Shown: positions 1 to 64,000 of the stretch, in pieces
Position numbering within the stretch: the first letter of the stretch is position 1
Layout: each line of letters starts with the position of its first letter
DNA from: Aurantiochytrium sp. KH105
Taxonomy: Eukaryota > Sar > Bigyra > Thraustochytrida > Thraustochytriidae
DNA length: 64,000 nt
Assembly: GCA_003116975.1 (NCBI GenBank)
Contig: BGKB01000062.1
Location: forward strand, 186,001 to 250,000
Direction: 5' to 3'
The notes under the pieces: model-generated
What the model was told of the DNA's origin: nothing
Seen by the model: the letters and a program-made list of their open reading frames with translations, nothing else
The model's database searches: none
Made by a program: the position numbers and the translations under genes

Positions 1-13
1 CGACGAGGAGCAT

Positions 14-765
14 TTGCGGGCCATCTGCCAGACTGACATTCGCATCGGGTCTTCCGAGTGGGCCGAGGTGTGGCGCCGATTTGGCAATGGCGGCGGCGCG
101 GGGAAAACCGCAAGCGGAGGGCGTCGCGGAGCCGCTCTGCCTGGCAATAAGACCAACGCCGCCTCGCTTGGGGAGGAAGAGGCGCTCCGCGAGCTGCTAT
201 TGCTCAAGAACGGCCTTTACTTTCCCTATGCGTGAGGGCTGCTCGACGTCATCAAACAGTACCCCGAAGGCTAGTATGGCTTCACGATCCGCGTGGACAC
301 CGGCGGCGTCGACATGGTCGTCAAGGTTATGACCCCGTCGAAAGACCCCCACGTAGAATTGATCTTTTGGCATGAGATGGACGTCTATCTTGCGCTGCGC
401 TCCCTCTGAGGGACGTATGTGCCCTGGTACCTGTACGCGGCCGCCACATCTTCACCGGCCCCATCGTTGCCACCATCTACGCCGGCGAGTCGCTCGAAGC
501 CAGCAATGTGAGCGAGGACCTTCGGGAGAAGGCCTGAGCGGCGTTCGAGGCGGTGCACGCGGCCGGCGTCGCGCACCGCGACGTGCTGCTGCGGAACGCC
601 GTCGTGGACGACAACGAGCGTGCGATTGCCATCCCGAACATCAAGCCCCAGGATGTGGTCAAGATCACGCGCGAGAGTTTCCCAGACCTGGTCGGCATCG
701 ACGGGGGGGTGTCTGACGATGACCAGCTCAAAAGAGCTTTCACCGCCGCCAAGGAGCGACGGTAG
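14..765 (+). pseudogene. decayed protein-kinase-like gene fragment
   Basis: Two frames together read as one degenerate kinase-like protein. Frame 2 runs from base 14 to about 450, then the similarity moves to frame 1 up to the stop at 763-765. In-frame stops lie at 233 (TGA), 272 (TAG), 407 (TGA) and 535 (TGA), and there is a frameshift near 440-455. Recognisable parts are an early VVKVM segment (possible beta-3 lysine), an E-M-x-V-Y-x-x-L-R-S-L helix, a GTYVP segment, a GESLEAS hinge-like piece, and near 560-600 a catalytic-loop-like VHAAGVAHRDVLLRN. The DFG position reads IPNIKP, so the motif is gone. This layout resembles the atypical kinase-like proteins seen in fungi and oomycetes, including kinase C-termini of Crinkler-type proteins; that family link is inference. 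The 5' end may lie outside the window. Five separate lesions make sequencing error unlikely. Confidence 0.6.
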
Positions 766-1330
766 ACATGAACTAGCTCAGGTTCAAGGCGTACCAGCTA
801 ACTCGGCCTCATAACACCACATCTCACCTCACATTATCGCGCCCGCCGAGCTTGAGACTTGTCTCACGCGCTCCCTGATCGCCGCCGAGGGCCCCGAAGA
901 CCACCGGGAGGCTGCCCAGGCCTGGCGCCGCCTCTCGCGTGCTCTTGTCAGGTTTAGGCACCTTCGCCCAACCCTTGCTTTTGAGCACCTCGTTCTCGAC
1001 GACCGTGACTACTCCGCCCCCCCCAGAGCAAGACCCTGCCAGCGGCTCGCCTCCATGTCCTGGCAGAACGAAACTCCTCGCCCAAGAATCGATCCCGCCT
1101 CAGTCTGAGTGCGATCCCCTTTTGGGCCAAGGCCTATTCTGGACCCACTTACTTTTTTTTTAAGTTTGCTGTTGCGTCAACGTGTGTGGTTTGGAAAGAA
1201 GGTAATTCATTTTCGTTTTACGAGCAAACCTTTTGTACGAGAAAAGACCACGCGGGGTTGCTTGATGACACGAAAGCGTCGCGCAATGCTGTGCGCCGCT
1301 TCTTCACACAGTTTACTCTTTTGTCTGCAC
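766..1330. other. intergenic, with a weak open frame
   Basis: A frame without stops runs from 836 to a TGA at 1106-1108 on the plus strand (about 90 codons). It contains an amphipathic stretch rich in Arg, Ala and Leu but no motif I recognise. It may be more debris of the upstream pseudogene. The rest, including a T-run near 1150-1162, is probably 3' flank of the minus-strand gene that follows. Confidence 0.3.
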
Positions 1331-2219
1331 TCAGACAGAGTCTTGAATACGAGCGACCGTCTCGAGGTACTTTTGTGTGAATGCGTTTGCAATGAATTGA
1401 AAGAGATCATTGACTCCAGTGTTGCGCAGCGCGGATGCTTCCATGAACGTGAGACCGTTATCGCGCGCAAAGCTCTCGCCTTCCTCACGTGTGACTTCAA
1501 TGCGACCCTTTTCCCGTAGATCAACCTTGTTGGCGACGAGAATACCTGGCATCGGCCTGCCGCTATTCTCGCTGCGCACCGAAGCGAGCCATTTACTGCA
1601 AGAGAGAAAGGACTTGCGGCTACTTGCGTCGTACACGTACACGGCGACAGACGCGTTGCTCCAGTATTGGCCCCCGAGCTCTCGTTGATTGAATACAGAT
1701 TGGCCGCCTGTATCGTACATGTACATTTCCACGACCGTGTCGTCATGGTTCTGGACTTGCATCTCCTTGACGGAAAAGTCCACACCGAGCGTCTGCGTGG
1801 GAAAAGAGAGAGATCAAATGTCAGATGACAGTAGAGAAAGAAGCGCGTGCGAATGATGAACGTACCATGAGGTATGACTTTGGAAAGTTTTGGCCCCCAT
1901 TCTGGAAAACCTGACAAAGACTTGTCTTGCCGACGTGGGGGCCTCCAACGATGAGAACCTTGCATCGCAAGACTCGCTGCGTCACGTTTTGGGGTCGCGA
2001 TTGTTCACGTCAATGCCTAAGAGTTGAGGACCTCATTTCCGTATGTAAGTGAGTGTTTTGACGTACCTTTTGCTGATGCGAGGTCTTCATGCTTCTCAGC
2101 GCGCTCCCCTGATGCACATTCGCGGTCGGACCTTGCCTCATCATCATCTCCCCTTCTACCGGGTCATTTCCGAGCGCTGCAAACTCGTCCTCATCGCCAA
2201 ACATCTTCGACTCCTCCAT
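1331..2219 (-). CDS. IFT27: intraflagellar transport protein 27 (Rab-like small GTPase)
   Basis: Three exons on the minus strand: 2219-2067, 1976-1866 and 1792-1331. The introns are 90 and 73 bp, start GTACGT, end CAG, and are in phase 0. The product is 241 residues. Exon 2 carries the P-loop GGPHVGKTS (about 62-70). Exon 3 carries DTGGQ (115-119), NKVD (176-179) and EASA (206-209), the switch II and guanine-binding motifs. The segments FPKSY and CSKWL are typical of IFT27/RABL4 rather than ordinary Rabs. IFT27 pairs with IFT25 in the IFT-B complex and works in ciliary cargo transport. The C-terminus has no prenylation cysteines, as expected for IFT27. The first 51 residues are an acidic extension not found in animal IFT27. 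An in-frame GTG at 2244-2246 precedes the chosen ATG, but ATG at 2217-2219 is the normal start. Family call is firm; exon 1 is less certain. Confidence 0.87.
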
Positions 2220-2939
2220 GGTGCCTGCCTTTATGCGGACCCGCACCCGCGACGCGACGCTACGCTACGCAACACTTGGTTGCGTTGCCGTCCGCTCGCG
2301 TCTCAGTCGCGTATTGGTTACGCCTTCTCCGCGATCGATCCCTAACTGACCACGCGCCAGCCAGCTCGGTCCAAGGCACGGGCGATCACAGCATTCACTT
2401 TTCTCAATCAACCCCTCGCGTTCATGCTGGGATCGCGATCTGGGGTTGCGCAAATATGGCCGTTTGCCAGCCCCTCGGCGCGGCCGTGTCGCCGCGCGCG
2501 CAGAGCCTCGCGTCCTAAACTCGACTTTCGGACGCGGGCTGTCCGAAACCTCGGCAGTCCGGCCTTTGGCGGAGGGAGGCCTGGCTGGACTCCGAGAAGA
2601 TGGGGTTCTTCACAGCTCGTCAACACCATCTTCGGCTGCCCGCCCAAGGCTTGGACCGACCTTTATCGTGCAGTGGCAGTGGCAGGCAGGCTCGTCTCTC
2701 TTCCTGCATATTTTAACCCTGGCGTGGACCGGGCCGTGCAGCGAGAAGTCCGCTGACTCGCGCATCGAGGCTTCGACGGCCCCTAGACCCAGAGAGCAAA
2801 ACTGCATCGCAAAGCCACGGCCAATCCACAAACCTCCTGGCAGACGCAGAAGTCTCTTCCGCGCAGTACCGCAAAGACATTTGGCTTGCTCGGAGACTGG
2901 ACACGGGACAAGACTAGACAAGACACAAGACAAGGGACC
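2220..2939. promoter_or_regulatory. divergent intergenic region, IFT27 / nitronate monooxygenase
   Basis: About 720 bp separate two head-to-head genes, so both promoters must lie here. I see no TATA box or other element I can name and no convincing coding frame. Just before the plus-strand start is a short purine-rich repeat of ACAAGAC and AAGACAAG (about 2908-2936), likely 5' UTR. Confidence 0.4.
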
Positions 2940-3944
2940 ATGGGGCTGCGCACGAAGCTGACCGAAGCCCTCGGCATCGAGGCGCCCATTATTCAAGGTG
3001 GTATGCAATACGTGGGGTACGCCGAGATGGCGGCGGCCGTGTCGAACGCCGGCGCCTTGGGCATCATCACGGGCCTAACGCAGCCGACACCAGAGGACCT
3101 GCGCAAGGAGATCCGCAAGTGCCGGAGTCTGACGGACAAGCCCTTTGGCGTGAACATTGCCATTTTGCCCATGCTCATCCCCGCGGACTATGACGCGTAC
3201 GTGCGTGTGATTTGCGAGGAAAAGGTGGCCGCCATCGAGATCACGGGCGGATCACCGCGCAAGTACATGGCCCAGCTGCGCGAGGCTGGCATTGTCGTCA
3301 TCCACAAGTCCGCGACGATCAAGCACGCGCTCAAGGCGCAAAAGGACGGCGTTGACTTCATTGAGATTGCGGGCTTTGAGAGTGCGATTGCTGGTCGCAG
3401 CTCCGAGGACGACGTGACCACCTGGGTTCTTGTCACCAAGGCGCTCGAGGTGCTCGACACGCCGCTCATCGTGTCTGGCTCTGCAACAGGCCGTCAGTTG
3501 GCGGGTGCACTCGCGCTAGGTGCCTCGGGCTTGACCATGGGCACGCGCTTTCTCGCCACCCAGGAGTGTCCTATTCACGAGAATGTGAAGAAGTTTATTG
3601 CAGATCCGGCAAACGATGAGCTTTCCACGACGCTAGTCTTGCGGACGTTGAACAACGCCACTCGCGTGTCCAAGAACACGGTTGCCAAGCAGATCCTTTC
3701 CATCGAGGCAGACGACACGATTGACAACAAGGAGGCATTTAAACTCGCTTCGGGCATGAAGGCAAAGAGCATGTTCAGGGAAACGGGCGATGTCCAGGGC
3801 GCCATGTGGAGCTGTGGCCAAAGTGTTGGGCTCATTAATGATATTCCGACTTGCAAGGAGCTCGTCGACCGCCTGGTGTCGCAAGCCGAGGCGCGACTTC
3901 AGAACGCGTATAGCTTTGTTGTGTCTCCTGGATCCAAGTTGTAA
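2940..3944 (+). CDS. nitronate monooxygenase / 2-nitropropane dioxygenase-family flavoprotein, peroxisomal
   Basis: A 334-residue FMN-dependent TIM-barrel protein close to the class that includes Pseudomonas PA1024-type enzymes (nitronate oxidation or NADH:quinone reduction). Visible motifs are PIIQGGMQYVG (16-26), the phosphate-binding SGSATGRQLAGALALGASG (179-197) followed by MGTRF, and the C-terminal WSCGQSVGLINDIPTC (290-305). The start at 2940 has a good context (ACCATGG); an in-frame ATG 18 codons upstream adds only a polar tail. The protein ends in Ser-Lys-Leu, the canonical PTS1 peroxisomal targeting tripeptide. Relatives in this class have a GFE-x-x-GHPGE segment; here it reads GFESAIAGRSSED (145-157), with no histidine and two extra residues. 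The FMN fold is clear; the substrate is not. Confidence 0.88.
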   Translation: MGLRTKLTEALGIEAPIIQGGMQYVGYAEMAAAVSNAGALGIITGLTQPTPEDLRKEIRKCRSLTDKPFGVNIAILPMLIPADYDAYVRVICEEKVAAIEITGGSPRKYMAQLREAGIVVIHKSATIKHALKAQKDGVDFIEIAGFESAIAGRSSEDDVTTWVLVTKALEVLDTPLIVSGSATGRQLAGALALGASGLTMGTRFLATQECPIHENVKKFIADPANDELSTTLVLRTLNNATRVSKNTVAKQILSIEADDTIDNKEAFKLASGMKAKSMFRETGDVQGAMWSCGQSVGLINDIPTCKELVDRLVSQAEARLQNAYSFVVSPGSKL

Positions 3945-4471
3945 TTGCTAATTGGCTGACCTGCCTTCCTTTCAATTCGTTTCGAACAATGCTTCGCGTT
4001 TCATCTTCCACGACCGAGGAGCTTTCGCATCGTGTTTTCCTTCTCGTTTCATAATCATAATCATAGCAACGGTCAAGGCAATGAATTTCTCTTTTCCGCA
4101 TCATTCAAGTCGAAGACTTTGGTTTTGGTTGCTATTTTTCAAACAAAAAGATCTTTTCTTGTGGTAGGCCTAAAAGGAGGAGGAACAGGAAAGGCGAAAA
4201 AAAGGCAAGAGAGAGAGAGAGAGAGAGAGAAAAGAAAACGAAGATTGGCCAGCGTGTTATCTTATGGATGGCGATAGGCAGGATCAGCTCAGAACGGACG
4301 ATAGAAACGACCAGCGCAAGGGCGCGGTGTCTGAATGACTGACTGACTGGCGAATGAGATTGTGCATGTGTCAGATGTTGCCAAGATTGGAAAATGTGGG
4401 ACATTAATGAGAATGCGCAGTAGAGCAAACCGTTCTCGGCGGAAAAAAGGAATCAGATGGAGTGAGCGCAC
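3945..4471. other. intergenic between convergent genes, with (GA)n tract
   Basis: Shared 3' flank of the flavoprotein gene (+) and CAPZB (-). It is more AT-rich than the genes. It holds a (GA)n microsatellite at about 4208-4231 and an adjacent purine run to about 4243. No coding frame with recognisable content. Confidence 0.6.
4208..4231 (+). repeat. (GA)n dinucleotide microsatellite
   Basis: About twelve uninterrupted GA units, flanked by further purine-only sequence. Confidence 0.9.
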
Positions 4472-5314
4472 TTACTTCATCCGCATACCCTTGATGGCGC
4501 CCGTGAGATCAGCCACGAAGGCCTGGCTGGGAAGATCGCTCGCGTGAACGGGGCGGCGAATGGAGTTGACAACCTCGCGAGTCTTTTGGATGTAAAGACC
4601 ATCCATTTGGTTGCGCACGTCGATCTCCATTTCCTCGATCATGGAGCCAATGTTGACGACGTGGTCGTCTTCGGACTTGATCTTGAGGGTTTTTGGCTTG
4701 GCCTGGCGTGTGAGTGAACCGGAGAGAGTGACGTCGCCGGCGTCGCCCTTGGAGGTGACCATGGCGAGCATGACAGTGGTTGTGAGGTGGTACTCAAAGG
4801 TGCCCTTTCCCCACTTGGCACCGGCCTGGGGAATGACGTCCACGACGTGGATGGAGTCCCAAGAGCCCTCGGAGACCTTGCGCTGGGGCTCAATGACTTC
4901 CTTCTTGATGAGAAAGCAGCCCGCGAAGGCGCCCTCCTCATCCTGGTCCCACAGGTAGGCGCTGCTAACACCACCCTCGTAGTATAGCTGGCGGTACGAG
5001 TCAAAGACGGCGTTGCACTTTTCCTCGAGCACGCGCAGTGTCTTGGAGGGCTTGAGACCGTCCGGCAGCTCAGGGTTGTAGTTGTTGCTCCAAGGGCTAC
5101 GGTATGAGTCTGCGTCGCGGTTGTAATCGCTCAGCAGGTACTGCTTGCCGTTAACCGGGTCCTTGGCGGCCTGCAGGGGCTGATCCACGCGCTGCAGGAG
5201 CTCGTCCGTAAGGTCTGGCATCAGGTTCACGAGGCCCGACAGGTTGAGCTCGATCTTGGTGGGCGGCATGCGCCGCATAATGTTGAGCGCCGAGTTCATC
5301 TCTACGTCGCCCAT
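4472..5314 (-). CDS. CAPZB: F-actin-capping protein subunit beta
   Basis: A 280-residue single-exon protein, the usual length for this family (about 270-280). CapZ beta pairs with CapZ alpha to cap actin barbed ends. Recognisable family segments are ALNIMRRMPP near the N-terminus, LLQRVDQPL, DYNRDADSYRSPWSNNYNP (about 64-82), YYEGGVSSAYLWD, GCFLIKK, SWDSIHVVDV and the GTFEYHLTTTVML core. The C-terminal helix (about residues 240-280), which forms the actin-binding tentacle in known structures, is present. The start ATG at 5312-5314 lies in the context CACCATGG and gives MGDVEMNSAL, aligning with the conserved N-terminus. A capping protein alpha gene is not in this window. Confidence 0.96.
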   Translation of the reverse strand: MGDVEMNSALNIMRRMPPTKIELNLSGLVNLMPDLTDELLQRVDQPLQAAKDPVNGKQYLLSDYNRDADSYRSPWSNNYNPELPDGLKPSKTLRVLEEKCNAVFDSYRQLYYEGGVSSAYLWDQDEEGAFAGCFLIKKEVIEPQRKVSEGSWDSIHVVDVIPQAGAKWGKGTFEYHLTTTVMLAMVTSKGDAGDVTLSGSLTRQAKPKTLKIKSEDDHVVNIGSMIEEMEIDVRNQMDGLYIQKTREVVNSIRRPVHASDLPSQAFVADLTGAIKGMRMK

Positions 5315-6084
5315 GGTGCCTGTCTTGTCGCCCTGCGCGCGCTAGCGAGCGAGTAAGCGAGCGAGTAAGCGAGCGAGGGAGCGAGCGAGGGAGTGCGCGA
5401 CGAAGCTTTCCTGAGCGTGCGACGCTCGATTGCGCTCGGCACCGCCTCGCAGCGACCTCGCGTACTGTGCTTCGCAGCCGACGCGGGAAAAGGGGGACGC
5501 ACGCGGAAAGGCTCGCGCTGCGCTCTGGACTTGGGCTCGCGCGCGACGCGGGTGAAGGCGGAGTCGGTCAAAGTCGAACTCGGATTTGCGCGCCCTTCTT
5601 CTGTAGGATACCATAGAAAACTTGCAAAGAGACCCCTTTTGGCCGGATGTCTGTTGCATAAAGTGCAGATCAGTGAGGGGTACTTGGTGACTCTTTGATA
5701 ATCCATACTATCATTGTGCGAGTGCGCGCGCGAGGCGCTTTGGGATCTGGACAGCATAGCATGCGTGCTCGTCAGCACTAGCCTAGTAGTCTCTTTGTGA
5801 GATTGAGGTGAGGAAAGTCTACGCTGATGAGAAAAGCACTTGCACGCTCCCCTCTCTCGCTACGCGATGCAAGTGCAAGTGAATGAAAAGATGATGCGTG
5901 CTGCTGCTGCGAAGGACGAGACAGGCCGGGCGAGACAAAAATTTTGAAGGAGGAGATGATGAATTTTTATGGCGAACTATAGCCTACATGGCTGCTTTGA
6001 GACGAGACAGGTCTTCCGGAGCTATTCTCGTCGCGCTGCAGAAATACATCGCGCTCATCAAATTGCTGCAGTGGGTGGAAGAGG
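5315..6084. promoter_or_regulatory. 5' flank of CAPZB and 3' flank of the PA28 gene
   Basis: About 770 bp between two minus-strand genes. It begins with an imperfect GCGAGCGA repeat (5341-5395), probably in the CAPZB leader. Farther on is a short inverted repeat: GCACTTGCA at 5837-5845 and TGCAAGTGC at about 5869-5877, followed by another AAGTG. No coding frame is convincing. Confidence 0.5.
5341..5395. repeat. imperfect tandem repeat of GCGAGCGAGTAA/GGGA units
   Basis: About five 12-bp units alternating GCGAGCGA with GTAA or GGGA, directly upstream of the CAPZB start. Confidence 0.8.
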
Positions 6085-6732
6085 TCACTGGACGAAGATC
6101 GAGTTCATCTCGCCCTTGGGCTTGCGCAACTTTTCAATGTTCTTCATCATGGTGTCCCGAAGGACGAGAATGCTGTTGAAAAGGTCAAAACAATGCTGAA
6201 TAAGCATGGAAAAGTAGACGTCGTCAATGGTTGCAATGCTGGCCGCATAGTCCTCCAAGTGAAGGCGTTTGCGCATGTTGGTGAGGAGCTTGCCTCGCGA
6301 GCGATTGTAAATGGTTAGGTTGGCTAGCGTCTGGCGGCCGGACTTGTACAGCGCGTTAATCATCTCGAGGACCTCCATTTGTACCTCGACGCCAAAGTTG
6401 TTGCCGTCCTCCATGCGTGGCATGCTGAGTTCGACCCATGTCTTGAGTGAATCGGTCTGCGCGAGAACGTGCTCGATCTCTCCGCGCACGCGGTTCGCGG
6501 CATCCATGACGGCCGCGTTCACGGAAATTTCCTCGTACAGGTTCGTTCGCCAGCTCTCCACGGTAGCTCGGGCGACCCTGTGGTCGCCGCTCGCCCGGCG
6601 GCTCACGAGCTCCTTGTGGAGGGCCCCGAGAGCCACCGCTCTCGTGGGAAGCTGCTCCGTCAGAACTTCTTGCGCCTCGCGCATCGTTCTGGCTCGGAGC
6701 GCCTCCAGCTTCGTCTGCACCTCGGTCGCCAT
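6085..6732 (-). CDS. PSME3: proteasome activator PA28 (REG gamma type)
   Basis: A 215-residue protein of the PA28/11S activator family, which forms heptameric rings on the 20S proteasome and opens its gate independently of ATP. The activation loop PRMEDGNNFGV (105-115) is nearly identical to the human PSME3 loop. The C-terminal helices match as well: an HLEDY segment (158-162), an AxID turn, then LRDTMMKNIEKLRKPKG (191-207), corresponding to the MILKNIEKI region of REG gamma. Human PSME3 is 254 residues; this one lacks most of the lysine-rich homolog-specific insert between helices 1 and 2 and has a short tail. The start ATG at 6730-6732 (GAGATCATGG) is preferred over an in-frame GTG nine codons upstream. 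Gamma is the likely ancestral type in protists, so the symbol is by similarity. Confidence 0.9.
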   Translation of the reverse strand: MATEVQTKLEALRARTMREAQEVLTEQLPTRAVALGALHKELVSRRASGDHRVARATVESWRTNLYEEISVNAAVMDAANRVRGEIEHVLAQTDSLKTWVELSMPRMEDGNNFGVEVQMEVLEMINALYKSGRQTLANLTIYNRSRGKLLTNMRKRLHLEDYAASIATIDDVYFSMLIQHCFDLFNSILVLRDTMMKNIEKLRKPKGEMNSIFVQ

Positions 6733-7082
6733 GATCTCGCCGCGCGTGCCCTTCCGCACCGCTCGCTCGCACTGGTCGTCGCGACTCGCGCGCCGCCGCC
6801 CCCAACCACCGCGTCTTTAATAGCTGCTTGGCTTTGCTCTCACTCTGCTCTCTCTGCTCTCTCGGCTCCTCTGTGAAAAAGGGTTGCGCCCCTCAAAAAG
6901 GGTTGCGCAGAGTCCAAGCTCGGCCATGTAACGCCACGGTCATACGTACTAGCAGGAGCAGCGCAGAGCGACTTGAGGAGCTCATGAATGCTAGCGGCAG
7001 CGGCCGAGGAGCTACCTGAGCAGAGGCCACGCTGCGTGCGCTGCGTGCGCTGCGTGCGGGCGCGCGGTCCTCACAGACCGCC
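6733..7082. promoter_or_regulatory. divergent intergenic region
   Basis: About 350 bp between the PA28 gene (-) and the next gene (+). It contains a CTCTGCTCTCT pyrimidine repeat (about 6836-6868), a duplicated AAAAAGGGTTGCGC (about 6877 and 6896) and three copies of TGCGTGCGC near 7033-7057. No promoter motif I can name. Confidence 0.45.
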
Positions 7083-9391
7083 ATGCAAAACGCGGACGAG
7101 CTGGGTGCTGCTGCACCAGCAGGCTGGCGCGTCTGTGCGCGAATTCACCGCGACGGAAGCGTCTCGTTCTTTGACGGGCCGAGGACCAGAGACGTGGGCG
7201 ACTTGCAGCAAGAAGACGCAGCTGAGAATGCCTTCTTTGGATCAGCTGCGGTATCCTTTTCCGATACCACGTCTCGTCCTTTCGAAGTCTTGGCTCCTTC
7301 TGAAGTAAAGCCAAAGCCAATAAATGCGCGTCTAGGATCACTTCGCAAAGGTGCTCGATCGAGCGATTCTAAACTTGCATCAACAAATGCCGTAAGCAAA
7401 AGTCGGACATCTGCTTGGTGGGATGCGCTTTCCGTCGAGTCAGGCGGGGCTCTTGGGATGAGCATCAATGGCAGTGGTGTTACTTGTCGTGATCAATCTC
7501 GTGAAACGTGGACTTCGCTCGCAGACTCGACATCGGCCTGGTCGGACCGCGGTTCCTTGCACGACTATTTGGAAGCTTCGCTGCGGGAAAGTCGTGAAAA
7601 ACACAAACGAATCCTTGCGCGCTCCGACAAGATCCTCTCCCGATCTCGAAATCGAGATTTAACGTCGAAAAGAGGGAGCCGTAGCGAAGACGATCGTCAG
7701 CACGACCATCATCGTCATGTACCGCTGGACGAGAGCAGCGTATTGCGTGCGGAAAGTTTTGAAAGCACTGAGGAGAGTTTCGGAAGCGTCGAGACTAGTA
7801 AGTTTCTGACTGCCTTGACCAATAATAATGCCAGAGATTCCCTCCCCCCACCGAATGAACGGGATTGCGCATCGCCAGATTCTCTGGCGTGGGCGACCAA
7901 GGACCCGAAGAACCGCGACTTGGGTTTAAGTGCTGTCGACGCCGATGCGCTCCACCTCATAGAAGAGGATGAAGTGATTCGTTCGGGAGAGGATGATGCA
8001 ATTCGTTTCGAAGAGGAACGCTCGAATGTATGTAAAAAGGTTCATCTCCAATCGAAAGGCTCGCCGTTTGCAGGCAAGCGCGTGGGGACGCGCTTTGACA
8101 CGGTCCGTGCGCGGGGAAAGGCTGTGACTGCGGCCCTCGCTGACGCGCGGGCCACGCTTGCCCCTCCGAATCAGCTGCAGCATAAATCGGGACGTGACAC
8201 CTATATTTTGAGCTACGAGCATTTGCTGGCGGAACTGGAGGCGCACCAGCTCGAACTTTTGCACGCTCTAAACACAGTGGAGAAACGTATGTTACGAGAG
8301 GGCATTGAGTTAGGGGAACGCTGGGTTGAGATTCGCCGCACAGCATTGAAACACATTCGTAGGCACCAGGAGAGTGCAGGACGCGCTCTGCATGAAGCGC
8401 GAGAAAGGTATTACGCGGCACTGGTGTCTGTGCACGACTCGAGCACCTCGACTTCGGTGTCCATGACACCGGAAGATTCATCCTTCGCCGGACCTGGACA
8501 CGTCTATGCTGAGCTCATGATGGAGCGGGAAGTTGTGATGGGTGTTCAAAATGATTGTTTGCGGGACCTTGTAAAGGCGTGCACCCTTCAAGTAGAGGAG
8601 CGTGCCAAATCTTTGGCCCGCGAGTATGTAATTGGCGCAGCAAGAGCGCGCTCCGCCAAAAGAAACCGGTAGGAACGTTTTGTCTATACATGATGTGAGG
8701 GAGAGGAACTGTGCGGCGCTGGATTCTGCCCGCGAGCCGCACACCACGTTATTCTTCTTGATACATTCGGAGGAGGGGGGGGNNNNNNNNNNNNNNNNNN
8801 NNNNNNNGGGGGGGGGGATATCACGTGCACGTTTGAGTTCATGATGGAGCGAGAAACGACGAGAAGCGGAGGAAAAGGTTGTCTTCGGGACCTAGGCAGG
8901 TATTGCTGACGCGAATGTATTTTTACTAAAAAGAGACGAGAACTTGAAATTCCGATTTTATCCGAATGCTTTCATTCTTGACCCTTTGGCTTCTTCTCGT
9001 GCCACATTCTTCAAGAATTTGACGAGAGAGAAAAGAAAATGGTTGGCACATGTTCTCTTTTTTTTTTTTTCTTTTTTCCCGCAGCGCAGCGTACGTTGCG
9101 GCATCGGCGAGGACACGGGCTTCTTCACTACCCACAGGCCCATCCTTGGCCTGCGTGTGTGCCTCGAACAGCGGCTCGAATGCAGCCGTCCCAGCTGCTG
9201 ACGCAGAACTGACTATTCCTCGGAAACAGAAGGAGCTGGTCGCCGAATTTCTCGAGGGAGTCGCCGGGTGCGTTCAAAACAAAGCACCTTTCACCGACTT
9301 ACCACGTTCTGCGTTTGACACATCCGCAAGAATGGATTTGTCTACAACTTCATTGAAAACAAGCTCTGGCGACGCTTGGGACGATTTTTGA
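7083..9391 (+). CDS. unrecognised two-exon protein, acidic with C-terminal coiled coil
   Basis: Exon 1 (7083-8668) is a long frame whose stop codon (8670-8672) overlaps a potential donor, CCG|GTAGGA. A strong acceptor (T-rich tract, then CCCGCAG) at 9084 opens a second frame to 9391 in the right phase. Joining 7083-8668 to 9085-9391 gives 630 residues; unspliced, the protein ends at 529. The N-terminal two thirds are polar, Ser/Asp/Glu-rich and probably disordered. Residues about 380-450 form charged heptad-like helices (AELEAHQLELLHALN and on), likely a coiled coil. A second helical segment lies near 490-525. I recognise no domain. The proposed intron contains the assembly gap. The donor is weaker than the GTACGT seen elsewhere here, so exon 2 is uncertain. 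Confidence 0.6.
8783..8807. other. assembly gap (25 N) inside a poly-G run
   Basis: Twenty-five unknown bases flanked by G runs (8774-8782 and 8808-8817). This is a homopolymer that probably stopped sequencing, so its true length is unknown. Confidence 0.98.
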
Positions 9392-9579
9392 AAAGAAAAC
9401 TTCGGCATAGTGAAAAAAAGGGGTAAAGCGAGAAAAAGACAGAAGGATTTGTAAATACGTACGTACAAAATGGGGGATAGACTAGGTCAGGCAGGACAGA
9501 ATGTGTTCAGGAAGAGTTGCGTGGTAAACGGGCGAAGAGGAAGCGAATATATATACAGGCGGTAGCAGAGAGACGCTCT

Positions 9580-10875
9580 TTACTCGCGCGTGGCCATGTA
9601 CACGCGCAAACCGATATCGGATGGAGCGCCAGCACAAAGACGGGCAGGCGCAAAAGTGCACATTGCCCATGCCGCGTACGAGGTCCACGATCGGGACTTG
9701 ATAGAAAGGTGTATCTTCTGCTGTGCCATGCCAAAGGGCAGAAATTCACGCACCTCGCGCTCGATGGCCCTCGATGTGAGCTGCTCGGCCGTGGCGAAGC
9801 CAGCTTCCTTGAGTAGATTACTAAAGGCGCGGGCATTCCTCGGTCCGTAGAGCCAAGGCGAGTTGCATTCGGAGCCAAAGACGGCGATAATGTCAGAGGT
9901 CGCACCTGGTAGTTTGCCCTGCACAGTGATGCGTGGGACCCAATCGCCACAAATGATGCTGTCGCGCGCCGAGAGCGCGGACACCTTGGCGAGGACGGCG
10001 CGAAAGTCTTGCTCGGGCATGTACATGGATACGTCTTCGATGAGGAATAGAGAGCGTACAGAGGAGTCAAAGTTGGGATGGTCGACGAGGGCGCCTCCCC
10101 ACTCCTCGGTGCAGACGAGAGCTGCGGGGATCTCAACGCGCCGGCAAAGCGGCTGCGCGATGACTGAGGGTCCGAGACGCTCGCGCTTCATGTCAAGGAG
10201 GACGGGCTCGTCGACCTCGAAAAGGGTAAAGCCCCGCGAGGCTCTTGCGAGACGTTGAAGGCGCCAGGCGCGCGAGTCCATGCCTGCTCCAAGAATGACG
10301 ACCTGTTTGCCGCCCGCTTGCACAAAGTCCTGGATGACATTATCGAGGTACACTGTGCGGAGGGCGACGACGTCTTTCATGAAGCGTGCGCCCAAGTCGT
10401 CCATAAATCTTGCGTTAAGACGGGCTCCCTCTTCGCCTGCGAGCTGGAGCGCCCACTCGTCCCTGATGAGCTCCGAGGCGCCGCGCGCGAACGCGGTCCA
10501 GCACGTCGGGCCAACGCGGAAATCCTGGCCCATGGACGCGGCCTCCTGGACGCGGCCCTGTGTCTTGCGCATGGTCGCCGCCGCCGCCGCCTCGCCTCCT
10601 GTTCCAGCTGCTGCTGCTGCTGCTTCTGCTCCAGGTGCCGCTGGCGCGTCTTCTTCCGTTGCTCTTTGTCTTTGTGTTTTCCGAGGCCTGATCGCATGCG
10701 CCGCTGCCGCGGGCTCCGCCGCGGGCTCTTCCGCGCGCGCGTGCGCGTGCGCGACCGCGGCGCGCGCCCGGCTGCGTCTGCGCCCGCTCGCGAGCGGCGG
10801 CGCCGCCGGGGGCTGCTCGCCGCCGGCCTTGCTCGCGCTCGCCGTTCTGGGTCTGGGTCTGGGTCTGGCCGCCAT
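9580..10875 (-). CDS. SAM-dependent methyltransferase, PPM/LCMT (leucine carboxyl methyltransferase-like) family
   Basis: The catalytic part is a typical PPM-family (PF04072) methyltransferase. It has a CWTAFARGASE start-like segment (about 124-134), an ALRT-x-Y-L-D segment, SAM motif I VVILGAGMDSRAWRL (192-206), the acidic FEVDEP strand end, and a LFLIEDVSMYM motif. Members transfer methyl to carboxylates of proteins or small molecules; whether this is the PP2A-specific LCMT1 cannot be told, and the sequence looks closer to the bacterial-like small-molecule branch. The frame is 431 codons from ATG 10873-10875. The first 100 residues are Ala/Arg/Pro-rich and low in complexity, encoded by very GC-rich DNA, so ATG 10570-10572 (MRKTQGRV, 330 residues) is an equally good start and nearer the family length. 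The extension might be an organelle presequence. Confidence 0.8.
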   Translation of the reverse strand: MAARPRPRPRTASASKAGGEQPPAAPPLASGRRRSRARAAVAHAHARAEEPAAEPAAAAHAIRPRKTQRQRATEEDAPAAPGAEAAAAAAGTGGEAAAAATMRKTQGRVQEAASMGQDFRVGPTCWTAFARGASELIRDEWALQLAGEEGARLNARFMDDLGARFMKDVVALRTVYLDNVIQDFVQAGGKQVVILGAGMDSRAWRLQRLARASRGFTLFEVDEPVLLDMKRERLGPSVIAQPLCRRVEIPAALVCTEEWGGALVDHPNFDSSVRSLFLIEDVSMYMPEQDFRAVLAKVSALSARDSIICGDWVPRITVQGKLPGATSDIIAVFGSECNSPWLYGPRNARAFSNLLKEAGFATAEQLTSRAIEREVREFLPFGMAQQKIHLSIKSRSWTSYAAWAMCTFAPARLCAGAPSDIGLRVYMATRE

Positions 10876-11192
10876 GCCTGCTGGTGCTGGCCCCGCCGCG
10901 CTGGAAGCTAGTTTCTACCGCCGCCTAACCGTAACCAGTAGCAGCAGAAGGAAGGAGGGAGGGAGGGAGAGGAACAAGCACGCGAGCGAAGTGTGCTTCT
11001 GCTCCGGCAGGGCGGTTCAGGTGCGCACCGCCGCCGCCTGAGCCCTCTCTGCGCGTGGTCTCGCCTCGCCAGGACTCGCAGCGCCCCGCCTCCGCCGTCC
11101 GCGTCTCCGGCCGCCAGCGAGCGCGTCCGCTGCGCTGGCTGAGGGGATGAGCGAGCGGGCGAGGTCGAGAACGAGACGAGAGCGTCCCGTGC

Positions 11193-11214
11193 CTCCTCTC
11201 CTCTCCTCTCCTCT
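11193..11214 (+). repeat. (CTCCT)n pentanucleotide tract
   Basis: Four to five CCTCT units in a row, within GC-rich intergenic DNA. Confidence 0.75.
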
Positions 11215-11437
11215 TGCTCGCTGCAGCGGAGCTGCTTGTGTCGCTCGCTCGCGCGTGTGCGCTCCCGACCTGCACGCTGCTCGAGCGAGGCCAGTTCGCC
11301 AGTGGCCAGTCGCAAGGCGCGGCGCCGGTGCCGATCCGTGTTTGCGCAAAGGCCTCAGGGCGAGCGCGCCGGGCTTTCGACCAGAGAGAGGTTGACGAGT
11401 GAGCGAGAGGAATGCGGAATGAGCGACGTCTCTCCTC

Positions 11438-11463
11438 CCCTCCCCTCCCCTCCCCTCCCCTCG
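11438..11463 (+). repeat. (CCCCT)n pentanucleotide tract
   Basis: Five consecutive CCCCT units, pure pyrimidine on the plus strand. Confidence 0.85.
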
Positions 11464-11654
11464 TCTGCACGCCGCGACGCGCGGGAGCTCTCGACGCGAG
11501 AGAGAGACGCGACGCGAAGGCTGCGCACCTGCGCGAGCGGAGCAGAGCGAAGCGGAGCAGCGCGGAGTGGCGGCTCGCCAGCCAGCTATTTGGCAGAGGA
11601 GCGAGCGGCACGTGCCGTGCACTCGCCCACGAGCTCGCCACGCGCCCTCACCCA

Positions 11655-11690
11655 CCTCGCTTCGCTTCGCCTCGCCTCGCCTCGCCTCGT
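11655..11690 (+). repeat. (CGCTT/CGCCT)n pentanucleotide tract
   Basis: About seven CGCYT units, an expansion of the same pentanucleotide style as the two tracts upstream. Confidence 0.8.
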
Positions 11691-13831
11691 TTCGCGCGCT
11701 CGCCCAAGCTGACCTTGACGGGCCTGGCCTTCGCGCCTCCGCTGCCTCCGCTGCCTCCGCTCTCCTGCTCTCCGCGTCGCGCCCGCCTCCACGCTCGCGC
11801 CGTCCTCGCTCGCGTCGAGGTCTTCGAGCGCGAACGAACTTGGGATGGACGGCTGGAGAGGAATGGAATGGAATCTGCTACGCCAAGATGCTGCTGCCGC
11901 TGCCGCCGGTCGCGACGTCCGCGCACGGCCGTCCTCTCGCTCGCCGCTGCCGCGCAGACTCGCGCCGCGCGACGCCGGGCTGCCGCCGCGATCTCTCTGG
12001 ATCCGAGTTTGCTCGCGTCGGTCGGCCGGTCGGTTGCTCGTTCGGCCGGTCGGTCGCTCGCGCTCGAGCCGCCGGGCTCGCACTCTGCGGCGGGATAGAA
12101 AAATGCAGAGCCAACCCCCTTCACCGCCAACCGAATGTTCGAACCCAGGACGCGGCGAGCGAGCCAGGGCCTCGGCGCCGCGAGACGCGCCTGGCTGGCT
12201 GCGCTACGTGCGTCGCCTCGCCCCGGCCGACAGGCAGGCAGGCAGCCAACTCACGCGCGGCGAGGCGCCGAATCCCGCGGCGAGCGAGGGCTTGCTCGCG
12301 GTCCAAACGACCGGCGAACTCGATTTGAAAAGCGGACGGAGGCTGCTCGGACGCCGCGAGTTCGCTGCCGCTGCTGCTGCTGCTGCTGCTCGCGCATGGA
12401 GGGACGGGTGCATGCACGCCTCTGCCTGCCGCGATGGGTGATCGATCGCATCTCGGCCGCGCGCGCGGTTCGTTGATCTCCGCCCTTCCTGCCTGCCCGT
12501 GCGGACTTGACCCGGTTCGGCCACAGCGGGTTGATGGCGGGAGAGCGAGTCCTACTTGTGCATTCATTCTCCCGAACTGGCCGGCGGCGATAGCGACAGC
12601 GCCATCGACAACGACAACGACCGGGACCGGGACCGGCCGGAGATCTTCATGCTTCTCTGCCCGTCTCCGGTTCTGTCGTGTTGTGTCGCTCGCCAGTGCA
12701 GTGCGGGCGTGTCGCGCCCACCGACGGGGAAGCGGCCAGGGAGCCCGGCAGAGGCACGCAGGCTGGCTCGACTTGTTGCAGGGTTGCGCGTCCGTGGGCA
12801 CCAAACTGCGCCGCGGCCGCGGGTCCCCTCGGGTCGGGAAGCCGCGTCCCTGGCGCCTCCTCCTGCGCCTTGCGTCCTGCTCTGCTCGTCCTCCTCCGCC
12901 CGGCGCTCCTCCGCTCCGTCTTCGCCCCCGCCTCGTCTCGCGCTGCTCCTGCGTCGCCATCGCTCTCGGCGTCGAGCACGAGCTCGGCGTCGTCGACGAA
13001 AGCCTCCTTCGCCATCATGGACGGTCGGTCATCACATGCTCCCTTCTTCCCTTCTTCCTCGTTCGCATGCAGGCATACATGCAAGCAAGCAACAGCAAGC
13101 AAGCGAGCAAGCAAGCGCTCGTCCCTGCCACGCGCGTCCGCCGCCAGCACCGCGCGCGCGCGGAGCGGCTCCGCCTTCGCGTTGCGTTCGCGTTGCGGGG
13201 AGGGAGGCGGCGCCCTGCCGCCGCGTCCTCGCGGTCGCTCGCGCGCGGCTGCAGCCGGACGGGCCCGGGATCAACGACGTCGCGGGCGGGAACCCGCCGC
13301 GGAGCTTGGGGCTGCGGTTAGCGCGTACGTAGAGATCGCGTACGAGACGGAGCGAGGGCTGGCCGGAGGAGGAGGAGGAATCCGGGTCGACGCCGTTGGG
13401 ACAGCGAAGACGCTGCCCGGATTGGGATCGATGCGAGATGGATGATGGGATGGGACGCGTCGCACGAGTTCTTCTTCTTGCCTGGATCGTGGCGGCAGTG
13501 AGAGGCGCGGAGCCGGGACGAACGGAGCCGGAGCTCCGGCTCCGACCGAGGCCGCGAGCAAGAAAACATTGTGTCACGTTTTGTCAAAGATAGCTTGGCC
13601 AGAGGAAGCAAGTGTCCAACCAACCATGGCAAATGCAGTGCAGCCACCATGGCCATGGTGGCCACAGCTGCCGGAGCTGGCTGCTGGCGGGAGTCACAAG
13701 CAGAAGTCCGGGCGGACGCTGGCCGTGCAGCCCGCACAAAGCAACCGACATCGACGTGGCGACACCCACGGAGGACAAACTCTGGTGGCAGTTGGCTCCC
13801 TGTGCACCTGCGATTTCCAGTTTGAGAGAAA

Positions 13832-13832
13832 A

Positions 13833-13864
<32 letters not shown>
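13832..13864 (+). repeat. (CCAG)n tetranucleotide microsatellite
   Basis: Seven to eight consecutive CCAG units within a wider CCAG-rich block. Confidence 0.9.
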
Positions 13865-14418
13865 AGACAACGTGCGACCAACCAGCTGCCGTGGCAGCAG
13901 CCAGCCATGGCCAGCCAGACAGGCAAGGCAGGCAGCTAGCTGACGTAAATCTCAAGAGGCGGTCAAGTTCAAGTTGCCCCCGGCCGACGACGGTTGGGGA
14001 CAACACAGGGCAACCAACCTGGCAGCTGCAGCCAGCTGGGGAGGCGAGCTGGCTGATAACCGACAAACAAGACAAGACAAGCCACCTGACTGGCTGGCAG
14101 GCTCGCAGACAGGCAGTGGCAGCAAAAAGATTCAATGTAGAGAAAAGAGAGAAAAGTAGAAAACAAAATCATCACCAAATTCCCTCATGGCGCATTTCAC
14201 CAAGGCAAAACCTGGCTTGCACGCCAAGACTTACGGCGAGTAGAAAACGTGGACTTGCAGTCAATCAGCTTGCGAGTCAGCCGGCCAGCCAGGATTGGCC
14301 GCTGCTCAAAGCATTGCACAGAGATGGAGGCCTATGTATTTCCTTGTCCACCAAGAAGAACAAGAAAAATCGTGCGCCAGACAAAGGACGCGAAACAACG
14401 CAAATGAACTCGCGCCTA

Positions 14419-14445
14419 CGATGCGATGCGATGCGATGCGTTGCG
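14419..14445 (+). repeat. (GATGC)n pentanucleotide tract
   Basis: Four GATGC units followed by a degenerate GTTGC unit. Confidence 0.85.
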
Positions 14446-14505
14446 TCATGCATCGGTCATCAGCCAACCAGATAGGGCTGGCCGGCTCTTGATCTTTTCC
14501 TGTTA

Positions 14506-14766
14506 CTACAGGTTCTCGCGCGTCGAGTGATTGAGAAAGTCTGTGTAGGTGATGGTCTTGATAAAATTCTTGGACACCCTCCTGCTGGCTGCGCGACGCG
14601 ACGCGTCAACCTCCGAGGTCGTGGCGGTCCCGGCAGGAGCCTCCTCCTGCGCCTGGAGGGTCTCCTCCTCCGTGAGCACGCCGCGCAGGTCCATGCCCGC
14701 GCGCACCGACATCCGCTTCGCCTGCCGGGCCTGCGACTTGCGCCGCATGTACGTAATAATCCCCAT
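14506..14766 (-). CDS. small unrecognised basic protein (86 residues)
   Basis: Frame from ATG 14764-14766 to the stop at 14506. The product begins MGIITYMRRKSQARQAKR, continues with an acidic stretch (LTEEETLQAQEE) and ends KTITYTDFLNHSTRENL. The balanced composition contrasts with the low-complexity frames around it, which is the main reason to keep it. A longer in-frame extension upstream (to about 15384) is alanine-run and arginine-rich shadow sequence and is not included. I recognise no family. It lies back to back with the small plus-strand candidate at 15054. Confidence 0.4.
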   Translation of the reverse strand: MGIITYMRRKSQARQAKRMSVRAGMDLRGVLTEEETLQAQEEAPAGTATTSEVDASRRAASRRVSKNFIKTITYTDFLNHSTRENL

Positions 14767-15053
14767 GATCCCGCCTGCAAAGCCGCGCGCCGCTGTGGCT
14801 TCGCCCGCTCGCCAGCCCGCACGCACCCACGCACGCCCCTGGCCTCCGCCGCTGCTCCGGTCTCCGCGTGCGCGGCGATCGATCGATCCCTCGCTGGCAC
14901 GTGGCGCGCGCGAGAGAGATGGACTTTTGCTGCCGCGTTGCCGCGTTAATGCTTCAGCAGTCGGCATGCACACCCCAAAAGCACGCCGGCACGTGCTGCT
15001 GGCTCTGCGCGCGCGCACCCGCCAGCCGACCGCCGTCGCCGCCGCTGCGCGCG

Positions 15054-15320
15054 ATGCGCGCCGCGCTGCCGCTGCCGCCGCCGCTGCTGCCGCTGCTGCT
15101 GCTGCTGCTGCTGGCCGCCTCGGCCCGCGGCAGCTCTGGCATGGCCGACCTCGCGTGCATGGCGTTCCAGTCGGGATGGGCGCCGCCGGGATGCGCGACG
15201 CGGAGCCGCGCGGTCGTCGGGGACCGGACGGAGATCGCGAGGGAGCGGCAGACGGTGAGCAATCTCGCGCAAGGCGCGCTCGGCGACTTTGATTGCTCGA
15301 GCTTCGGCATGCTGGCCTGA
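15054..15320 (+). CDS. small putative secreted protein (88 residues)
   Basis: From ATG 15054 the frame gives a textbook signal peptide: MRAALPLPPP, then a leucine-rich core of about 11 residues, then AASARGSS with Ala-x-Ala-type cleavage near residue 24-26. The mature part of about 62 residues has three cysteines (CMAFQ, GCATRS, FDCSS) and ends GMLA. I know no family for it. Caution: the leucine core is encoded by a CTG repeat, so the signal-like segment could arise by chance, and the frame may be the first exon of a longer gene. Confidence 0.4.
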   Translation: MRAALPLPPPLLPLLLLLLLAASARGSSGMADLACMAFQSGWAPPGCATRSRAVVGDRTEIARERQTVSNLAQGALGDFDCSSFGMLA

Positions 15321-15737
15321 GGATGCCGCGACCAAGCCTTGACTTTGGAATGGAAAAGTCTTGAATAGTACTACATGAATCCATCAGCCCGCTTGTTGAC
15401 CCGAAGGCTGCGCGTAGCCAAGCAAGCTTTGCAAGCTTTGGTTGATCGTAAGTCGCGCTGGCCGCTGAGAAGTGAAAGCGGAATCGTACCGACCAGAGAT
15501 AGGCCTAGCTTTTGGTCTGACTGCTTCTTTCCTGCCTGCGAGGCCTTCGAAGCAATCTATATCTCCCCGCTGGCGTGCTAGCCGCTCAAACATTGCCTTC
15601 AGAAAACTAACTGTAAGCCAAGGATAGCTTGCGCGCTAAAAATAGTAAACAAAAACACTTCAGCCTGCTTCACGCGTTGCGAATGTTCCCGCGCGTTTTT
15701 CCAGCCGAAAACACAAAAAGAATTCCAAAGTCATCAT
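15321..15737. other. intergenic, 3' flank of the amine oxidase gene
   Basis: About 420 bp of lower-GC sequence with short direct repeats such as AAGCTTTGCAAGCTTTG near 15424. No coding frame or known element seen. Confidence 0.5.
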
Positions 15738-17405
15738 TTACAACATTGCAGGACTCGTGGAAGGCGTTGCTTGCGGCGGAATGCTCTCACGCTGCGGCAC
15801 ACCTCTCGCAACAAGCTTGCTTGCTTTGATACGCCAACCGAAAAGAAGGCGCTCCAGCAGACCACGCGTATTCACGACCTCTCGCACACCAGGAAAGAAG
15901 GCGCGAGGCTCCTGTGCCGAAAAACCACTCTCGAGATCAAGACCTGCACAGACTGCTGCCGCAGCTCGCTCTCCAGCCTGAATCGCGCCGTCCACGTAAC
16001 CCGTCCAACATGTGGCTGTTTCGGCCCCAGCAAAGTGCAAACGACCTTCCATGTGATCCTTGCGCAAGCTGCGCCATGCTACATCCAGCGATCCCGGAGG
16101 CAACCCCGGCACACAGCCTCGCGTCCACGTTTCTTGTGTCCAGTCTATCTGGCGGAGGTTGATGGGCGCACGAGCCGCTTGATCTTCAAAGTAGTGAAAG
16201 AACTGCTCGCATACTGCATCTTGTTGAGCCCGCGTGCTCCCCAGCGCATTATATGATTCCACGAATCGCTTGCCCACCACAAAACCAACAAGACCAAACC
16301 GCTCCACGTCTCCCTCTGCGCGACAGTCATCCAAAAAGTACGTCAGCGGGCCTTTGCATGAAAGAACCTGCCCAGAATATTTTGGCCGCCACCACGCTGT
16401 AGGATAGCAAACGCGTACCTTGACATAGCATCCTTGTACGCGATTCATCGTCTCACAGAGAGCAAGCTTGTCGGGTGGAAGCGCGGGCAAAAATTGAATG
16501 TCCTTGTACAAACTCGGCTGCAAGGCCAGCACCACATGCTTGGCAATGATGACCTCGCCTTGACCAAGTTTGACACGAAGATCTCCGGTCTCGGCAAGCT
16601 TTTCGATCCCCACCACAGAATTTCCGAGACGTACACTATCCGGACGCAAGAGCGCAGCCATGCGACGTGCTAGCTCGCCAAATCCGCCAGCGTGAGCAAG
16701 CTTGTACTCTTGCGCGCCATCCTTGACGGCGAGGAGCCGTGAAAGCGAGCCGCCCGCCCGTGCATAATACAAGAGCCACGCTAGCGACAGCTCATGGGTC
16801 TCGGCGCCAAAGACGGGCAGTAGGGCAAGCCGGAAGAGCGATCGCGCCTCCTCATCGCGGGCTGTTGCTTGCACAAAATGTTCGACCGTGAAAGCGTCGA
16901 GCGCTCGCAAGGTCTCATCTTCCCAGGGTGCTTCGAGATTATGAATGTCCAGCGAGGTGATCTCGGCACGATTGACAAGTCGTGCAGTGTCCAAAAGGGT
17001 CCCGAGGCTTTGGCCGCGCGGAATATCATCAACAAGTCTGCGTCGGGCTCCCGGGACGGCCTCTACGAGGTGGCGTCCGGAATTATTGACGGCCTTGACG
17101 CCAAGACCTACCCGGGCGGCCATTCTCAGCACGCGTCGCTGCGTGGCGTCTACATAACCTGCACCCAGCGAATTCTGTGCCGCCGCTGCGGCAGCTTGGT
17201 CTTCAGCGTCTCCGCCGCTGCCGGCGTCGGCATCGTCTCGCCACTGTGTTTGCAAGTTTCCAGCGCCGGCCCTGCCGCCGGTGGCGTCTCGCGCCTCGAC
17301 CAGAACCACGCGGCTGCATCCTTGATCTTGGAGGTGCAATGCTGCAGCCAGTCCAGACGCGCCGCCGCCGACCACCAGCGCGTCCACGTGCGTCTCGCCC
17401 TCCAT
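15738..17405 (-). CDS. FAD-dependent amine oxidase (monoamine oxidase-like)
   Basis: A 555-residue flavoprotein of the amine oxidase family (PF01593), which oxidises amines to imines with release of hydrogen peroxide. The Rossmann motif DALVVGGGASGLAAALHL is at 8-25, with the acidic strand end VVLVEARDATGGRAG at about 33-47. Near the C-terminus are a GC-x-x-G-x-P-P-G motif (Cys about 431) and HFAGAETATCWTGYVDGAIQAG, equivalent to the MAO segment GTETA-x-x-WSGY. The cysteine aligns with the one that links FAD covalently in MAO A/B. Residues 50-80 are an Asp/Ala-rich insertion. Unlike MAO there is no clear C-terminal membrane helix, although the tail (about 505-540) is basic. The start is ATG 17403-17405; the codon just upstream is GTG. 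Substrate unknown. Confidence 0.88.
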   Translation of the reverse strand: MEGETHVDALVVGGGASGLAAALHLQDQGCSRVVLVEARDATGGRAGAGNLQTQWRDDADAGSGGDAEDQAAAAAAQNSLGAGYVDATQRRVLRMAARVGLGVKAVNNSGRHLVEAVPGARRRLVDDIPRGQSLGTLLDTARLVNRAEITSLDIHNLEAPWEDETLRALDAFTVEHFVQATARDEEARSLFRLALLPVFGAETHELSLAWLLYYARAGGSLSRLLAVKDGAQEYKLAHAGGFGELARRMAALLRPDSVRLGNSVVGIEKLAETGDLRVKLGQGEVIIAKHVVLALQPSLYKDIQFLPALPPDKLALCETMNRVQGCYVKVRVCYPTAWWRPKYSGQVLSCKGPLTYFLDDCRAEGDVERFGLVGFVVGKRFVESYNALGSTRAQQDAVCEQFFHYFEDQAARAPINLRQIDWTQETWTRGCVPGLPPGSLDVAWRSLRKDHMEGRLHFAGAETATCWTGYVDGAIQAGERAAAAVCAGLDLESGFSAQEPRAFFPGVREVVNTRGLLERLLFGWRIKASKLVARGVPQRESIPPQATPSTSPAML

Positions 17406-18643
17406 CACGCCAAGCCTTTTTCAATCTTGTCAAGGTTCTCATTCACTGAGCAGAGTAACGAGATGTGCAGCAGACCTTGCCTTCGGGAGGGAAGACGCCA
17501 TTACACGCACGCACGCTCGCAGGGCATCTGCGTGCTATAGGCTACCTGCAGCTGCAGCCGGCGCTTGTGCAAGCCGCGGAAAGTCATGGAGGTGAGATAG
17601 ATGGGATCTGGCGAAGATGGGCCGAAGATGGGCGGAGGCCAAAGTCCACGATTCTCAGCTTCGGGCTTAGCCCAAAGATCGATCTTTTCCAACGCTCCCC
17701 GAGCGGTCGCTCGCTGTGTAAGTCCAGCATCCAATCCATTCCACCCTGACCTTGTCCTGGCTGCTGTGGATCATCTGGATGAGGCTGGCAGTGGCTGGTT
17801 GTTGGGACGACGGACCTGCTGCTGCAGCTGCAGCTGCTGATCATGGCGAGACGAGGCTTTGCACATCGCGTCGACCGACCAACAGACAGACAGCGATTTC
17901 ATCATCTTTCATCATCTTTCATCTTCTTCATCATCTTCATTTTGGTCGCCACGTCTTCCGTGCACAGTCCGCGGACCGCGAAGGAGATTTGTCGGCAGCT
18001 GCAGCTGCAGTCCAACGGCCTGCCGGCCCTGCAACCGCCCGCCACGCCTTCACTGTCATTTCATTCCTCCATTCCTCCATCCATGCCGCCATTGCGCACC
18101 TTCCCTTTTACATTTTTTTTACGCTCTCATCACCAACAACATCCTGCATCTGCCACACCGGCACGCCGCCATAGCGACAGCGTCAGCGTAGCGTCTGCCT
18201 CCATCCACACCGCTTCTCGCTCGCCGCCCATCGTATTTTCTCCCGCGCGGTCGCGGTCGCGGTCGCCGTCGCGGTCGCCTTCGCTCGCTCGTGCGAGCCG
18301 CGAGCGCAAAGCTTCTTGGCCACGCGCGCGGACTTGGTGCAAAAGTCAGGAGGCGCCGCCCCTGATTTTCCTCTTCCAGGCTTGTCAAGTCGTTCCTTTC
18401 TCTACAGTCGTTCTTTCTCCCATTCTACTGTTTGACCATCGCTCTCGCAAGTCGAAGAAGGCCCCGCAAAGCGCATAGCGAGGCCGTGGACAAGTCCGCT
18501 TCCGAGCGGCGGGCGCTTGCGCTGGGCCAGGCCAGGCTCGCCGACCGGCCAGGCGCCGCGACCGGCAGCAGACCTCCTGCCCGCCCGCCCGCCCGCGCGC
18601 ACGCCCGCCCGCCCGCCCGGACTCGCGCGCGGCCGGGAGCGAG
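17406..18643. promoter_or_regulatory. divergent intergenic region with several simple repeats
   Basis: About 1.2 kb between the amine oxidase gene (-) and the membrane-protein gene (+). Contents: (CTGCAG)-type runs near 17818-17840 and 17994-18012, a TCATCTTTCA repeat at 17897-17940, CGCGGT repeats at 18245-18282, and (CCCG)n at about 18579-18622 just before the plus-strand start. No coding frame looks real. Confidence 0.45.
17897..17940 (+). repeat. TCATCTTTCA tandem repeat
   Basis: Three 10-bp TTTCATCATC units followed by degenerate TTCATCATCTTC units. Confidence 0.8.
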
Positions 18644-19975
18644 ATGGCGCCCGGGCGCCGGGATGCCGAGGATGGAGATGGGGGTGGTACCTCCGTCGGC
18701 GCCCGGACCAGGTCTGCCATGCCGGGCCGCGACGCCGCGCGGCGGGAGCTCGCGGAGGACCGCGGCAGGGACCGCGATGCCGACGCAGACGCAGGCGCAG
18801 ACGCGGCGACCGCGACCTCGGCGCGCAGCACCGAGAGCGTGTCGCTGACGGCAGAAACGTGCGACGGGGCGTTTGAACCGGAGAGGGCGCAATTCGGAAT
18901 TCCCGAGGAGAGCCTGCACCTCTGCAGCGTGCGCCTGCTGGAGCTGGATGGAGCGCTGCGCAGAGACGTCTTCTCGTGCCGATGCCCCGACCAACTGGCG
19001 TGTCTGGAACAAAGGGTTATTCACGCCGACGATTCTGCAAGTGGGCACAGCGCCAATGGGACGAATTCCGGTCGTCACATTGTTGAGCACGGCGCCTGCG
19101 TGTCAGCCTCGACGAGCTACTGCGGCGCGCAAATGTGGCCCAGACTAGAGTTTTGGCAGCATTTCAGGCTCGGCGACACCGTTCTGGGCCCTATTCTCGC
19201 CACGAACCAAGCCCCATTGTGCCACTTGAGCTTTCGTCCCACACATGAGAATATCTATGACCCCGGAATTCACAACATCTTCTCCTGCAGCTGCCCGGGT
19301 CACTTTACCTGCCAGCGAGAGACCTTTGCATTGACGCTCGACCTCTCGTCCACGTTGAAAGACGAGAAAATTCAAGATTACTACGTCTCTGTCGGGCATT
19401 GTTCGGCGCCCAGCCACGTGATCGAGAGCTCACTCATGCTTTTTCTCCCATTCGCTTTTGCAGGCGCCATTGCTTTGCTGGGATTCATTATCAAGGCTCT
19501 TTGGAATGGCACAGATTTGAGCAATTTCGACATGCCCTCCTTTCTGGGCCGCCTTCCTGGTTTCCAGCGCGTGTCCCGCACCGACCCGGATCAGGGCGTC
19601 GAGCTCCTCAGCGAAGCCTGTCGGGGCGCGGACGCAGCCCGGTCTTCGCGTGGTCAATTCGAACGCACCTCGATCGACGGCGAGCGCGGCGCCACCTCTC
19701 ACGCCGACGTTCGTGTTGGCCTCCTCGAGAGCGACAGCCGGCGTGGCCGCAACGAGAGACGGCGTGGTGACAAGCCCACCCGGGGCCGCGGCGGTCGCGA
19801 TGGCGAGGACGACGACGGCTACGACTCTACGGGAAGCTTCGATTTTTACGATGATCTTGATGACGGATCGTTTGAGGACGGCCACGCCCCGCGTCGGAGT
19901 CGGCGGCGCGACCGATTTTCCCAGAACAAGCAGCCCGAGCTCGAGGTCCCGCTCACCGTGCGATACGACGAGTAG
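18644..19975 (+). CDS. putative single-pass membrane protein with duplicated cysteine module
   Basis: A 443-residue frame starting at GAGATGGCG. Residues 1-70 are low in complexity. Residues 73-253 hold twelve cysteines. Two copies of a five-cysteine module are visible: C94, C112, C114, C120, C152 and C193, C215, C217, C223, C253, each containing FSC-x-CP-x4-C. One hydrophobic helix follows (about 262-286), then a polar tail with Arg/Asp-rich stretches (DEDDDGYDST-like acidic cluster about 385-415). The likely topology is cysteine domain outside or in the lumen and the tail in the cytosol. No N-terminal signal peptide is visible, so an upstream exon may be missing. I recognise no family. Confidence 0.65.
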   Translation: MAPGRRDAEDGDGGGTSVGARTRSAMPGRDAARRELAEDRGRDRDADADAGADAATATSARSTESVSLTAETCDGAFEPERAQFGIPEESLHLCSVRLLELDGALRRDVFSCRCPDQLACLEQRVIHADDSASGHSANGTNSGRHIVEHGACVSASTSYCGAQMWPRLEFWQHFRLGDTVLGPILATNQAPLCHLSFRPTHENIYDPGIHNIFSCSCPGHFTCQRETFALTLDLSSTLKDEKIQDYYVSVGHCSAPSHVIESSLMLFLPFAFAGAIALLGFIIKALWNGTDLSNFDMPSFLGRLPGFQRVSRTDPDQGVELLSEACRGADAARSSRGQFERTSIDGERGATSHADVRVGLLESDSRRGRNERRRGDKPTRGRGGRDGEDDDGYDSTGSFDFYDDLDDGSFEDGHAPRRSRRRDRFSQNKQPELEVPLTVRYDE

Positions 19976-20314
19976 ACAGTTGCGCCAGTGACGGGGCCGC
20001 TTCACTGCCTTGTTCTTCCTCCTTTACTTTATATTCCAAATGGAGAATGCCAACAGCAACGTCCATTGCGACGTCTGTCTGCTCTGCCTCGTAGCGAGCA
20101 TGTACACATCAACCCATCACCACATCAATTATATATCATTTATTGGAATACTTTTATTTTTCGTGTCTCCGTGTGCTTTCGTTTGCATTGTTTGATCATG
20201 GACATCGCTTTCATTACCAATGCAAGGCCCGTCCTGTTGCGAGCCCTCATATTTGTGAGAAGACGGATCATGTCTCGGGGTGTGTAAGAAGCCATTTTCG
20301 TGGCTTGCCATCCT
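19976..20314. other. intergenic between convergent genes
   Basis: About 340 bp, AT-richer than its neighbours, the shared 3' flank of the membrane-protein gene (+) and the DUF4336 gene (-). Nothing else seen. Confidence 0.6.
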
Positions 20315-21208
20315 TTAGGCGTCCACGACCGTGGTCATGGACTGCATGGCCTTGGCCAGCTGCGCTGGAATTTCATCTGCGGTGACAACATCGCCATGTG
20401 CAACCACAATGGCCTCGAGGCGTACGGACTCATTCTTCACGAAGTTCGCCTCGATCCAGCGCCGCAAATGAGCCAAGTCCGGACACATGATGCGGCCAAT
20501 CGCAGTCATGCCAAGGTGACCCGTCGCAGAGCCAACGAGACTGCTGACGAAATCTGCCTTCTCTTCTTTGATGTTCCAGAGCAGGTCGTTAAAGACAGCT
20601 ACTTGACGACCAGCGGCACTTTTTTCCACAGGAAACAAGTACACCAGCTCGTCAAAACCGATTTGCGCGTCGGGTTCCAGTGCTTGGAAACCGAACTTTG
20701 AAGCAGCCTCTTCTGCCGTGACGGTAAAGTTGGTTTTGCAGGAGGTCACCTTTTTGGCCATGTTCGCCGGACACACAAAGCTTGCTTCCGGGTATGCCTC
20801 ACGATATGCATGTTCATCGAGGCGGTGGTGCATATTGGGGACGATGACACAGGCCACGGTGCCGAGGTCTTCGAGTGCAGCGCGCGTTTCCTTGTCCAAG
20901 CAAATAGGCGAATGGATGACGAGGTCGGATGAGTCGGGGACCCGCCACACGGTCATGTTGCGATTGAACCCCGGGCCTGGCTGCGGCAGCGTGCCCGAGA
21001 CCGTCCAGACATTGCGTGCCAGGCTCTGCAGCTTTCCATGCGGCAAAGCCTCGTACTTGCGCGAGGTATCGAGCTCGGGATCGCCCTCCTTTAGCATAGT
21101 CGCTTGCAGGAGCTTGCGTTTAACGCTGCGCGGCGCAAAGTATACTGTCGTCACTGTGCCGAGCACCAAGCTGGCGCTCAGGCCAACGACACGGAGCGCA
21201 AGCTCCAT
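20315..21208 (-). CDS. DUF4336 family protein (metallo-beta-lactamase-like fold, no metal site)
   Basis: A 297-residue protein with the order of motifs typical of DUF4336, a family known from cyanobacteria, algae, plants and many bacteria: a WTVSGTL segment, NMTVWRVPDSSDLVIHSPICLDKET (about 109-133), then LGTVACVIVPNMHHRLDEHAYREAYPEA with an N-x-x-H pair, and VFNDLLWN. The function of the family is not established. Residues 5-25 (ALRVVGLSASLVLGTVTTVYF) form one hydrophobic helix followed by RSVKRK, so the protein is probably anchored by its N-terminus. The start is ATG 21206-21208 (AAAATGG); the frame stays open about 35 codons upstream without another ATG. Confidence 0.8.
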   Translation of the reverse strand: MELALRVVGLSASLVLGTVTTVYFAPRSVKRKLLQATMLKEGDPELDTSRKYEALPHGKLQSLARNVWTVSGTLPQPGPGFNRNMTVWRVPDSSDLVIHSPICLDKETRAALEDLGTVACVIVPNMHHRLDEHAYREAYPEASFVCPANMAKKVTSCKTNFTVTAEEAASKFGFQALEPDAQIGFDELVYLFPVEKSAAGRQVAVFNDLLWNIKEEKADFVSSLVGSATGHLGMTAIGRIMCPDLAHLRRWIEANFVKNESVRLEAIVVAHGDVVTADEIPAQLAKAMQSMTTVVDA

Positions 21209-22285
21209 TTTCCACGTTTGCTTCGTGCTTCTTTGCGCGTTGCTGGTGCTGGTGCTGCTTCTGCTGGTTCCGTGGACGCTTGGTCCTCGAGGCTCGCTGG
21301 CTGTCGCTGCCAAGCAGGGTTCTCCCTGCTGCTGATATCTGTCTTTAGTAGCAGACCTGGGCCACCGCGCAAAGAGCTTCTGCGCGGTCTCGCTTGCTCA
21401 ACCGGTCCCTCACCCGCTCGCAGACGTCCCGCGCGCTGACTGCTCTCGTTCAAGGTCTGCGTGCAGCAGAAAAAGTATCCTTTTTTGCCGCCTCGAGGCG
21501 GATGCGTCCGGGCCATCTTCAAGGCACGCCTTTCGCCTTTCACACCTCTCCTCCAAAGACAGCGTCCGAGTCACGGTGCACGGAGGCTCACGCACGCGTC
21601 GTGCTGTATACACATCCCGAGTGCTCGATCTCGCCCTTCTTACACGCTGCTCTTGCATTTTGTTGGTCTTGGCCATCGGTCTTGCGCGAAGACAAGCACG
21701 AGACCATCCAAACTTTTGCAACCAAAAGAGACAAGATGTGAGTTGCAGAGAATTCCTGCTCAAGCTTTGCTCCGCATGAAAGGGAAAGAACAGAAAGGAG
21801 AAGGAAAAAGCCTCCTCGCAGGGTCGATCGAGCAAGCACCCCGCCGCAAGTCTCTAGCTAGCTAGGGCCTCGAGGCGGGTGCCGTATACGCATCGAAGAA
21901 CGCGGCGCAGAGTCGTTGCGCTCCTGCACTCCAAGGCTTGCTTGCCAGGCCCCTCCCTCTTCTGACGGTTGCCGCCGTTTCCCTGCTCCTTTCATTTGTT
22001 TACACTGTGTAATAAGGGTCCACATGATGTACGCGCTTGGTGCACCCCGTCTGGCGCGTACCGGACCCGGAGCGGCGCCGGGCAAAGGATCGCGAACCAG
22101 CCGGGTCCGGTAGGCGCTTCAGCGGCTCCAGTCTCCCCGGGGCAAGGAGGAGAGAGAGGAGAGGAGGAGGAGGAGGAGGAGGAAATGGACGAGGAGCAGG
22201 ACGCGCAGGCTGAGATCTTGCAGAACATCTTCGCGAGGCGCACGCACAAAGGCGCGCGGCGCGAGCGGCGGTGCGGGCGAGGTGG
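21209..22285. promoter_or_regulatory. divergent intergenic region, DUF4336 / ELMO-domain gene
   Basis: About 1.1 kb. No gene recognised. Near the ELMO gene is a purine tract (GGAGGA repeats, 22147-22184) and an ATG at 22185 in a strong context that opens another frame; see the ELMO entry. A GCTAGCTAG palindrome lies at 21856-21866. Confidence 0.4.
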
Positions 22286-23449
22286 ATGCGAGACGAGATG
22301 GAGCGAGAGGCGCTGCTCAGGGACCGGCGCGGGTCGCAGGAGGACGCGTACGCGCCGTACGGGGATGATATCGACGAGGAGGAGGAGGAAGACCTCTACT
22401 ACGGGACCGGCGTGACGAGCGCGGCCGCGAGCCCAAGCGTGGATGACGTGCGCGAGCGCAGCCTGCAGCGCGCGTGGAGGCGGCAGCAAAAGGCCAAGGG
22501 CTACGAGAACAAACAGCAGACCGACGGCGTGTGCCAACCGTGCATGGAGCGGGTCTGCCCGTTGCGCTATCTGCTCGATGTGCCGGAGCCCACGTGGCGG
22601 ATGGTGATCGGCGCGGGCGAGAGCGATCTGGAGAAAAGGACGCTCGCGCCCATCGCCCTCGCGAGCCTCCAGTCCTTTGACGGCACGCGCCGCGACGATA
22701 TGGCCCTCTTGCAAGAACTCTGGAAGCTGACGGTTCCGAGTTCCTCGCCCATCTCTTTTAAGCGCAAGTCCGAGGGCTGGAAGGAGATTGGGTTCCAGAG
22801 CGAGGACCCGATTTCTGACCTCCGCGGCTGCGGCATGCTTGGTCTTCGCGTGGCCGTTGCTGTTGCGCGCGACGCGCCCGAAGTCGTCAAGGGCATCCAA
22901 GACGCTCATCTTCTTTTCGGCGCCATTTGCATCAACATGACCGCTGTCGTGCTTTACCACCTGCGCATTTTGCACATTACTGCATTTGACAGCGAAAAGC
23001 GCGCGCTCATGGATCCCTCTTCCTTTCCTGTTGCCGGCATCGATCTTTCGCAGCAGGAATTGCAAATCAACCGCGCCGTCCAATTCGATGCTATGAAGGG
23101 TTTTATCGGGATCATTGACAGCTCGCGCGGTCAGCAGAGTGTGAGCAGTCGGAGCAGCCGAAGTAGCCGAAGCAGCGTCGCCACCACGGGCCCTGCTATC
23201 GACGAATCGGGCATTCGCACCTTTACGAGTGTCTGCACGGCGGGCATGACACTTGTGCTGCGCACCTGGCGTGAGCTTTTGGTGGTCAACCCGAATGCCA
23301 CCATGCTCAACTTTGGCACCGCTTTGTACTCTGCACGCGTCAACCTCGTGCACATGCTGGCCTGCAAGCCTCGCTCCCTCAAGATTCTTCAGGCCTGGGC
23401 CACGGACGCCCGCTCGCTCCTCATCGAGCCTTCTCGCGGCATTCCCTGA
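22286..23449 (+). CDS. ELMO-domain protein (ELMOD-like, predicted Arf/Arl-family GAP)
   Basis: The frame gives 387 residues from ATG 22286 (MRDEMERE) with an ELMO/CED-12 domain (PF04727). The diagnostic segment is WKEIGFQSEDPISDLRGCGMLGL (about 165-187), including the arginine of DxRG that serves GAP activity in ELMOD proteins. Short ELMO proteins of this size are ELMOD-type rather than the long ELMO1 type. A Ser/Arg linker (SRSSRSSRSS) near 290-300 interrupts the domain. The start is uncertain. A better-placed ATG at 22185 opens a frame (MDEEQDAQAEILQN) that overlaps out of register; a one-base deletion, a tiny intron or a uORF could explain this. Confidence 0.85.
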   Translation: MRDEMEREALLRDRRGSQEDAYAPYGDDIDEEEEEDLYYGTGVTSAAASPSVDDVRERSLQRAWRRQQKAKGYENKQQTDGVCQPCMERVCPLRYLLDVPEPTWRMVIGAGESDLEKRTLAPIALASLQSFDGTRRDDMALLQELWKLTVPSSSPISFKRKSEGWKEIGFQSEDPISDLRGCGMLGLRVAVAVARDAPEVVKGIQDAHLLFGAICINMTAVVLYHLRILHITAFDSEKRALMDPSSFPVAGIDLSQQELQINRAVQFDAMKGFIGIIDSSRGQQSVSSRSSRSSRSSVATTGPAIDESGIRTFTSVCTAGMTLVLRTWRELLVVNPNATMLNFGTALYSARVNLVHMLACKPRSLKILQAWATDARSLLIEPSRGIP

Positions 23450-24389
23450 CTCTCACCTTACCATACTTTATCTTCACTTTACTTTTGCGCCTACTTTACT
23501 TTTTCTTTAAACCCATCAACGTTCTTCCTGTTCCCCTCGCCTACGAGCTACGTTCTCGCTCACACTCTCGTAGGATTGATCCTGCCAAGGTGCTCGCTCG
23601 AAAAGCTTGTCATCGTTGTCTGCGACGCAGACGGAATCGCGGACTACCAAGGCCAAAGGACCTGCAAGGCCGGCCATCGAGGGCGATCCTTTTTGCAGAC
23701 TTGGAAGTCTCTAGTCTCTATGAGGCAAAAGTCAAGCCAAGCCAAAGCCAAGCCAAGCCGAGCCAAACAGAGCCGTCATCATCTCCACATCGTTGTCTTC
23801 TCGGGTGTCGCCTTCCCTCCTCTTACATCGAGGCAGCTAGCTACTGCTGCTGCTGCTGCTGCCGGGTCTTAGTAGAAACGTAGCAGCAGCCTAGCAGCAG
23901 TACCGCGTCTAGGCCTCTCTTAGGCCCCACTTATGCCGCGCACTGCTGCCCTGCTGCACGCCAAGAATCACCTAGCCGATATCTAGGCCCTCTTACGCGT
24001 CCAAGTCGTGGCAACCGCGAGCCATAACACCTTCTAGCTATTCACTACGGCCAACTCTCGCTGCGCGCACGACCGCCGCGAGGTTTTCCCTGCATACCCC
24101 CACTCTTCCTCCTACGAGCCAGCTCCACTCAGCTGCCCCCCTGCGCGCGGCGCTGCGCTCCAACTGCCTCCACTGACGGACGTTTCCAGCTGCATCCCCC
24201 ACGCCCCGACTCGGCAGGACCCAGTGGTCCTCCCGGCAGAACCCGCTGCTGCCCAGTGGCGCAGGAGGAGCAAATTAAGGCAGAGGCACCGAGGGGGCGC
24301 GGGCGCCAGGGGAGGGGCGCTGCCGCTCTTTGGCTGTCGCGGCAGCCGTAGACTTCGATCTCTCGATCCTTTCGCTATCGCTCGCACAG
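23450..24389. other. intergenic, 3' flank of ELMO gene and ATP5A upstream region
   Basis: About 940 bp. It contains AAGCC-type repeats (23732-23768), a CTG tract (about 23845-23865) and CAGCAG words at 23880-23905. The last 100 or so bases should be the ATP5A promoter and non-coding first exon, which ends in CACAG before the donor at 24390. No TATA element or coding frame recognised. Confidence 0.45.
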
Positions 24390-24825
24390 GTACGTCGCGC
24401 GCGCTCGCGCAGCGCCCCCCGCCGGCGCGCCTCGCCGCACGGAGCGCCTCTCCACGCGCCCCCGCCCTCCTCTCCCGCCCCGCGCGCCGTCGTCGGCCCC
24501 GCGCCGCGGTCGCAGCGGAGATGAGATGGAGTGGATGGAGCAAGCACCTCGCGCGCCGACGACCACCACGAGCTTGACCTGCTCGACGGTGGCCGCGCCG
24601 CCGCGGACGACGCCGACGACGCGCCGCAGAGATGCGGACACGCAGACGTGGACGGGAGGAGGCTCGCAAGATGCCTTCCCGCGCATTGTCTGTGGTCGTG
24701 GTCGGGCGCAATGGCTAGCCGCGAAAAGGTGCGGCTGTCAGGCTGGCATGGCAGACATAAGGGGCGCAAGGGCCCGAGAAGAAGGACGAAGACTGACCTT
24801 TTAACGCTCGAACGAACAATGACAG
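24390..24825 (+). other. predicted 5'-UTR intron of ATP5A
   Basis: Donor CACAG|GTACGTCG at 24390, identical in style to the certain introns in this window. Acceptor at ATGACAG (24825) or four bases later. A branch-site candidate CTGAC lies at 24793-24797. Length is about 436 bp. The 5' half is extremely GC-rich; a GATGG-rich patch (GAGATGAGATGGAGTGGATGG, about 24519-24540) lies some 130 bp inside. No transcript evidence is available here. Confidence 0.55.
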
Positions 24826-24860
24826 GCAGGAGTTTGCGCCGTAAAAACCTTTGAGGCAAG

Positions 24861-26531
24861 ATGAGCTTCACCCGCCGTGGTCTCATGGCCGCCTCGCGGC
24901 TCGGCCTTCGCCAGTCGCGCGTGGCCGTCGCCAAGAGCGGCGTCCAGCAGGCGACCCGCGTCCAGGCCGCCATGAACGGCGTCCGCGCCTTCTCCATGGG
25001 TGCTGCTGAGCTCAGCAACATCCTCGAGGACCGCATCGCCAACTACAACAAGGAGAACTCTGGTGTTTCCGTCGATGAGGTCGGCCACGTCATCTCGATT
25101 GGTGACGGTATCGCCCGTGTCTTCGGCCTCAACAAGGTCCAGGCCGGTGAGATGGTTGAGTTCGTCAACGCCGGTATCAAGGGTATGGCTCTGAACCTGG
25201 AGAACGACAACGTTGGTGTCGTGATTTTCGGTAACGATCGTCTGATCCTTGAAGGTGATGTGGTCAAGCGTACGGGTTCCATCGTCGATGTGCCCGTCGG
25301 CCGCGGCCTCCTCGGCCGCACCGTCGATGCCCTCGGTGAGCCCATTGACGGCAAGGGCTCCATCGATGCCGACCGCCGCGACCGTGTCGAGGTCAAGGCC
25401 CCCGGTATTCTTGCCCGCAAGTCCGTGCACGAGCCCATGCAGACCGGCCTCAAGGCCGTCGACTCGCTCATCCCCATTGGCCGTGGCCAGCGTGAGCTTG
25501 TGATTGGTGATCGCCAGACCGGCAAGACCGCCATTGCTGTGGACACCGTCATCAACCAGAAGGACCTCAACTCTGGTGACGACGAGGCCAAGAAGCTCTA
25601 CTGCGTGTACGTCGCCGTCGGCCAGAAGCGCTCCACTGTCGCCCAGATCGCCGCCAAGTTCGCCGAGTACGGCGCCGATGCCTACAGCATTGTCGTGGCC
25701 GCCACCGCCTCGGACTCTGCTCCCCTCCAGTACCTTGCCCCCTACGCCGGTGCCACCATTGGTGAGTACTTCCGTGACTCTGGCACCCATGCCGTCATCT
25801 TCTACGATGATCTTACCAAGCAGGCCGTCGCCTACCGTCAGATGTCGCTCCTCCTCCGCCGCCCCCCTGGCCGCGAGGCTTACCCCGGTGATGTCTTCTA
25901 CCTTCACTCGCGTCTCCTCGAGCGCGCCGCCAAGGTCTCTGATGACCTCGGCGCCGGCTCGCTCACCGCCCTCCCCGTCATTGAGACCCAGGCCGGTGAT
26001 GTGTCCGCCTACATTCCCACCAACGTGATTTCCATTACCGACGGTCAGATCTTCCTCGAGGCTGACCTCTTCCATCAGGGTATCCGCCCCGCCGTGAACG
26101 TCGGTCTCTCTGTGTCCCGCGTCGGCTCCGCCGCCCAGATCAAGGCCATGAAGCAGATCGCTGGTACCATCAAGCTCGAGCTTGCGCAGTACCGTGAGGT
26201 CGCTGCCTTCGCCCAGTTCGGTTCGGATCTCGATGCCGCCACCCAGCACCAGCTCAACCGCGGTGCCCGCCTCCAGGAGCTCCTCAAGCAGGGCCAGTAC
26301 CAGCCCATGGGCGTCCACGAGCAGGTTGTTGTTATCTTTGCCGGCGTGCGCGGCTTCCTTGACCCCATTGACCTCAAGAAGGTCGGTGAGTTCGAGGCTG
26401 GCTGGCTCAAGTACGTCAAGGACAACTACAGCGAGGTCCTCGAGGAGATCAAGACCAAGCAGCAGATCACCGACGACATCGAGTCCAAGCTCCAGAAGGC
26501 CGCTGAGGAGTTCTCCGCCACCTTCGCTTGA
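24861..26531 (+). CDS. ATP5F1A: ATP synthase F1 subunit alpha, mitochondrial
   Basis: A 556-residue protein, the usual length (human 553), single coding exon. The N-terminus [20 protein letters not shown] has the basic, hydroxylated, amphipathic form of a mitochondrial presequence, ending near [10 protein letters not shown]. The mature chain starts [10 protein letters not shown] and carries the Walker A GDRQTGKT (about 214-221), IIFYDDL-type Walker B region ([11 protein letters not shown], about 312-322), the [26 protein letters not shown] signature (about 331-356) and the arginine-finger segment [10 protein letters not shown] (about 415-424). Alpha subunits alternate with beta in the F1 hexamer of complex V. 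Codon choice is extreme (almost all third positions C or G), a mark of high expression, and creates a 505-codon open frame on the opposite strand. Confidence 0.98.
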
Positions 26532-27733
26532 TTTTTCTGCCTAAGCTAAACCGCTAAACAACATTCACCCCAGCCCTCTGCCGGGACGACTAAATGATTG
26601 ATTTTCGCAGTGCAGTGCCGTGTCGTGCAATACCTTTTTCTTTTTTCCAAGTTCTTATTTGTGTCTATCTACAGGATCAGGATGTGGCGTGCTGTATGTG
26701 GATGGAGAAAGCGCGAGCATGTGTTCATGAATTATAATTCAGAAAGAAGAGTCGCTGCTTGAAAATGATCGTGCGGTGTGATTGTGCCCTGGATGCCGAA
26801 GGAGCATAGGTCCCTGTTGTTTTATTCCTTGCAAGCGATTGGATTCTATTGTCCGCGATGGAATGACGTTGGCCTTTTGGTAAACCTCAAGTGAAAGCGA
26901 TCATATGTGAAAGCGCGATCATATGTGAAAGCGCGATCAAATGTGCAAGCGATCAAATGTGAAAGCGATCAAATGTGAAAAGCGATTAAATGTGAAAAGC
27001 GATCAAATGTGAATGCGCTCAGATGTGAAAGCGATCAAATTATGGCTCGGAGCAAAGGAAGGATGGATGACTTTGGCTCGTACTTCCTGCTTTTAAAAAG
27101 AATGCAATGCCTTGGGATGCCGTCCTTGACCCTTCATTGATCACAAAGACGAAGTGGGTAGTCTCAGCGATCTTGCGCCGGGAGGAAAGCTACGAAAAAG
27201 AGTAAGGAAAGCGGTCAAAGGATGGGCCTGTACAAAGAGAAGAAAGACGGTTTGACCTGGCTCATTATCTTTTTCATTTCTTTTTCCCGATATGCAACTC
27301 CTTGCGGTGCATACGATGACACCATCACGAAGACAAGTTTTTAGTTTTAGTAGAACAAAAGAAGAATGTTATCTCGCGACCCAAGTGACAGCACCTCATT
27401 TTCAACATGCATGTTCTACGGGAGCATCGAAAGTCGGCATTACTTTACGCCAAGTATGCAATGGCAACGTTGTGAGGAAATGAAAGAAGGCAGAAGAAAA
27501 AACCAGCAAAAACGACAAGAACAGACAGACGGTGAAAGTAAGCCTGCCAAGTCTGAATAGGCCAAAGGCGTAAAGAACAAAAGTAAAAGAAAGATGAAAG
27601 AAGGCAAGGCAAGGCGAGGCAAGGCAAGACAAGGAGAGTTGAAGATGTTGTGATTTGGTGGCCCTTGTACGCATAAGTCTCACGATAGGATAGGTATGTA
27701 GATTAAACGGGGCGAGAAAATGGTTTCATCAAA
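26532..27733. other. intergenic between convergent ATP5A and RPS15A, with minisatellite
   Basis: 1.2 kb of comparatively AT-rich DNA. A nine-copy minisatellite lies at 26891-27040. GGCAAGGCAAGGC repeats occur at about 27603-27630. Small open frames near 27292-27680 have no recognisable content. Confidence 0.55.
26891..27040 (+). repeat. minisatellite, 9 copies of a 16-18 bp unit
   Basis: Units of the form GTGAAAGCGATCAAAT, with length variants (GCGCGATC, AAAAGCG) and single substitutions. Copies in the middle are most alike. It lies about 360 bp past the ATP5A stop. Confidence 0.92.
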
Positions 27734-28126
27734 TCAATAGAAGAAGCCGAGGATCTTGCCACCAGTCTGCTTTCGCCGGGCCTCCTCGTGGTCCATGATA
27801 CCGGCCGAGGTGGTAAGGATAATGTGACCAAACTGGCGCGAGGGGAGCAGGTTACCCACCCACTTCTCAATATCGCCGACCTGGACGTCGAAACGGGGGC
27901 TAATGACACCGCACTTGTTAAGGCGGCCAGTGAGTTCAACAACAATCTTGCCCGAGCGATGGTCATCCACGACCTCGAACTCGCCAATGTAGCCGTGCGC
28001 CTGCATGACCTTGAGGAACTTGATGATCACCTTGGAGCAGGGGCGGATAAGGACCTGCTTCTTGCCGCGCTTCTCCGCGTTGGAGAGCGTCTTGAGAGCG
28101 TCCGCGAGGACGTTCATGCGCACCAT
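27734..28126 (-). CDS. RPS15A: 40S ribosomal protein S15a (uS8)
   Basis: A 130-residue protein, exactly the length of human RPS15A. It begins [33 protein letters not shown] and ends with [24 protein letters not shown], both nearly invariant in eukaryotes. uS8 binds the central domain of 18S rRNA in the small subunit. There is one coding exon. The start ATG 28124-28126 follows AGCAAAG. Just upstream a CTCGCAG acceptor (28137-28139) and a GTACGTGC donor at 28564 point to a 428-bp intron in the 5' UTR. Codon use is strongly biased to G/C endings as in ATP5A. Confidence 0.98.
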
Positions 28127-28136
28127 CTTTGCTGGC

Positions 28137-28564
28137 CTGCGAGTCGAGCTACGACAGTGCTGTTACTACTCCTGTGATGCCACCAGAAGGAACGCAACCA
28201 AAACAGTTGTTTCAAGTTGACTCGCTCAGTGTCAGTCTTCGTGTCCGCGCAATCATCAATATTCGTCTTCTCCAGCCTGACAGCGCATCTGCCTTCCTCC
28301 TCTCCGCCCTCCGCCCTCTGCGCCTGCCCCTTTTCCCCTTGCTCGCGCCCTTGCTCGCGCTCTCGCAGGCCGCAAGGACGGAGACGACGAAGCGGGCGTG
28401 GCCATCCATCCATCCATCCATCCCTGCCGCCATCTCCATCCTCCCCGGCCTCGGCCCCACGCGCGGCGGCGCGGCCAGCCCCGCCGCCCGCGGCAGGGCC
28501 CCGCGCAGCCCGCCCTCAGCGGCCGCGCCCGCGCTCGCGCCGCCGCCCGCGCCCGCGCACGTAC
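28137..28564 (-). other. predicted 5'-UTR intron of RPS15A
   Basis: On the minus strand: exon end CCGAG, donor GTACGTGCGCGG at 28564, acceptor GACTCGCAG ending at 28137, then GCCAGCAAAG and the ATG. The 428-bp interval is very GC-rich near the donor and holds (GGAT)n on the sense strand (plus strand (CATC)n, 28402-28424) about 140 bp from the donor. Confidence 0.6.
28402..28424. repeat. (CATC)n tract inside the RPS15A leader intron
   Basis: Five perfect CATC units on the plus strand, read as GGAT on the RPS15A strand. The same motif sits in the RPS15 first intron (40853-40873). Confidence 0.85.
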
Positions 28565-28785
28565 CTCGGCTCCAGTCGATTGCAGAATGAATGATCGCGG
28601 CAAAGGGGCCAAGCAGGGCCTCCCTGCGCGCCTGCTTGGCGCCTAGCGGCGGCGGCCCGAATGAGTGGCCGATTGAAGGCGCCGCGCGGCAAAGGCGCGC
28701 AAGCAGGCGCCGCCGCCGCCCCGCTTTGCGCCCGCAGCGGTCGCAAACCCCGCCGCCACTCGCGGGCCCTGCGCGCGCCCGCGCA

Positions 28786-28931
28786 TTCCGCACTTGCGCG
28801 CCGCGCTTTGCGCACTTGCGCGCGCCGCGCGCAAGTGCACTATAGCCCAACCGCCGCGCAGAGCGCCCGCCCGCAGCGGAAGCAGGCAGCGGGAACGAGG
28901 GGAAGCGGAAGGGGTAGGGTTAGGGTTTGGG
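28786..28931 (-). promoter_or_regulatory. RPS15A upstream elements: CAAGTGCG boxes and telomere-like box
   Basis: On the minus strand, a CCCAAACCCTAACCCTACC telomere-like stretch occupies 28913-28931. Nearer the gene are CAAGTGCGG (28788-28796) and CAAGTGCGC (28810-28818), spaced 22 bp, plus an opposite-facing CAAGTGCAC at 28832-28840. The first copy extends to GCAAGTGCGGAATG, also found upstream of RPS15. CCCTAA 'telo boxes' are known promoter elements of ribosomal protein genes in plants; their role here is inference. Confidence 0.5.
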
Positions 28932-29420
28932 AGGGAGGAGGAGGGGTGCGCGGGGATAGGGTGTGTGAGGAAGGTGTGCGCGGCGGGGGGTGTGCGAAGA
29001 GGTGGAAGATCCTGGAGTGGGACGAAGTTGGGAGAGGGAGCATGGCGGGGGTGATGGTCAGGAGATGGCAGAGATGGTCGAGGTTGCCGACGAGGGAGGA
29101 GGAGGAGGAGGAGGAGGAGAGGGCCGAGCACGAGCAGCGGATATGGCGGTAGCGGCGGCGATGATGGCTTCGGAAATGAGCGAGTGTGGGTCGTAGATTT
29201 GGGAAAAGCGCGACGTGAGATGTGGTGCAAATCACGCTCGAGGTGGTCCGGAAAAAAAGGGCGGCACAAGATGCGAGATAAGCCACCCTTTGGGATGGTG
29301 GGAGTTGGCATGCCTCCCGACACGCAGCAGCGTTGAAGTCACGCCAGCGACGAGCAGAACGTCAAGGAGCTCAGCTCACGACGCGTGCCGGGCCTTGTCG
29401 GTGCGTCGTGGTCTGTGGCC
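28932..29420. other. intergenic / leader of the multipass membrane protein
   Basis: About 490 bp with G-rich, purine-heavy sequence, including a (GGA)n tract at about 29092-29118. It must hold the promoter of the plus-strand gene starting at 29421. No element recognised. Confidence 0.4.
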
Positions 29421-31748
29421 ATGACGAAATGTCAGAGTCGCCGTCGTCGTCGTCGTAGGAGAAGGAGGAGGAAAGGCTCTGCTGCTGCTGCTGCTGCTTT
29501 TCTCGGTGTCGTTGCACTGTGCCTCGCTTTTCGAGTGGCCTCCGCGCGCCACTGTATTCCAGCAGTCGGCCAGTCGTCCACGCCAGACCAAGCCATCCTA
29601 CTGCATTGCGCTCTTCCCTTCGAGTACGTTCTTGCAAACGGGTCCAAGGTCGAGGTGGAGTCCTGCGAGGAGGCAGCAAGTGCTGCGCAGCTCGCGGACA
29701 ACAACTTGTCGCAGCAGAATGACCTTTTCTGGTGCACGTCGCTTGCTGCAAGAGACGAAAATAGCTGTCTGTGCATGTCAGAGGGTCCTTTTCGTCACCA
29801 CCGTCGCCGCGAACTCGTAGCGGCAAGAGAAATCACATTGCAGACCAATCAAGTCGGTATTGTTGCCACAGCAGTCATTCTTTTCGCCGTGAGCGTGTTA
29901 GTTGCCGGCATCGCACTTCTCACATGTGCCGCGCAAAGCATGCGCTATCCATTCGAGGATATCGCTGCTGCAAACGCAGCTACGCGACTTGCCTATCACT
30001 ACGATCGAGCAGGCATCCTGGGTGGATGTCTCACGAGTGGCATGGGCTGGCGAGAAGCAGCGGTCCTTTTGAAAGGCTTTGGTAAACTTCCGCGCATGCT
30101 CGTGCATGCTCGCATTGTCACAGCACTGCTGGGCGTGGCAAGTCTACCCTTGATCCTTCAAGGGCCAGCATGCTTTGCGACCCCAATGATCGTCATTTGT
30201 GGGCTGGTATCCACGGTGTGGCACGTCTGCATAACGATCTTAGGTTTGAGTAAGCTCAAGGTCCTTGGCGATCGTCGTCGATGGCAGAAACAGGTCGCGA
30301 CGTTCGAGCGCAAGATGAGCCAAAGGGTTAGCGCCACCACCATCGTTTTCGTCGTTGAGTTCATGCTTTTTACCTTTGCTGCAGCCTCAGGATTTGCAGG
30401 GATTGTCATGTATCACATTGAAAAGACAAGCCTGGCTGCGGCAACACTTACGTTACTCAACGCGATCCTTGCCATTCTTGGTCCCGTGCTGGCGGCCCAT
30501 ACGGCATGGATGGGCAACGATCTTGACGCATTAACGCCAGATTTGGAAAAGCTCCACGCGCACATCAAGCACCACGATAGGGAAAAGACACGGTCCTTTC
30601 ATGCATCATTTCGGTCCTCTTTTCGACAAGGAGTGGCTGTGGGCATGTCTGCCGCGGTGGCGGCTAGCGTTGAGCAGACTACCGAAACCGTCAAAGACAA
30701 TGCGTCCTTTCGACAAGGATCCGCAAAGCAATCAAGCATGGGCGGCATTGATGTCACATCTCTTTCGGATGCAACAAATGAGGCAGAAAGCGGTGAAGCT
30801 TTCGCCGTTCCGTCGCGGCTTCGTCGAGCATCCGTGGCGCAAGACCTTTTGCGCGTATCTGGTGCCTGGGGCGTTGTCAATCTGTTCAACCGTGGTCTCG
30901 GCATCGTCCTTGCTCTCATCGCAGCGAGCATGTGGCTACTAGGAAGTGCATCTGCACTCGAAGTCTTCGCAGGTCTCTTTGGATTCGCCTTGATCTTGCT
31001 GAATGGGCTTCATCTGTGTTTTGATCTCCGCATGCGATATGCCGTCCAGTATCGCAAGCTCGTTGCCAAATTTTGCGGAGGAGACGCGGAGAACTTTGCT
31101 ACAGACAGTGCTCGAGAGCTCGCGCGGGTGCAGGATACTCCACCTGTCATCTTGTGTTGGAAAAATCAAACCCCGGGTCGAGTGATGCTCGTCATTGAAA
31201 CTGCGGCTCTGATTCTTGTTATTCTTACAATTTCTCGCGCAAATAGTATTCCATCAAGCTCGCTGCATCCGTGCGCTGTTGCCGGGACTGTACTCTTCAT
31301 TTGCCTCGTGCCTGTGCAGAGTGCCGCGCTTGTATTCTCCTACATGGCCTGCTTTGGGTACGCGGGTGGAGAAATTGAAGTGCCAAAAGATCGTCTCGCG
31401 GTTCTCATGCGCAATGTCACGGCGCAGCACAATCGGCAAAGCACCAGAGGTTTCGTGTTCCCTATTGCACTGCGCAAGCAGTCAATGATGGGTCAGAACG
31501 AAGATGTAGAGCAAGGAGACCATCTTGGAGACTCGCCAACTCCCAATGAGTCAGACTCCCACTCCCACGGCGCACACAACTTATTTATCGAGCTGGCGGA
31601 TGCATCTTTACAAGAACCAAGTCTTTGCGATGCCGATTATGACAGTCATTTACTCGTATACAAGAGTGAAGCAGACGTGGAGTCGCTGAGTGAGCATAGC
31701 GACTCGAGTGAGAGCGTCCACGAATTGGATCAAGTACTCTCTGCATAA
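29421..31748 (+). CDS. putative multipass membrane protein with signal peptide and cysteine-rich lumenal domain
   Basis: 775 residues from ATG 29421. The N-terminus is MTKCQS, a run of 11 arginines, then KGS, an alanine run and a hydrophobic core ending near VASARHC, so a signal peptide with an extreme basic n-region. Residues about 45-125 contain eight or nine cysteines and an NGS and an NLS glycosylation site. Hydrophobic helices follow at about 144-170, 227-248, 252-278, 308-334, 342-366, 486-535 (two), 592-612 and 624-650, about nine in all. The loop at about 380-470 is Ser/Thr-rich and the C-terminal 120 residues are acidic with a Ser/His/Asp-rich end. I recognise no transporter or receptor signature. 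The Arg and Ala runs come from CGT and CTG microsatellites. Confidence 0.75.
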   Translation: MTKCQSRRRRRRRRRRRKGSAAAAAAFLGVVALCLAFRVASARHCIPAVGQSSTPDQAILLHCALPFEYVLANGSKVEVESCEEAASAAQLADNNLSQQNDLFWCTSLAARDENSCLCMSEGPFRHHRRRELVAAREITLQTNQVGIVATAVILFAVSVLVAGIALLTCAAQSMRYPFEDIAAANAATRLAYHYDRAGILGGCLTSGMGWREAAVLLKGFGKLPRMLVHARIVTALLGVASLPLILQGPACFATPMIVICGLVSTVWHVCITILGLSKLKVLGDRRRWQKQVATFERKMSQRVSATTIVFVVEFMLFTFAAASGFAGIVMYHIEKTSLAAATLTLLNAILAILGPVLAAHTAWMGNDLDALTPDLEKLHAHIKHHDREKTRSFHASFRSSFRQGVAVGMSAAVAASVEQTTETVKDNASFRQGSAKQSSMGGIDVTSLSDATNEAESGEAFAVPSRLRRASVAQDLLRVSGAWGVVNLFNRGLGIVLALIAASMWLLGSASALEVFAGLFGFALILLNGLHLCFDLRMRYAVQYRKLVAKFCGGDAENFATDSARELARVQDTPPVILCWKNQTPGRVMLVIETAALILVILTISRANSIPSSSLHPCAVAGTVLFICLVPVQSAALVFSYMACFGYAGGEIEVPKDRLAVLMRNVTAQHNRQSTRGFVFPIALRKQSMMGQNEDVEQGDHLGDSPTPNESDSHSHGAHNLFIELADASLQEPSLCDADYDSHLLVYKSEADVESLSEHSDSSESVHELDQVLSA

Positions 31749-32077
31749 CTAAGGGAGAACTCATCCAGGTGTTGACCCCCTCATTGTAAAAAAAGAAAAA
31801 AAAGCGACTGACGCGCTGGCAAAACTCAGAAAGCGACAACACCAGGTCTCCTCCAACCCAACAAGAACGCAGCAAAGTCATAGATAACTTCAAAGGTGTT
31901 GTGTATTGTTTTTATGGTTTGTTTTTCGGTGGGTGGGTGGGGGTGTGTATGTGGGGGTGTGTGGGGTTTTTTACTTTTTGCGTGAAAACGCATCAGCCAA
32001 GTCATTGAGACAGACACTAAAGCCAGTCGGAGATGGGCACATCATGACTAATGATCGTTTTCACTGGACCCACGGGT
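31749..32077. other. intergenic between convergent genes, with G-rich tract
   Basis: Shared 3' flank of the membrane-protein gene (+) and TIM44 (-). At about 31929-31966 the plus strand reads GGTGGGTGGGTGGGGGTGTG..GTGGGGG, enough G-runs to fold as a G-quadruplex. Confidence 0.55.
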
Positions 32078-33850
32078 TTAGATCCAGTTGGTCTGACCCA
32101 TGAGGCCAACCTCCTTGATGACCCACTTGACCTCGGCGAGCTCCTCGTCGTACTCGAGAGTCAGACCCATGACGTAAAAGACGCCAACAATACGGTCGTC
32201 GCTTCCCTCCACGACCTCACCCTTGAGGTTGTACAGGCAGTCAATCTGCTGGACCATGAACTGAACAAAGATCATGGGACCCATCTTGTCAACCACCTTG
32301 GCGGCGGCAATGTTCATGTCGCCAATAGAAAGGATGTGCTCATCCATCTTGCGGCCATTGCGCACGCGCTCCTGAATGGCGGCCTTGAAGGCGGCTCCGG
32401 CACCCTCCGAGCAGTACGACTCAATGGTGGGAATGTCACCGCGCAAGAAGGCGCTAATCACCGCAGGCACAATGGTGTACTGCATCTCATCCGTAAAGTT
32501 CTCAATGGAGAACTCCGGGTCGAGCTTGCGGAACTCGCGAATGGCCTCGCCCATCTCGGTCTCACCAAAAACCGAGTCGTACGCGGAGTACATACGGTAC
32601 ACCATCGGGTTCTGACTCGTCTCGAGCGTCTCGCGGACGTCCTCGGCGGCGTCGCGGGCCTTTCGTGCGACCTTGGAGTCCGCAATGCCAAGGATGGAGC
32701 GGAAGATGGGGGCCTCGCGCAGCGTCTCGTTGAACTTCTCCCAGGTGCCCTTCTCCTCCTCGACAAAGACCATGGCCGTGGTGTTGGCCTGAGCCGAAAG
32801 CTTTTCGATTTCCTTGCGCATGGCGCGGATCTCCCCGTTGATCTCCTTGAACTTGGCCGTATCCGACTCAGCCATGGCGGCGTCGCGAGCCTCCTCGAGC
32901 TGGCTGATGAGAGCGGACTTCTCCATGATTTGCTTCTCCAAAAACGAGGGCTCGGCCGCCTTGGCCTTGTGCGCCTCGGCGGCGTCGTGGGCTTCGTGCT
33001 CGGGGGCCTTGACGATCTTGGCACCCTCGGGCTTCTCCCACACGGTCTGGCCTTCGTTGTTGTAGTAGTAGGTGTCGCCACTGTCCTTGTCAACAGCCTC
33101 AAACCACTCTGGCTCGGCGTCGGTCGCCTTGGCGCGGGGCTTGCGGCTCTTGACGCCAAAGACGGCCTTGAAGGCCTCGTCCCACGAGCGATCATCGCTG
33201 CCAAAGGACTCGGGCAGCTTGGAGAGGACGGCCTGGCGGCCGGCGCTGAGGCGGCTCGAGATGCCGCTTAGGAGACCACCGCTCGAGCTCGATTGCTGCT
33301 GAGAACCGGCATCAGCACTGGCACCGGCACCGGCATCGGCACCAGCGCCGGCAGCCTTGTCCGCGCCGGCATCAGCAGCGCTAGCGCCGGCGTCGGCCTT
33401 CTTCTTGCCGCTGCCGCCAATGCCAAACTCCTTGCCGAGGTCGCGGAAGAAGTCGCCGACGGTCTCGCCCGCCTCCTTGGCCTTCTCTGCGCCTTCGCTG
33501 ACCTTTTCGCCGCCCTCCTTGATGCGCTGCTTGGCCTCCTCGGAGGCCTTGTCGGCGGTCTTGCCAAAGGACTCGGCGGTCTCCTCGACGGTCTTGTCGC
33601 CCACCTTGGACTGCTTGAGCTCCTCGAGCGACTTCTTCACGTTCGGGTCATTCTCGACCTCCTCGCGGATCCGCGCAAAGAAGCCCTTGTCCGCGTCGCT
33701 CTTCTTCTTGTCGTCGCCGCCGCTGCCGCCGCTGGCCGCAGAGAACCCTCGCGCCCACGGCGTCTGCTGCTGCTGCTGCGCGCCCCAGGCCCTGCGCGCG
33801 CCGCCCCACTGCGCGAGGCCGCGCGCGCCCGCGCCTGCTGCCCTGCGCAT
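32078..33850 (-). CDS. TIM44: mitochondrial import translocase subunit TIM44 with an inserted WW domain
   Basis: A 590-residue protein. Residues 1-38 are an Arg/Ala/Gln-rich presequence. A charged region with the TIM44-typical KGFFARIREEVENDPNVKKSLEELKQSK follows (55-82), then Ala/Asp/Gly-rich linker (150-190). Residues 247-275 form a WW domain: WFEAVDKDSGDTYYYN, then W271 and P274. A coiled coil lies at about 302-352. The C-terminal TIM44 domain (about 360-590) has NPMVYRMYSAYDSVFGETEMG and the LDPEFSIENF segment and ends GQTNWI. TIM44 tethers mtHsp70 to the TIM23 channel on the matrix side. Yeast and human TIM44 are about 430-450 residues with no WW domain. The start is ATG 33848-33850. Confidence 0.93.
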   Translation of the reverse strand: MRRAAGAGARGLAQWGGARRAWGAQQQQQTPWARGFSAASGGSGGDDKKKSDADKGFFARIREEVENDPNVKKSLEELKQSKVGDKTVEETAESFGKTADKASEEAKQRIKEGGEKVSEGAEKAKEAGETVGDFFRDLGKEFGIGGSGKKKADAGASAADAGADKAAGAGADAGAGASADAGSQQQSSSSGGLLSGISSRLSAGRQAVLSKLPESFGSDDRSWDEAFKAVFGVKSRKPRAKATDAEPEWFEAVDKDSGDTYYYNNEGQTVWEKPEGAKIVKAPEHEAHDAAEAHKAKAAEPSFLEKQIMEKSALISQLEEARDAAMAESDTAKFKEINGEIRAMRKEIEKLSAQANTTAMVFVEEEKGTWEKFNETLREAPIFRSILGIADSKVARKARDAAEDVRETLETSQNPMVYRMYSAYDSVFGETEMGEAIREFRKLDPEFSIENFTDEMQYTIVPAVISAFLRGDIPTIESYCSEGAGAAFKAAIQERVRNGRKMDEHILSIGDMNIAAAKVVDKMGPMIFVQFMVQQIDCLYNLKGEVVEGSDDRIVGVFYVMGLTLEYDEELAEVKWVIKEVGLMGQTNWI

Positions 33851-34459
33851 CTTCGCTCGCCCGCTCGCGGCGCCCGCTGAAGTCGCTAGCTAGCCTGGCG
33901 CGCTTCTCGGCGTCGCGGCCTCGCGCGCGGCGCCTCGCCGGGCCTAGCTCCGCGCACACGCCGTGCACGCGCGCGGCGAGACCACCTGCGGACGCGCCGT
34001 TTCCTGCGCCGCGATCTCCGCCTGCGCCTCGGCCTCTCTCGCGCGCGCGGCGGGCTCCAGCGCGCGCCGAACGGGGCTCGGGCGACTCGGGTTGGCGCTC
34101 TGCCCGCCTGCTGCGCCCTCCTTGTTTCTGCGGCGCCGCGCCGGGGGCGGTGCGCCTGTTACGGACCCGGCGCGGCGCCCCGATTCGCGCCGCGCGCGGG
34201 CGCCGCCGCTCCTCGCTGATAGGAGAACCCGCGCCCGCCGGGTCCGGTGCGGCGCACGCCTGCTTGCGCCCCTTTGGCGCGCGGCACCAACCATTCCGGC
34301 AATTCCGCACTGCAGAATCCAGACCCCGCCGCGCGCGCGACGGAGACGCGCGGGACCGCGAGCGCTGCAGCCGGCTGCCGAGCCTGCGTGCGTGTCTGCG
34401 AGCGTGCCTGCGTGCTTGCGTGCGTGCGTGCTCGTCTGCGAGGAGAAGTGAAACCCGAG
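33851..34459. promoter_or_regulatory. divergent promoter region, TIM44 / DEAD-box helicase
   Basis: About 610 bp between head-to-head genes. Very GC-rich, with GCGTGCGTGCG-type repeats near 34386-34432 close to the helicase start. No element identified. Confidence 0.45.
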
Positions 34460-36223
34460 ATGGGCGCCGCCGAGGACAAGGCCGCCAAGAAGGCGCGCAA
34501 GGCGCTCAAGAAGGAGAAGAAGATGAAGGAGCTGGAGAAGAAGGACAAGAAGGCCGAAGACGAAGAAGACGGCGAGGCCGAAGAAGAGGTCATCATCTCC
34601 CAAAAGGACAAGAAGGAGAAGAAGAGCAAGAAGAAGGGCAAGAAGCGGCCACTCGAAGAAGCAGCCAGCGAAAACGCCGATGCCGACGCCGAGGAGGACG
34701 CCGAGGACGACTCGGAAACGAAGTCTGACAAGAAGAAGAAGAAGGAAAAGAAAAGCAAAAAGGACAAGAAGGAAAAGAAGAACAAGAAGGCCAAGACCGA
34801 GGGCGCCAGTGGGAACACTGCCAAATCGGGCGCGACAGTCCCTGCCGCCGATATTTCCCAGTCCGAGGTCGATGCCTTTCGCAAGGAGAAACGCATTACC
34901 GTGGACGGCGACATGGAGGTCTTTCCCTACACGACGTTCGAGATCGCGCGAAAGTGCTTCGCGGATGTGGCCATGCCGCCTCTGAACGCGTGCTGCAAGG
35001 GTTTCAAGACGCCTTCCCCGATCCAGGCCCAGGCGTGGCCCATCGTCCTTGCCGGTCGCGACATGGTCGGTATTGCTCAGACCGGTAGTGGCAAGACGCT
35101 TGCCTTTCTCTTGCCTGGCTTGTGCCGCATGTTGCAGGGCGACTATGGCCCCGGAGGTGCTGCTGCGCCCCGCGCGCTCGTGCTGGCCCCCACGCGTGAG
35201 CTGGCCATGCAGAGCGCCAAGGTCGCCGAGCAGGCGTGCGCAGCGTGCGACGAGCTCTCGGCTCTTGTGGTGTTTGGCGGTCAGCCCAAGTGGGAGCAGC
35301 GCAAGAAGATCCAGACGCTCAGCACTCTGGACATTCTCGTCGCGACCCCGGGTCGTCTGCTCGACTTTGTCAACGACCAGGTGATTGATCTCAGCAGGGT
35401 GCACTACCTCGTGCTTGACGAGGCGGACCGCATGCTGGATATGGGCTTTGAAAAGGACGTCCGTCGTATCATTGACATGTGCGCCCCGCGCAGTGACGGG
35501 CGCCAGACTGTCATGTTCTCCGCGACGTGGCCCACGGAGATTCGCAACCTGGCCTCGAGCTTTATGGAGAACCCAATACGAGTCACAGTGGGCAGCGACA
35601 AGCTCGCAGCCTCCACGTCCGTGACCCAGATTGTCGAGGTGGTGGAGCCCTTTGAGAAGGAGCGCAAGCTGCTGGCTCTGCTGCGCAAGATCCACGATGG
35701 CAAGAACCGAATTGTTGTCTTTGGCCTCTACAAGAAGGAAGCCGCCAACCTCGAGCGCGCACTCCAGCGCAACGGCTTCAAGGCCATGGGTGTTCATGGC
35801 GACAAGCTTCAGAGCGCTCGTGAAGAGGCTGTGCGCAAGTTCGACTCGGGCGAGTTCCCGATTCTCGTTGCCACCGACGTTGCCTCGCGCGGTCTGGACA
35901 TCAAGGGTGTAGAGTACGTTGTCAACGTGACCTTTCCGCTCACCGTCGAGGATTACGTGCACCGGATTGGTCGCACGGGTCGCGCCGGCGCCAAGGGTAC
36001 GGCTTATACATTTTTCACACAGCACGACAAGCACCTTGCAGGTGCCCTGCAGAACGTGCTGCGCGAGGCCGGCGAAAAGGTGCCTGCGACGCTGGCCAAG
36101 TTCGGCAACTCCGTCAAGAAGAAGGAACACAAGCTTTACGGCTCTCACTTCAAGGAGACGGATGGACCTATGAAGGAAGCCTCTCATGTTACCTTTGGTG
36201 ATGACGATAGCGACGACGAGTGA
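34460..36223 (+). CDS. DBP3: ATP-dependent RNA helicase, DEAD-box, Dbp3-like (ribosome biogenesis)
   Basis: 587 residues from ATG 34460 (CCGAGATGG). The first 145 residues are a Lys/Glu-rich repeat (KKEKK, KDKKEKK) with the acidic GEAEEEV patch, like the nucleolar N-terminus of yeast Dbp3. The helicase core follows with every motif: Q motif (FKTPSPIQAQAWP), I AQTGSGKT, Ia PTRELA, II DEAD, III SAT, IV IVVF, V ATDVASRGLDI and VI HRIGRTGRAG. The order FVND, DRMLDMGFE and FSATWP is Dbp3/DDX5 type. Dbp3 works in 60S subunit pre-rRNA processing; the exact ortholog is inferred from the Lys-rich N-terminus. The tail ends in an acidic GDDDSDDE. An open frame of 747 codons on the other strand is a shadow. 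Confidence 0.93.
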   Translation: MGAAEDKAAKKARKALKKEKKMKELEKKDKKAEDEEDGEAEEEVIISQKDKKEKKSKKKGKKRPLEEAASENADADAEEDAEDDSETKSDKKKKKEKKSKKDKKEKKNKKAKTEGASGNTAKSGATVPAADISQSEVDAFRKEKRITVDGDMEVFPYTTFEIARKCFADVAMPPLNACCKGFKTPSPIQAQAWPIVLAGRDMVGIAQTGSGKTLAFLLPGLCRMLQGDYGPGGAAAPRALVLAPTRELAMQSAKVAEQACAACDELSALVVFGGQPKWEQRKKIQTLSTLDILVATPGRLLDFVNDQVIDLSRVHYLVLDEADRMLDMGFEKDVRRIIDMCAPRSDGRQTVMFSATWPTEIRNLASSFMENPIRVTVGSDKLAASTSVTQIVEVVEPFEKERKLLALLRKIHDGKNRIVVFGLYKKEAANLERALQRNGFKAMGVHGDKLQSAREEAVRKFDSGEFPILVATDVASRGLDIKGVEYVVNVTFPLTVEDYVHRIGRTGRAGAKGTAYTFFTQHDKHLAGALQNVLREAGEKVPATLAKFGNSVKKKEHKLYGSHFKETDGPMKEASHVTFGDDDSDDE

Positions 36224-36297
36224 AATTTGCCCAAATCAATACACAACACAAAAACAAAAACATTATTGTCTGCTTTTCACGGCCTTTCAATCACTTT

Positions 36298-36771
36298 CTA
36301 TCTCTCTCTCGATCTATCCACCGCGAGGTCGCGCGAGGTAGAGGACGCACCCGTGGCTCCTGATTGTTGCTGTCGATCAGGGATCCCGGCGCCGAGGCAT
36401 TCTCGCAGCTCGCGCATCTCTGCTTCGGCGCCTTGCTTGGCCTCCGCGGACTCGGGCTTGACGAGTCGTGCGCGCAAACGCTGCCAAGTTTCGTCGAGAG
36501 CCGCGATCTTGCAATAATTCGCAGCGTTGCTTGCCCTCGTTAAATGGGCTACCTCGCGCACATTGAGGCTCCGACCAAGTTCCTCGTCCGCCAGCAGGAG
36601 TTCATTCAAATAATGAGCAAGTCTTATCAGAGTCTCATCGTTGAAGTACTTAACGTCGCTGGGTTTGAGATTTCTAATTACCACGTCATCCCACTCGGTG
36701 AATTCAGTCTCGAGCGGCAAGCGCGAGGAGCCGAGCCCCTCGCGGCGCTCGGATTCGGATGGCGTGGCCAT
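36298..36771 (-). CDS. unrecognised small protein (157 residues)
   Basis: From ATG 36769-36771 (MATPSESERREG). The middle (about 28-115) has an even, conserved-looking composition: EFTEWDDVVIRNLKPSDVKYFNDETLIRLAHYLNELLLADEELGRSLNVREVAHLTRASN, predicted mostly helical with a leucine-rich amphipathic helix. The tail is Gln/Ser-rich. I do not recognise the family. The stop is only 74 bp from the helicase stop, tail to tail. The frame is open for 63 codons upstream of the chosen ATG, but that part has another composition and no ATG in a better context. Confidence 0.65.
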   Translation of the reverse strand: MATPSESERREGLGSSRLPLETEFTEWDDVVIRNLKPSDVKYFNDETLIRLAHYLNELLLADEELGRSLNVREVAHLTRASNAANYCKIAALDETWQRLRARLVKPESAEAKQGAEAEMRELRECLGAGIPDRQQQSGATGASSTSRDLAVDRSRER

Positions 36772-37275
36772 CTTTCCGTGCTCTCTTTCTCTCCTCGGGC
36801 GCGTGCAGACAGGCGAGCGAGTAAGCAAGCAGGCAAGCGGGCGAGCTTGCTGCGCGGGCGTTTGAGAATTGCACGTGCTGGTCACAAGGGCTTTTGACTT
36901 TGAAAAAAGTCGGAAAAGATAATAAAAACAGCAGGGCGGGAAACAACGTCTGCATTTCAATCACTTCCTATTTCTCTATCTATCTAGCTTGTATTATACC
37001 TGAGGAAGCGCCGCACGCGCTCGCTCACTCATTCACTTCCTCACGACAAAGTTTGATTCGCATTTCACTCCAGCTCTTTGTGACTCGATTGGAATGAAAT
37101 GTATGAATAAATTTCTTGCTCAACATAGTAAAGTCTGTACTCGTTGTCGAGTCAGGAGTAGCTGGAGCCTGCCTACATACAGAAGAAAAAAGCTACGAAC
37201 GATGTGAAACATAATATATCATTCAGCCATGGTTCTAGGCCAAGAAAGTTGAGATCCAAAAAGGGGCAGACCTCA
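36772..37275. other. intergenic
   Basis: About 500 bp between two minus-strand genes; 5' flank of one and 3' flank of the other. Positions 36956-36990 (TTTCAATCACTTCCTATTTCTCTATC) resemble 36287-36310, on the other side of the small gene. Nothing else noted. Confidence 0.5.
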
Positions 37276-38058
37276 TCAGGCACGACTAACGAATTGCTCC
37301 CATGCAAGCTCGATAGCCTCGTGCCGCAGATAGGCGTGCAGTGGCGGCACGCCTGCTGACCTTGCGCGAATTGCGCCGACCTGACAAGCGCTTCCACGTT
37401 GGCCCGAATCGGCGTCGACAATCTCCACCCAGACAATTGGCATTTGCGTCTCAGGATCTAGCTCCAGCAGATCCCAGAACATACCGACTGCAAGACGAAG
37501 GCCCACGGCGGATGACGACTTCTGATCCCCGTTGCCGTTTGCTTCAGACGCCTCGAGTGCTTCCAGCGCCAGAGCAGCCCGTCGACGCGCTTCTGCTCGC
37601 ACTGCACTCCATGCAGACGCCGCGAGGCTGCTGTCATTTTCTTCCGCGGACGGCAAGTCAGCGGCGCTCACGACACTGAGCTCGGGGCTCACGCCTGGAA
37701 GCGCATCCTGCAGCACGTCGGCCACGGCTTCTGCGTCGAATTCATGCGCGCCCACCACGAGCACACGTGCGAGGCCGGCCGTGTCGAGATCTCTGCGCAG
37801 CGCCTTTGCGAAGCTCCTGCGCTGCCAGAGCCGCACGAGCTCCCACAGCACGGCGCCCGCGGCCACGGACGCGAGGCCCGCCAGCGCCTCGCGGCTCCCG
37901 CGCCGCCACACCTGCCGCCAGAGGCCCTCGCCCGCCGCGGGATCGCCGTCGCCGCCGCCCCAGGTCTCGAATCGCCCGCCGCCCGCGCGCCCGCCCGCGC
38001 CGCCGCCGCCATGGGGGCGCGCGGGGCCGCCGAGGGGTCCTGCCGCCCGCCCCTCCAT
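37276..38058 (-). CDS. unrecognised protein with N-terminal membrane helix (260 residues)
   Basis: From ATG 38056-38058. Residues 1-50 are Gly/Arg-rich and low in complexity. A hydrophobic segment LAGLASVAAGAVLWELVRLW (about 59-78) is followed by basic residues, so the protein may be anchored with its C-terminal part in the cytosol or matrix. The remainder contains ARVLVVGAHEFDAEAVADVLQDALPG and a C-terminal VGMFWDLLELDPETQMPIVWVEIVDADSG segment, which look like ordered alpha/beta sequence. It ends LAWEQFVSRA. No family recognised. Confidence 0.6.
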   Translation of the reverse strand: MEGRAAGPLGGPARPHGGGGAGGRAGGGRFETWGGGDGDPAAGEGLWRQVWRRGSREALAGLASVAAGAVLWELVRLWQRRSFAKALRRDLDTAGLARVLVVGAHEFDAEAVADVLQDALPGVSPELSVVSAADLPSAEENDSSLAASAWSAVRAEARRRAALALEALEASEANGNGDQKSSSAVGLRLAVGMFWDLLELDPETQMPIVWVEIVDADSGQRGSACQVGAIRARSAGVPPLHAYLRHEAIELAWEQFVSRA

Positions 38059-38786
38059 GGCCCCGGGCCCGCGCCGCGCCCCAGGAGCGGAGTCGGACGC
38101 CGTTTCGCGGCGCCCTCTCGCCGCCCGAGGAGCAGGAGATAGCTAGGAAAGATAGCCGCTCTGCCGCGCTCGCTTGCTCTGCTCGCGCTCTCGCCGGCGT
38201 CATAGTCGCAACAAAGAGAAGAAGAGGTGGGGAGGAGAGGAGGCAGGCAGGACAGAGCCCACCTGTCCCCACGCAGCAAGCAATGCAACTGCACGGACGG
38301 GGAGCGATTTGCGCGGACTGCGGGTGGACCATCTCGAGGCGCGGCGCGGGGCCCGGAGACGGCCTCGGGGCCCTGACCCGACGGCCTCGAGCGCCCCGGA
38401 CGTGTTTGGGCGGATCCCCGGTCCTGCGAGGGTGGTCTGGCTGCCTGCTGCGATGCCTGGGAGAGGAGTGAGCAAGCGGTGGCTCAGCGGCAACGCGCCG
38501 GCGGGTGGGGTGGGTGGCGCGCTGGCTGGCTGGCTGGCTTGCGAGCGTGCAAACGAGTCGGTTCGTAGATCCGTGCGAGGCGAGACAAGGCATGGCATAG
38601 AGTTCTTTGAGCCAAACCTGGAACCTAAACTAAAGCTCGAAAGCTCGAGCGCAAAGGAGCCTTGACTTCCTTCCTTTGTCAAGAGCGTCGACTTGAATCG
38701 ACTCGATTGAAATCCCGCCTTGGCCCTTTCCCATTAGAATCTGGCCCTGCCGTAGGTGGGCCCCAAACCAAAATCGACCTGGATCA
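38059..38786. promoter_or_regulatory. divergent intergenic region
   Basis: About 730 bp between two unrecognised genes. Short CTGG repeats at about 38518-38540 and an AAGCTCGAAAGCTCGA repeat near 38633. No gene or known element seen. Confidence 0.4.
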
Positions 38787-39998
38787 ATGCCAGCGCACGC
38801 CCGTGGAAGACGACGCAGGCGAACCCGACGCGAGTCTACGGCAAAACTCCAACGCTTCGACTCTGCAACGCATTTCTGCGAGAACCAACCGGCGCCAGGC
38901 TCTGGACCTCAGCGCGGAAATCTGCGAGATCTTCCAGCCGCGCGACACAAGCAAAACGCTGCTGTAGCGGCACCAACTTGCCGCGTATCGTTTGCTTCGA
39001 CTGAACGCGAAGGTGGTAAAGCGATGAACCCTCCGGTGACTCACTCAAGCCATGCTGGTCAGCTTTCTGGGCAAGAGGCCCAAAGACCAAAAACACGCAA
39101 GAGCAAATGGCCTGGGACGCGGCCACGTTTGGCGTCGAGAAACTCCGCCAGAACAGCTCACCAAGACGAGAGAGATGGAAGATTGCAAACGAGCCGGCCA
39201 AAGTCTCTCGAGATTCCGCCACCTGACAGGGTTGACTCAGACCTCGCTTCCTCGGCCATGCGTTGCAAAGACCTTCGGCGTCTCGTCGATGGTCATATTG
39301 GCTCATGGGCAAACAGCGCGTCAGCTTCGGCAGAGTTTCCAGACCGCTTGAGTAGTGGTCTCAGCAAGCTTGCAGCCATTAGCGGATCGAGCGTCCGATC
39401 CACTGCGTGTCCATGTGATCCATGGACACTTACTTCGTGTCTGACTGATGACGAGAATCGCGCACTCGCATCCCTCGTCGCGGAGCTGCTTGTACGTGAG
39501 ATGAAAGTGCAGCAAACACGTCCCTCGTCTGCAGGGTTCTCTTCGACGGCGACCTCTTCATACGGATTTCACGCTCCTGGAAGCGGCGACGTTGCGGTCC
39601 TTGCCGCCAAGGCCGCAGCCGCTTCTTTGCATCCTCGCCCGCCGCCCGCCCGATCCTTTCCGCACCTTTCAGGTCCTCTTGCGCTTCCCGTGCGCAAGGT
39701 CATACCGCCGCCTCTTTTACCGACATCTCGGGAGGTGCGCGATGGTGGGTTTCGTGGTAGATCGCATCGTTTTAGCACGGGCCCACGACTTGGAGGAGGA
39801 AGCGCTGGCGCAAGCGCAAGCGCAAGTGCACGACCTGTATCGGTCTCGACGGCGTCTCTACCCCCTAATGACAAATTTTGGGCCCTTTTAGCTTCGCAAG
39901 GTTTACATCCTCTTTCCGAGCAAGCCTCTGTGCTTTTCCAGACACATCTTCGCTACGCCACCCCGCGCGTATCGCCCAATTCCACCGTAACAGCTTGA
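38787..39998 (+). CDS. unrecognised Ser/Pro/Arg-rich protein (403 residues)
   Basis: From ATG 38787 to TGA 39996-39998. The N-terminus MPAHARGRRRRRTRRES is basic, resembling a nuclear localisation signal. The rest is rich in Ser, Ala, Arg and Pro and probably disordered, with two better-ordered patches: SAMRCKDLRRLVDGHIGSWANS (about 155-175) and LTDDENRALASLVAELLVREMKVQQ (about 219-243), an amphipathic helix. No domain recognised. The even codon periodicity over 1.2 kb in DNA of moderate GC is the main support. Confidence 0.5.
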   Translation: MPAHARGRRRRRTRRESTAKLQRFDSATHFCENQPAPGSGPQRGNLRDLPAARHKQNAAVAAPTCRVSFASTEREGGKAMNPPVTHSSHAGQLSGQEAQRPKTRKSKWPGTRPRLASRNSARTAHQDERDGRLQTSRPKSLEIPPPDRVDSDLASSAMRCKDLRRLVDGHIGSWANSASASAEFPDRLSSGLSKLAAISGSSVRSTACPCDPWTLTSCLTDDENRALASLVAELLVREMKVQQTRPSSAGFSSTATSSYGFHAPGSGDVAVLAAKAAAASLHPRPPPARSFPHLSGPLALPVRKVIPPPLLPTSREVRDGGFRGRSHRFSTGPRLGGGSAGASASASARPVSVSTASLPPNDKFWALLASQGLHPLSEQASVLFQTHLRYATPRVSPNSTVTA

Positions 39999-40320
39999 AA
40001 GCCACAGACATACGAGATATACGTGCAAGACGCCACGCACATTGATGTGACCATTATTAGTTAGTAGTCAAAAATCTTGCACGATTCCTATGTTGCTGCT
40101 GGTATACTGCAGCTTTCTCAGCTTGTGTACGAGCTTTGTATGCGTGCATGCATGCATGCATGCATGCATGGGGCCGAGATGGATGGCATTCTCACCTTCA
40201 TATTCGGGAAGAAGCCGGCCAAGACTGCATCGTCTGCTTTGCCACGGCAGGCCAAGGCATTCGTCACCTTCGCAATATACACATCTCACGTTCCCCTTCA
40301 TTCCATCCGTGCCGCCGGAT
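39999..40320. other. intergenic with (GCAT)n tract
   Basis: 3' flank of the preceding gene. A GCATGCAT repeat runs from about 40143 to 40168. No gene seen. Confidence 0.5.
40143..40168 (+). repeat. (GCAT)n self-complementary tetranucleotide tract
   Basis: Six GCAT units; the tract is palindromic and could extrude as a hairpin. Confidence 0.88.
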
Positions 40321-40660
40321 CCCTAACCTCCCTCCCATCTTCCAAGACATTTCCTCCTCCGCGCGCCACGCTCTTACTTTTGGCTGCGGCCCAGGCCAAC
40401 TCTCCGCCGCCGTCCAGCCTGACCACCCCAACCGACCCTAACCTTCCTCCCTCGCAATACCGTCAGGGTTAGGGTACGCTACCGAAGCGGCCCAAAAAGC
40501 GGCCTATCGAGTGTGTGGCGGCCTCGAGGCGGGCGCCGGGGCGGCGGCGGCAAGTGCGGCAAAGGGCGGCCGCAAGTGCGGAATGGGCGGCGGCAAGTGC
40601 GGAAAGGGCGGCGGCAAGTGCGGCAAGGGGCGGCGGCGCAAGTGCCGCAGGGCGCGGCGG
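40321..40660 (+). promoter_or_regulatory. RPS15 upstream elements: telomere-like boxes and five CAAGTGCGG boxes
   Basis: CCCTAACC at 40321-40328 and 40436-40443 and the reverse form AGGGTTAGGG at 40465-40474 are telomere-like boxes 250-410 bp before the ATG. Then CAAGTGCGG recurs at 40551, 40573, 40594 and 40615, with a variant CAAGTGCCG at 40639. The spacing is 21-24 bp, and the repeat unit is close to GGGCGGCGGCAAGTGCGGAA. A site on the same helical face every second turn suits a bound factor. Function is inference from the parallel with RPS15A. Confidence 0.5.
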
Positions 40661-40727
40661 CGCGAGGAAGGCAGACTTGAGACGCAGCGGGAGCAGCAGC
40701 ACGGCAGGCAGCAAGCACAGCAGCACC

Positions 40728-41595
40728 ATGGTACGTCTCGCGCGCGGCGCCGGCGCGGGCGCGGAGAGGGCCGCCGCGGAAGGCTCCCCGCGCCCGCGCC
40801 CGCGGCCCCGCGTTGGCGCGGGCAGCGTCGCGGGGCCGGGCGTGGATGCGGATGGATGGATGGATGGATGGCGAGATCGACGAGTGGCGAGCTCTACTGG
40901 TTGGCGTGCGAGCACGCGGCGAGGAGAAAGGACAGCTCGCAGGGAGAGCGGAAAGGACAGCGGCTGCGAAGACGTAGGGTGGGATCTGGCCGAAAGAAGG
41001 GCTTGCTTGGTTGCCTGCCCGCCTTGTTTTTTCGGGAGGGGAGGGGTTGCGGAATGGGGTAGAAAGAAAACGGGACGAACGCGGACAAGACTGACGATGA
41101 CGTGATGATGTTGACGATCAATTGCAACAGGCGGACACCGAGCCCGTGGAGCTTTCGCTCGAGGAGCAGGCGGAGCTCAAGAAGAAGCGGACCTTTAAGA
41201 AGTTCTCGTACCGTGGCATCGACCTCGACAAGCTTCTCGACCTCACCCATGAGGAGCTCATGAAGATGGTCAAGGCCCGCGCCCGGCGGCGGTTCAACCG
41301 CGGCCTCAAGCGCAAGCCTATGGCCCTCATCAAGAAGCTGCGCAAGGCCAAGAAGGAGACTGGCCCCATGGAGAAGCCGGAAATCGTGAAGACGCATCTC
41401 CGCAACATGATCATCGTCCCCGAGATGATCGGCAGCATGGTCGGCGTGTACAACGGCAAGACCTTCACCACCGTGGAGATCAAGCCCGAGATGATCGGTC
41501 ACTACCTGGGCGAGTTCTCTATTACCTACAAGCCCATTACACATGGCCGCCCCGGTATCGGCGCGACCAACTCTTCGCGCTTCATCCCCCTCTAA
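40728..41595 (+). CDS. RPS15: 40S ribosomal protein S15 (uS19), intron directly after ATG
   Basis: Exon 1 codes only the start codon (40728-40730, CACCATG|GTACGT). A 400-bp intron (40731-41130, ending TTGCAACAG) precedes exon 2 (41131-41595). The product has 155 residues and starts [30 protein letters not shown], matching the family; plant and animal forms have 145-154. Conserved parts are [16 protein letters not shown] at the end, [22 protein letters not shown] and the [12 protein letters not shown] segment. uS19 lies in the head of the small subunit. Exon 2 alone has no in-frame ATG before its coding start (TTG at 41122), which requires the splice. Codon bias is strong. Confidence 0.95.
40853..40873 (+). 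repeat. (GGAT)n tract in RPS15 intron
   Basis: Five GGAT units about 122 bp inside the intron, the counterpart of the tract in the RPS15A leader intron. Confidence 0.85.
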
Positions 41596-42522
41596 ACTAA
41601 TCTGTAAGACCGCGTTTAGTTTGGCTTTGACTCCCCCGTTGTTGTTCTCTTGTATTTTGTTATGGTCCTCTCGTGATGATTTGTGTGGCATTTGTGAGCG
41701 AGGAAGGTTCAGACGTGTCGCAAGAGAAAAAGTTTGCTTTGCTTTACTTCGACTCCTTCGTTGTTGATCTTGAATCTTGGTTCTCTCATGCTGGGAAAGA
41801 CACAGGAGTATCGCAAGGAAAATAATTCTTCACCTTGCGACACAGGAGTATCGCAAGATAAACATGTTTTCACGTTGCTGCCCGTTGCTTTGCTTTATTT
41901 TGCTTTGCTTCACTTTGCTGCCCGTTGCTTTGCTTGGCTTTGCTTGGCTTTGCTTGGCTTTGCTTGGCTTTGCTTGGCTTTGCTTGGCTTTGCTTGGCTT
42001 TGCTTGGCTTTGCTTGGCTTTGCTTGGCTTTGCTTGGACTCCCTCCTTCTTGATCTTGTAATTCAGTTAATCATCTCGTGGCAGAGAAGACGCAGAAGGA
42101 TCGCAATAACCACGATTGATCTGCTTTTTGTTTGGGTTCTATCAAAGGCGTATGAGAGCCAGTCGCTTGCGCGCACGATTTGATTTGAAGAATATGTCAA
42201 AGGAGGATACGAAAGGAAATTCATGAAGCTATTTCTTCATTGTCTTTGATACTACTACATTATCGTAGGCGGGTCTGATCATTGGAGCAAAGCCGGGAGC
42301 ACATCCCTTTCAATGTTCCCTTCCCTTATTAGAATGGAGAGAAAAGGAGGTTGGTGTGTATCACGAGTCAATCGACTCGCGTGTCAGGTGTGCTGTCAGT
42401 GTTTGGTTGTTTCATTTGTGCAGGGTTCATTGTTGATCGTGGCTGGGTTTTCTTTCTGCGGGGCAAGGCGCGTTAAACACTCGAGAGATTAGAGAACGTC
42501 GGGCCCTCGGGCTTCTGGGGCT
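41596..42522. other. intergenic between convergent RPS15 and NDC80, largely repeats
   Basis: About 930 bp. Most of 41620-42110 is made of diverged copies of a composite unit: a GACTCC..CGTTGTTG/CTTCTTG block (about 41629, 41751, 42039), a CACAGGAGTATCGCAAG-like block (41801, 41841, with weaker forms near 41715 and 42088) and GCTTTGCTT runs. The last expands into the 10-bp array at 41931-42030. No gene. Confidence 0.6.
41931..42030 (+). repeat. tandem array, ten perfect copies of TGCTTGGCTT
   Basis: Ten identical 10-bp units with a partial unit following. The perfect identity implies recent expansion. Because the period is not a multiple of three, all three frames stay open through it, giving spurious leucine-rich frames. 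Confidence 0.95.
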
Positions 42523-44496
42523 TCACGGAGAGACCGCGGCAAGACCCGCAACGCGCGCCTCGTGCTCCTCGCAAAAGACAGCTGCTGCATCCAAAGACCC
42601 CTGGAGTGTACCCTTGAGATCTGCAAACGACTGCGCAACGTTCTCCTTGAATGAGAGAAAGCTGTCCACAGCCATGTGCAAGTCGTCGTCGAGGGCCTCG
42701 ATCTCGGTCATGTGGTCGGTAGCCTCGCTAGCTAGGCGATCGCGAAGAGCCTCGAGAGTCTCTTCCGCCTCCCGCAGCGGCTCCGCAAGCTGTTCCGCAT
42801 CAAGCGTCAGCCGGTGAATGTCCTCCTCGACGGCCTCAGTCTCTGCGGCACGGCTTGCCAACTCAGCGTCCATGGCGGACTTGTCTTGCTGCAGCTGTGT
42901 TTCGGCCTCCTGGAGGCGCTGCTCCAAACCACGAATCACACTGCGCACCGCCTCTTGCGCCTCGTCATTCTCCTCGACCTTGGCGTGCAATTCCATGTTG
43001 CTAGTGCGAATTTGATGCGTCTTCTTGATCGACTCTTCGCGGAGATCCTGCAGGGCAGACGTGATGGCACCCACATCGGCGCGCTCACCCTGCCCGGTCG
43101 CTTGATCCGCACCAAGAGAGACTAGCATGTTACGCCGCGTGTCGAGACGCAACTGGATATCAGCGCCCTGGCGCTGCTGGCCTGCGGCTGCCGCCTGGGT
43201 CAACTTGAGCGACTTGGCGATTGCATTGTATTCCTCGAGGAGCGCCTCGATGCGCTGCGTGCGCTTCGAAATGGACATTTCCACCTCCCATGTTTCATTC
43301 TGCATGTCATCGCGCTGCTCCAGCACCGTGTTGCACGATGCCTCCAGAGACCGCTTCTCTTGTGTCATGCGCTCTGCATCCGCCGGGTTCAACTCCTGCT
43401 CATCGAGGATACTCTGGACCTTGGACTTGGCGTGCTCTGCCTGAGCCAGCTCGACCTCCTTGGCGCGGACCTCGGCCTCGCGCTCCCGCACCTTGGCGAC
43501 CATAATGTCCTTGTTTTCGAGGAATTGGCGAATGAGCTTGTCCCACTTGAGCTTGTCGCTCGTGAAATCGCGTTTGCGCTGCTCCAGCTCTGGGATCAAA
43601 CTCTGTTTCTCCGATTCGAATTCCAGGTCCTGGCCAAGGTCTGAACGCTTCCGCTCCAGATCCGTAATCTCCTCCTCGATGACCACGTCGCGCTCGCGGA
43701 ACTTGCCCGCCAACTCGGCGTCGAGCTCCTCGTAACGGTTATCGTCGCCACACAGAAAGCACTGGTACGCCTTTCGAATGTACGTGAAAAAAATACGGTC
43801 AATGTCCTCCTCCGAGGCATCGTCGTCGTCGTCCTCAGAAAGCCCAGCCAGCTCATCGTACTCGAGCAGTTCCACGAGCCACACGAGCGACGCCAGTAGC
43901 GCAGGCCACGTATGCGGGCTTCCCACAGCAGCAAGCGAGGTCTTGCTAATGTTGAAAGGGTACCTGAGACCCTTCATCATGACGGTCACCTCGTCTGCCA
44001 CCTTGCTGCCGAATTTGCGGCTTGGATCAAGCATACGAAAGAGAAAAATAACCACATGCTCAAAGTCCTTGCCTGTCGGCCGATGCAGGATCTTGGGCGA
44101 GAGCGCCTGGTCGTAGTTGTGCTCCGAAAGAAATCGAATCAGCGTTTCGATGCACTGCGCCCGAAAGCTCTTTTCATTAAGAGGACGCGGGTCGCTCTTG
44201 AGCGCGCTCGTTGCGCTGCCCATGGTGGCGATCGACTTTCTGCGAGACGCCACAGAGACTGTGGACTGACGACGATTGCCCCCATGCATCGACGCGCCTA
44301 CCGTGGGCATCATGGACATACGTTTGTTCGCCTTGGCTTTCTTCGCCGTCGTGCCCATTCCTCCGCCCAGCGAATACCTGGGCAGCGTCGTCCCGGGACC
44401 GAGCGACATGCGCGTTTTCGCCGGCCCACCGGCGCCCATGTTCATGCGCGAGCTCGACACGCGCCCCAGCGCGGGTCTCCGCTGTTGACTCTGCAT
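42523..44496 (-). CDS. NDC80: kinetochore protein NDC80/HEC1
   Basis: A 657-residue protein (human 642). Residues 1-100 are a basic, Ser/Arg-rich tail with repeated RxS/RRxS sites (GRVSSSR, KRMS, RRQS, RRKS) like the Aurora-phosphorylated tail of HEC1. The calponin-homology-like head follows: DPRPLNEKSFRAQCIETLIRFL (about 102-123), LHRPTGKDFEHVVIFLFRMLDP, and the KTSLAAVGSPHTWPALLASLVWLVELLEY segment. These match the microtubule-binding head. From about 255 to 630 the chain is a long coiled coil. NDC80 pairs with NUF2 in the outer kinetochore. The start is ATG 44494-44496. A short insertion of acid residues (SEDDDDDASEED) sits at the end of the head. Confidence 0.96.
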   Translation of the reverse strand: MQSQQRRPALGRVSSSRMNMGAGGPAKTRMSLGPGTTLPRYSLGGGMGTTAKKAKANKRMSMMPTVGASMHGGNRRQSTVSVASRRKSIATMGSATSALKSDPRPLNEKSFRAQCIETLIRFLSEHNYDQALSPKILHRPTGKDFEHVVIFLFRMLDPSRKFGSKVADEVTVMMKGLRYPFNISKTSLAAVGSPHTWPALLASLVWLVELLEYDELAGLSEDDDDDASEEDIDRIFFTYIRKAYQCFLCGDDNRYEELDAELAGKFRERDVVIEEEITDLERKRSDLGQDLEFESEKQSLIPELEQRKRDFTSDKLKWDKLIRQFLENKDIMVAKVREREAEVRAKEVELAQAEHAKSKVQSILDEQELNPADAERMTQEKRSLEASCNTVLEQRDDMQNETWEVEMSISKRTQRIEALLEEYNAIAKSLKLTQAAAAGQQRQGADIQLRLDTRRNMLVSLGADQATGQGERADVGAITSALQDLREESIKKTHQIRTSNMELHAKVEENDEAQEAVRSVIRGLEQRLQEAETQLQQDKSAMDAELASRAAETEAVEEDIHRLTLDAEQLAEPLREAEETLEALRDRLASEATDHMTEIEALDDDLHMAVDSFLSFKENVAQSFADLKGTLQGSLDAAAVFCEEHEARVAGLAAVSP

Positions 44497-45247
44497 CGTG
44501 CGTGAATTCCTCTCGCTCCCCTCCTTCGCGCCGCTCGCGTCGCTCGCCTGTTCCCACCTGCGCGTCCCGTTCGAGCTGTGCTTGCGCCCGCGGCGCAGAC
44601 TCCTCGACGCCCTCCGCGAGCTGTTGCTACCTGCTGCTCGGGTCCCGCCCGAGTTTTTTTCCCACGGCCGTTACACACCTGCTCGTCCTGCACCGGACTC
44701 GGAGTATATTGGTATTGAACATGTCAAGGTGGTGCGATGAAGCTTGTGCAAACGCAACGGACCCGCGTCATGCTTTGAACCCTCGCCCCAATAATAATCT
44801 TGGAGGGAAGGAAAGAGACAAGAAGACACAAGCAAGAGAAAAAGAAAGAAAGAAACAAAGAAAGAAAGAAACAAACAAGCACGACGCAATATTTATCGAT
44901 GCATTTCTCGGTGAACAAAAAGGTGTACAAATAGAGACAAATGGATGATAGTCACTGAGATCTGTATGCATCGAAAGCATGCATCAAAACAATGTCACGT
45001 AGATACCATGCGCTGGCTTAGCTGGCTGGCCTAAGCAGTGAAGCAAAAGCAAGGCTATATTATGCATGCATGCCTACCTGACTGCCAACCTACACAGACA
45101 ACAATAGAGAATTTACTGTCGCTCAGTCAGTCGGTCGGTCGGTGGGTCGGTCAGTCAGTCACTCCATCAACCAAGCAATAAATCAGAATCACAAAGTTCA
45201 TCAGCCCATCAATGGCACAAAAGGCTGATGCGCAGGTGGGACTTTGT
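44497..45247. other. intergenic, 5' flank of NDC80
   Basis: About 750 bp. It holds an AAAG/AAAC tract (44838-44880) and GGTC/AGTC tetranucleotide repeats (45122-45160), plus GCATGCATG words near 45064. No coding frame looks real. Confidence 0.5.
45122..45160 (+). repeat. (AGTC/GGTC)n tetranucleotide tract
   Basis: About nine units alternating AGTC, GGTC and GGTG, just beyond the 3' end of the giant gene. Confidence 0.85.
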
Positions 45248-48200
45248 CTAGCCGCTAACAGCATCGTTCTCAAGGCCGCTCGGAACTGTAGCTGCCAGAG
45301 ATGAGAGATCCTGAATCTGAGGAGCATCACTCGGGCGCGAAAACTTGTGAGCGTCCACAAAGCTTTGCACATCGGCCTGAAGGTCCACGGTCTTAAGGGC
45401 CTCATGCGAGACCTCCGTAAGCTCTTGGAGCTTAGTTTCCAGACGCTTGTGCCAGAATTGAAGTCTCTCATGAAGCGAAATGAGAAAGTTGAACTGGTGC
45501 CGCTCAAGGTTGTCATATTTGCGCATTACGCGTGCGGCCTCGTTGCGATACAGTCGCTGAAAATCAGCATACTTGTCGATTGCGGCCATATTGTTTTCCT
45601 CTGCCTCTCGTAGCTTACGCTTGGCAGCCCCCACCTTGCGTTGCTTTCGATCAGTACCGGCTTCCTGGGTGATGTAATTACGATGGTAATCCTTTTGCTC
45701 GCATTCATCAAGCACTGCGCGAGCCTCAATGACTTTGTCGTTCGCACGCGCAAGCGCGTTGCGGACTACGGCCCCGTTCCGCTTTAGATTCATACGAATG
45801 TCATTGATTTCCTTGAGATACTGCTGGCAGGTGTCCGCCATCTCCCGCAGCGAGTTCATCAAAAGATGATCCGACGCGTCGAGACACTCCATCATTAAGC
45901 CCACCTGAGCTGTCCATGACTTGTGCACATTATCAATTGCCATGAAAAGAGTGCTGACCTCCTTTGTTGGCCCAGACCTGCCATCCGCCACCGAAGCGAC
46001 GACAGACAACGTTCCATCTGTAGTTGCCTCATCGTCATCGTCCGCACCATCGCATGACCCAGCTTGATTGGCCCCACTAGGCAAAGCTTCGGATCTCTCA
46101 CCCAGAATACTCGTCAACGCGGATGCGCCATCAAGGCCAAAAGTGTTAGCGTCCAATTCTGTGACATTGCCTCCGCCCTCTCCGGAGTCTGAACGCGCCT
46201 GCGAAGTGAACGACGCCACGGAAGGAGACGCTGAAGAAACAGACAGCAGAGGTGCCCCAGCGGGTACCTCCGAATGTGCATACGCATTTCCTGACCGATG
46301 CGATGCCCCCGAGCGATGCAAAGATCCTTGCCCCGGGACCAAATGACGGATGCGGTTCCGAAAGTGACGAATCGAATGCCCAGGACGCCGCAAGGAGTCA
46401 AAGCGTGTTGTGCCCGTGGTTGACGTTGACCGCGAGGAGGCGCCCCGCGTGGGCCGATCCATCGAGGCCAGCGACCGTGGCGACCCTGCATCATCGTCAG
46501 CGCCCGTCGTACCATTGTGCAGAGAATCTTCATAGCCGTTCGCTAACTTGCCCTGCGTGCTCGACTGAATTAGCTTGCGCTTCTTCATCAAGTCGCGCTT
46601 GCTCAACAAGAGCACGGGGAAACGGTCAATCTGATCCTGCGCTTGCCCAATCACCGACTTCATCACGGCCAGACGCTCTGGGAGAACTTCCAGCAGGCTC
46701 TCGCAGATAAGTTTCGAGTGCAGAATCACTGTCTCAACTTCGTCGCACCGCACGGGGCGCTCACGTCTGCCTGGCGAGTCGTGCAGGACGGGTCTGCGCA
46801 AAAATGCATGCCGTGACGAGGTAAACATTTTAGAAAGCTGCGCAACAGCACTCGACGGACTCAGCGACTGCTTGATACTGGACGCCATCATTGATGCACC
46901 GCCAAGGGTGCGAAGCGACTCTCGCATACGCCGCTCGTGTCGCGACCCTGAGAACGTCCGCGATGGCGCTGAATCAGTCAGCAGAACCCTCTGGTCATCC
47001 GCTGTCGACGTGCTGCTGTAACTCAGATGCGCGCTGTCCGTGTCACGAGGTAGACGCGACACCGAGTCAAAGAACCCATTCGTGTCCATCGCAGCGAGAT
47101 CGAGAACCGCATCGTTGTCACCCTCCAACACAATAGGCTCCTCGGTCGTGTCCAGAGCACGTGAACGCCGCGACATAAAGGGAGACTTCTTGGCATGACC
47201 CAAGGAAATTTCTTGTACAGACTCCACAAAGGACTGCAGGTACTGCAAACACGACGACAACGCGTCCGTGTACCCATTCTGCATAGAAACTAAAAGCTGT
47301 GAAAAGCACGTTTCGTAAACCTGCCGTGCGCCGATGTAGGCCTTTTCTGTTTCCGACTTGGCCTTTTTCGCCTTCTCGCACTCGTCGCGCAATGCAAACA
47401 GCTTCTCGCATCGTCGTGACTCTTCTGATCGCGAGCGAAATTCAATGCCGCGCATCGATGCCTCGCACTCGTTCATCTCCGCTTCGACACGGGCCAGATT
47501 ATCGCGCGAACTCGTGAATCGATCACGCGCTTGCATCAGGTCTACCTCCGCATTGTCCTTGCTTCTCACGTACTCGAGCAAGTCACCGTTCAATGATCGC
47601 TTGCTCGCACGTGCATCCATGGTCAGGGTACTCAACGCTGCATGTAGTTCAGTCAGCTCCTCCATCTCGTTCGTAATGCTTACAAAAGTCTTGAGGAAGA
47701 GGTCGTCAAATGGATCGGCATCGCGTCGCTGCTCCAAGAGGTTCAGCGGCACATGACCTAACTGAGCACATAGCTTTTCAAGATCGTGTGTCGCACGACG
47801 CTGCGACTTTGCGAGGCCGTCTGTGTGCTTATACAGGGACTTCATGCGATACTTGAGCTCGTTAAATCGTAGCACGAGCGTTCCAAGGCTGCGACGCATG
47901 TAGACTGCAAAGAGACGCCCCTCCAAGCTCACAGAGTCCACAGAGTCAAAACGCCCAGATCGTCGCTGACCATTGGCGTCCAAAACCGGCACCATTGCGT
48001 TTCCTCCTTTGGGCGTTTCTGCGTCACCCTCCGCACCCGGCGTGCCGCTCCCCTCGAGACTCCCTCGGTCCTTGGCCGAGGCGCTCCCCTGCCCGGTACC
48101 GTCCTCGTAATCATCAGTTTCGTCGCCATCGCCCTGTCGCTTTGCTTCGCTGGTGCTATCCTCAGCAGCCTTGGAAGGAATCATACCTGCCATCGAAGGG

Positions 48201-51200
48201 TGACGCGAGAAATGGTCCAATGCATCATCAAGGTATCGCTTGGTGCGTTCGTCGAGGTCCTTGTGTCGACGTAAATCTTCCTGGGGGTCCACCTTGCGAA
48301 CAGCCTCCATCCGATCCGTGATGGCAAGCTTGACAACCTCCCTCTCGGCACGAAGGCTTTCAACAAAGATGTTAAGCTGCCGTACACTCGTTGTCACGCG
48401 ATCGACCTCAAGCGCACAGAACTCTGCATACGCGACTTCCATCCAGCGTCGGTATTCATTCGTAACCACCTGGAGGGCCTTGCGCTTTGCGTCACGGTCA
48501 CTCGACAGTAATGTCTCTTCTTCAGCATAATCTTGCAGCTTCTTGGCCAAACGCTCCTGCTTCTTGTGAGCATGTGCGAGACGGTCGACGTCCGAGCTTT
48601 TCAAAACACGTTTCACGGCGCTCCGCAGACCTCCGCGCTGGTGGTGGGGGGCGTGATCATCCGAAGCCCTGCGGTCGGGCTCACTGCCAACATTCGAAGC
48701 ATCACGGGTTTGGCCACCATCGCCACTTCCAGCACCACTTCCATCAGCAGCAAGAGCAGACGCAGGGGCGCGGGCATCACTGTCGGAAGATGAAGATGAA
48801 GAAGAAGCCGAGAGTGCGCTTTCTTGCGCGCCCAGGACCTGCTCTTGCAGCTCGCGTGCTTCCTGGCCCGCTCGCGCCAAATCTTGCAAGACCCTTTCTT
48901 TGTCCAGACCCTTCGCAGCGAGCTGCTGCTCGGCCTTTTTCACATTCTGCTCGGCGATTAGCTTGCGATTCAACAGTTCCTCGTGCGCGTTGTTCAAATT
49001 CATAGAGCAGGTAATGACGAGACCGCGCAGCTCCTCCGACATGCGCGCGAGCACGCTGTTCATAACATCTGCGTTGTTGGACATGGTGCTTGCCATGATT
49101 GTCATGCACTCTTTGACGCGAACGAGAGCATTCTGCAGCGTACTTAGTTTGCCATCTTTGCGCTGAAAAGCGAGCCCCACCCCCATAGCCTCCACGGTGG
49201 TGTGGACCTTTTCCGCAAGAGTCCGCATGGCCATCGTACGGTAGCTAGCAGAGTCGTGACTTGTTTTGTAAAGTGCTGCAACCCCATTCATCCACTCTTG
49301 CCATTCCGCGAAAACGTCCTCGCGGTCCGTGTCAGTCCCGTGCGGACGCGTACTCATACTGGGAAGTGAATCTCGGAAAGGATATTCGATATCACGCGCA
49401 TTCTCGACGCCCTGCGCGACAATCTCTCCTGGTGTGGGACTTGAGCATGGCGCCGCAGAGGGCGGCGTCGTTGCTTGGCTTCCACTCGGATCAGAGGCGT
49501 CAGTGCTCGGACCTGCCTCGGTACGTGCATGGGACTCAACATCAGAAGTTTCAGAGACATCCTTGTCGGCATTGCTCTTCATTTCCTCTGTTGCATCCGC
49601 ATCGCTGCTGCCCTTGTCCGAACCAGCACTATGCGGTTCGCGTTGTGGCAAAGGCGTACGCCAGATTGGCGACAAAAGTGCCACGTGGAGACTTTCAAAG
49701 GAGTGCTGGCGGTGCATTACCATCCAGCGGTACAGGATATTCATGAGCTCCTTGAGATGGTTCTTTACGTTTTTGATGCGCGTCCGCTCCGTCCGATGAA
49801 AAGTCTGAAGATTCTCAGAATTTGCCTCGGTAAAATTGGTCAGCTCCCGCGTCAATGATGCAACGTCCTGGGCGAACTGGAGCCTTGCAGCTCGCAACGT
49901 GCGCTTTGCAGCGACCTTACGATCGAGCACACGCGCCAGCTCGCTTGTAGACACATGATGGACCCGACTTCCATTCTCGTAACCGCTGCGGCTTGGCGTT
50001 GCACTCGGTGGCGAAGAAAAGCCGCCAAGTCGATCGACCGCGCTGCGGCTCTCGGTGGTAGATGAGTCCGTCACGGCGTCCTCGTTGTCAAGGTCATCGC
50101 GACTCGAATGTGAACTCAAGAGAGTGCGAGAAGATTCAAGCGGGGCAGTAGTCGCTGCGCGGATGCTCGACAGCCCTGGCGTCTCGGATCGACGCCGAAA
50201 CCGCTGTGAGCCAATGGGACGTTTACCCAAAAAGGTCGTTGACGCACGACGCCCGCTACCACGGCCTGATGCCTTCGCGGAAGAGTTGGAGCTTCCACTA
50301 TGACCCGACATGGCAATGTTGAGGCTGACATCATCCGTAAAGATCCCAGACGCGAGCGTCGACTTTACATCAATGGTACCTGAACCACTCCGCCGCGCTT
50401 CAAGTTCGTTGCCAGCGTCATCTTTGGCGAGAGAGCCTCCTTCATCGCCCTCCCCACGCAGAAGGTCAGACGAGCAAACGTCGCCGTTGTTGCTCAAATT
50501 GTCCTCCTCATCGTCAAGAGACCCGGCGTCGTCGACCTGGCCAATGTCCTCGTCATCACACCAATTCCTGTCAAAGAGGTCTCCCGCAGATGCTACCGAA
50601 TGCGAGGAATACATTGAACCTTCCGATCGAGGCACGGTTCGAAGCGATTGCTCCGAGCGCGGGCTTCCCAGCGTTCCAAATCGAGACTGCACTGAGCGGG
50701 GCGAAGCGAGGTCAAAGGTGTCCAGGCCCCCCACCTGGGAGGCAGGTCCGCTGCCAACGCTCGCTGGCGTCTGTCCACTCGTGCTGCTTTCGTGACGCCC
50801 GGGCAATGGGCCCAGGGGGGAGGCACCCGCGGACGCATCGGCCGAGCTTCCGAACCCCGGGCGCCGAATCTTACTTCTCCTCGACTTGCGCTGCGCGGGT
50901 GTGGCACTTCGAAAATACTTTTGCAAAGCAAAGGCTTGCTGCGTGCGGCTCGTCTCAAGTCTCTGGCGCTGTAGCTGCGCCTGCATCTCCACAAAGATCT
51001 TTTCAATGTGCGCAAACTCGTTCATAGCAATCTCCTTGCGCTTCTTGGATTGCTCCATGGCCGTCTTTCGCGTGGTGATGTTGCTCATGTGTTTCTCCTC
51101 GGATGAAGTAAGGATATCGTACGCATTGCGAAGCTTCCGAATTACTTCCTTGAGCTTGCTGCTAAGCTTTTCCGACAGCTCCTTGGCCATGTCCCTGCAG

Positions 51201-54200
51201 AGCTTCACCTGTCGCTCGGCCTCTTGCTGGACAGCAGACCACACAGACCCTCGCATGTATGGATTTGGCTCAAAATTTGGATTGAGAACGCGTGTACGTG
51301 GTTTGTTCTCCTGATCACGAAATGCTTTGTCCATGGTAGATGCGTACTCTTCAAGATGCCGAATGACACCCTCAATCACACCATGCAGCTGGCGTACATC
51401 CTCCAGGCCGGCCAAGGCGTAGCGCTTGACCAGACTGAAGCGTGCACGAAAGAGACGCTGCTTAGTAAAAAAGGAGAGATTTACACTCTCGAGAACATGA
51501 GAGACCTTGTCGACGTTTCGAAGAAGGTGCGAACCGCGGCGGGCTCGAATGAGACTCGGGACAGCTCGCGGCTCCGGAAGCGCGTTCCAATGCAGGGGGT
51601 CGGGAAAGGCGCGCGAGTTCATCCGGAAGAGTCCAGCACCCAAGTATTCAGCCGCAGCGGGAGGGGCTACGTCATAATTCGATCGATCGGCTTGCGAAGT
51701 ATCGTCGAGGAAGGAAGCTTTGATGGTGTGTTGGCGACTGGAGTCTGTTGATGAGCTCATGTCCCCGTTCAACGTTGCATTGACCATCACAGAGGGTGGC
51801 GGTGTGGTTCGTGCCTCTTTGACGAGATCGATCCAGGCGTCAAAGAGCATGATTTCAAAGTTGTGTTCGGCCGCAAAGACGCGCGAATCGAAAAAGGTTT
51901 GCATCATTTGCGTGGAAATGAAATCGTTCAGGAACTCGCGACTTGTTGCGGTGTCCTTGTGGTCGCGCAAGAATGCCTCGCGATCAATGAGCTCATCGCC
52001 ATCCTCCTCAAGCCCCCCCATGTACCATCGGTAATCGCCAATCAGAGTGACAAAGAATTCGACAAAAATTCTGCGCACCGTGTTGTTGAACTCCTCAGTC
52101 GAGGCGTCCGCAATAGGAGCGAGCTTCGCCGTTGGTTCCTCCTCGAGAAAGTCGGTCACAATCCGATGGGAGGCTGCCATTTCCAGCTCGCCACCCGGGC
52201 CGCTTGACAGCGCGCTCGAGTCCGAGTAGCGCTGTGGCCTCCGCCGGCGACTGTTGCGTCGCTCGCGAATACTTGCGGCCCCCAGCGACTCGCGCTTTTG
52301 CTTTTCGATGGGTCGATCCGCACCACTTTTCACATAGACGTAATCGCGAAGTGGGTACCACAATTTTTGCTTCAGGATGCGAGGAGGCATGAGGGGCAGC
52401 TCACGATCCGATGGAAGCTCCACAATATTTTCGTCAAGATCGACAAAAACGAGCGCGCTGTACGAGTTGCGATCTCGCGGAAGCTGAGAACGATGCATAC
52501 CAATAAGAATAGGCACGGGCGAATCAAGGAGGCCGGTCATGGAACTTGGGAGGACAGGAATGATGTTGCTTTGCCACTTCAGGGGCCATAAAAGCGCCAA
52601 AAGACCAGAGATGGCATTGGACAGCAGATCGAGCCGGCTTGTCACCAGCAAAATGGGAAACTCGAGAATAAGGGCAGAAAACAGGTTGAGCAGGTTCTGT
52701 GCGCCCAAACTCTCAAACAGAGGACGGAGCGGCACGTTGAGAAGCGGCAGGCGATTCAATGGCGGCTTTGAGCAGGTGAAGTAATAAGGCATATCGTCGT
52801 GTAGTTTGAAGCGAACGCGGTACTTGCCTGGCGGCGGTTCCGGCACCTCGAGAAGCACATGCTGGAGACACCGTTCGAGAGGCACAGGAAGAGCATCTTT
52901 TTCGCGAACGATGCGCAATATTTCGCGAAGAATCGCACCATAGAGCGTGTAAAATGGAAAAGGCGACACTAACGCGAGAGTCTTGGGCTCGTAAGGGTCC
53001 CACCGGGAGAGAGTTTCTGCAGAATAATCCGCAAACGTTTCCTTGAGCGTCTGTACTGCAGCGAGACGAATCTCTCGGCAGTACTGGACCGCGAGGTCTT
53101 CTCCTTGCAAGGCGTCATCCAAATGATTTACAATGTCTTCCGTCACAGCTGTTGGCGGTGATGCAGGTGGTGCAGAACCAGGCGTAACGGTTGCCTTTTC
53201 GTCCATGGGCGACTGAAGAGGCGTTGCAAAGAGATGCTCGTTGGGACTGTGCTCTCCATTTAAGATACCAGTATCTTCCCCCTCCCCCTCCTCCTCCCCC
53301 CTGTCCTCCTCCTCGCTGCTAATTGCGCCAATCGACGCACCATCGTCGTTGTCATCGCCGCCGCCGCCCCCGCCGCCGCCAAGCTCGGTTCTCTTTTTCG
53401 CGCTATGGAAGCGAGCCTCTTCGAGAGAAACGAGGCTTGGCAGCGAGTCGGAGTCAGCGTCCAAGTCTGCTCCCGCATCCTCCTTGACGTCAGCCGTCTT
53501 GTTATGATCGTCGCTGGCCTTGAGAGTTCCCGTGACCTCCAGTTCGTTGCCTTTACCCTCGGCAGCAAGGTCCTCGGCAGCAAGGTCCTCGGCAGCAGCA
53601 TGGTCTTCGGCCTCGAGAACTTCTGCAAGCGCTGCTCGCTCATCTGCCTCCTTGCGCACGCGAATTGTTTCCGCGAGTGATGCCACGTACTCTTCTTCCA
53701 TGAGATTCTCCATGGGGCCACGGTAATGCAGGAGATAGCCATCGAGCAGAGTGTTGAAGCGCGATTGGTTTTCCGGTTGGTCGGCAGCGTCTCCAAGCTC
53801 GCGCTGAATGCTGTCAAACTGCTGACAAAATTTGAACCAAACCATCTCGTCCTCTGTCGCGCAGCGTTTGGCAAGGTACTCGGAAAAGGAGCGTGTGATC
53901 CAATCGCTTCGCGCGCGATCTCGTTTGAGAACCTGGTCCAGGGAAATGTCTACAAATCGGGCCCGAATTTTGTCAGGAATTGGGTCGTAGAATGCAAGGC
54001 AAGTTCCGTGCGTCATCTGGTGCATCTCGTTTGTGATGAGAAACGAGTAGTCTTGCACGCGGCCGAGGTCAGCATCGTGGGCTCCGCCCTGACGTATAGA
54101 CATTCCAATGGGGTGACAAAACTGACAAAGCGACGGATTGAGAGGTAGATCGGCGTAGTTTTCGGCGGGGAAGCGATCCTTGATGACGCCAGGCAAATCT

Positions 54201-55588
54201 ACACAGAAACTCGGGTCCAGAAGATCGAGTTTTGCGATTGGGCCCTCGGCCAAGGCACGTCGCCAGTCGACACCAGTGGCCGCAAAGTATGTTGCGACAG
54301 TAGGCGGCCGTTTTCGTGCCATCGTCTTGGCAGTGCTCTTCACAGTGGGCGAGGAGAACATTGCGTTTTGCGCAGCTGCGTGGTTCATCTGGGATGCCGC
54401 CCCAGCGGCGCCTGGGCCGCTGAACCCCGGTCGTTGTCCGAAGCGCTCGGGCCTTGCGTACGAGTTCGCACGCGGGCTGACGCCGCCGTCGGCCCCTCGC
54501 ATGTTAGCCCGAAACTCTGGATCAGTAGTATCGAGTGCCATAAGCCGGAGAGAAGGCGCGGCAGCCGCGGCATTTGCAATAATTTCTGCCTCTTGAGCAG
54601 CGGCCTCTGCGTCATCATCATCATCATCGTCATCATTATTGATATCGGCCCGATCATCATTTTGTTGATCAAAATGACGGATATCATCTCGTTGCTCATG
54701 GTTTGTGCCATTGGGGAAAAACTCGTTCGAGGCGCTTGGCAGACGTACTCTTTGGTCAGTGTCCACGTTCCCGCTGCCAGCGTCGCCATGCACAAAGGTC
54801 GTCTGCATTTCGAACTCTACGCCAAGCGACCCGATTCCATTTTCGTTGTGATCAAAAGGCGGGGACGCTGCTGAGGACGGCGAAAAGAGATCCTCACTGT
54901 CATCATCATCGCTGCAATCGTCATCGTCGTTTGCATCGCCATGGCTGTGCAGATCGTTGCGAAGGTGGTCGTCCGGGCCCACTTCCTCGCTTTGACCAAA
55001 CTCGTCCACGTCCTTGTAGGACGAAGAGTCTCCCTCACGCGACAGTTCTGTAGCGATGAAATCGCCTATGATGCGGCGGCGGCTGCCGCTGCCGCCGCTA
55101 CCCTGTTTCACCTCATGGTGCGAGTCTCTGTCCTGCTGGCTCTCTTCGTCAGAGGCAGCCTCGGACTCTGAGCTTGTTTCGCTGAGATTGGCGATCATTT
55201 CCTCGGCTAGGTTGTCGGTCGTGGCTGCAAGTTGTTCAAACTCTTGCAGCTCACGTTGCATTCGTCTATGCGACCCGTTACCCATGGGCGCATCTAGTTC
55301 TATTCCGTCGCCGTTTAATAGAACCACGTCGTGGCTATGAATGTCTTTTTCGCCGCTGTCATTTTTGTTGTCGACATCGGTCGCGGCTGCGCTAAATTGA
55401 CTGCCTTTCCTCGCCTGGGTCATCTGGCGATTGGAGACTCCTTGTCTTGCTTGCACGAGATCGTCTTCGTTGCTGTCTTCGCTGTCGTCGATGTCATCAG
55501 GATGCAATGTTCGCGTGGATTGGATGTTTTCGCGCCGAATGAGAAACTGGTCCTGGGAAGCCGTTTTGTCATGTTGTTCAGTGTCCAT
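45248..55588 (-). CDS. giant DENN-domain protein with multiple F-BAR/BAR-like helical modules (about 3,446 residues)
   Basis: One uninterrupted frame of 10.3 kb. ATG 55586-55588 gives MDTEQHDKTASQDQF; the frame is open 19 codons farther without an ATG. The first 440 residues are acidic and disordered. A tripartite DENN module follows: uDENN about 449-540 (VIKDRFPAENY, LCQFCHPIG, YSFLITNE, GTCLAFYDP), core DENN about 870-1075 (PFPFYTLYGAILREI, LFSALILEFPILLVTSRLDLLSNAI, LVFVDLDENIVELP) and dDENN about 1160-1250. DENN modules are guanine-exchange factors for Rabs. Long helical modules then occur at about 1360-1555 with 1884-1963, at 2096-2450, 2563-2800 and 3209-3413, parted by Ser-rich linkers. 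Several read like F-BAR helices (for example EYRRWMEVAYAEFCALEVDRVTTSVRQL). F-BAR domains bend membranes. DENN is firm; the BAR identity is inference. Confidence 0.85.
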   Translation of the reverse strand: MDTEQHDKTASQDQFLIRRENIQSTRTLHPDDIDDSEDSNEDDLVQARQGVSNRQMTQARKGSQFSAAATDVDNKNDSGEKDIHSHDVVLLNGDGIELDAPMGNGSHRRMQRELQEFEQLAATTDNLAEEMIANLSETSSESEAASDEESQQDRDSHHEVKQGSGGSGSRRRIIGDFIATELSREGDSSSYKDVDEFGQSEEVGPDDHLRNDLHSHGDANDDDDCSDDDDSEDLFSPSSAASPPFDHNENGIGSLGVEFEMQTTFVHGDAGSGNVDTDQRVRLPSASNEFFPNGTNHEQRDDIRHFDQQNDDRADINNDDDDDDDDAEAAAQEAEIIANAAAAAPSLRLMALDTTDPEFRANMRGADGGVSPRANSYARPERFGQRPGFSGPGAAGAASQMNHAAAQNAMFSSPTVKSTAKTMARKRPPTVATYFAATGVDWRRALAEGPIAKLDLLDPSFCVDLPGVIKDRFPAENYADLPLNPSLCQFCHPIGMSIRQGGAHDADLGRVQDYSFLITNEMHQMTHGTCLAFYDPIPDKIRARFVDISLDQVLKRDRARSDWITRSFSEYLAKRCATEDEMVWFKFCQQFDSIQRELGDAADQPENQSRFNTLLDGYLLHYRGPMENLMEEEYVASLAETIRVRKEADERAALAEVLEAEDHAAAEDLAAEDLAAEGKGNELEVTGTLKASDDHNKTADVKEDAGADLDADSDSLPSLVSLEEARFHSAKKRTELGGGGGGGGDDNDDGASIGAISSEEEDRGEEEGEGEDTGILNGEHSPNEHLFATPLQSPMDEKATVTPGSAPPASPPTAVTEDIVNHLDDALQGEDLAVQYCREIRLAAVQTLKETFADYSAETLSRWDPYEPKTLALVSPFPFYTLYGAILREILRIVREKDALPVPLERCLQHVLLEVPEPPPGKYRVRFKLHDDMPYYFTCSKPPLNRLPLLNVPLRPLFESLGAQNLLNLFSALILEFPILLVTSRLDLLSNAISGLLALLWPLKWQSNIIPVLPSSMTGLLDSPVPILIGMHRSQLPRDRNSYSALVFVDLDENIVELPSDRELPLMPPRILKQKLWYPLRDYVYVKSGADRPIEKQKRESLGAASIRERRNSRRRRPQRYSDSSALSSGPGGELEMAASHRIVTDFLEEEPTAKLAPIADASTEEFNNTVRRIFVEFFVTLIGDYRWYMGGLEEDGDELIDREAFLRDHKDTATSREFLNDFISTQMMQTFFDSRVFAAEHNFEIMLFDAWIDLVKEARTTPPPSVMVNATLNGDMSSSTDSSRQHTIKASFLDDTSQADRSNYDVAPPAAAEYLGAGLFRMNSRAFPDPLHWNALPEPRAVPSLIRARRGSHLLRNVDKVSHVLESVNLSFFTKQRLFRARFSLVKRYALAGLEDVRQLHGVIEGVIRHLEEYASTMDKAFRDQENKPRTRVLNPNFEPNPYMRGSVWSAVQQEAERQVKLCRDMAKELSEKLSSKLKEVIRKLRNAYDILTSSEEKHMSNITTRKTAMEQSKKRKEIAMNEFAHIEKIFVEMQAQLQRQRLETSRTQQAFALQKYFRSATPAQRKSRRSKIRRPGFGSSADASAGASPLGPLPGRHESSTSGQTPASVGSGPASQVGGLDTFDLASPRSVQSRFGTLGSPRSEQSLRTVPRSEGSMYSSHSVASAGDLFDRNWCDDEDIGQVDDAGSLDDEEDNLSNNGDVCSSDLLRGEGDEGGSLAKDDAGNELEARRSGSGTIDVKSTLASGIFTDDVSLNIAMSGHSGSSNSSAKASGRGSGRRASTTFLGKRPIGSQRFRRRSETPGLSSIRAATTAPLESSRTLLSSHSSRDDLDNEDAVTDSSTTESRSAVDRLGGFSSPPSATPSRSGYENGSRVHHVSTSELARVLDRKVAAKRTLRAARLQFAQDVASLTRELTNFTEANSENLQTFHRTERTRIKNVKNHLKELMNILYRWMVMHRQHSFESLHVALLSPIWRTPLPQREPHSAGSDKGSSDADATEEMKSNADKDVSETSDVESHARTEAGPSTDASDPSGSQATTPPSAAPCSSPTPGEIVAQGVENARDIEYPFRDSLPSMSTRPHGTDTDREDVFAEWQEWMNGVAALYKTSHDSASYRTMAMRTLAEKVHTTVEAMGVGLAFQRKDGKLSTLQNALVRVKECMTIMASTMSNNADVMNSVLARMSEELRGLVITCSMNLNNAHEELLNRKLIAEQNVKKAEQQLAAKGLDKERVLQDLARAGQEARELQEQVLGAQESALSASSSSSSSDSDARAPASALAADGSGAGSGDGGQTRDASNVGSEPDRRASDDHAPHHQRGGLRSAVKRVLKSSDVDRLAHAHKKQERLAKKLQDYAEEETLLSSDRDAKRKALQVVTNEYRRWMEVAYAEFCALEVDRVTTSVRQLNIFVESLRAEREVVKLAITDRMEAVRKVDPQEDLRRHKDLDERTKRYLDDALDHFSRHPSMAGMIPSKAAEDSTSEAKRQGDGDETDDYEDGTGQGSASAKDRGSLEGSGTPGAEGDAETPKGGNAMVPVLDANGQRRSGRFDSVDSVSLEGRLFAVYMRRSLGTLVLRFNELKYRMKSLYKHTDGLAKSQRRATHDLEKLCAQLGHVPLNLLEQRRDADPFDDLFLKTFVSITNEMEELTELHAALSTLTMDARASKRSLNGDLLEYVRSKDNAEVDLMQARDRFTSSRDNLARVEAEMNECEASMRGIEFRSRSEESRRCEKLFALRDECEKAKKAKSETEKAYIGARQVYETCFSQLLVSMQNGYTDALSSCLQYLQSFVESVQEISLGHAKKSPFMSRRSRALDTTEEPIVLEGDNDAVLDLAAMDTNGFFDSVSRLPRDTDSAHLSYSSTSTADDQRVLLTDSAPSRTFSGSRHERRMRESLRTLGGASMMASSIKQSLSPSSAVAQLSKMFTSSRHAFLRRPVLHDSPGRRERPVRCDEVETVILHSKLICESLLEVLPERLAVMKSVIGQAQDQIDRFPVLLLSKRDLMKKRKLIQSSTQGKLANGYEDSLHNGTTGADDDAGSPRSLASMDRPTRGASSRSTSTTGTTRFDSLRRPGHSIRHFRNRIRHLVPGQGSLHRSGASHRSGNAYAHSEVPAGAPLLSVSSASPSVASFTSQARSDSGEGGGNVTELDANTFGLDGASALTSILGERSEALPSGANQAGSCDGADDDDEATTDGTLSVVASVADGRSGPTKEVSTLFMAIDNVHKSWTAQVGLMMECLDASDHLLMNSLREMADTCQQYLKEINDIRMNLKRNGAVVRNALARANDKVIEARAVLDECEQKDYHRNYITQEAGTDRKQRKVGAAKRKLREAEENNMAAIDKYADFQRLYRNEAARVMRKYDNLERHQFNFLISLHERLQFWHKRLETKLQELTEVSHEALKTVDLQADVQSFVDAHKFSRPSDAPQIQDLSSLAATVPSGLENDAVSG

Positions 55589-57723
55589 GTCTTCAATTCT
55601 GCGCGGGTCCACGGCGCATCCACAAATGAACCAAGAGAAGCGCAAGAGACCGTTTCGACGTCTTACAGAAGAAGGGCGACGACGACGACGGCGACGGCGG
55701 CGACGACGACGTCAAAAGTAGAAGAATTCCTAGAAGAAGGACGGAGTGGTGAAACGAAAGATTGCGTAGCCCTCCCGTTTCACCTTTGGTACATGTTATA
55801 GCCAGCGAGCCAGCAAGCACGCCAGCCAGCACGCCCGCCCGTCCGCACGCCGGCCCGCCGGTCAGCCCTTGCGCCCCGAGCGGCCTCGGTCCTCGCGGCG
55901 CTCTGCGAAGGCTCCGCGGGCCAAGCCAAGAGCGACCCGAGCGAGACACAGCAAGGCCAGCTAGCTAGCGAGCTAGCTAGCCAGCTAGCTAGCTAGCTAG
56001 CTAGGCAGTTCTTGCCTCGGGTCCCCAGTCCTCGCGCAGCCTGCGCCTGCGCCTGCGCCGCGGGCCGGCCGGCCGGCCAGCCGGACGGAGGCGAGCGCCG
56101 GCGGGCTCGCGCGCCGCTCCTGCGCGAGCCTCCCTCGCCTCCCGCGTCGCGACGGTCGCGAGCTTGTTTGCTTGCTCGCTTGCTTGCTCGCTTCTCTCCC
56201 TTTTTCAAAACCGGCCGACCCCGCCGGGGGCCCTCGCTCCCGCCGCGCCGCGCCGGCCTGCGCGCGCGCGCGTCGGAGGCCGCGCGCAGCCGCTCCGCGC
56301 GCGCCTGCGCCCGCTCCCGTCGCCGCGCCGGCCTGCGCGCGCCGCCGCTGCCCGCGCGCGAGCTGTCTGCCTGCCTCGGCGTGGCTCGAGCGCGCTTGGC
56401 TTGGCTTGCTTTGCTTGCTTGCTTTGCTTGCTTTGCTTGCGTGCTTGTGCTTGCTCTGCCTTGCTATGTTTTTTGCTTGCTCGCCTCGGCGCTGCGGCCC
56501 ACCGCCGCCGTACGTACTACGGCCCGCGTGCTTGCCGCGCCTCTCCCCGCGCCGGGCTTGTATCTGCGCGCGCGCGCAGCTTTCCCAGGCCCCCCGCGCC
56601 GGCGAAACACCCCTCTGCTCGGGTTCAGCCTGCTCGCGCAGGTTCAAGAGCGCCGTACTGGAGATACTGCGGCACCCCCTACCTGCCTTGGCAGGTTTAC
56701 CCGGTATCGCCGGCGAGCGCGGGAAAGAGGAGGGAGTGTTTCTTTGACTTGTCGCGACCGATAGACTACTTGTAGAGATCCTTGTAGACACTTCCCGCTG
56801 CTGCACCGCCCTGGCGCGCGACGAGACAGCCAGTCCGGCGATAGTTCATTTGCGCCTCCACATTCTCCACTTGTGCCTCCCCAATCTTCACTTGGGCCCG
56901 CGCTCACCCCCATTTTCGCGCCTCTTCCCACCGAATCACCGTAAAAGAGCGCTCCCCACGCCCAACTCGCTCACCTCGCTCGCCCCGCGATCCGACATCG
57001 CGGAGGCCTTGCAGCTCTTCCGGGCTCGCTCTTCCTGCCACCTGGCCGCCGCTCCGCATGTCCTCGCGCCGCCTCAGCCCGCCAGGTCGGGCGGGCTGAT
57101 CTTGGCCACGATCGGCGTGCCCTCGCAAGTCAGGTTGACTGTCCCAGCTTTTCGGAGCAGCGGCACGTCGTGCTCGGCTCCATGGACCGTGGGCTCACTG
57201 CTAGCGGACTCTATCCTTCGCAACTTTTTGAGAGATATAATCTCGCGGGGTCCGGTGGCGTAGGCGCAGGTTGCGGTTGGCGGCGGGCTCGCGATGTTCA
57301 AACCGCAAATCGAAATCGTTCGATCGATCGAAGGATTGAACGCGGGCGCGACGCAGCCCTGCGCGCGGCGCGCGGCGAGTCGAGGCCCGACGCTGGCAGC
57401 GGCGCGGACCAGACGCTGATACTTGGCGCAATAGGGTTTTGCTCGCCTCGCATCCGGGCGCGCGCGAGGAGATTCACGGCGACCAGTTCTGTTGCGCGGG
57501 AGCGGCCGCGACGGAAAGGGAGGGCCACGTCGCCACCCACCAAGGCGAGCGGAAGGTGACGGCAGCATAAACCCAGACGTCGGGCCGTGCGGGATATCCG
57601 TGCGGGATATCCGTGCGGGATACCCGACCGACCTGCTTTGTGCCAAGCTCGCTTTAAAAGGATAGAGCAAAGAAAGCCGCGCGACAAGGCGTGAGATCCT
57701 TGGCGCCTGAAAGGTCTTGAAAC
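55589..57723. promoter_or_regulatory. divergent intergenic region, giant DENN gene / DUF707 gene
   Basis: About 2.1 kb between two large head-to-head genes. It contains a (CGA)n-like tract at about 55677-55712, a GCTA repeat (55956-56004), GCTTGCTTGCTCGC repeats (56163-56192), TTGCTTGCTTTGC repeats (56396-56450) and a triple GTGCGGGATATCC (about 57588-57620) shortly before the DUF707 start. Open frames are GC artefacts. A CCGCGCAG acceptor-like site near 55602-55610 on the minus strand leaves room for a leader intron of the giant gene. Confidence 0.45.
55956..56004. repeat. (GCTA)n palindromic tetranucleotide tract
   Basis: About eleven GCTA units with a few GCCA and GCGA interruptions. Every unit pair forms GCTAGC, so the tract is self-complementary. 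Confidence 0.9.
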
Positions 57724-60700
57724 ATGCTGCGACCCGCTCTCTCCGTGAATGTAAGCGGCGGTACCGGCGGCGGCGATGGCCTCGGCAGCAATGTGAGCAA
57801 GGGTTTTCGTGACGACAACGAAGTCAAAATGGCTTTCAACGAAGTGAGAAAGAACCCGCACTCCTCACGTGAAACCAGCGCTTTTGCTAGTTCAAAGGGC
57901 GACAAAGACGTCAAAAGTCGTGCAGTCTGCATTGCCTTGATTTTGATTGTTCTTGCAACCGTGGCCGTGTGGGCTTCGACGACGGCAAGTCTCATGATGA
58001 CGTCCCCAATTGCCAAGTTTGCCCTCGACGATGTCAATCTCGATGAGGTCCTTTCCCAACGACAGGCCCGCACGGCCACGTGCATCAACGAGCTTTCTTT
58101 ACGTCACTCCTTGCAAGGTAAATCCCAACATGCTGGAGACATCGAGGAGTGCCCCCAAGTTCAATGGCTCGCGCATCCCGATCACCGCTGGCAGGACATG
58201 AAAATTCTGGTCGTCATCATGGCCACTCCCGAGGCCGTGCCCCAACTCGACGAGTGGCTCGGCCATGACTGGCTTCACGTCATCATCGTCAAAGACACAG
58301 GTCGCAACAATGGCTTTCAGTTGAGCCATCGGCACGAAAAGCTCGCGCGCTACGTGGTGGAGCTTGAGGCCGACAGCCCTTTCTTGGGCTCTCTGGACGG
58401 ACGGCGTCGGCACTGGACGGCCGTGGCACGTGCTCTGCAGCCGCTGCGCATGCGCAACTACAAGTACACCTGGTTTCCAGAAACAAACGTGCGGATGGAC
58501 GTTCAAAGCGTGCAGCGCATGCTTCACATCGCCGCCTTCTACGATGTACGCGCAGGACATCCAGCCTTGGGCACAAGTCTCGGCTCACGGATTTCGGCCG
58601 AAAAGAATTCGAAAATCAGAGGTCTTGCTCCCGTGCAATGGTCTGGGAACGCTGTTGAATGGGTTGCTGGCATTGGCACAGTGGCTCCCTTCTTCCGAAG
58701 TGACGCCGTGCCCGAAGTGCTCACCCTCCTGGGGAGCTCGCTCATTTGGTCCATGAGCTGCGGGCCGGAGATTATTCTCGGCGAGTTCATGGCCATGTCA
58801 GGCGCGCGACTGGCAGTTATATCGGCGGTCAACTACGACTATCATTCCATGGAAAATCAAGACAAAATGAACGCATGCATGAAGTTGCACGGCAACGTGA
58901 TTTCCACGAGCAGCATGGACGCTTACCGGCAGCTCATCGCCAAGAGCTGCCCATGGTGCATCTCGACGTCAACTGATGCACAGGTCTTTGCTGCTAGCTT
59001 GCAGCAGCTCCCCATGGATCCGAATCTTCCACCCCGATGGCGATCGCAACGCTTCCTGCACGAATCCCGTTTCCGCGTCCTGGCCATTGTCGTCGGTGGT
59101 GATGACCTCCGTTTCGAACATTTGAGCGGTTATGAGCAGTTTGATATCGCTCTGGTGTATACAGGTACCTCGGGTGCAACGTTCCGCGCGTTCTCAAAGG
59201 ACGCCGATTTTGCGTACCGCTTGCGCGGAGACAAGTTCACGGTGGCGCGACGCATCTTGCTGGAAATCGATAACTGGGCTGTCAACTATGAATACGTCTG
59301 GTTTCCCGACAGCAACGTCGACATGACCGTGCTGAGCCTGCAGCAGCTGGTCAACGTGGCGTCCCGCATGAAGGTGACTCTTGCGCATCCCGCGTGGACG
59401 CGCATGGGTGCGAGGGAGAAAGAGCATGTCCATCTCCAGGACGAACCCGCTTTTGAGCAGCGCCAGGGAATGTCTGTTCACTTTGTCAATCGCATGCCCA
59501 TGGACGCGCCACTTTTGCGCGTGGACGCGGTAGAGTATCTCCTTCCGACGTTAATCGGAGACGGAACCTTTCTCGACATTCTCTGGCCGCAACTTCTTCG
59601 GAAACCGCTCACTGCCATCGTGGACGCTGCGCCGTACCTTCAACGCGCCACTAGCGTTGCCCCTCGCGGTCACGAAACGCCAGAGCAGCTCCTTCATTAT
59701 GGCTGTGTCGAGGACTTTCCCATCAAGATGGGCGACAAAATCACACGCTTTCAGTTCCAGATGCTGGTGCGGCGCAACGAGGACAAGGACTGGTGCAGTA
59801 TTGAACCTTACCGGCATTGGATTGACGAGTTGCGCAAGCCTACCGACGGCGTTGCTGTTGAAGAGCACACCCTTGCATGGGAGGAGAGGGCCTTGTCAAC
59901 GCTTCGAGTCGACCCAACGTTGCTGCCGCTTTGGTGGGGCCAGCAGCGTCTCGCCAAGGTTCGTGGCAGAAACCTCATCATTGTTGTTGCTGGCGATAAC
60001 AGTTTGCACCGCGAATGGGCTAGCAATCCCAGTTTTGACTTGTGCGTCGTGTACTTTGGCAACAACATGAATATCTTCAAGGAGTACCAAGAAGAATCAA
60101 CCTATGCTTTCAATGTCAAAGGTATGAAATGGCAGCTCGTGCGCTATGCACTCAATAACATTGACTACAGGCGCTACGAGTACGTTTGGCTTCCCGACGA
60201 CGACATTACCATGCATCCGGATCTTGTTGCAAAAATGTTCGATCTCGCAGTGCTGTATGATGTGCGCCTTGGCCAGCCTGCGGTCCACAGCTTTGGCGCT
60301 CACTACCATCATCACGTGGTACGAGGCAATTGGTCAATCCACTTTGTCAATTTTATTGAGATCATGGTCCCGCTTCTTCGCGTCGACTCCATCGAATACC
60401 TCTTTCCTCTTTGGAATCTGGATATGGTCGAGTCCGGCTACGGCCTGGATAGTCTTTGGCCGCAATTTTTGCGGAGGAAAATGTACGGTGTCTTTGATGC
60501 GACACCATGCAACCACACTGGTGGCAAGATCATGGGTGGTCGCAAGGATACATTCTACAGCCGCCTCAAGATGGACCCTGTTGAGGAGCTCAGGCTGACA
60601 ATGACGCCATACGACTGCTTTGAGCTCTGGAATGTGACCGAGATTCTCGGTCATGTCACCATTGAAGAGCATAACGCCGCTTTCCCCAAGATGCAGCTCA

Positions 60701-60879
60701 CAGCCCAAAGGTTCACACCCGGACCGAAGCTTGCAAAGGAGCGCTTACATGTTCGCGACACGCACATGGTCAAGCTTCCTTCCCTCAAGGCTATCAACAA
60801 GGTTCAACTCTCCGGAAGTGGTCGTAAAACTTTCTTGCTACCTCGAAGGGCAAGGAGTGAATTTGAAAGCGGAGCGTAG
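57724..60879 (+). CDS. type II membrane protein with three tandem DUF707-like (glycosyltransferase-like) domains
   Basis: 1,051 residues. A cytosolic N-tail of about 65 residues, a membrane helix (about 66-90) and then three copies of one domain, starting near 159, 449 and 747 (period about 290). Copy 3 has the clear DUF707 pattern: LIIVVAGDN, FDLCVVYFG, then YEYVWLPDDDITMHPDLV (819-836), LGQPAV, then SIHFVNFIEIMVPLLRVDSIEYLF and GYGLDSLWPQ. Copy 2 reads YEYVWFPDSNVDM and VHFVNRMPMDAPLLRVDAVEYLL, copy 1 YKYTWFPETNVRM. So the acidic triad DDD is kept only in copy 3. The family is known from plants as DUF707; its fold suggests a sugar-nucleotide enzyme, and the topology fits a Golgi protein. 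Reaction unknown. Confidence 0.85.
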   Translation: MLRPALSVNVSGGTGGGDGLGSNVSKGFRDDNEVKMAFNEVRKNPHSSRETSAFASSKGDKDVKSRAVCIALILIVLATVAVWASTTASLMMTSPIAKFALDDVNLDEVLSQRQARTATCINELSLRHSLQGKSQHAGDIEECPQVQWLAHPDHRWQDMKILVVIMATPEAVPQLDEWLGHDWLHVIIVKDTGRNNGFQLSHRHEKLARYVVELEADSPFLGSLDGRRRHWTAVARALQPLRMRNYKYTWFPETNVRMDVQSVQRMLHIAAFYDVRAGHPALGTSLGSRISAEKNSKIRGLAPVQWSGNAVEWVAGIGTVAPFFRSDAVPEVLTLLGSSLIWSMSCGPEIILGEFMAMSGARLAVISAVNYDYHSMENQDKMNACMKLHGNVISTSSMDAYRQLIAKSCPWCISTSTDAQVFAASLQQLPMDPNLPPRWRSQRFLHESRFRVLAIVVGGDDLRFEHLSGYEQFDIALVYTGTSGATFRAFSKDADFAYRLRGDKFTVARRILLEIDNWAVNYEYVWFPDSNVDMTVLSLQQLVNVASRMKVTLAHPAWTRMGAREKEHVHLQDEPAFEQRQGMSVHFVNRMPMDAPLLRVDAVEYLLPTLIGDGTFLDILWPQLLRKPLTAIVDAAPYLQRATSVAPRGHETPEQLLHYGCVEDFPIKMGDKITRFQFQMLVRRNEDKDWCSIEPYRHWIDELRKPTDGVAVEEHTLAWEERALSTLRVDPTLLPLWWGQQRLAKVRGRNLIIVVAGDNSLHREWASNPSFDLCVVYFGNNMNIFKEYQEESTYAFNVKGMKWQLVRYALNNIDYRRYEYVWLPDDDITMHPDLVAKMFDLAVLYDVRLGQPAVHSFGAHYHHHVVRGNWSIHFVNFIEIMVPLLRVDSIEYLFPLWNLDMVESGYGLDSLWPQFLRRKMYGVFDATPCNHTGGKIMGGRKDTFYSRLKMDPVEELRLTMTPYDCFELWNVTEILGHVTIEEHNAAFPKMQLTAQRFTPGPKLAKERLHVRDTHMVKLPSLKAINKVQLSGSGRKTFLLPRRARSEFESGA

Positions 60880-61753
60880 TCGATGTCGGCAGATTGATAA
60901 AATGCAAGTGCAATGTGATGGAGAAACACAATCTCCGAGTCTACCAATTTGAAATGAGCTGCTACGTAACTCGAACGGAACAATAATAACAAGTACAGGA
61001 TCAATTGTTGTCATCTTTGAATTTTGAAAGCGACGGCATGTAGGCCGGGCAAGTGAATCTTTTAGGAGGGGGAAGAAAAACAGATGTCGCGGTTGTGCTT
61101 GCATCGCACATTGCTTACGCCGTCAATGACTTCAAACTTAGGGTGCTGAGGTTGGTCATCCTTCGTGGATCTCTTGGACCTCACTTCCGTCACGATGTTC
61201 GGAAACGTGCTCACATTTTTGTTTTTATAAATGGCGGTATCAGGTTATCAAAGAAAACCTTGAGTGATCCTGAACCACTGCCGCCGCGCAATTGCGAAGA
61301 GTACCCTGAGGGCGATAAAAAGGAAGTCTTACCTCACCAACTTAACGTTTGAGAGATATTGAGCCCTGTGGGGTATAAAATGTAAGCTATCTTGTCTTGA
61401 GACTTTTTGAAAAGACTCTCCAGCATCCCTATTTTCGCCCGCCGCCGCCGCCCGCAACCACCGTCGCTGAAGCGAAAAGTCGCTCCAAGTTTCAAGATGT
61501 TTGTTTGAAATTAGAACGAAAACGAGAGCAAGGAGACAGCGAAAAAGAGGAGGAAAAATGAGGTAAAAGAGTTGGAGACAATCCGAGTTTTCCCTGTCGA
61601 GTCCACCATTCCTTCGATTCAATGATAAGATGATCGATCGATCCACGCGTCGGACAGCTAAAACGAGTGTCCGAGTTGCAGCACCGATCTTTAAAAAAAG
61701 GAAAAAGAACGCGTGCTTTTTTCTCTCTTTCCGCACAGACCCAATTGCGTGGT
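60880..61753. other. intergenic between convergent genes
   Basis: About 870 bp, the shared 3' flank of the DUF707 gene (+) and exportin-7 (-). AT-rich parts alternate with CGCCGCC near 61440. Nothing coding or repetitive of note. Confidence 0.55.
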
Positions 61754-64000
61754 CTACTCGCGTCGAAGTTCCCGATTAAAGGTGCAAAGCTCTTTGGCAA
61801 AGGTGTCATTGGAACGCAGCACAACGTTAAAGAGGGCAGGATTGGAAAGTGCGGGGCCGAGCTTGGTGAAGAGCGCATCGTAAGCCTCCCGAATGCGCGG
61901 CTCGCGCACAGCCGATTGAGCGGACAAGAATTGCTGACGCTGTTTCTCAAACTCTGCAGGCGCGCAAAAGATGAGAGGCATGATAGGCTTGGCCATGGAC
62001 CACTGATTCGGGAGCTCCGTAGACGCGCTCGAGAAAAGCTGGTCCATAACAACGGCCAATAGGCTGCTGAAAAGATTCGGGTGGGCGCGCTCATGTTCTT
62101 GGAAGAGAAGCGCAGCACGGCGGTACTCTTCGAGCGAGGTCGTATCACCGCGCGAGCGGTGCTCAGGATTCAACACGGCGCGCACACGGCGCAAGGGGTC
62201 CGTGTCGACCGCGTTGCCATCACCCTTGCCGTCATCCCCAGAAGGAGCGTGGACCGCGGCCGCGGCGCGACACCGAAAGATGGCAATCGACTCGACCGCA
62301 CTTGCTGCCGGTGAGCTGAGCTGGGCGTTGCCTGAGACGAGCGCCTCACCGAGGCAACACATGATGCGTGCAAACAGTGAAGGCGAGAGGTCTACGAGTG
62401 CAATGACGAACTTCTCCGACAGTTGGTTGAGAAGACTCACGAGCGCCTTTGACATCTTCGGAAAGGACATGGTGTGTTTTGGCGAAGAGGCAAGCGCAAG
62501 CTCGAGCGTGACCCGACGCGCATCAAGCAGGCAGCTGTCCCCAAAGAGCTGAAAGGTGCCCAGCGGCGCGTACCTGCCATTGAGCATGCGGCTCAGCGTG
62601 ATCAGGCAAACTCGCGAGCACTTTTGCTGCGGCTCCTCGAGATCAACTGTGATGCCAGGTCCAATTGCGCCAGGTCCGACATCGATAACGGTGCCGTTCA
62701 TGTTTTCAACCTTTTTCTTGTCGCTACTGCTGCCGCTGCTGCTGAGGAATTCTTCACCCATGGCAATAACCGCCTCCTGGAGCGCCTGCATAGACAATGG
62801 ATCGTTGCTCGTCCCATTGCTGCCAATCTCGGTGCCAAGCGCCTGCGAAAGGGATTCCATCACGGGGTTGTTCATGTTATCCACAAGCTTGGACCGAATG
62901 GCCTCGCGCTTTTCATGACGCGTGCGCTGCGCTTCGCGCGTGCGCTCGAGCGCCTGCAGCTGCGGGGTGCAGAATGCCACCAACACACGCGCTGCCTCGC
63001 GAAAGAGAATGAGGCCGCCCGCGGATAACGACGGAAAAACAATGCGAGAACCACGGTTGTGCACGAGCTCGGAGAGAAGTTTGAGCAACGGCACCATAAC
63101 TTCAAAGTTGTCGTGAAAGGTCGAGGCAAGAACCGCAAGCAGCGTGATACGGTTCGGGTAGAACCACGAAAAGATGAGCTCAAACTCGCGCGCTGCCGAG
63201 GCAGAGGAAATAACACCACGGAGGTCACGAAGCAAGCCAATGGTGGGGCCTATCAAGGACGGGTTGCGAAGGTCATTGCTGTTGGAATTGACAATGCGTA
63301 GCAGACCATCTGCAACTTCTGTCATTGGCTGCATAAAGGACACAAAGCGCTCCTCGACCTGGTCGTGCGAAGTGTACATGTTCGCGTTCACATCGAACAT
63401 GTTCTCCGGGACCTGACTCGAGTTTTGCGACGAGGGATACCGCGTTTGCGTATAGAGCAGCTTGGATAGCGTCGCCATGAGAAAGGTGCGGGCACGGCCA
63501 TGCTTTGGCTCCCGAAGCAGGGGAAAACGCTCGGCAGATGGGTTTTGCAAAAGGTCTTGAATCACTTCGCTCTCGAGGAGCAAACGACCGCTACTCATGA
63601 GCCGAGGGGTGTGCACCTTGCCCGTATGGACAATGGTGACTCCCATGCTTAGCTGATACAAGACGCTCAAGGCACGCTGCACGAGCATAACTGGCGCCGA
63701 AGAATCATCGAGCTGCGCGTTGCGTTCATTCACGTGCTGAGCAAATTGTAAGAGGCCAAAGATGCGACGCATTGCCACATCCAAGAGGGCGCGATCCCCA
63801 CCTTGCACGCCGACGCGCGCTGCAATACTGTGCTGCATCGCCGCGACGCGCGCATTGTTTTCTTCCTCGGATTTGATTTCCGACGCGCTGAGCTCGTCGA
63901 CCAATAGGCCTTGCTGCTTCATGCCGCCATTATTGTTGTTGTTGTTGTTGCTGTTGTTGCTGCTGCTATTGTTGTTATCAGCGTTTCCATCCGACATACC
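61754..64000 (-). CDS. XPO7: exportin-7 (RanBP16-like), C-terminal part, 5' end outside the window
   Basis: 747 codons are visible from an ATG at 63995-63997, but the frame is open to the window edge, and exportin-7 is normally about 1,090 residues, so about 350-400 N-terminal residues (importin-beta-type N domain) should lie beyond. The part seen has the XPO7 signature FSWFYPNRITLL, then VPLLKLLSELVHNRGSRI and GLILFREAARVL (about 270-340), later RMLNGRYAPLGTFQLFGDSCL and, near the C-terminus, NQWSMAKPIMPLIF followed by a helix ending FNRELRRE. Exportin-7 is a HEAT-repeat RanGTP-dependent transporter. An Asn/Ser run (residues about 8-24, from AAC/AAT repeats) and an insertion (about 360-440: QRTRHEKREAI to DVGPGAIGPG) are not in animal forms. 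Confidence 0.9.
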   Translation of the reverse strand, partial: GMSDGNADNNNSSSNNSNNNNNNNGGMKQQGLLVDELSASEIKSEEENNARVAAMQHSIAARVGVQGGDRALLDVAMRRIFGLLQFAQHVNERNAQLDDSSAPVMLVQRALSVLYQLSMGVTIVHTGKVHTPRLMSSGRLLLESEVIQDLLQNPSAERFPLLREPKHGRARTFLMATLSKLLYTQTRYPSSQNSSQVPENMFDVNANMYTSHDQVEERFVSFMQPMTEVADGLLRIVNSNSNDLRNPSLIGPTIGLLRDLRGVISSASAAREFELIFSWFYPNRITLLAVLASTFHDNFEVMVPLLKLLSELVHNRGSRIVFPSLSAGGLILFREAARVLVAFCTPQLQALERTREAQRTRHEKREAIRSKLVDNMNNPVMESLSQALGTEIGSNGTSNDPLSMQALQEAVIAMGEEFLSSSGSSSDKKKVENMNGTVIDVGPGAIGPGITVDLEEPQQKCSRVCLITLSRMLNGRYAPLGTFQLFGDSCLLDARRVTLELALASSPKHTMSFPKMSKALVSLLNQLSEKFVIALVDLSPSLFARIMCCLGEALVSGNAQLSSPAASAVESIAIFRCRAAAAVHAPSGDDGKGDGNAVDTDPLRRVRAVLNPEHRSRGDTTSLEEYRRAALLFQEHERAHPNLFSSLLAVVMDQLFSSASTELPNQWSMAKPIMPLIFCAPAEFEKQRQQFLSAQSAVREPRIREAYDALFTKLGPALSNPALFNVVLRSNDTFAKELCTFNRELRRE

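Follow-up and report, generated by a model that had tools for sequence, protein, structure and literature searches.

Analyses of the 64,000-nucleotide stretch of Aurantiochytrium sp. KH105 DNA considered here (the window) revealed a gene whose predicted product carries, in one chain, a DENN-type Rab guanine nucleotide exchange factor (GEF) module and at least one F-BAR module, a pairing that is well supported by sequence comparison. Based on these analyses, we consider it probable that one protein couples the DENN module to a set of helical modules, and that its F-BAR/BAR part would place the DENN module on curved membrane. The gene occupies the following interval:

45248..55588, minus strand: single open frame of 3,446 residues, DENN part plus four helical modules (translation; second copy with conserved frame)

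Translated from the earliest ATG in its reading frame, this interval gave 3,446 residues with no stop, so that the single 10.3-kb frame reported in the initial annotation was borne out. In the assembly of this genome (76 Mb, 367 contigs), the matches of family and protein searches were mostly paired, with the members of a pair on different contigs. This gene's second copy, located on contig C52, was likewise open over the whole frame. Comparison of the two copies gave 3,429 codon pairs, 301 of which differed, with Ks 0.087, Ka 0.015 and Ka/Ks 0.17; the 17 gap columns between them, in five events, were all inside linkers. When seven helical stretches were compared individually, Ka/Ks ranged from 0 to 0.20. 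The open frame in both copies and the low Ka/Ks argue for one translated protein, that is, for one gene under constraint whose DENN and helical modules are predicted to belong to the same product. A single frame is not proof of a single mRNA, and the locus might represent two genes or two products, with the DENN part separate from the F-BAR protein. We give this explanation hardly any weight, as two copies diverged to this extent both keep 10.3 kb in a single open frame, and Ka/Ks was also low (0.13) at residues 1261-1344, the linker between the dDENN region and the first helical module.

Profile searches for DENN, which the initial annotation had proposed as a check on its claim of complete u-, core and dDENN parts in the first 1,250 residues, identified the three Pfam families in the correct order within residues 468-1250, with the third below its curated cut-off:

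53990..54187, minus strand: uDENN (residues 468-533); Pfam PF03456, E 9.5e-9
52427..52990, minus strand: core DENN (residues 867-1054); Pfam PF02141, E 4.8e-38, genome-wide search, and DENND1A/1B in the PDB
51839..51985, minus strand: dDENN (residues 1202-1250); Pfam PF03455, E 6.7e-5, 23.3 bits against a cut-off of 26.8, with a weak co-linear DENND1A segment (4.0 bits)

The only PDB sequences matched by the DENN part were DENND1A and DENND1B, at E up to 1 and, in a separate search, up to 0.001. DENND1/connecdenn proteins thus share the tripartite DENN arrangement of this protein. Their tails carry clathrin-, AP-2- and SH3-binding motifs, and we know of no BAR module in a DENND1/connecdenn chain. 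To look at other DENN genes, we scored 24 frames of at least 300 residues from partial loci, most of which covered only part of their gene; among the best 15 of the 24, the top two (5.1 and 4.1 bits) were this gene's own DENN stretches and the others were below 0. Viral contigs scanned with the core DENN gave no relative.

The C-terminal part of the protein is composed of long helical blocks alternating with low-complexity stretches. We distinguished four helical modules, at residues 1345-1985 (module 1), 2080-2462 (module 2), 2545-2815 (module 3) and 2940-3425 (module 4). The initial annotation had counted four or five such blocks; the positions agreed with ours and the fifth block was dropped. 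The modules were scored against F-BAR profiles made from 8 sequences (PDB chains), from 10 (these plus two F-BARs from this genome) and, in a third version, from 11. Block scores against the 10-sequence profile were obtained without HMMER's filters, and the class shuffles used as controls retained the hydrophobic and charge pattern of the block. Searched against 177,635 PDB sequences, the 10-sequence profile returned 45 at E up to 10, of which 31 were F-BARs of at least 30.3 bits (srGAP2 being the lowest) and 14 were other chains of at most 15.7 bits. The 8-sequence profile listed 41, with 31 F-BARs at 33.1 bits or more and 10 others at 18.6 bits or less.

With the 10-sequence profile, module 4 was the only module whose score fell among those of the F-BARs. 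Its parts are as follows:

46559..46771, minus strand: module 4, presumed alpha2 (residues 2940-3010); 0.7 bits alone, although the whole-module hhalign alignment reaches template position 23
45314..45991, minus strand: module 4, F-BAR alpha3-alpha5 (residues 3200-3425); 32.5 bits, and two-way pairing with an F-BAR-SH3-SH3 protein of this genome

The 10-sequence score corresponded to E 5.7e-7 at PDB size and was reached by 0 of 400 class shuffles (1 of 400 for the 11-sequence profile). With the 8-sequence profile module 4 scored 20.3 bits, between the lowest listed F-BAR and the best non-F-BAR chain, and 22 of 1,000 class shuffles scored as high. In addition, hhalign aligned module 4 with a probability of 90.5% and E 1.4e-6, which none of 30 class shuffles reached, and a profile made solely from the two F-BARs of this genome recovered module 4 only. 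In a run of the whole protein against the 10-sequence profile, six stretches were reported, none of them outside the modules and all following the order of the profile within their module. Module 1 had two (0.6 and 8.1 bits), module 2 also two (-3.4 and -1.6), module 3 one (0.7) and module 4 one (25.1), and the module 4 stretch alone was significant.

Searches within the genome pointed in the same direction. Residues 2060-3425 gave six matches, of which the protein itself and its other copy came first. The best match beyond these was a 923-residue frame on C14, in which a 178-residue stretch aligned to residues 3248-3418 (E 0.009); it was followed by the copy of that frame on C76 (E 0.013), and by two copies of another frame (E 0.09 and 0.85). 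The C14 frame encodes an F-BAR-SH3-SH3 protein, scoring 95 bits with the 8-sequence profile (its other copy 93) and having two SH3 domains by Pfam. The reverse search with the C14 F-BAR found itself and its copy. Next came a second F-BAR-SH3 gene, on C87 with its other copy on C30 (E 8e-19), and after it the two copies of module 4 (E 0.0027 and 0.0059), ahead of C189 and C29 (0.008 and 0.04). Module 4 retains only the E of the Q..E..R signature of alpha4, in YDNLERHQ, and its C-terminal VDLQADV constitutes a VD...D tail spaced as in the F-BARs of this genome. F-BAR-SH3 proteins, such as syndapin, Cdc15/Imp2, CIP4/FBP17 and the C14 and C87 products, share the alpha3-alpha5 helices with module 4, and C14 and C87 also its tail; they differ in having one F-BAR and no GEF, and C14 and C87 carry SH3 domains.

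No FCH or F-BAR family appeared in the Pfam rows of any of the blocks, and Pfam FCH (PF00611) had no match in the whole genome. However, neither of the two F-BAR-SH3 genes reached any Pfam F-BAR cut-off. The silence of Pfam on this protein is therefore to be expected, and the genome-wide PF00611 result carries no weight, since two F-BAR-SH3 genes exist; F-BAR domains of this genome escape the Pfam models.

We also considered whether the C-terminal half forms an extended coiled-coil scaffold of the SH3BP5, golgin or myosin type that has no BAR fold and resembles F-BARs by convergence of helix pattern. SH3BP5, a Rab11 GEF, is a long helical protein acting in Rab activation in which the coiled coil provides the GEF function; an earlier prediction that it would be similar to F-BAR proved wrong (excerpts of PMC6138693). 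It is a warning against assigning BAR folds from helix pattern alone. Myosin and SipB coiled coils headed the false positives of our F-BAR profiles, and phmmer with residues 3200-3425 listed no F-BAR in the PDB, its single match being a golgin peptide (E 1.5). The class shuffles that reached module 4 with the 8-sequence profile also speak for a contribution of helix pattern. Against this, the 10-sequence profile gave module 4 double the score of the best decoy, its best non-self partner in the genome was an F-BAR-SH3-SH3 protein, and the reversed module scored below 0. We regard convergence as very unlikely and conclude that module 4 is, with high probability, an F-BAR module.

Assignment of the remaining modules was less firm. 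Module 1 was borderline as an F-BAR candidate:

50921..51556, minus strand: module 1, presumed F-BAR alpha1-alpha3 (residues 1345-1556); profile 12.5 bits, low-confidence model helices of 23, 56 and 119 residues
49634..49975, minus strand: module 1, presumed F-BAR alpha4 (residues 1872-1985); profile 16.0 bits, with the E..R of the alpha4 signature

As a whole, module 1 scored 14.0 bits with the 10-sequence profile. Class shuffles reached it in 102 of 1,000 (8 sequences), 8 of 400 (10) and 6 of 400 cases (11), and hhalign gave 41% and E 2.8e-4, a result equalled by 2 of 30 shuffles. The alpha4 segment showed no amino-acid change between the two gene copies. No F-BAR was listed by phmmer for residues 1345-1560 against the PDB, and the same residues gave a Pfam ATG17_like row (E 0.0014) of 18.6 bits, where the cut-off is 43.

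Module 3 resembled BAR more than F-BAR domains:

47144..47956, minus strand: module 3, BAR-like three-helix block (residues 2545-2815); sub-cut-off Pfam BAR, low-confidence model helices of 65, 88 and 85 residues

Its helix 3 matched Pfam BAR (PF03114) at 19.7 bits and E 7.1e-4, below the cut-off of 28.5. A search of the genome with PF03114 returned 11 places: eight belonging to four BAR genes, the C249 locus (E 0.04) and then module 3 twice (E 0.20 and 0.24). Among ten control sequences (module 3 reversed and six shuffles, and three shuffles of part of module 1), none matched BAR or ATG17 in Pfam, and the best E was 0.0046. With the F-BAR profiles module 3 remained outside the range of the F-BARs, at 5.5 bits (10 sequences) and 9.8 bits (8 sequences), and class shuffles reached it in 36 of 1,000 (8), 51 of 400 (10) and 75 of 400 cases (11), and in 2 of 30 with hhalign.

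Module 2 did not join the F-BARs by profile score, and the evidence for it came from a motif and from hhalign:

48821..49351, minus strand: module 2, presumed alpha2-alpha3 (residues 2080-2256); weak, 1.6 bits
48203..48616, minus strand: module 2, presumed alpha4-alpha5 (residues 2325-2462); motif at the spacing of this genome's F-BARs, profile 2.7 bits

The whole module scored -4.1 bits with the 10-sequence profile, and 620 of 1,000 (8 sequences), 318 of 400 (10) and 240 of 400 (11) class shuffles reached it. By hhalign the whole module beat all 30 class shuffles, yet with a P of only 0.022; taken by part, alpha4-alpha5 was reached by none of the 30 and alpha2-alpha3 beat 25. The motif in question, which was defined post hoc after being seen in modules 2 and 4, reads [LI]E..[RHQ], 35 residues, [VI][DE]...D[ILV]. 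Its length of 47 residues is the same in module 2, in module 4 and in C14, C87 and C189, three F-BAR or F-BAR-like proteins of this genome. No further match occurred in six-frame control frames (233,945 residues, overlapping loci included), and the motif was absent from the five PDB F-BARs tried.

The shuffle results for modules 1 to 3 indicated that much of their signal is helix pattern. In a rival explanation, module 4 alone would be an F-BAR, dimeric at the C-terminus, and the first three blocks would be antiparallel coiled coils of no relation to it that space it from the DENN module. In its favor, neither module 2 nor module 3 is distinct from the pattern-preserving shuffles, and module 1 is so only weakly; no pairwise similarity was detectable among the four modules; and the Pfam BAR E-value of module 3 is modestly below that of the best control. 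However, alpha4 of module 1 scored just above, and the whole module just below, the best non-F-BAR PDB chain, module 3 came next after the genome's real BAR genes and the C249 locus, the module 2 motif is spaced as in the genome's own F-BARs, and the weak profile stretches kept profile order within each module. Spacers of this kind are possible, and we consider them the unlikelier explanation. Sequence comparison supports module 1 as a putative F-BAR and modules 2 and 3 as putative BAR/F-BAR relatives, and it is likely that at least two of the modules belong to the BAR superfamily; that all four do so has a somewhat less than even chance. Thus, of the initial annotation's DENN module joined to several F-BAR/BAR modules, the DENN part and one F-BAR (module 4) held, and "several" is likely rather than demonstrated, with module 1 borderline, module 3 a BAR match under the cut-off and module 2 failing the profile.

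Structure models were obtained for modules 1 and 3 as AlphaFold monomers predicted with no alignment. The module 1 model had helices of 23, 56, 119, 79 and 13 residues (mean pLDDT 50.9), with 319 residues of no helix ahead of the 79-residue helix; that of module 3 had the three helices given above and two short ones of 6 and 4 residues (mean pLDDT 52.6). These helix plans would fit BAR/F-BAR domains, to the extent that models of such low confidence can be read. Spectrin-like repeats have three helices of about 30 residues in each repeat; the long helices predicted in these low-confidence models were 56-119 residues. Foldseek searches with the two models found nothing significant (best E 0.35). 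For module 3, BAR or F-BAR chains made up 6 of 30 rows (three of them FCHO2), all at E above 4, and for module 1 the ACAP4 BAR was first, at that best E, among the best 50 of 315 rows. BAR chains were also among the VIA-align matches, as was a plectin spectrin-repeat chain; as these lay inside a background of helical bundles, we drew no inference from them.

The inserts that split modules 1, 2 and 4 were delimited by composition, with 315, 68 and 189 residues, respectively:

49976..50920, minus strand: module 1 insert (residues 1557-1871); composition and AlphaFold, Ka/Ks 0.14
48617..48820, minus strand: module 2 insert (residues 2257-2324); composition and copy comparison
45992..46558, minus strand: module 4 insert (residues 3011-3199); composition, Ka/Ks 0.11
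46337..46390, minus strand: basic amphipathic segment RRPGHSIRHFRNRIRHLV (residues 3067-3084) inside the module 4 insert; hydrophobic moment 0.54, charge +6

The first of these corresponds to the disordered gap of about 330 residues noted in the initial annotation between helices 2 and 3 of its first block. The gap itself was confirmed; in F-BAR numbering it separates alpha3 from alpha4, the counterparts of the second and third helices in a three-helix BAR. No long insert is present inside the F-BARs aligned here, unlike modules 1, 2 and 4. Between the two gene copies the inserts had 18 amino-acid and 43 silent changes. Compared over regions of our own choosing, seven other regions outside the DENN parts and modules had 59 and 57 (Fisher p 0.007 against the inserts), and the four linkers that follow residue 1260 had 12 and 18 (p 0.35). 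The inserts are conserved, and constraint on them is stronger than on the N-terminal part and on the linker from uDENN to DENN; no difference from the inter-module linkers was demonstrated. As a lead only, the basic segment and the insert around it may form a membrane-inserting or regulated tip.

Several known proteins combine a GTPase regulator with a BAR-type module. Tuba/DNMBP, ACAP/ASAP, oligophrenin and srGAP each have one such module in the same chain as the regulator, an arrangement that parallels that of the present protein; they act on Rho or Arf GTPases and are not known to regulate Rab. The nearest precedent is yeast Vrl1, a single chain that carries a Rab-GEF of the VPS9 type together with a predicted PX-BAR (residues 737-1089); the Vrl1/VINE complex sits on endosomal tubules, and its authors discuss how GEF activity and a BAR coat are wired together (excerpts of PMC9507130). 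Vrl1 resembles our protein in that one chain has both a Rab-GEF and a module of the BAR superfamily, and differs in having VPS9 rather than DENN, PX-BAR rather than F-BAR, one BAR module and an obligate partner, Vin1 (excerpts of PMC9507130).

By analogy with Vrl1, we propose that DENN exchange activity is placed on curved membrane by the F-BAR. The F-BAR/BAR part would dimerize and bind anionic, gently curved membrane, the DENN module would thereby be held there, and a Rab would be activated, if the module has the presumed GEF activity, and retained where the curvature exists. If this proposal is correct, Rab activation and membrane curvature are hard-wired in one molecule, and it can be tested whether curvature alone places and times a DENN exchange factor. 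The ectoplasmic net or cleavage furrow, suggested in the initial annotation, would be conjectural as the site of action. Should the other modules hold too, F-BAR modules would stand in series in one chain. We speculate further that all four blocks could be F-BAR/BAR modules pairing within the chain as two pseudo-dimers, which would make the single polypeptide a pre-assembled piece of F-BAR coat, joined covalently and equipped with a Rab-GEF, and would make the long inserts at the module tips, one of them with the basic amphipathic segment, membrane-inserting or regulatory elements instead of spacers; this elaboration is rather improbable.

Among the literature matches listed, no described protein had DENN together with a BAR-type module, and none had several BAR modules. 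The statement in the initial annotation that no protein with DENN and BAR had been described accordingly met no counterexample there, Vrl1 being a Rab-GEF with BAR but not DENN. In the main text of a DENN survey the word BAR does not appear (PMC3521125). As GTPase regulators with one BAR are known, the DENN and F-BAR pairing would, within the reach of these searches, join known families in a new way. In a proteomic study of Aurantiochytrium limacinum, A42866 was among the candidates for ectoplasmic-net proteins, and HHpred related it weakly to BAR (excerpts of PMC12221091).

Elsewhere in the KH105 assembly we observed acyl-carrier domains, two on C290, 102 residues apart, with another where contig C61 begins. 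These would presumably fit a thraustochytrid PUFA synthase.

Another gene of the KH105 genome carries an F-BAR-like helical block, in two copies on separate contigs:

L046 1644-3845 (contig C189), 733-aa frame; other copy at L047 (contig C29)

The block scored 15.1 bits with the 10-sequence F-BAR profile, a score attained by 0 of 300 class shuffles, and a motif search showed that it also contains the alpha4-alpha5 motif, which was written post hoc. Farther along the same frame, Pfam identified a match to SBF2 (PF12335). We know of no familiar precedent for an F-BAR-like block and SBF2 in one protein. In addition, the Pfam BAR search of the genome found a match below the Pfam threshold (E 0.04) at C249:60898-61248, within an 840-aa frame that, judged from sequence, is a candidate additional BAR gene.

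The genome-wide search also gave a weak match to core DENN (E 5.8e-4) in a 3,330-aa frame at C28:98156-108145 (L011/L012), whose C-terminal stretch looks PH-like by eye. Another DENN frame was located on C78:

C78:73000-78500 (L050), DENN frame

On visual inspection the N-terminal region of this frame resembles MABP repeats, as in DENND4/Crag.

The majority of matches from the genome searches (DENN, F-BAR and BAR) were pairs, with each member on a separate contig. Between the two copies of the main gene Ks was 0.087, which seems high for alleles, and KH105 may therefore be a hybrid or strongly heterozygous strain.

The window also contains these two genes:

42526-44496, minus strand, NDC80/HEC kinetochore protein (E 1.3e-42), directly downstream of the main gene
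32081-33850, minus strand, Tim44-like protein with a WW domain

Elsewhere, two acyl-carrier domains separated by 102 residues were found at C290:41877-42380 and one at the extreme start of contig C61 (104-304), a layout that looks as if the assembly had been broken by a tandem-ACP synthase.
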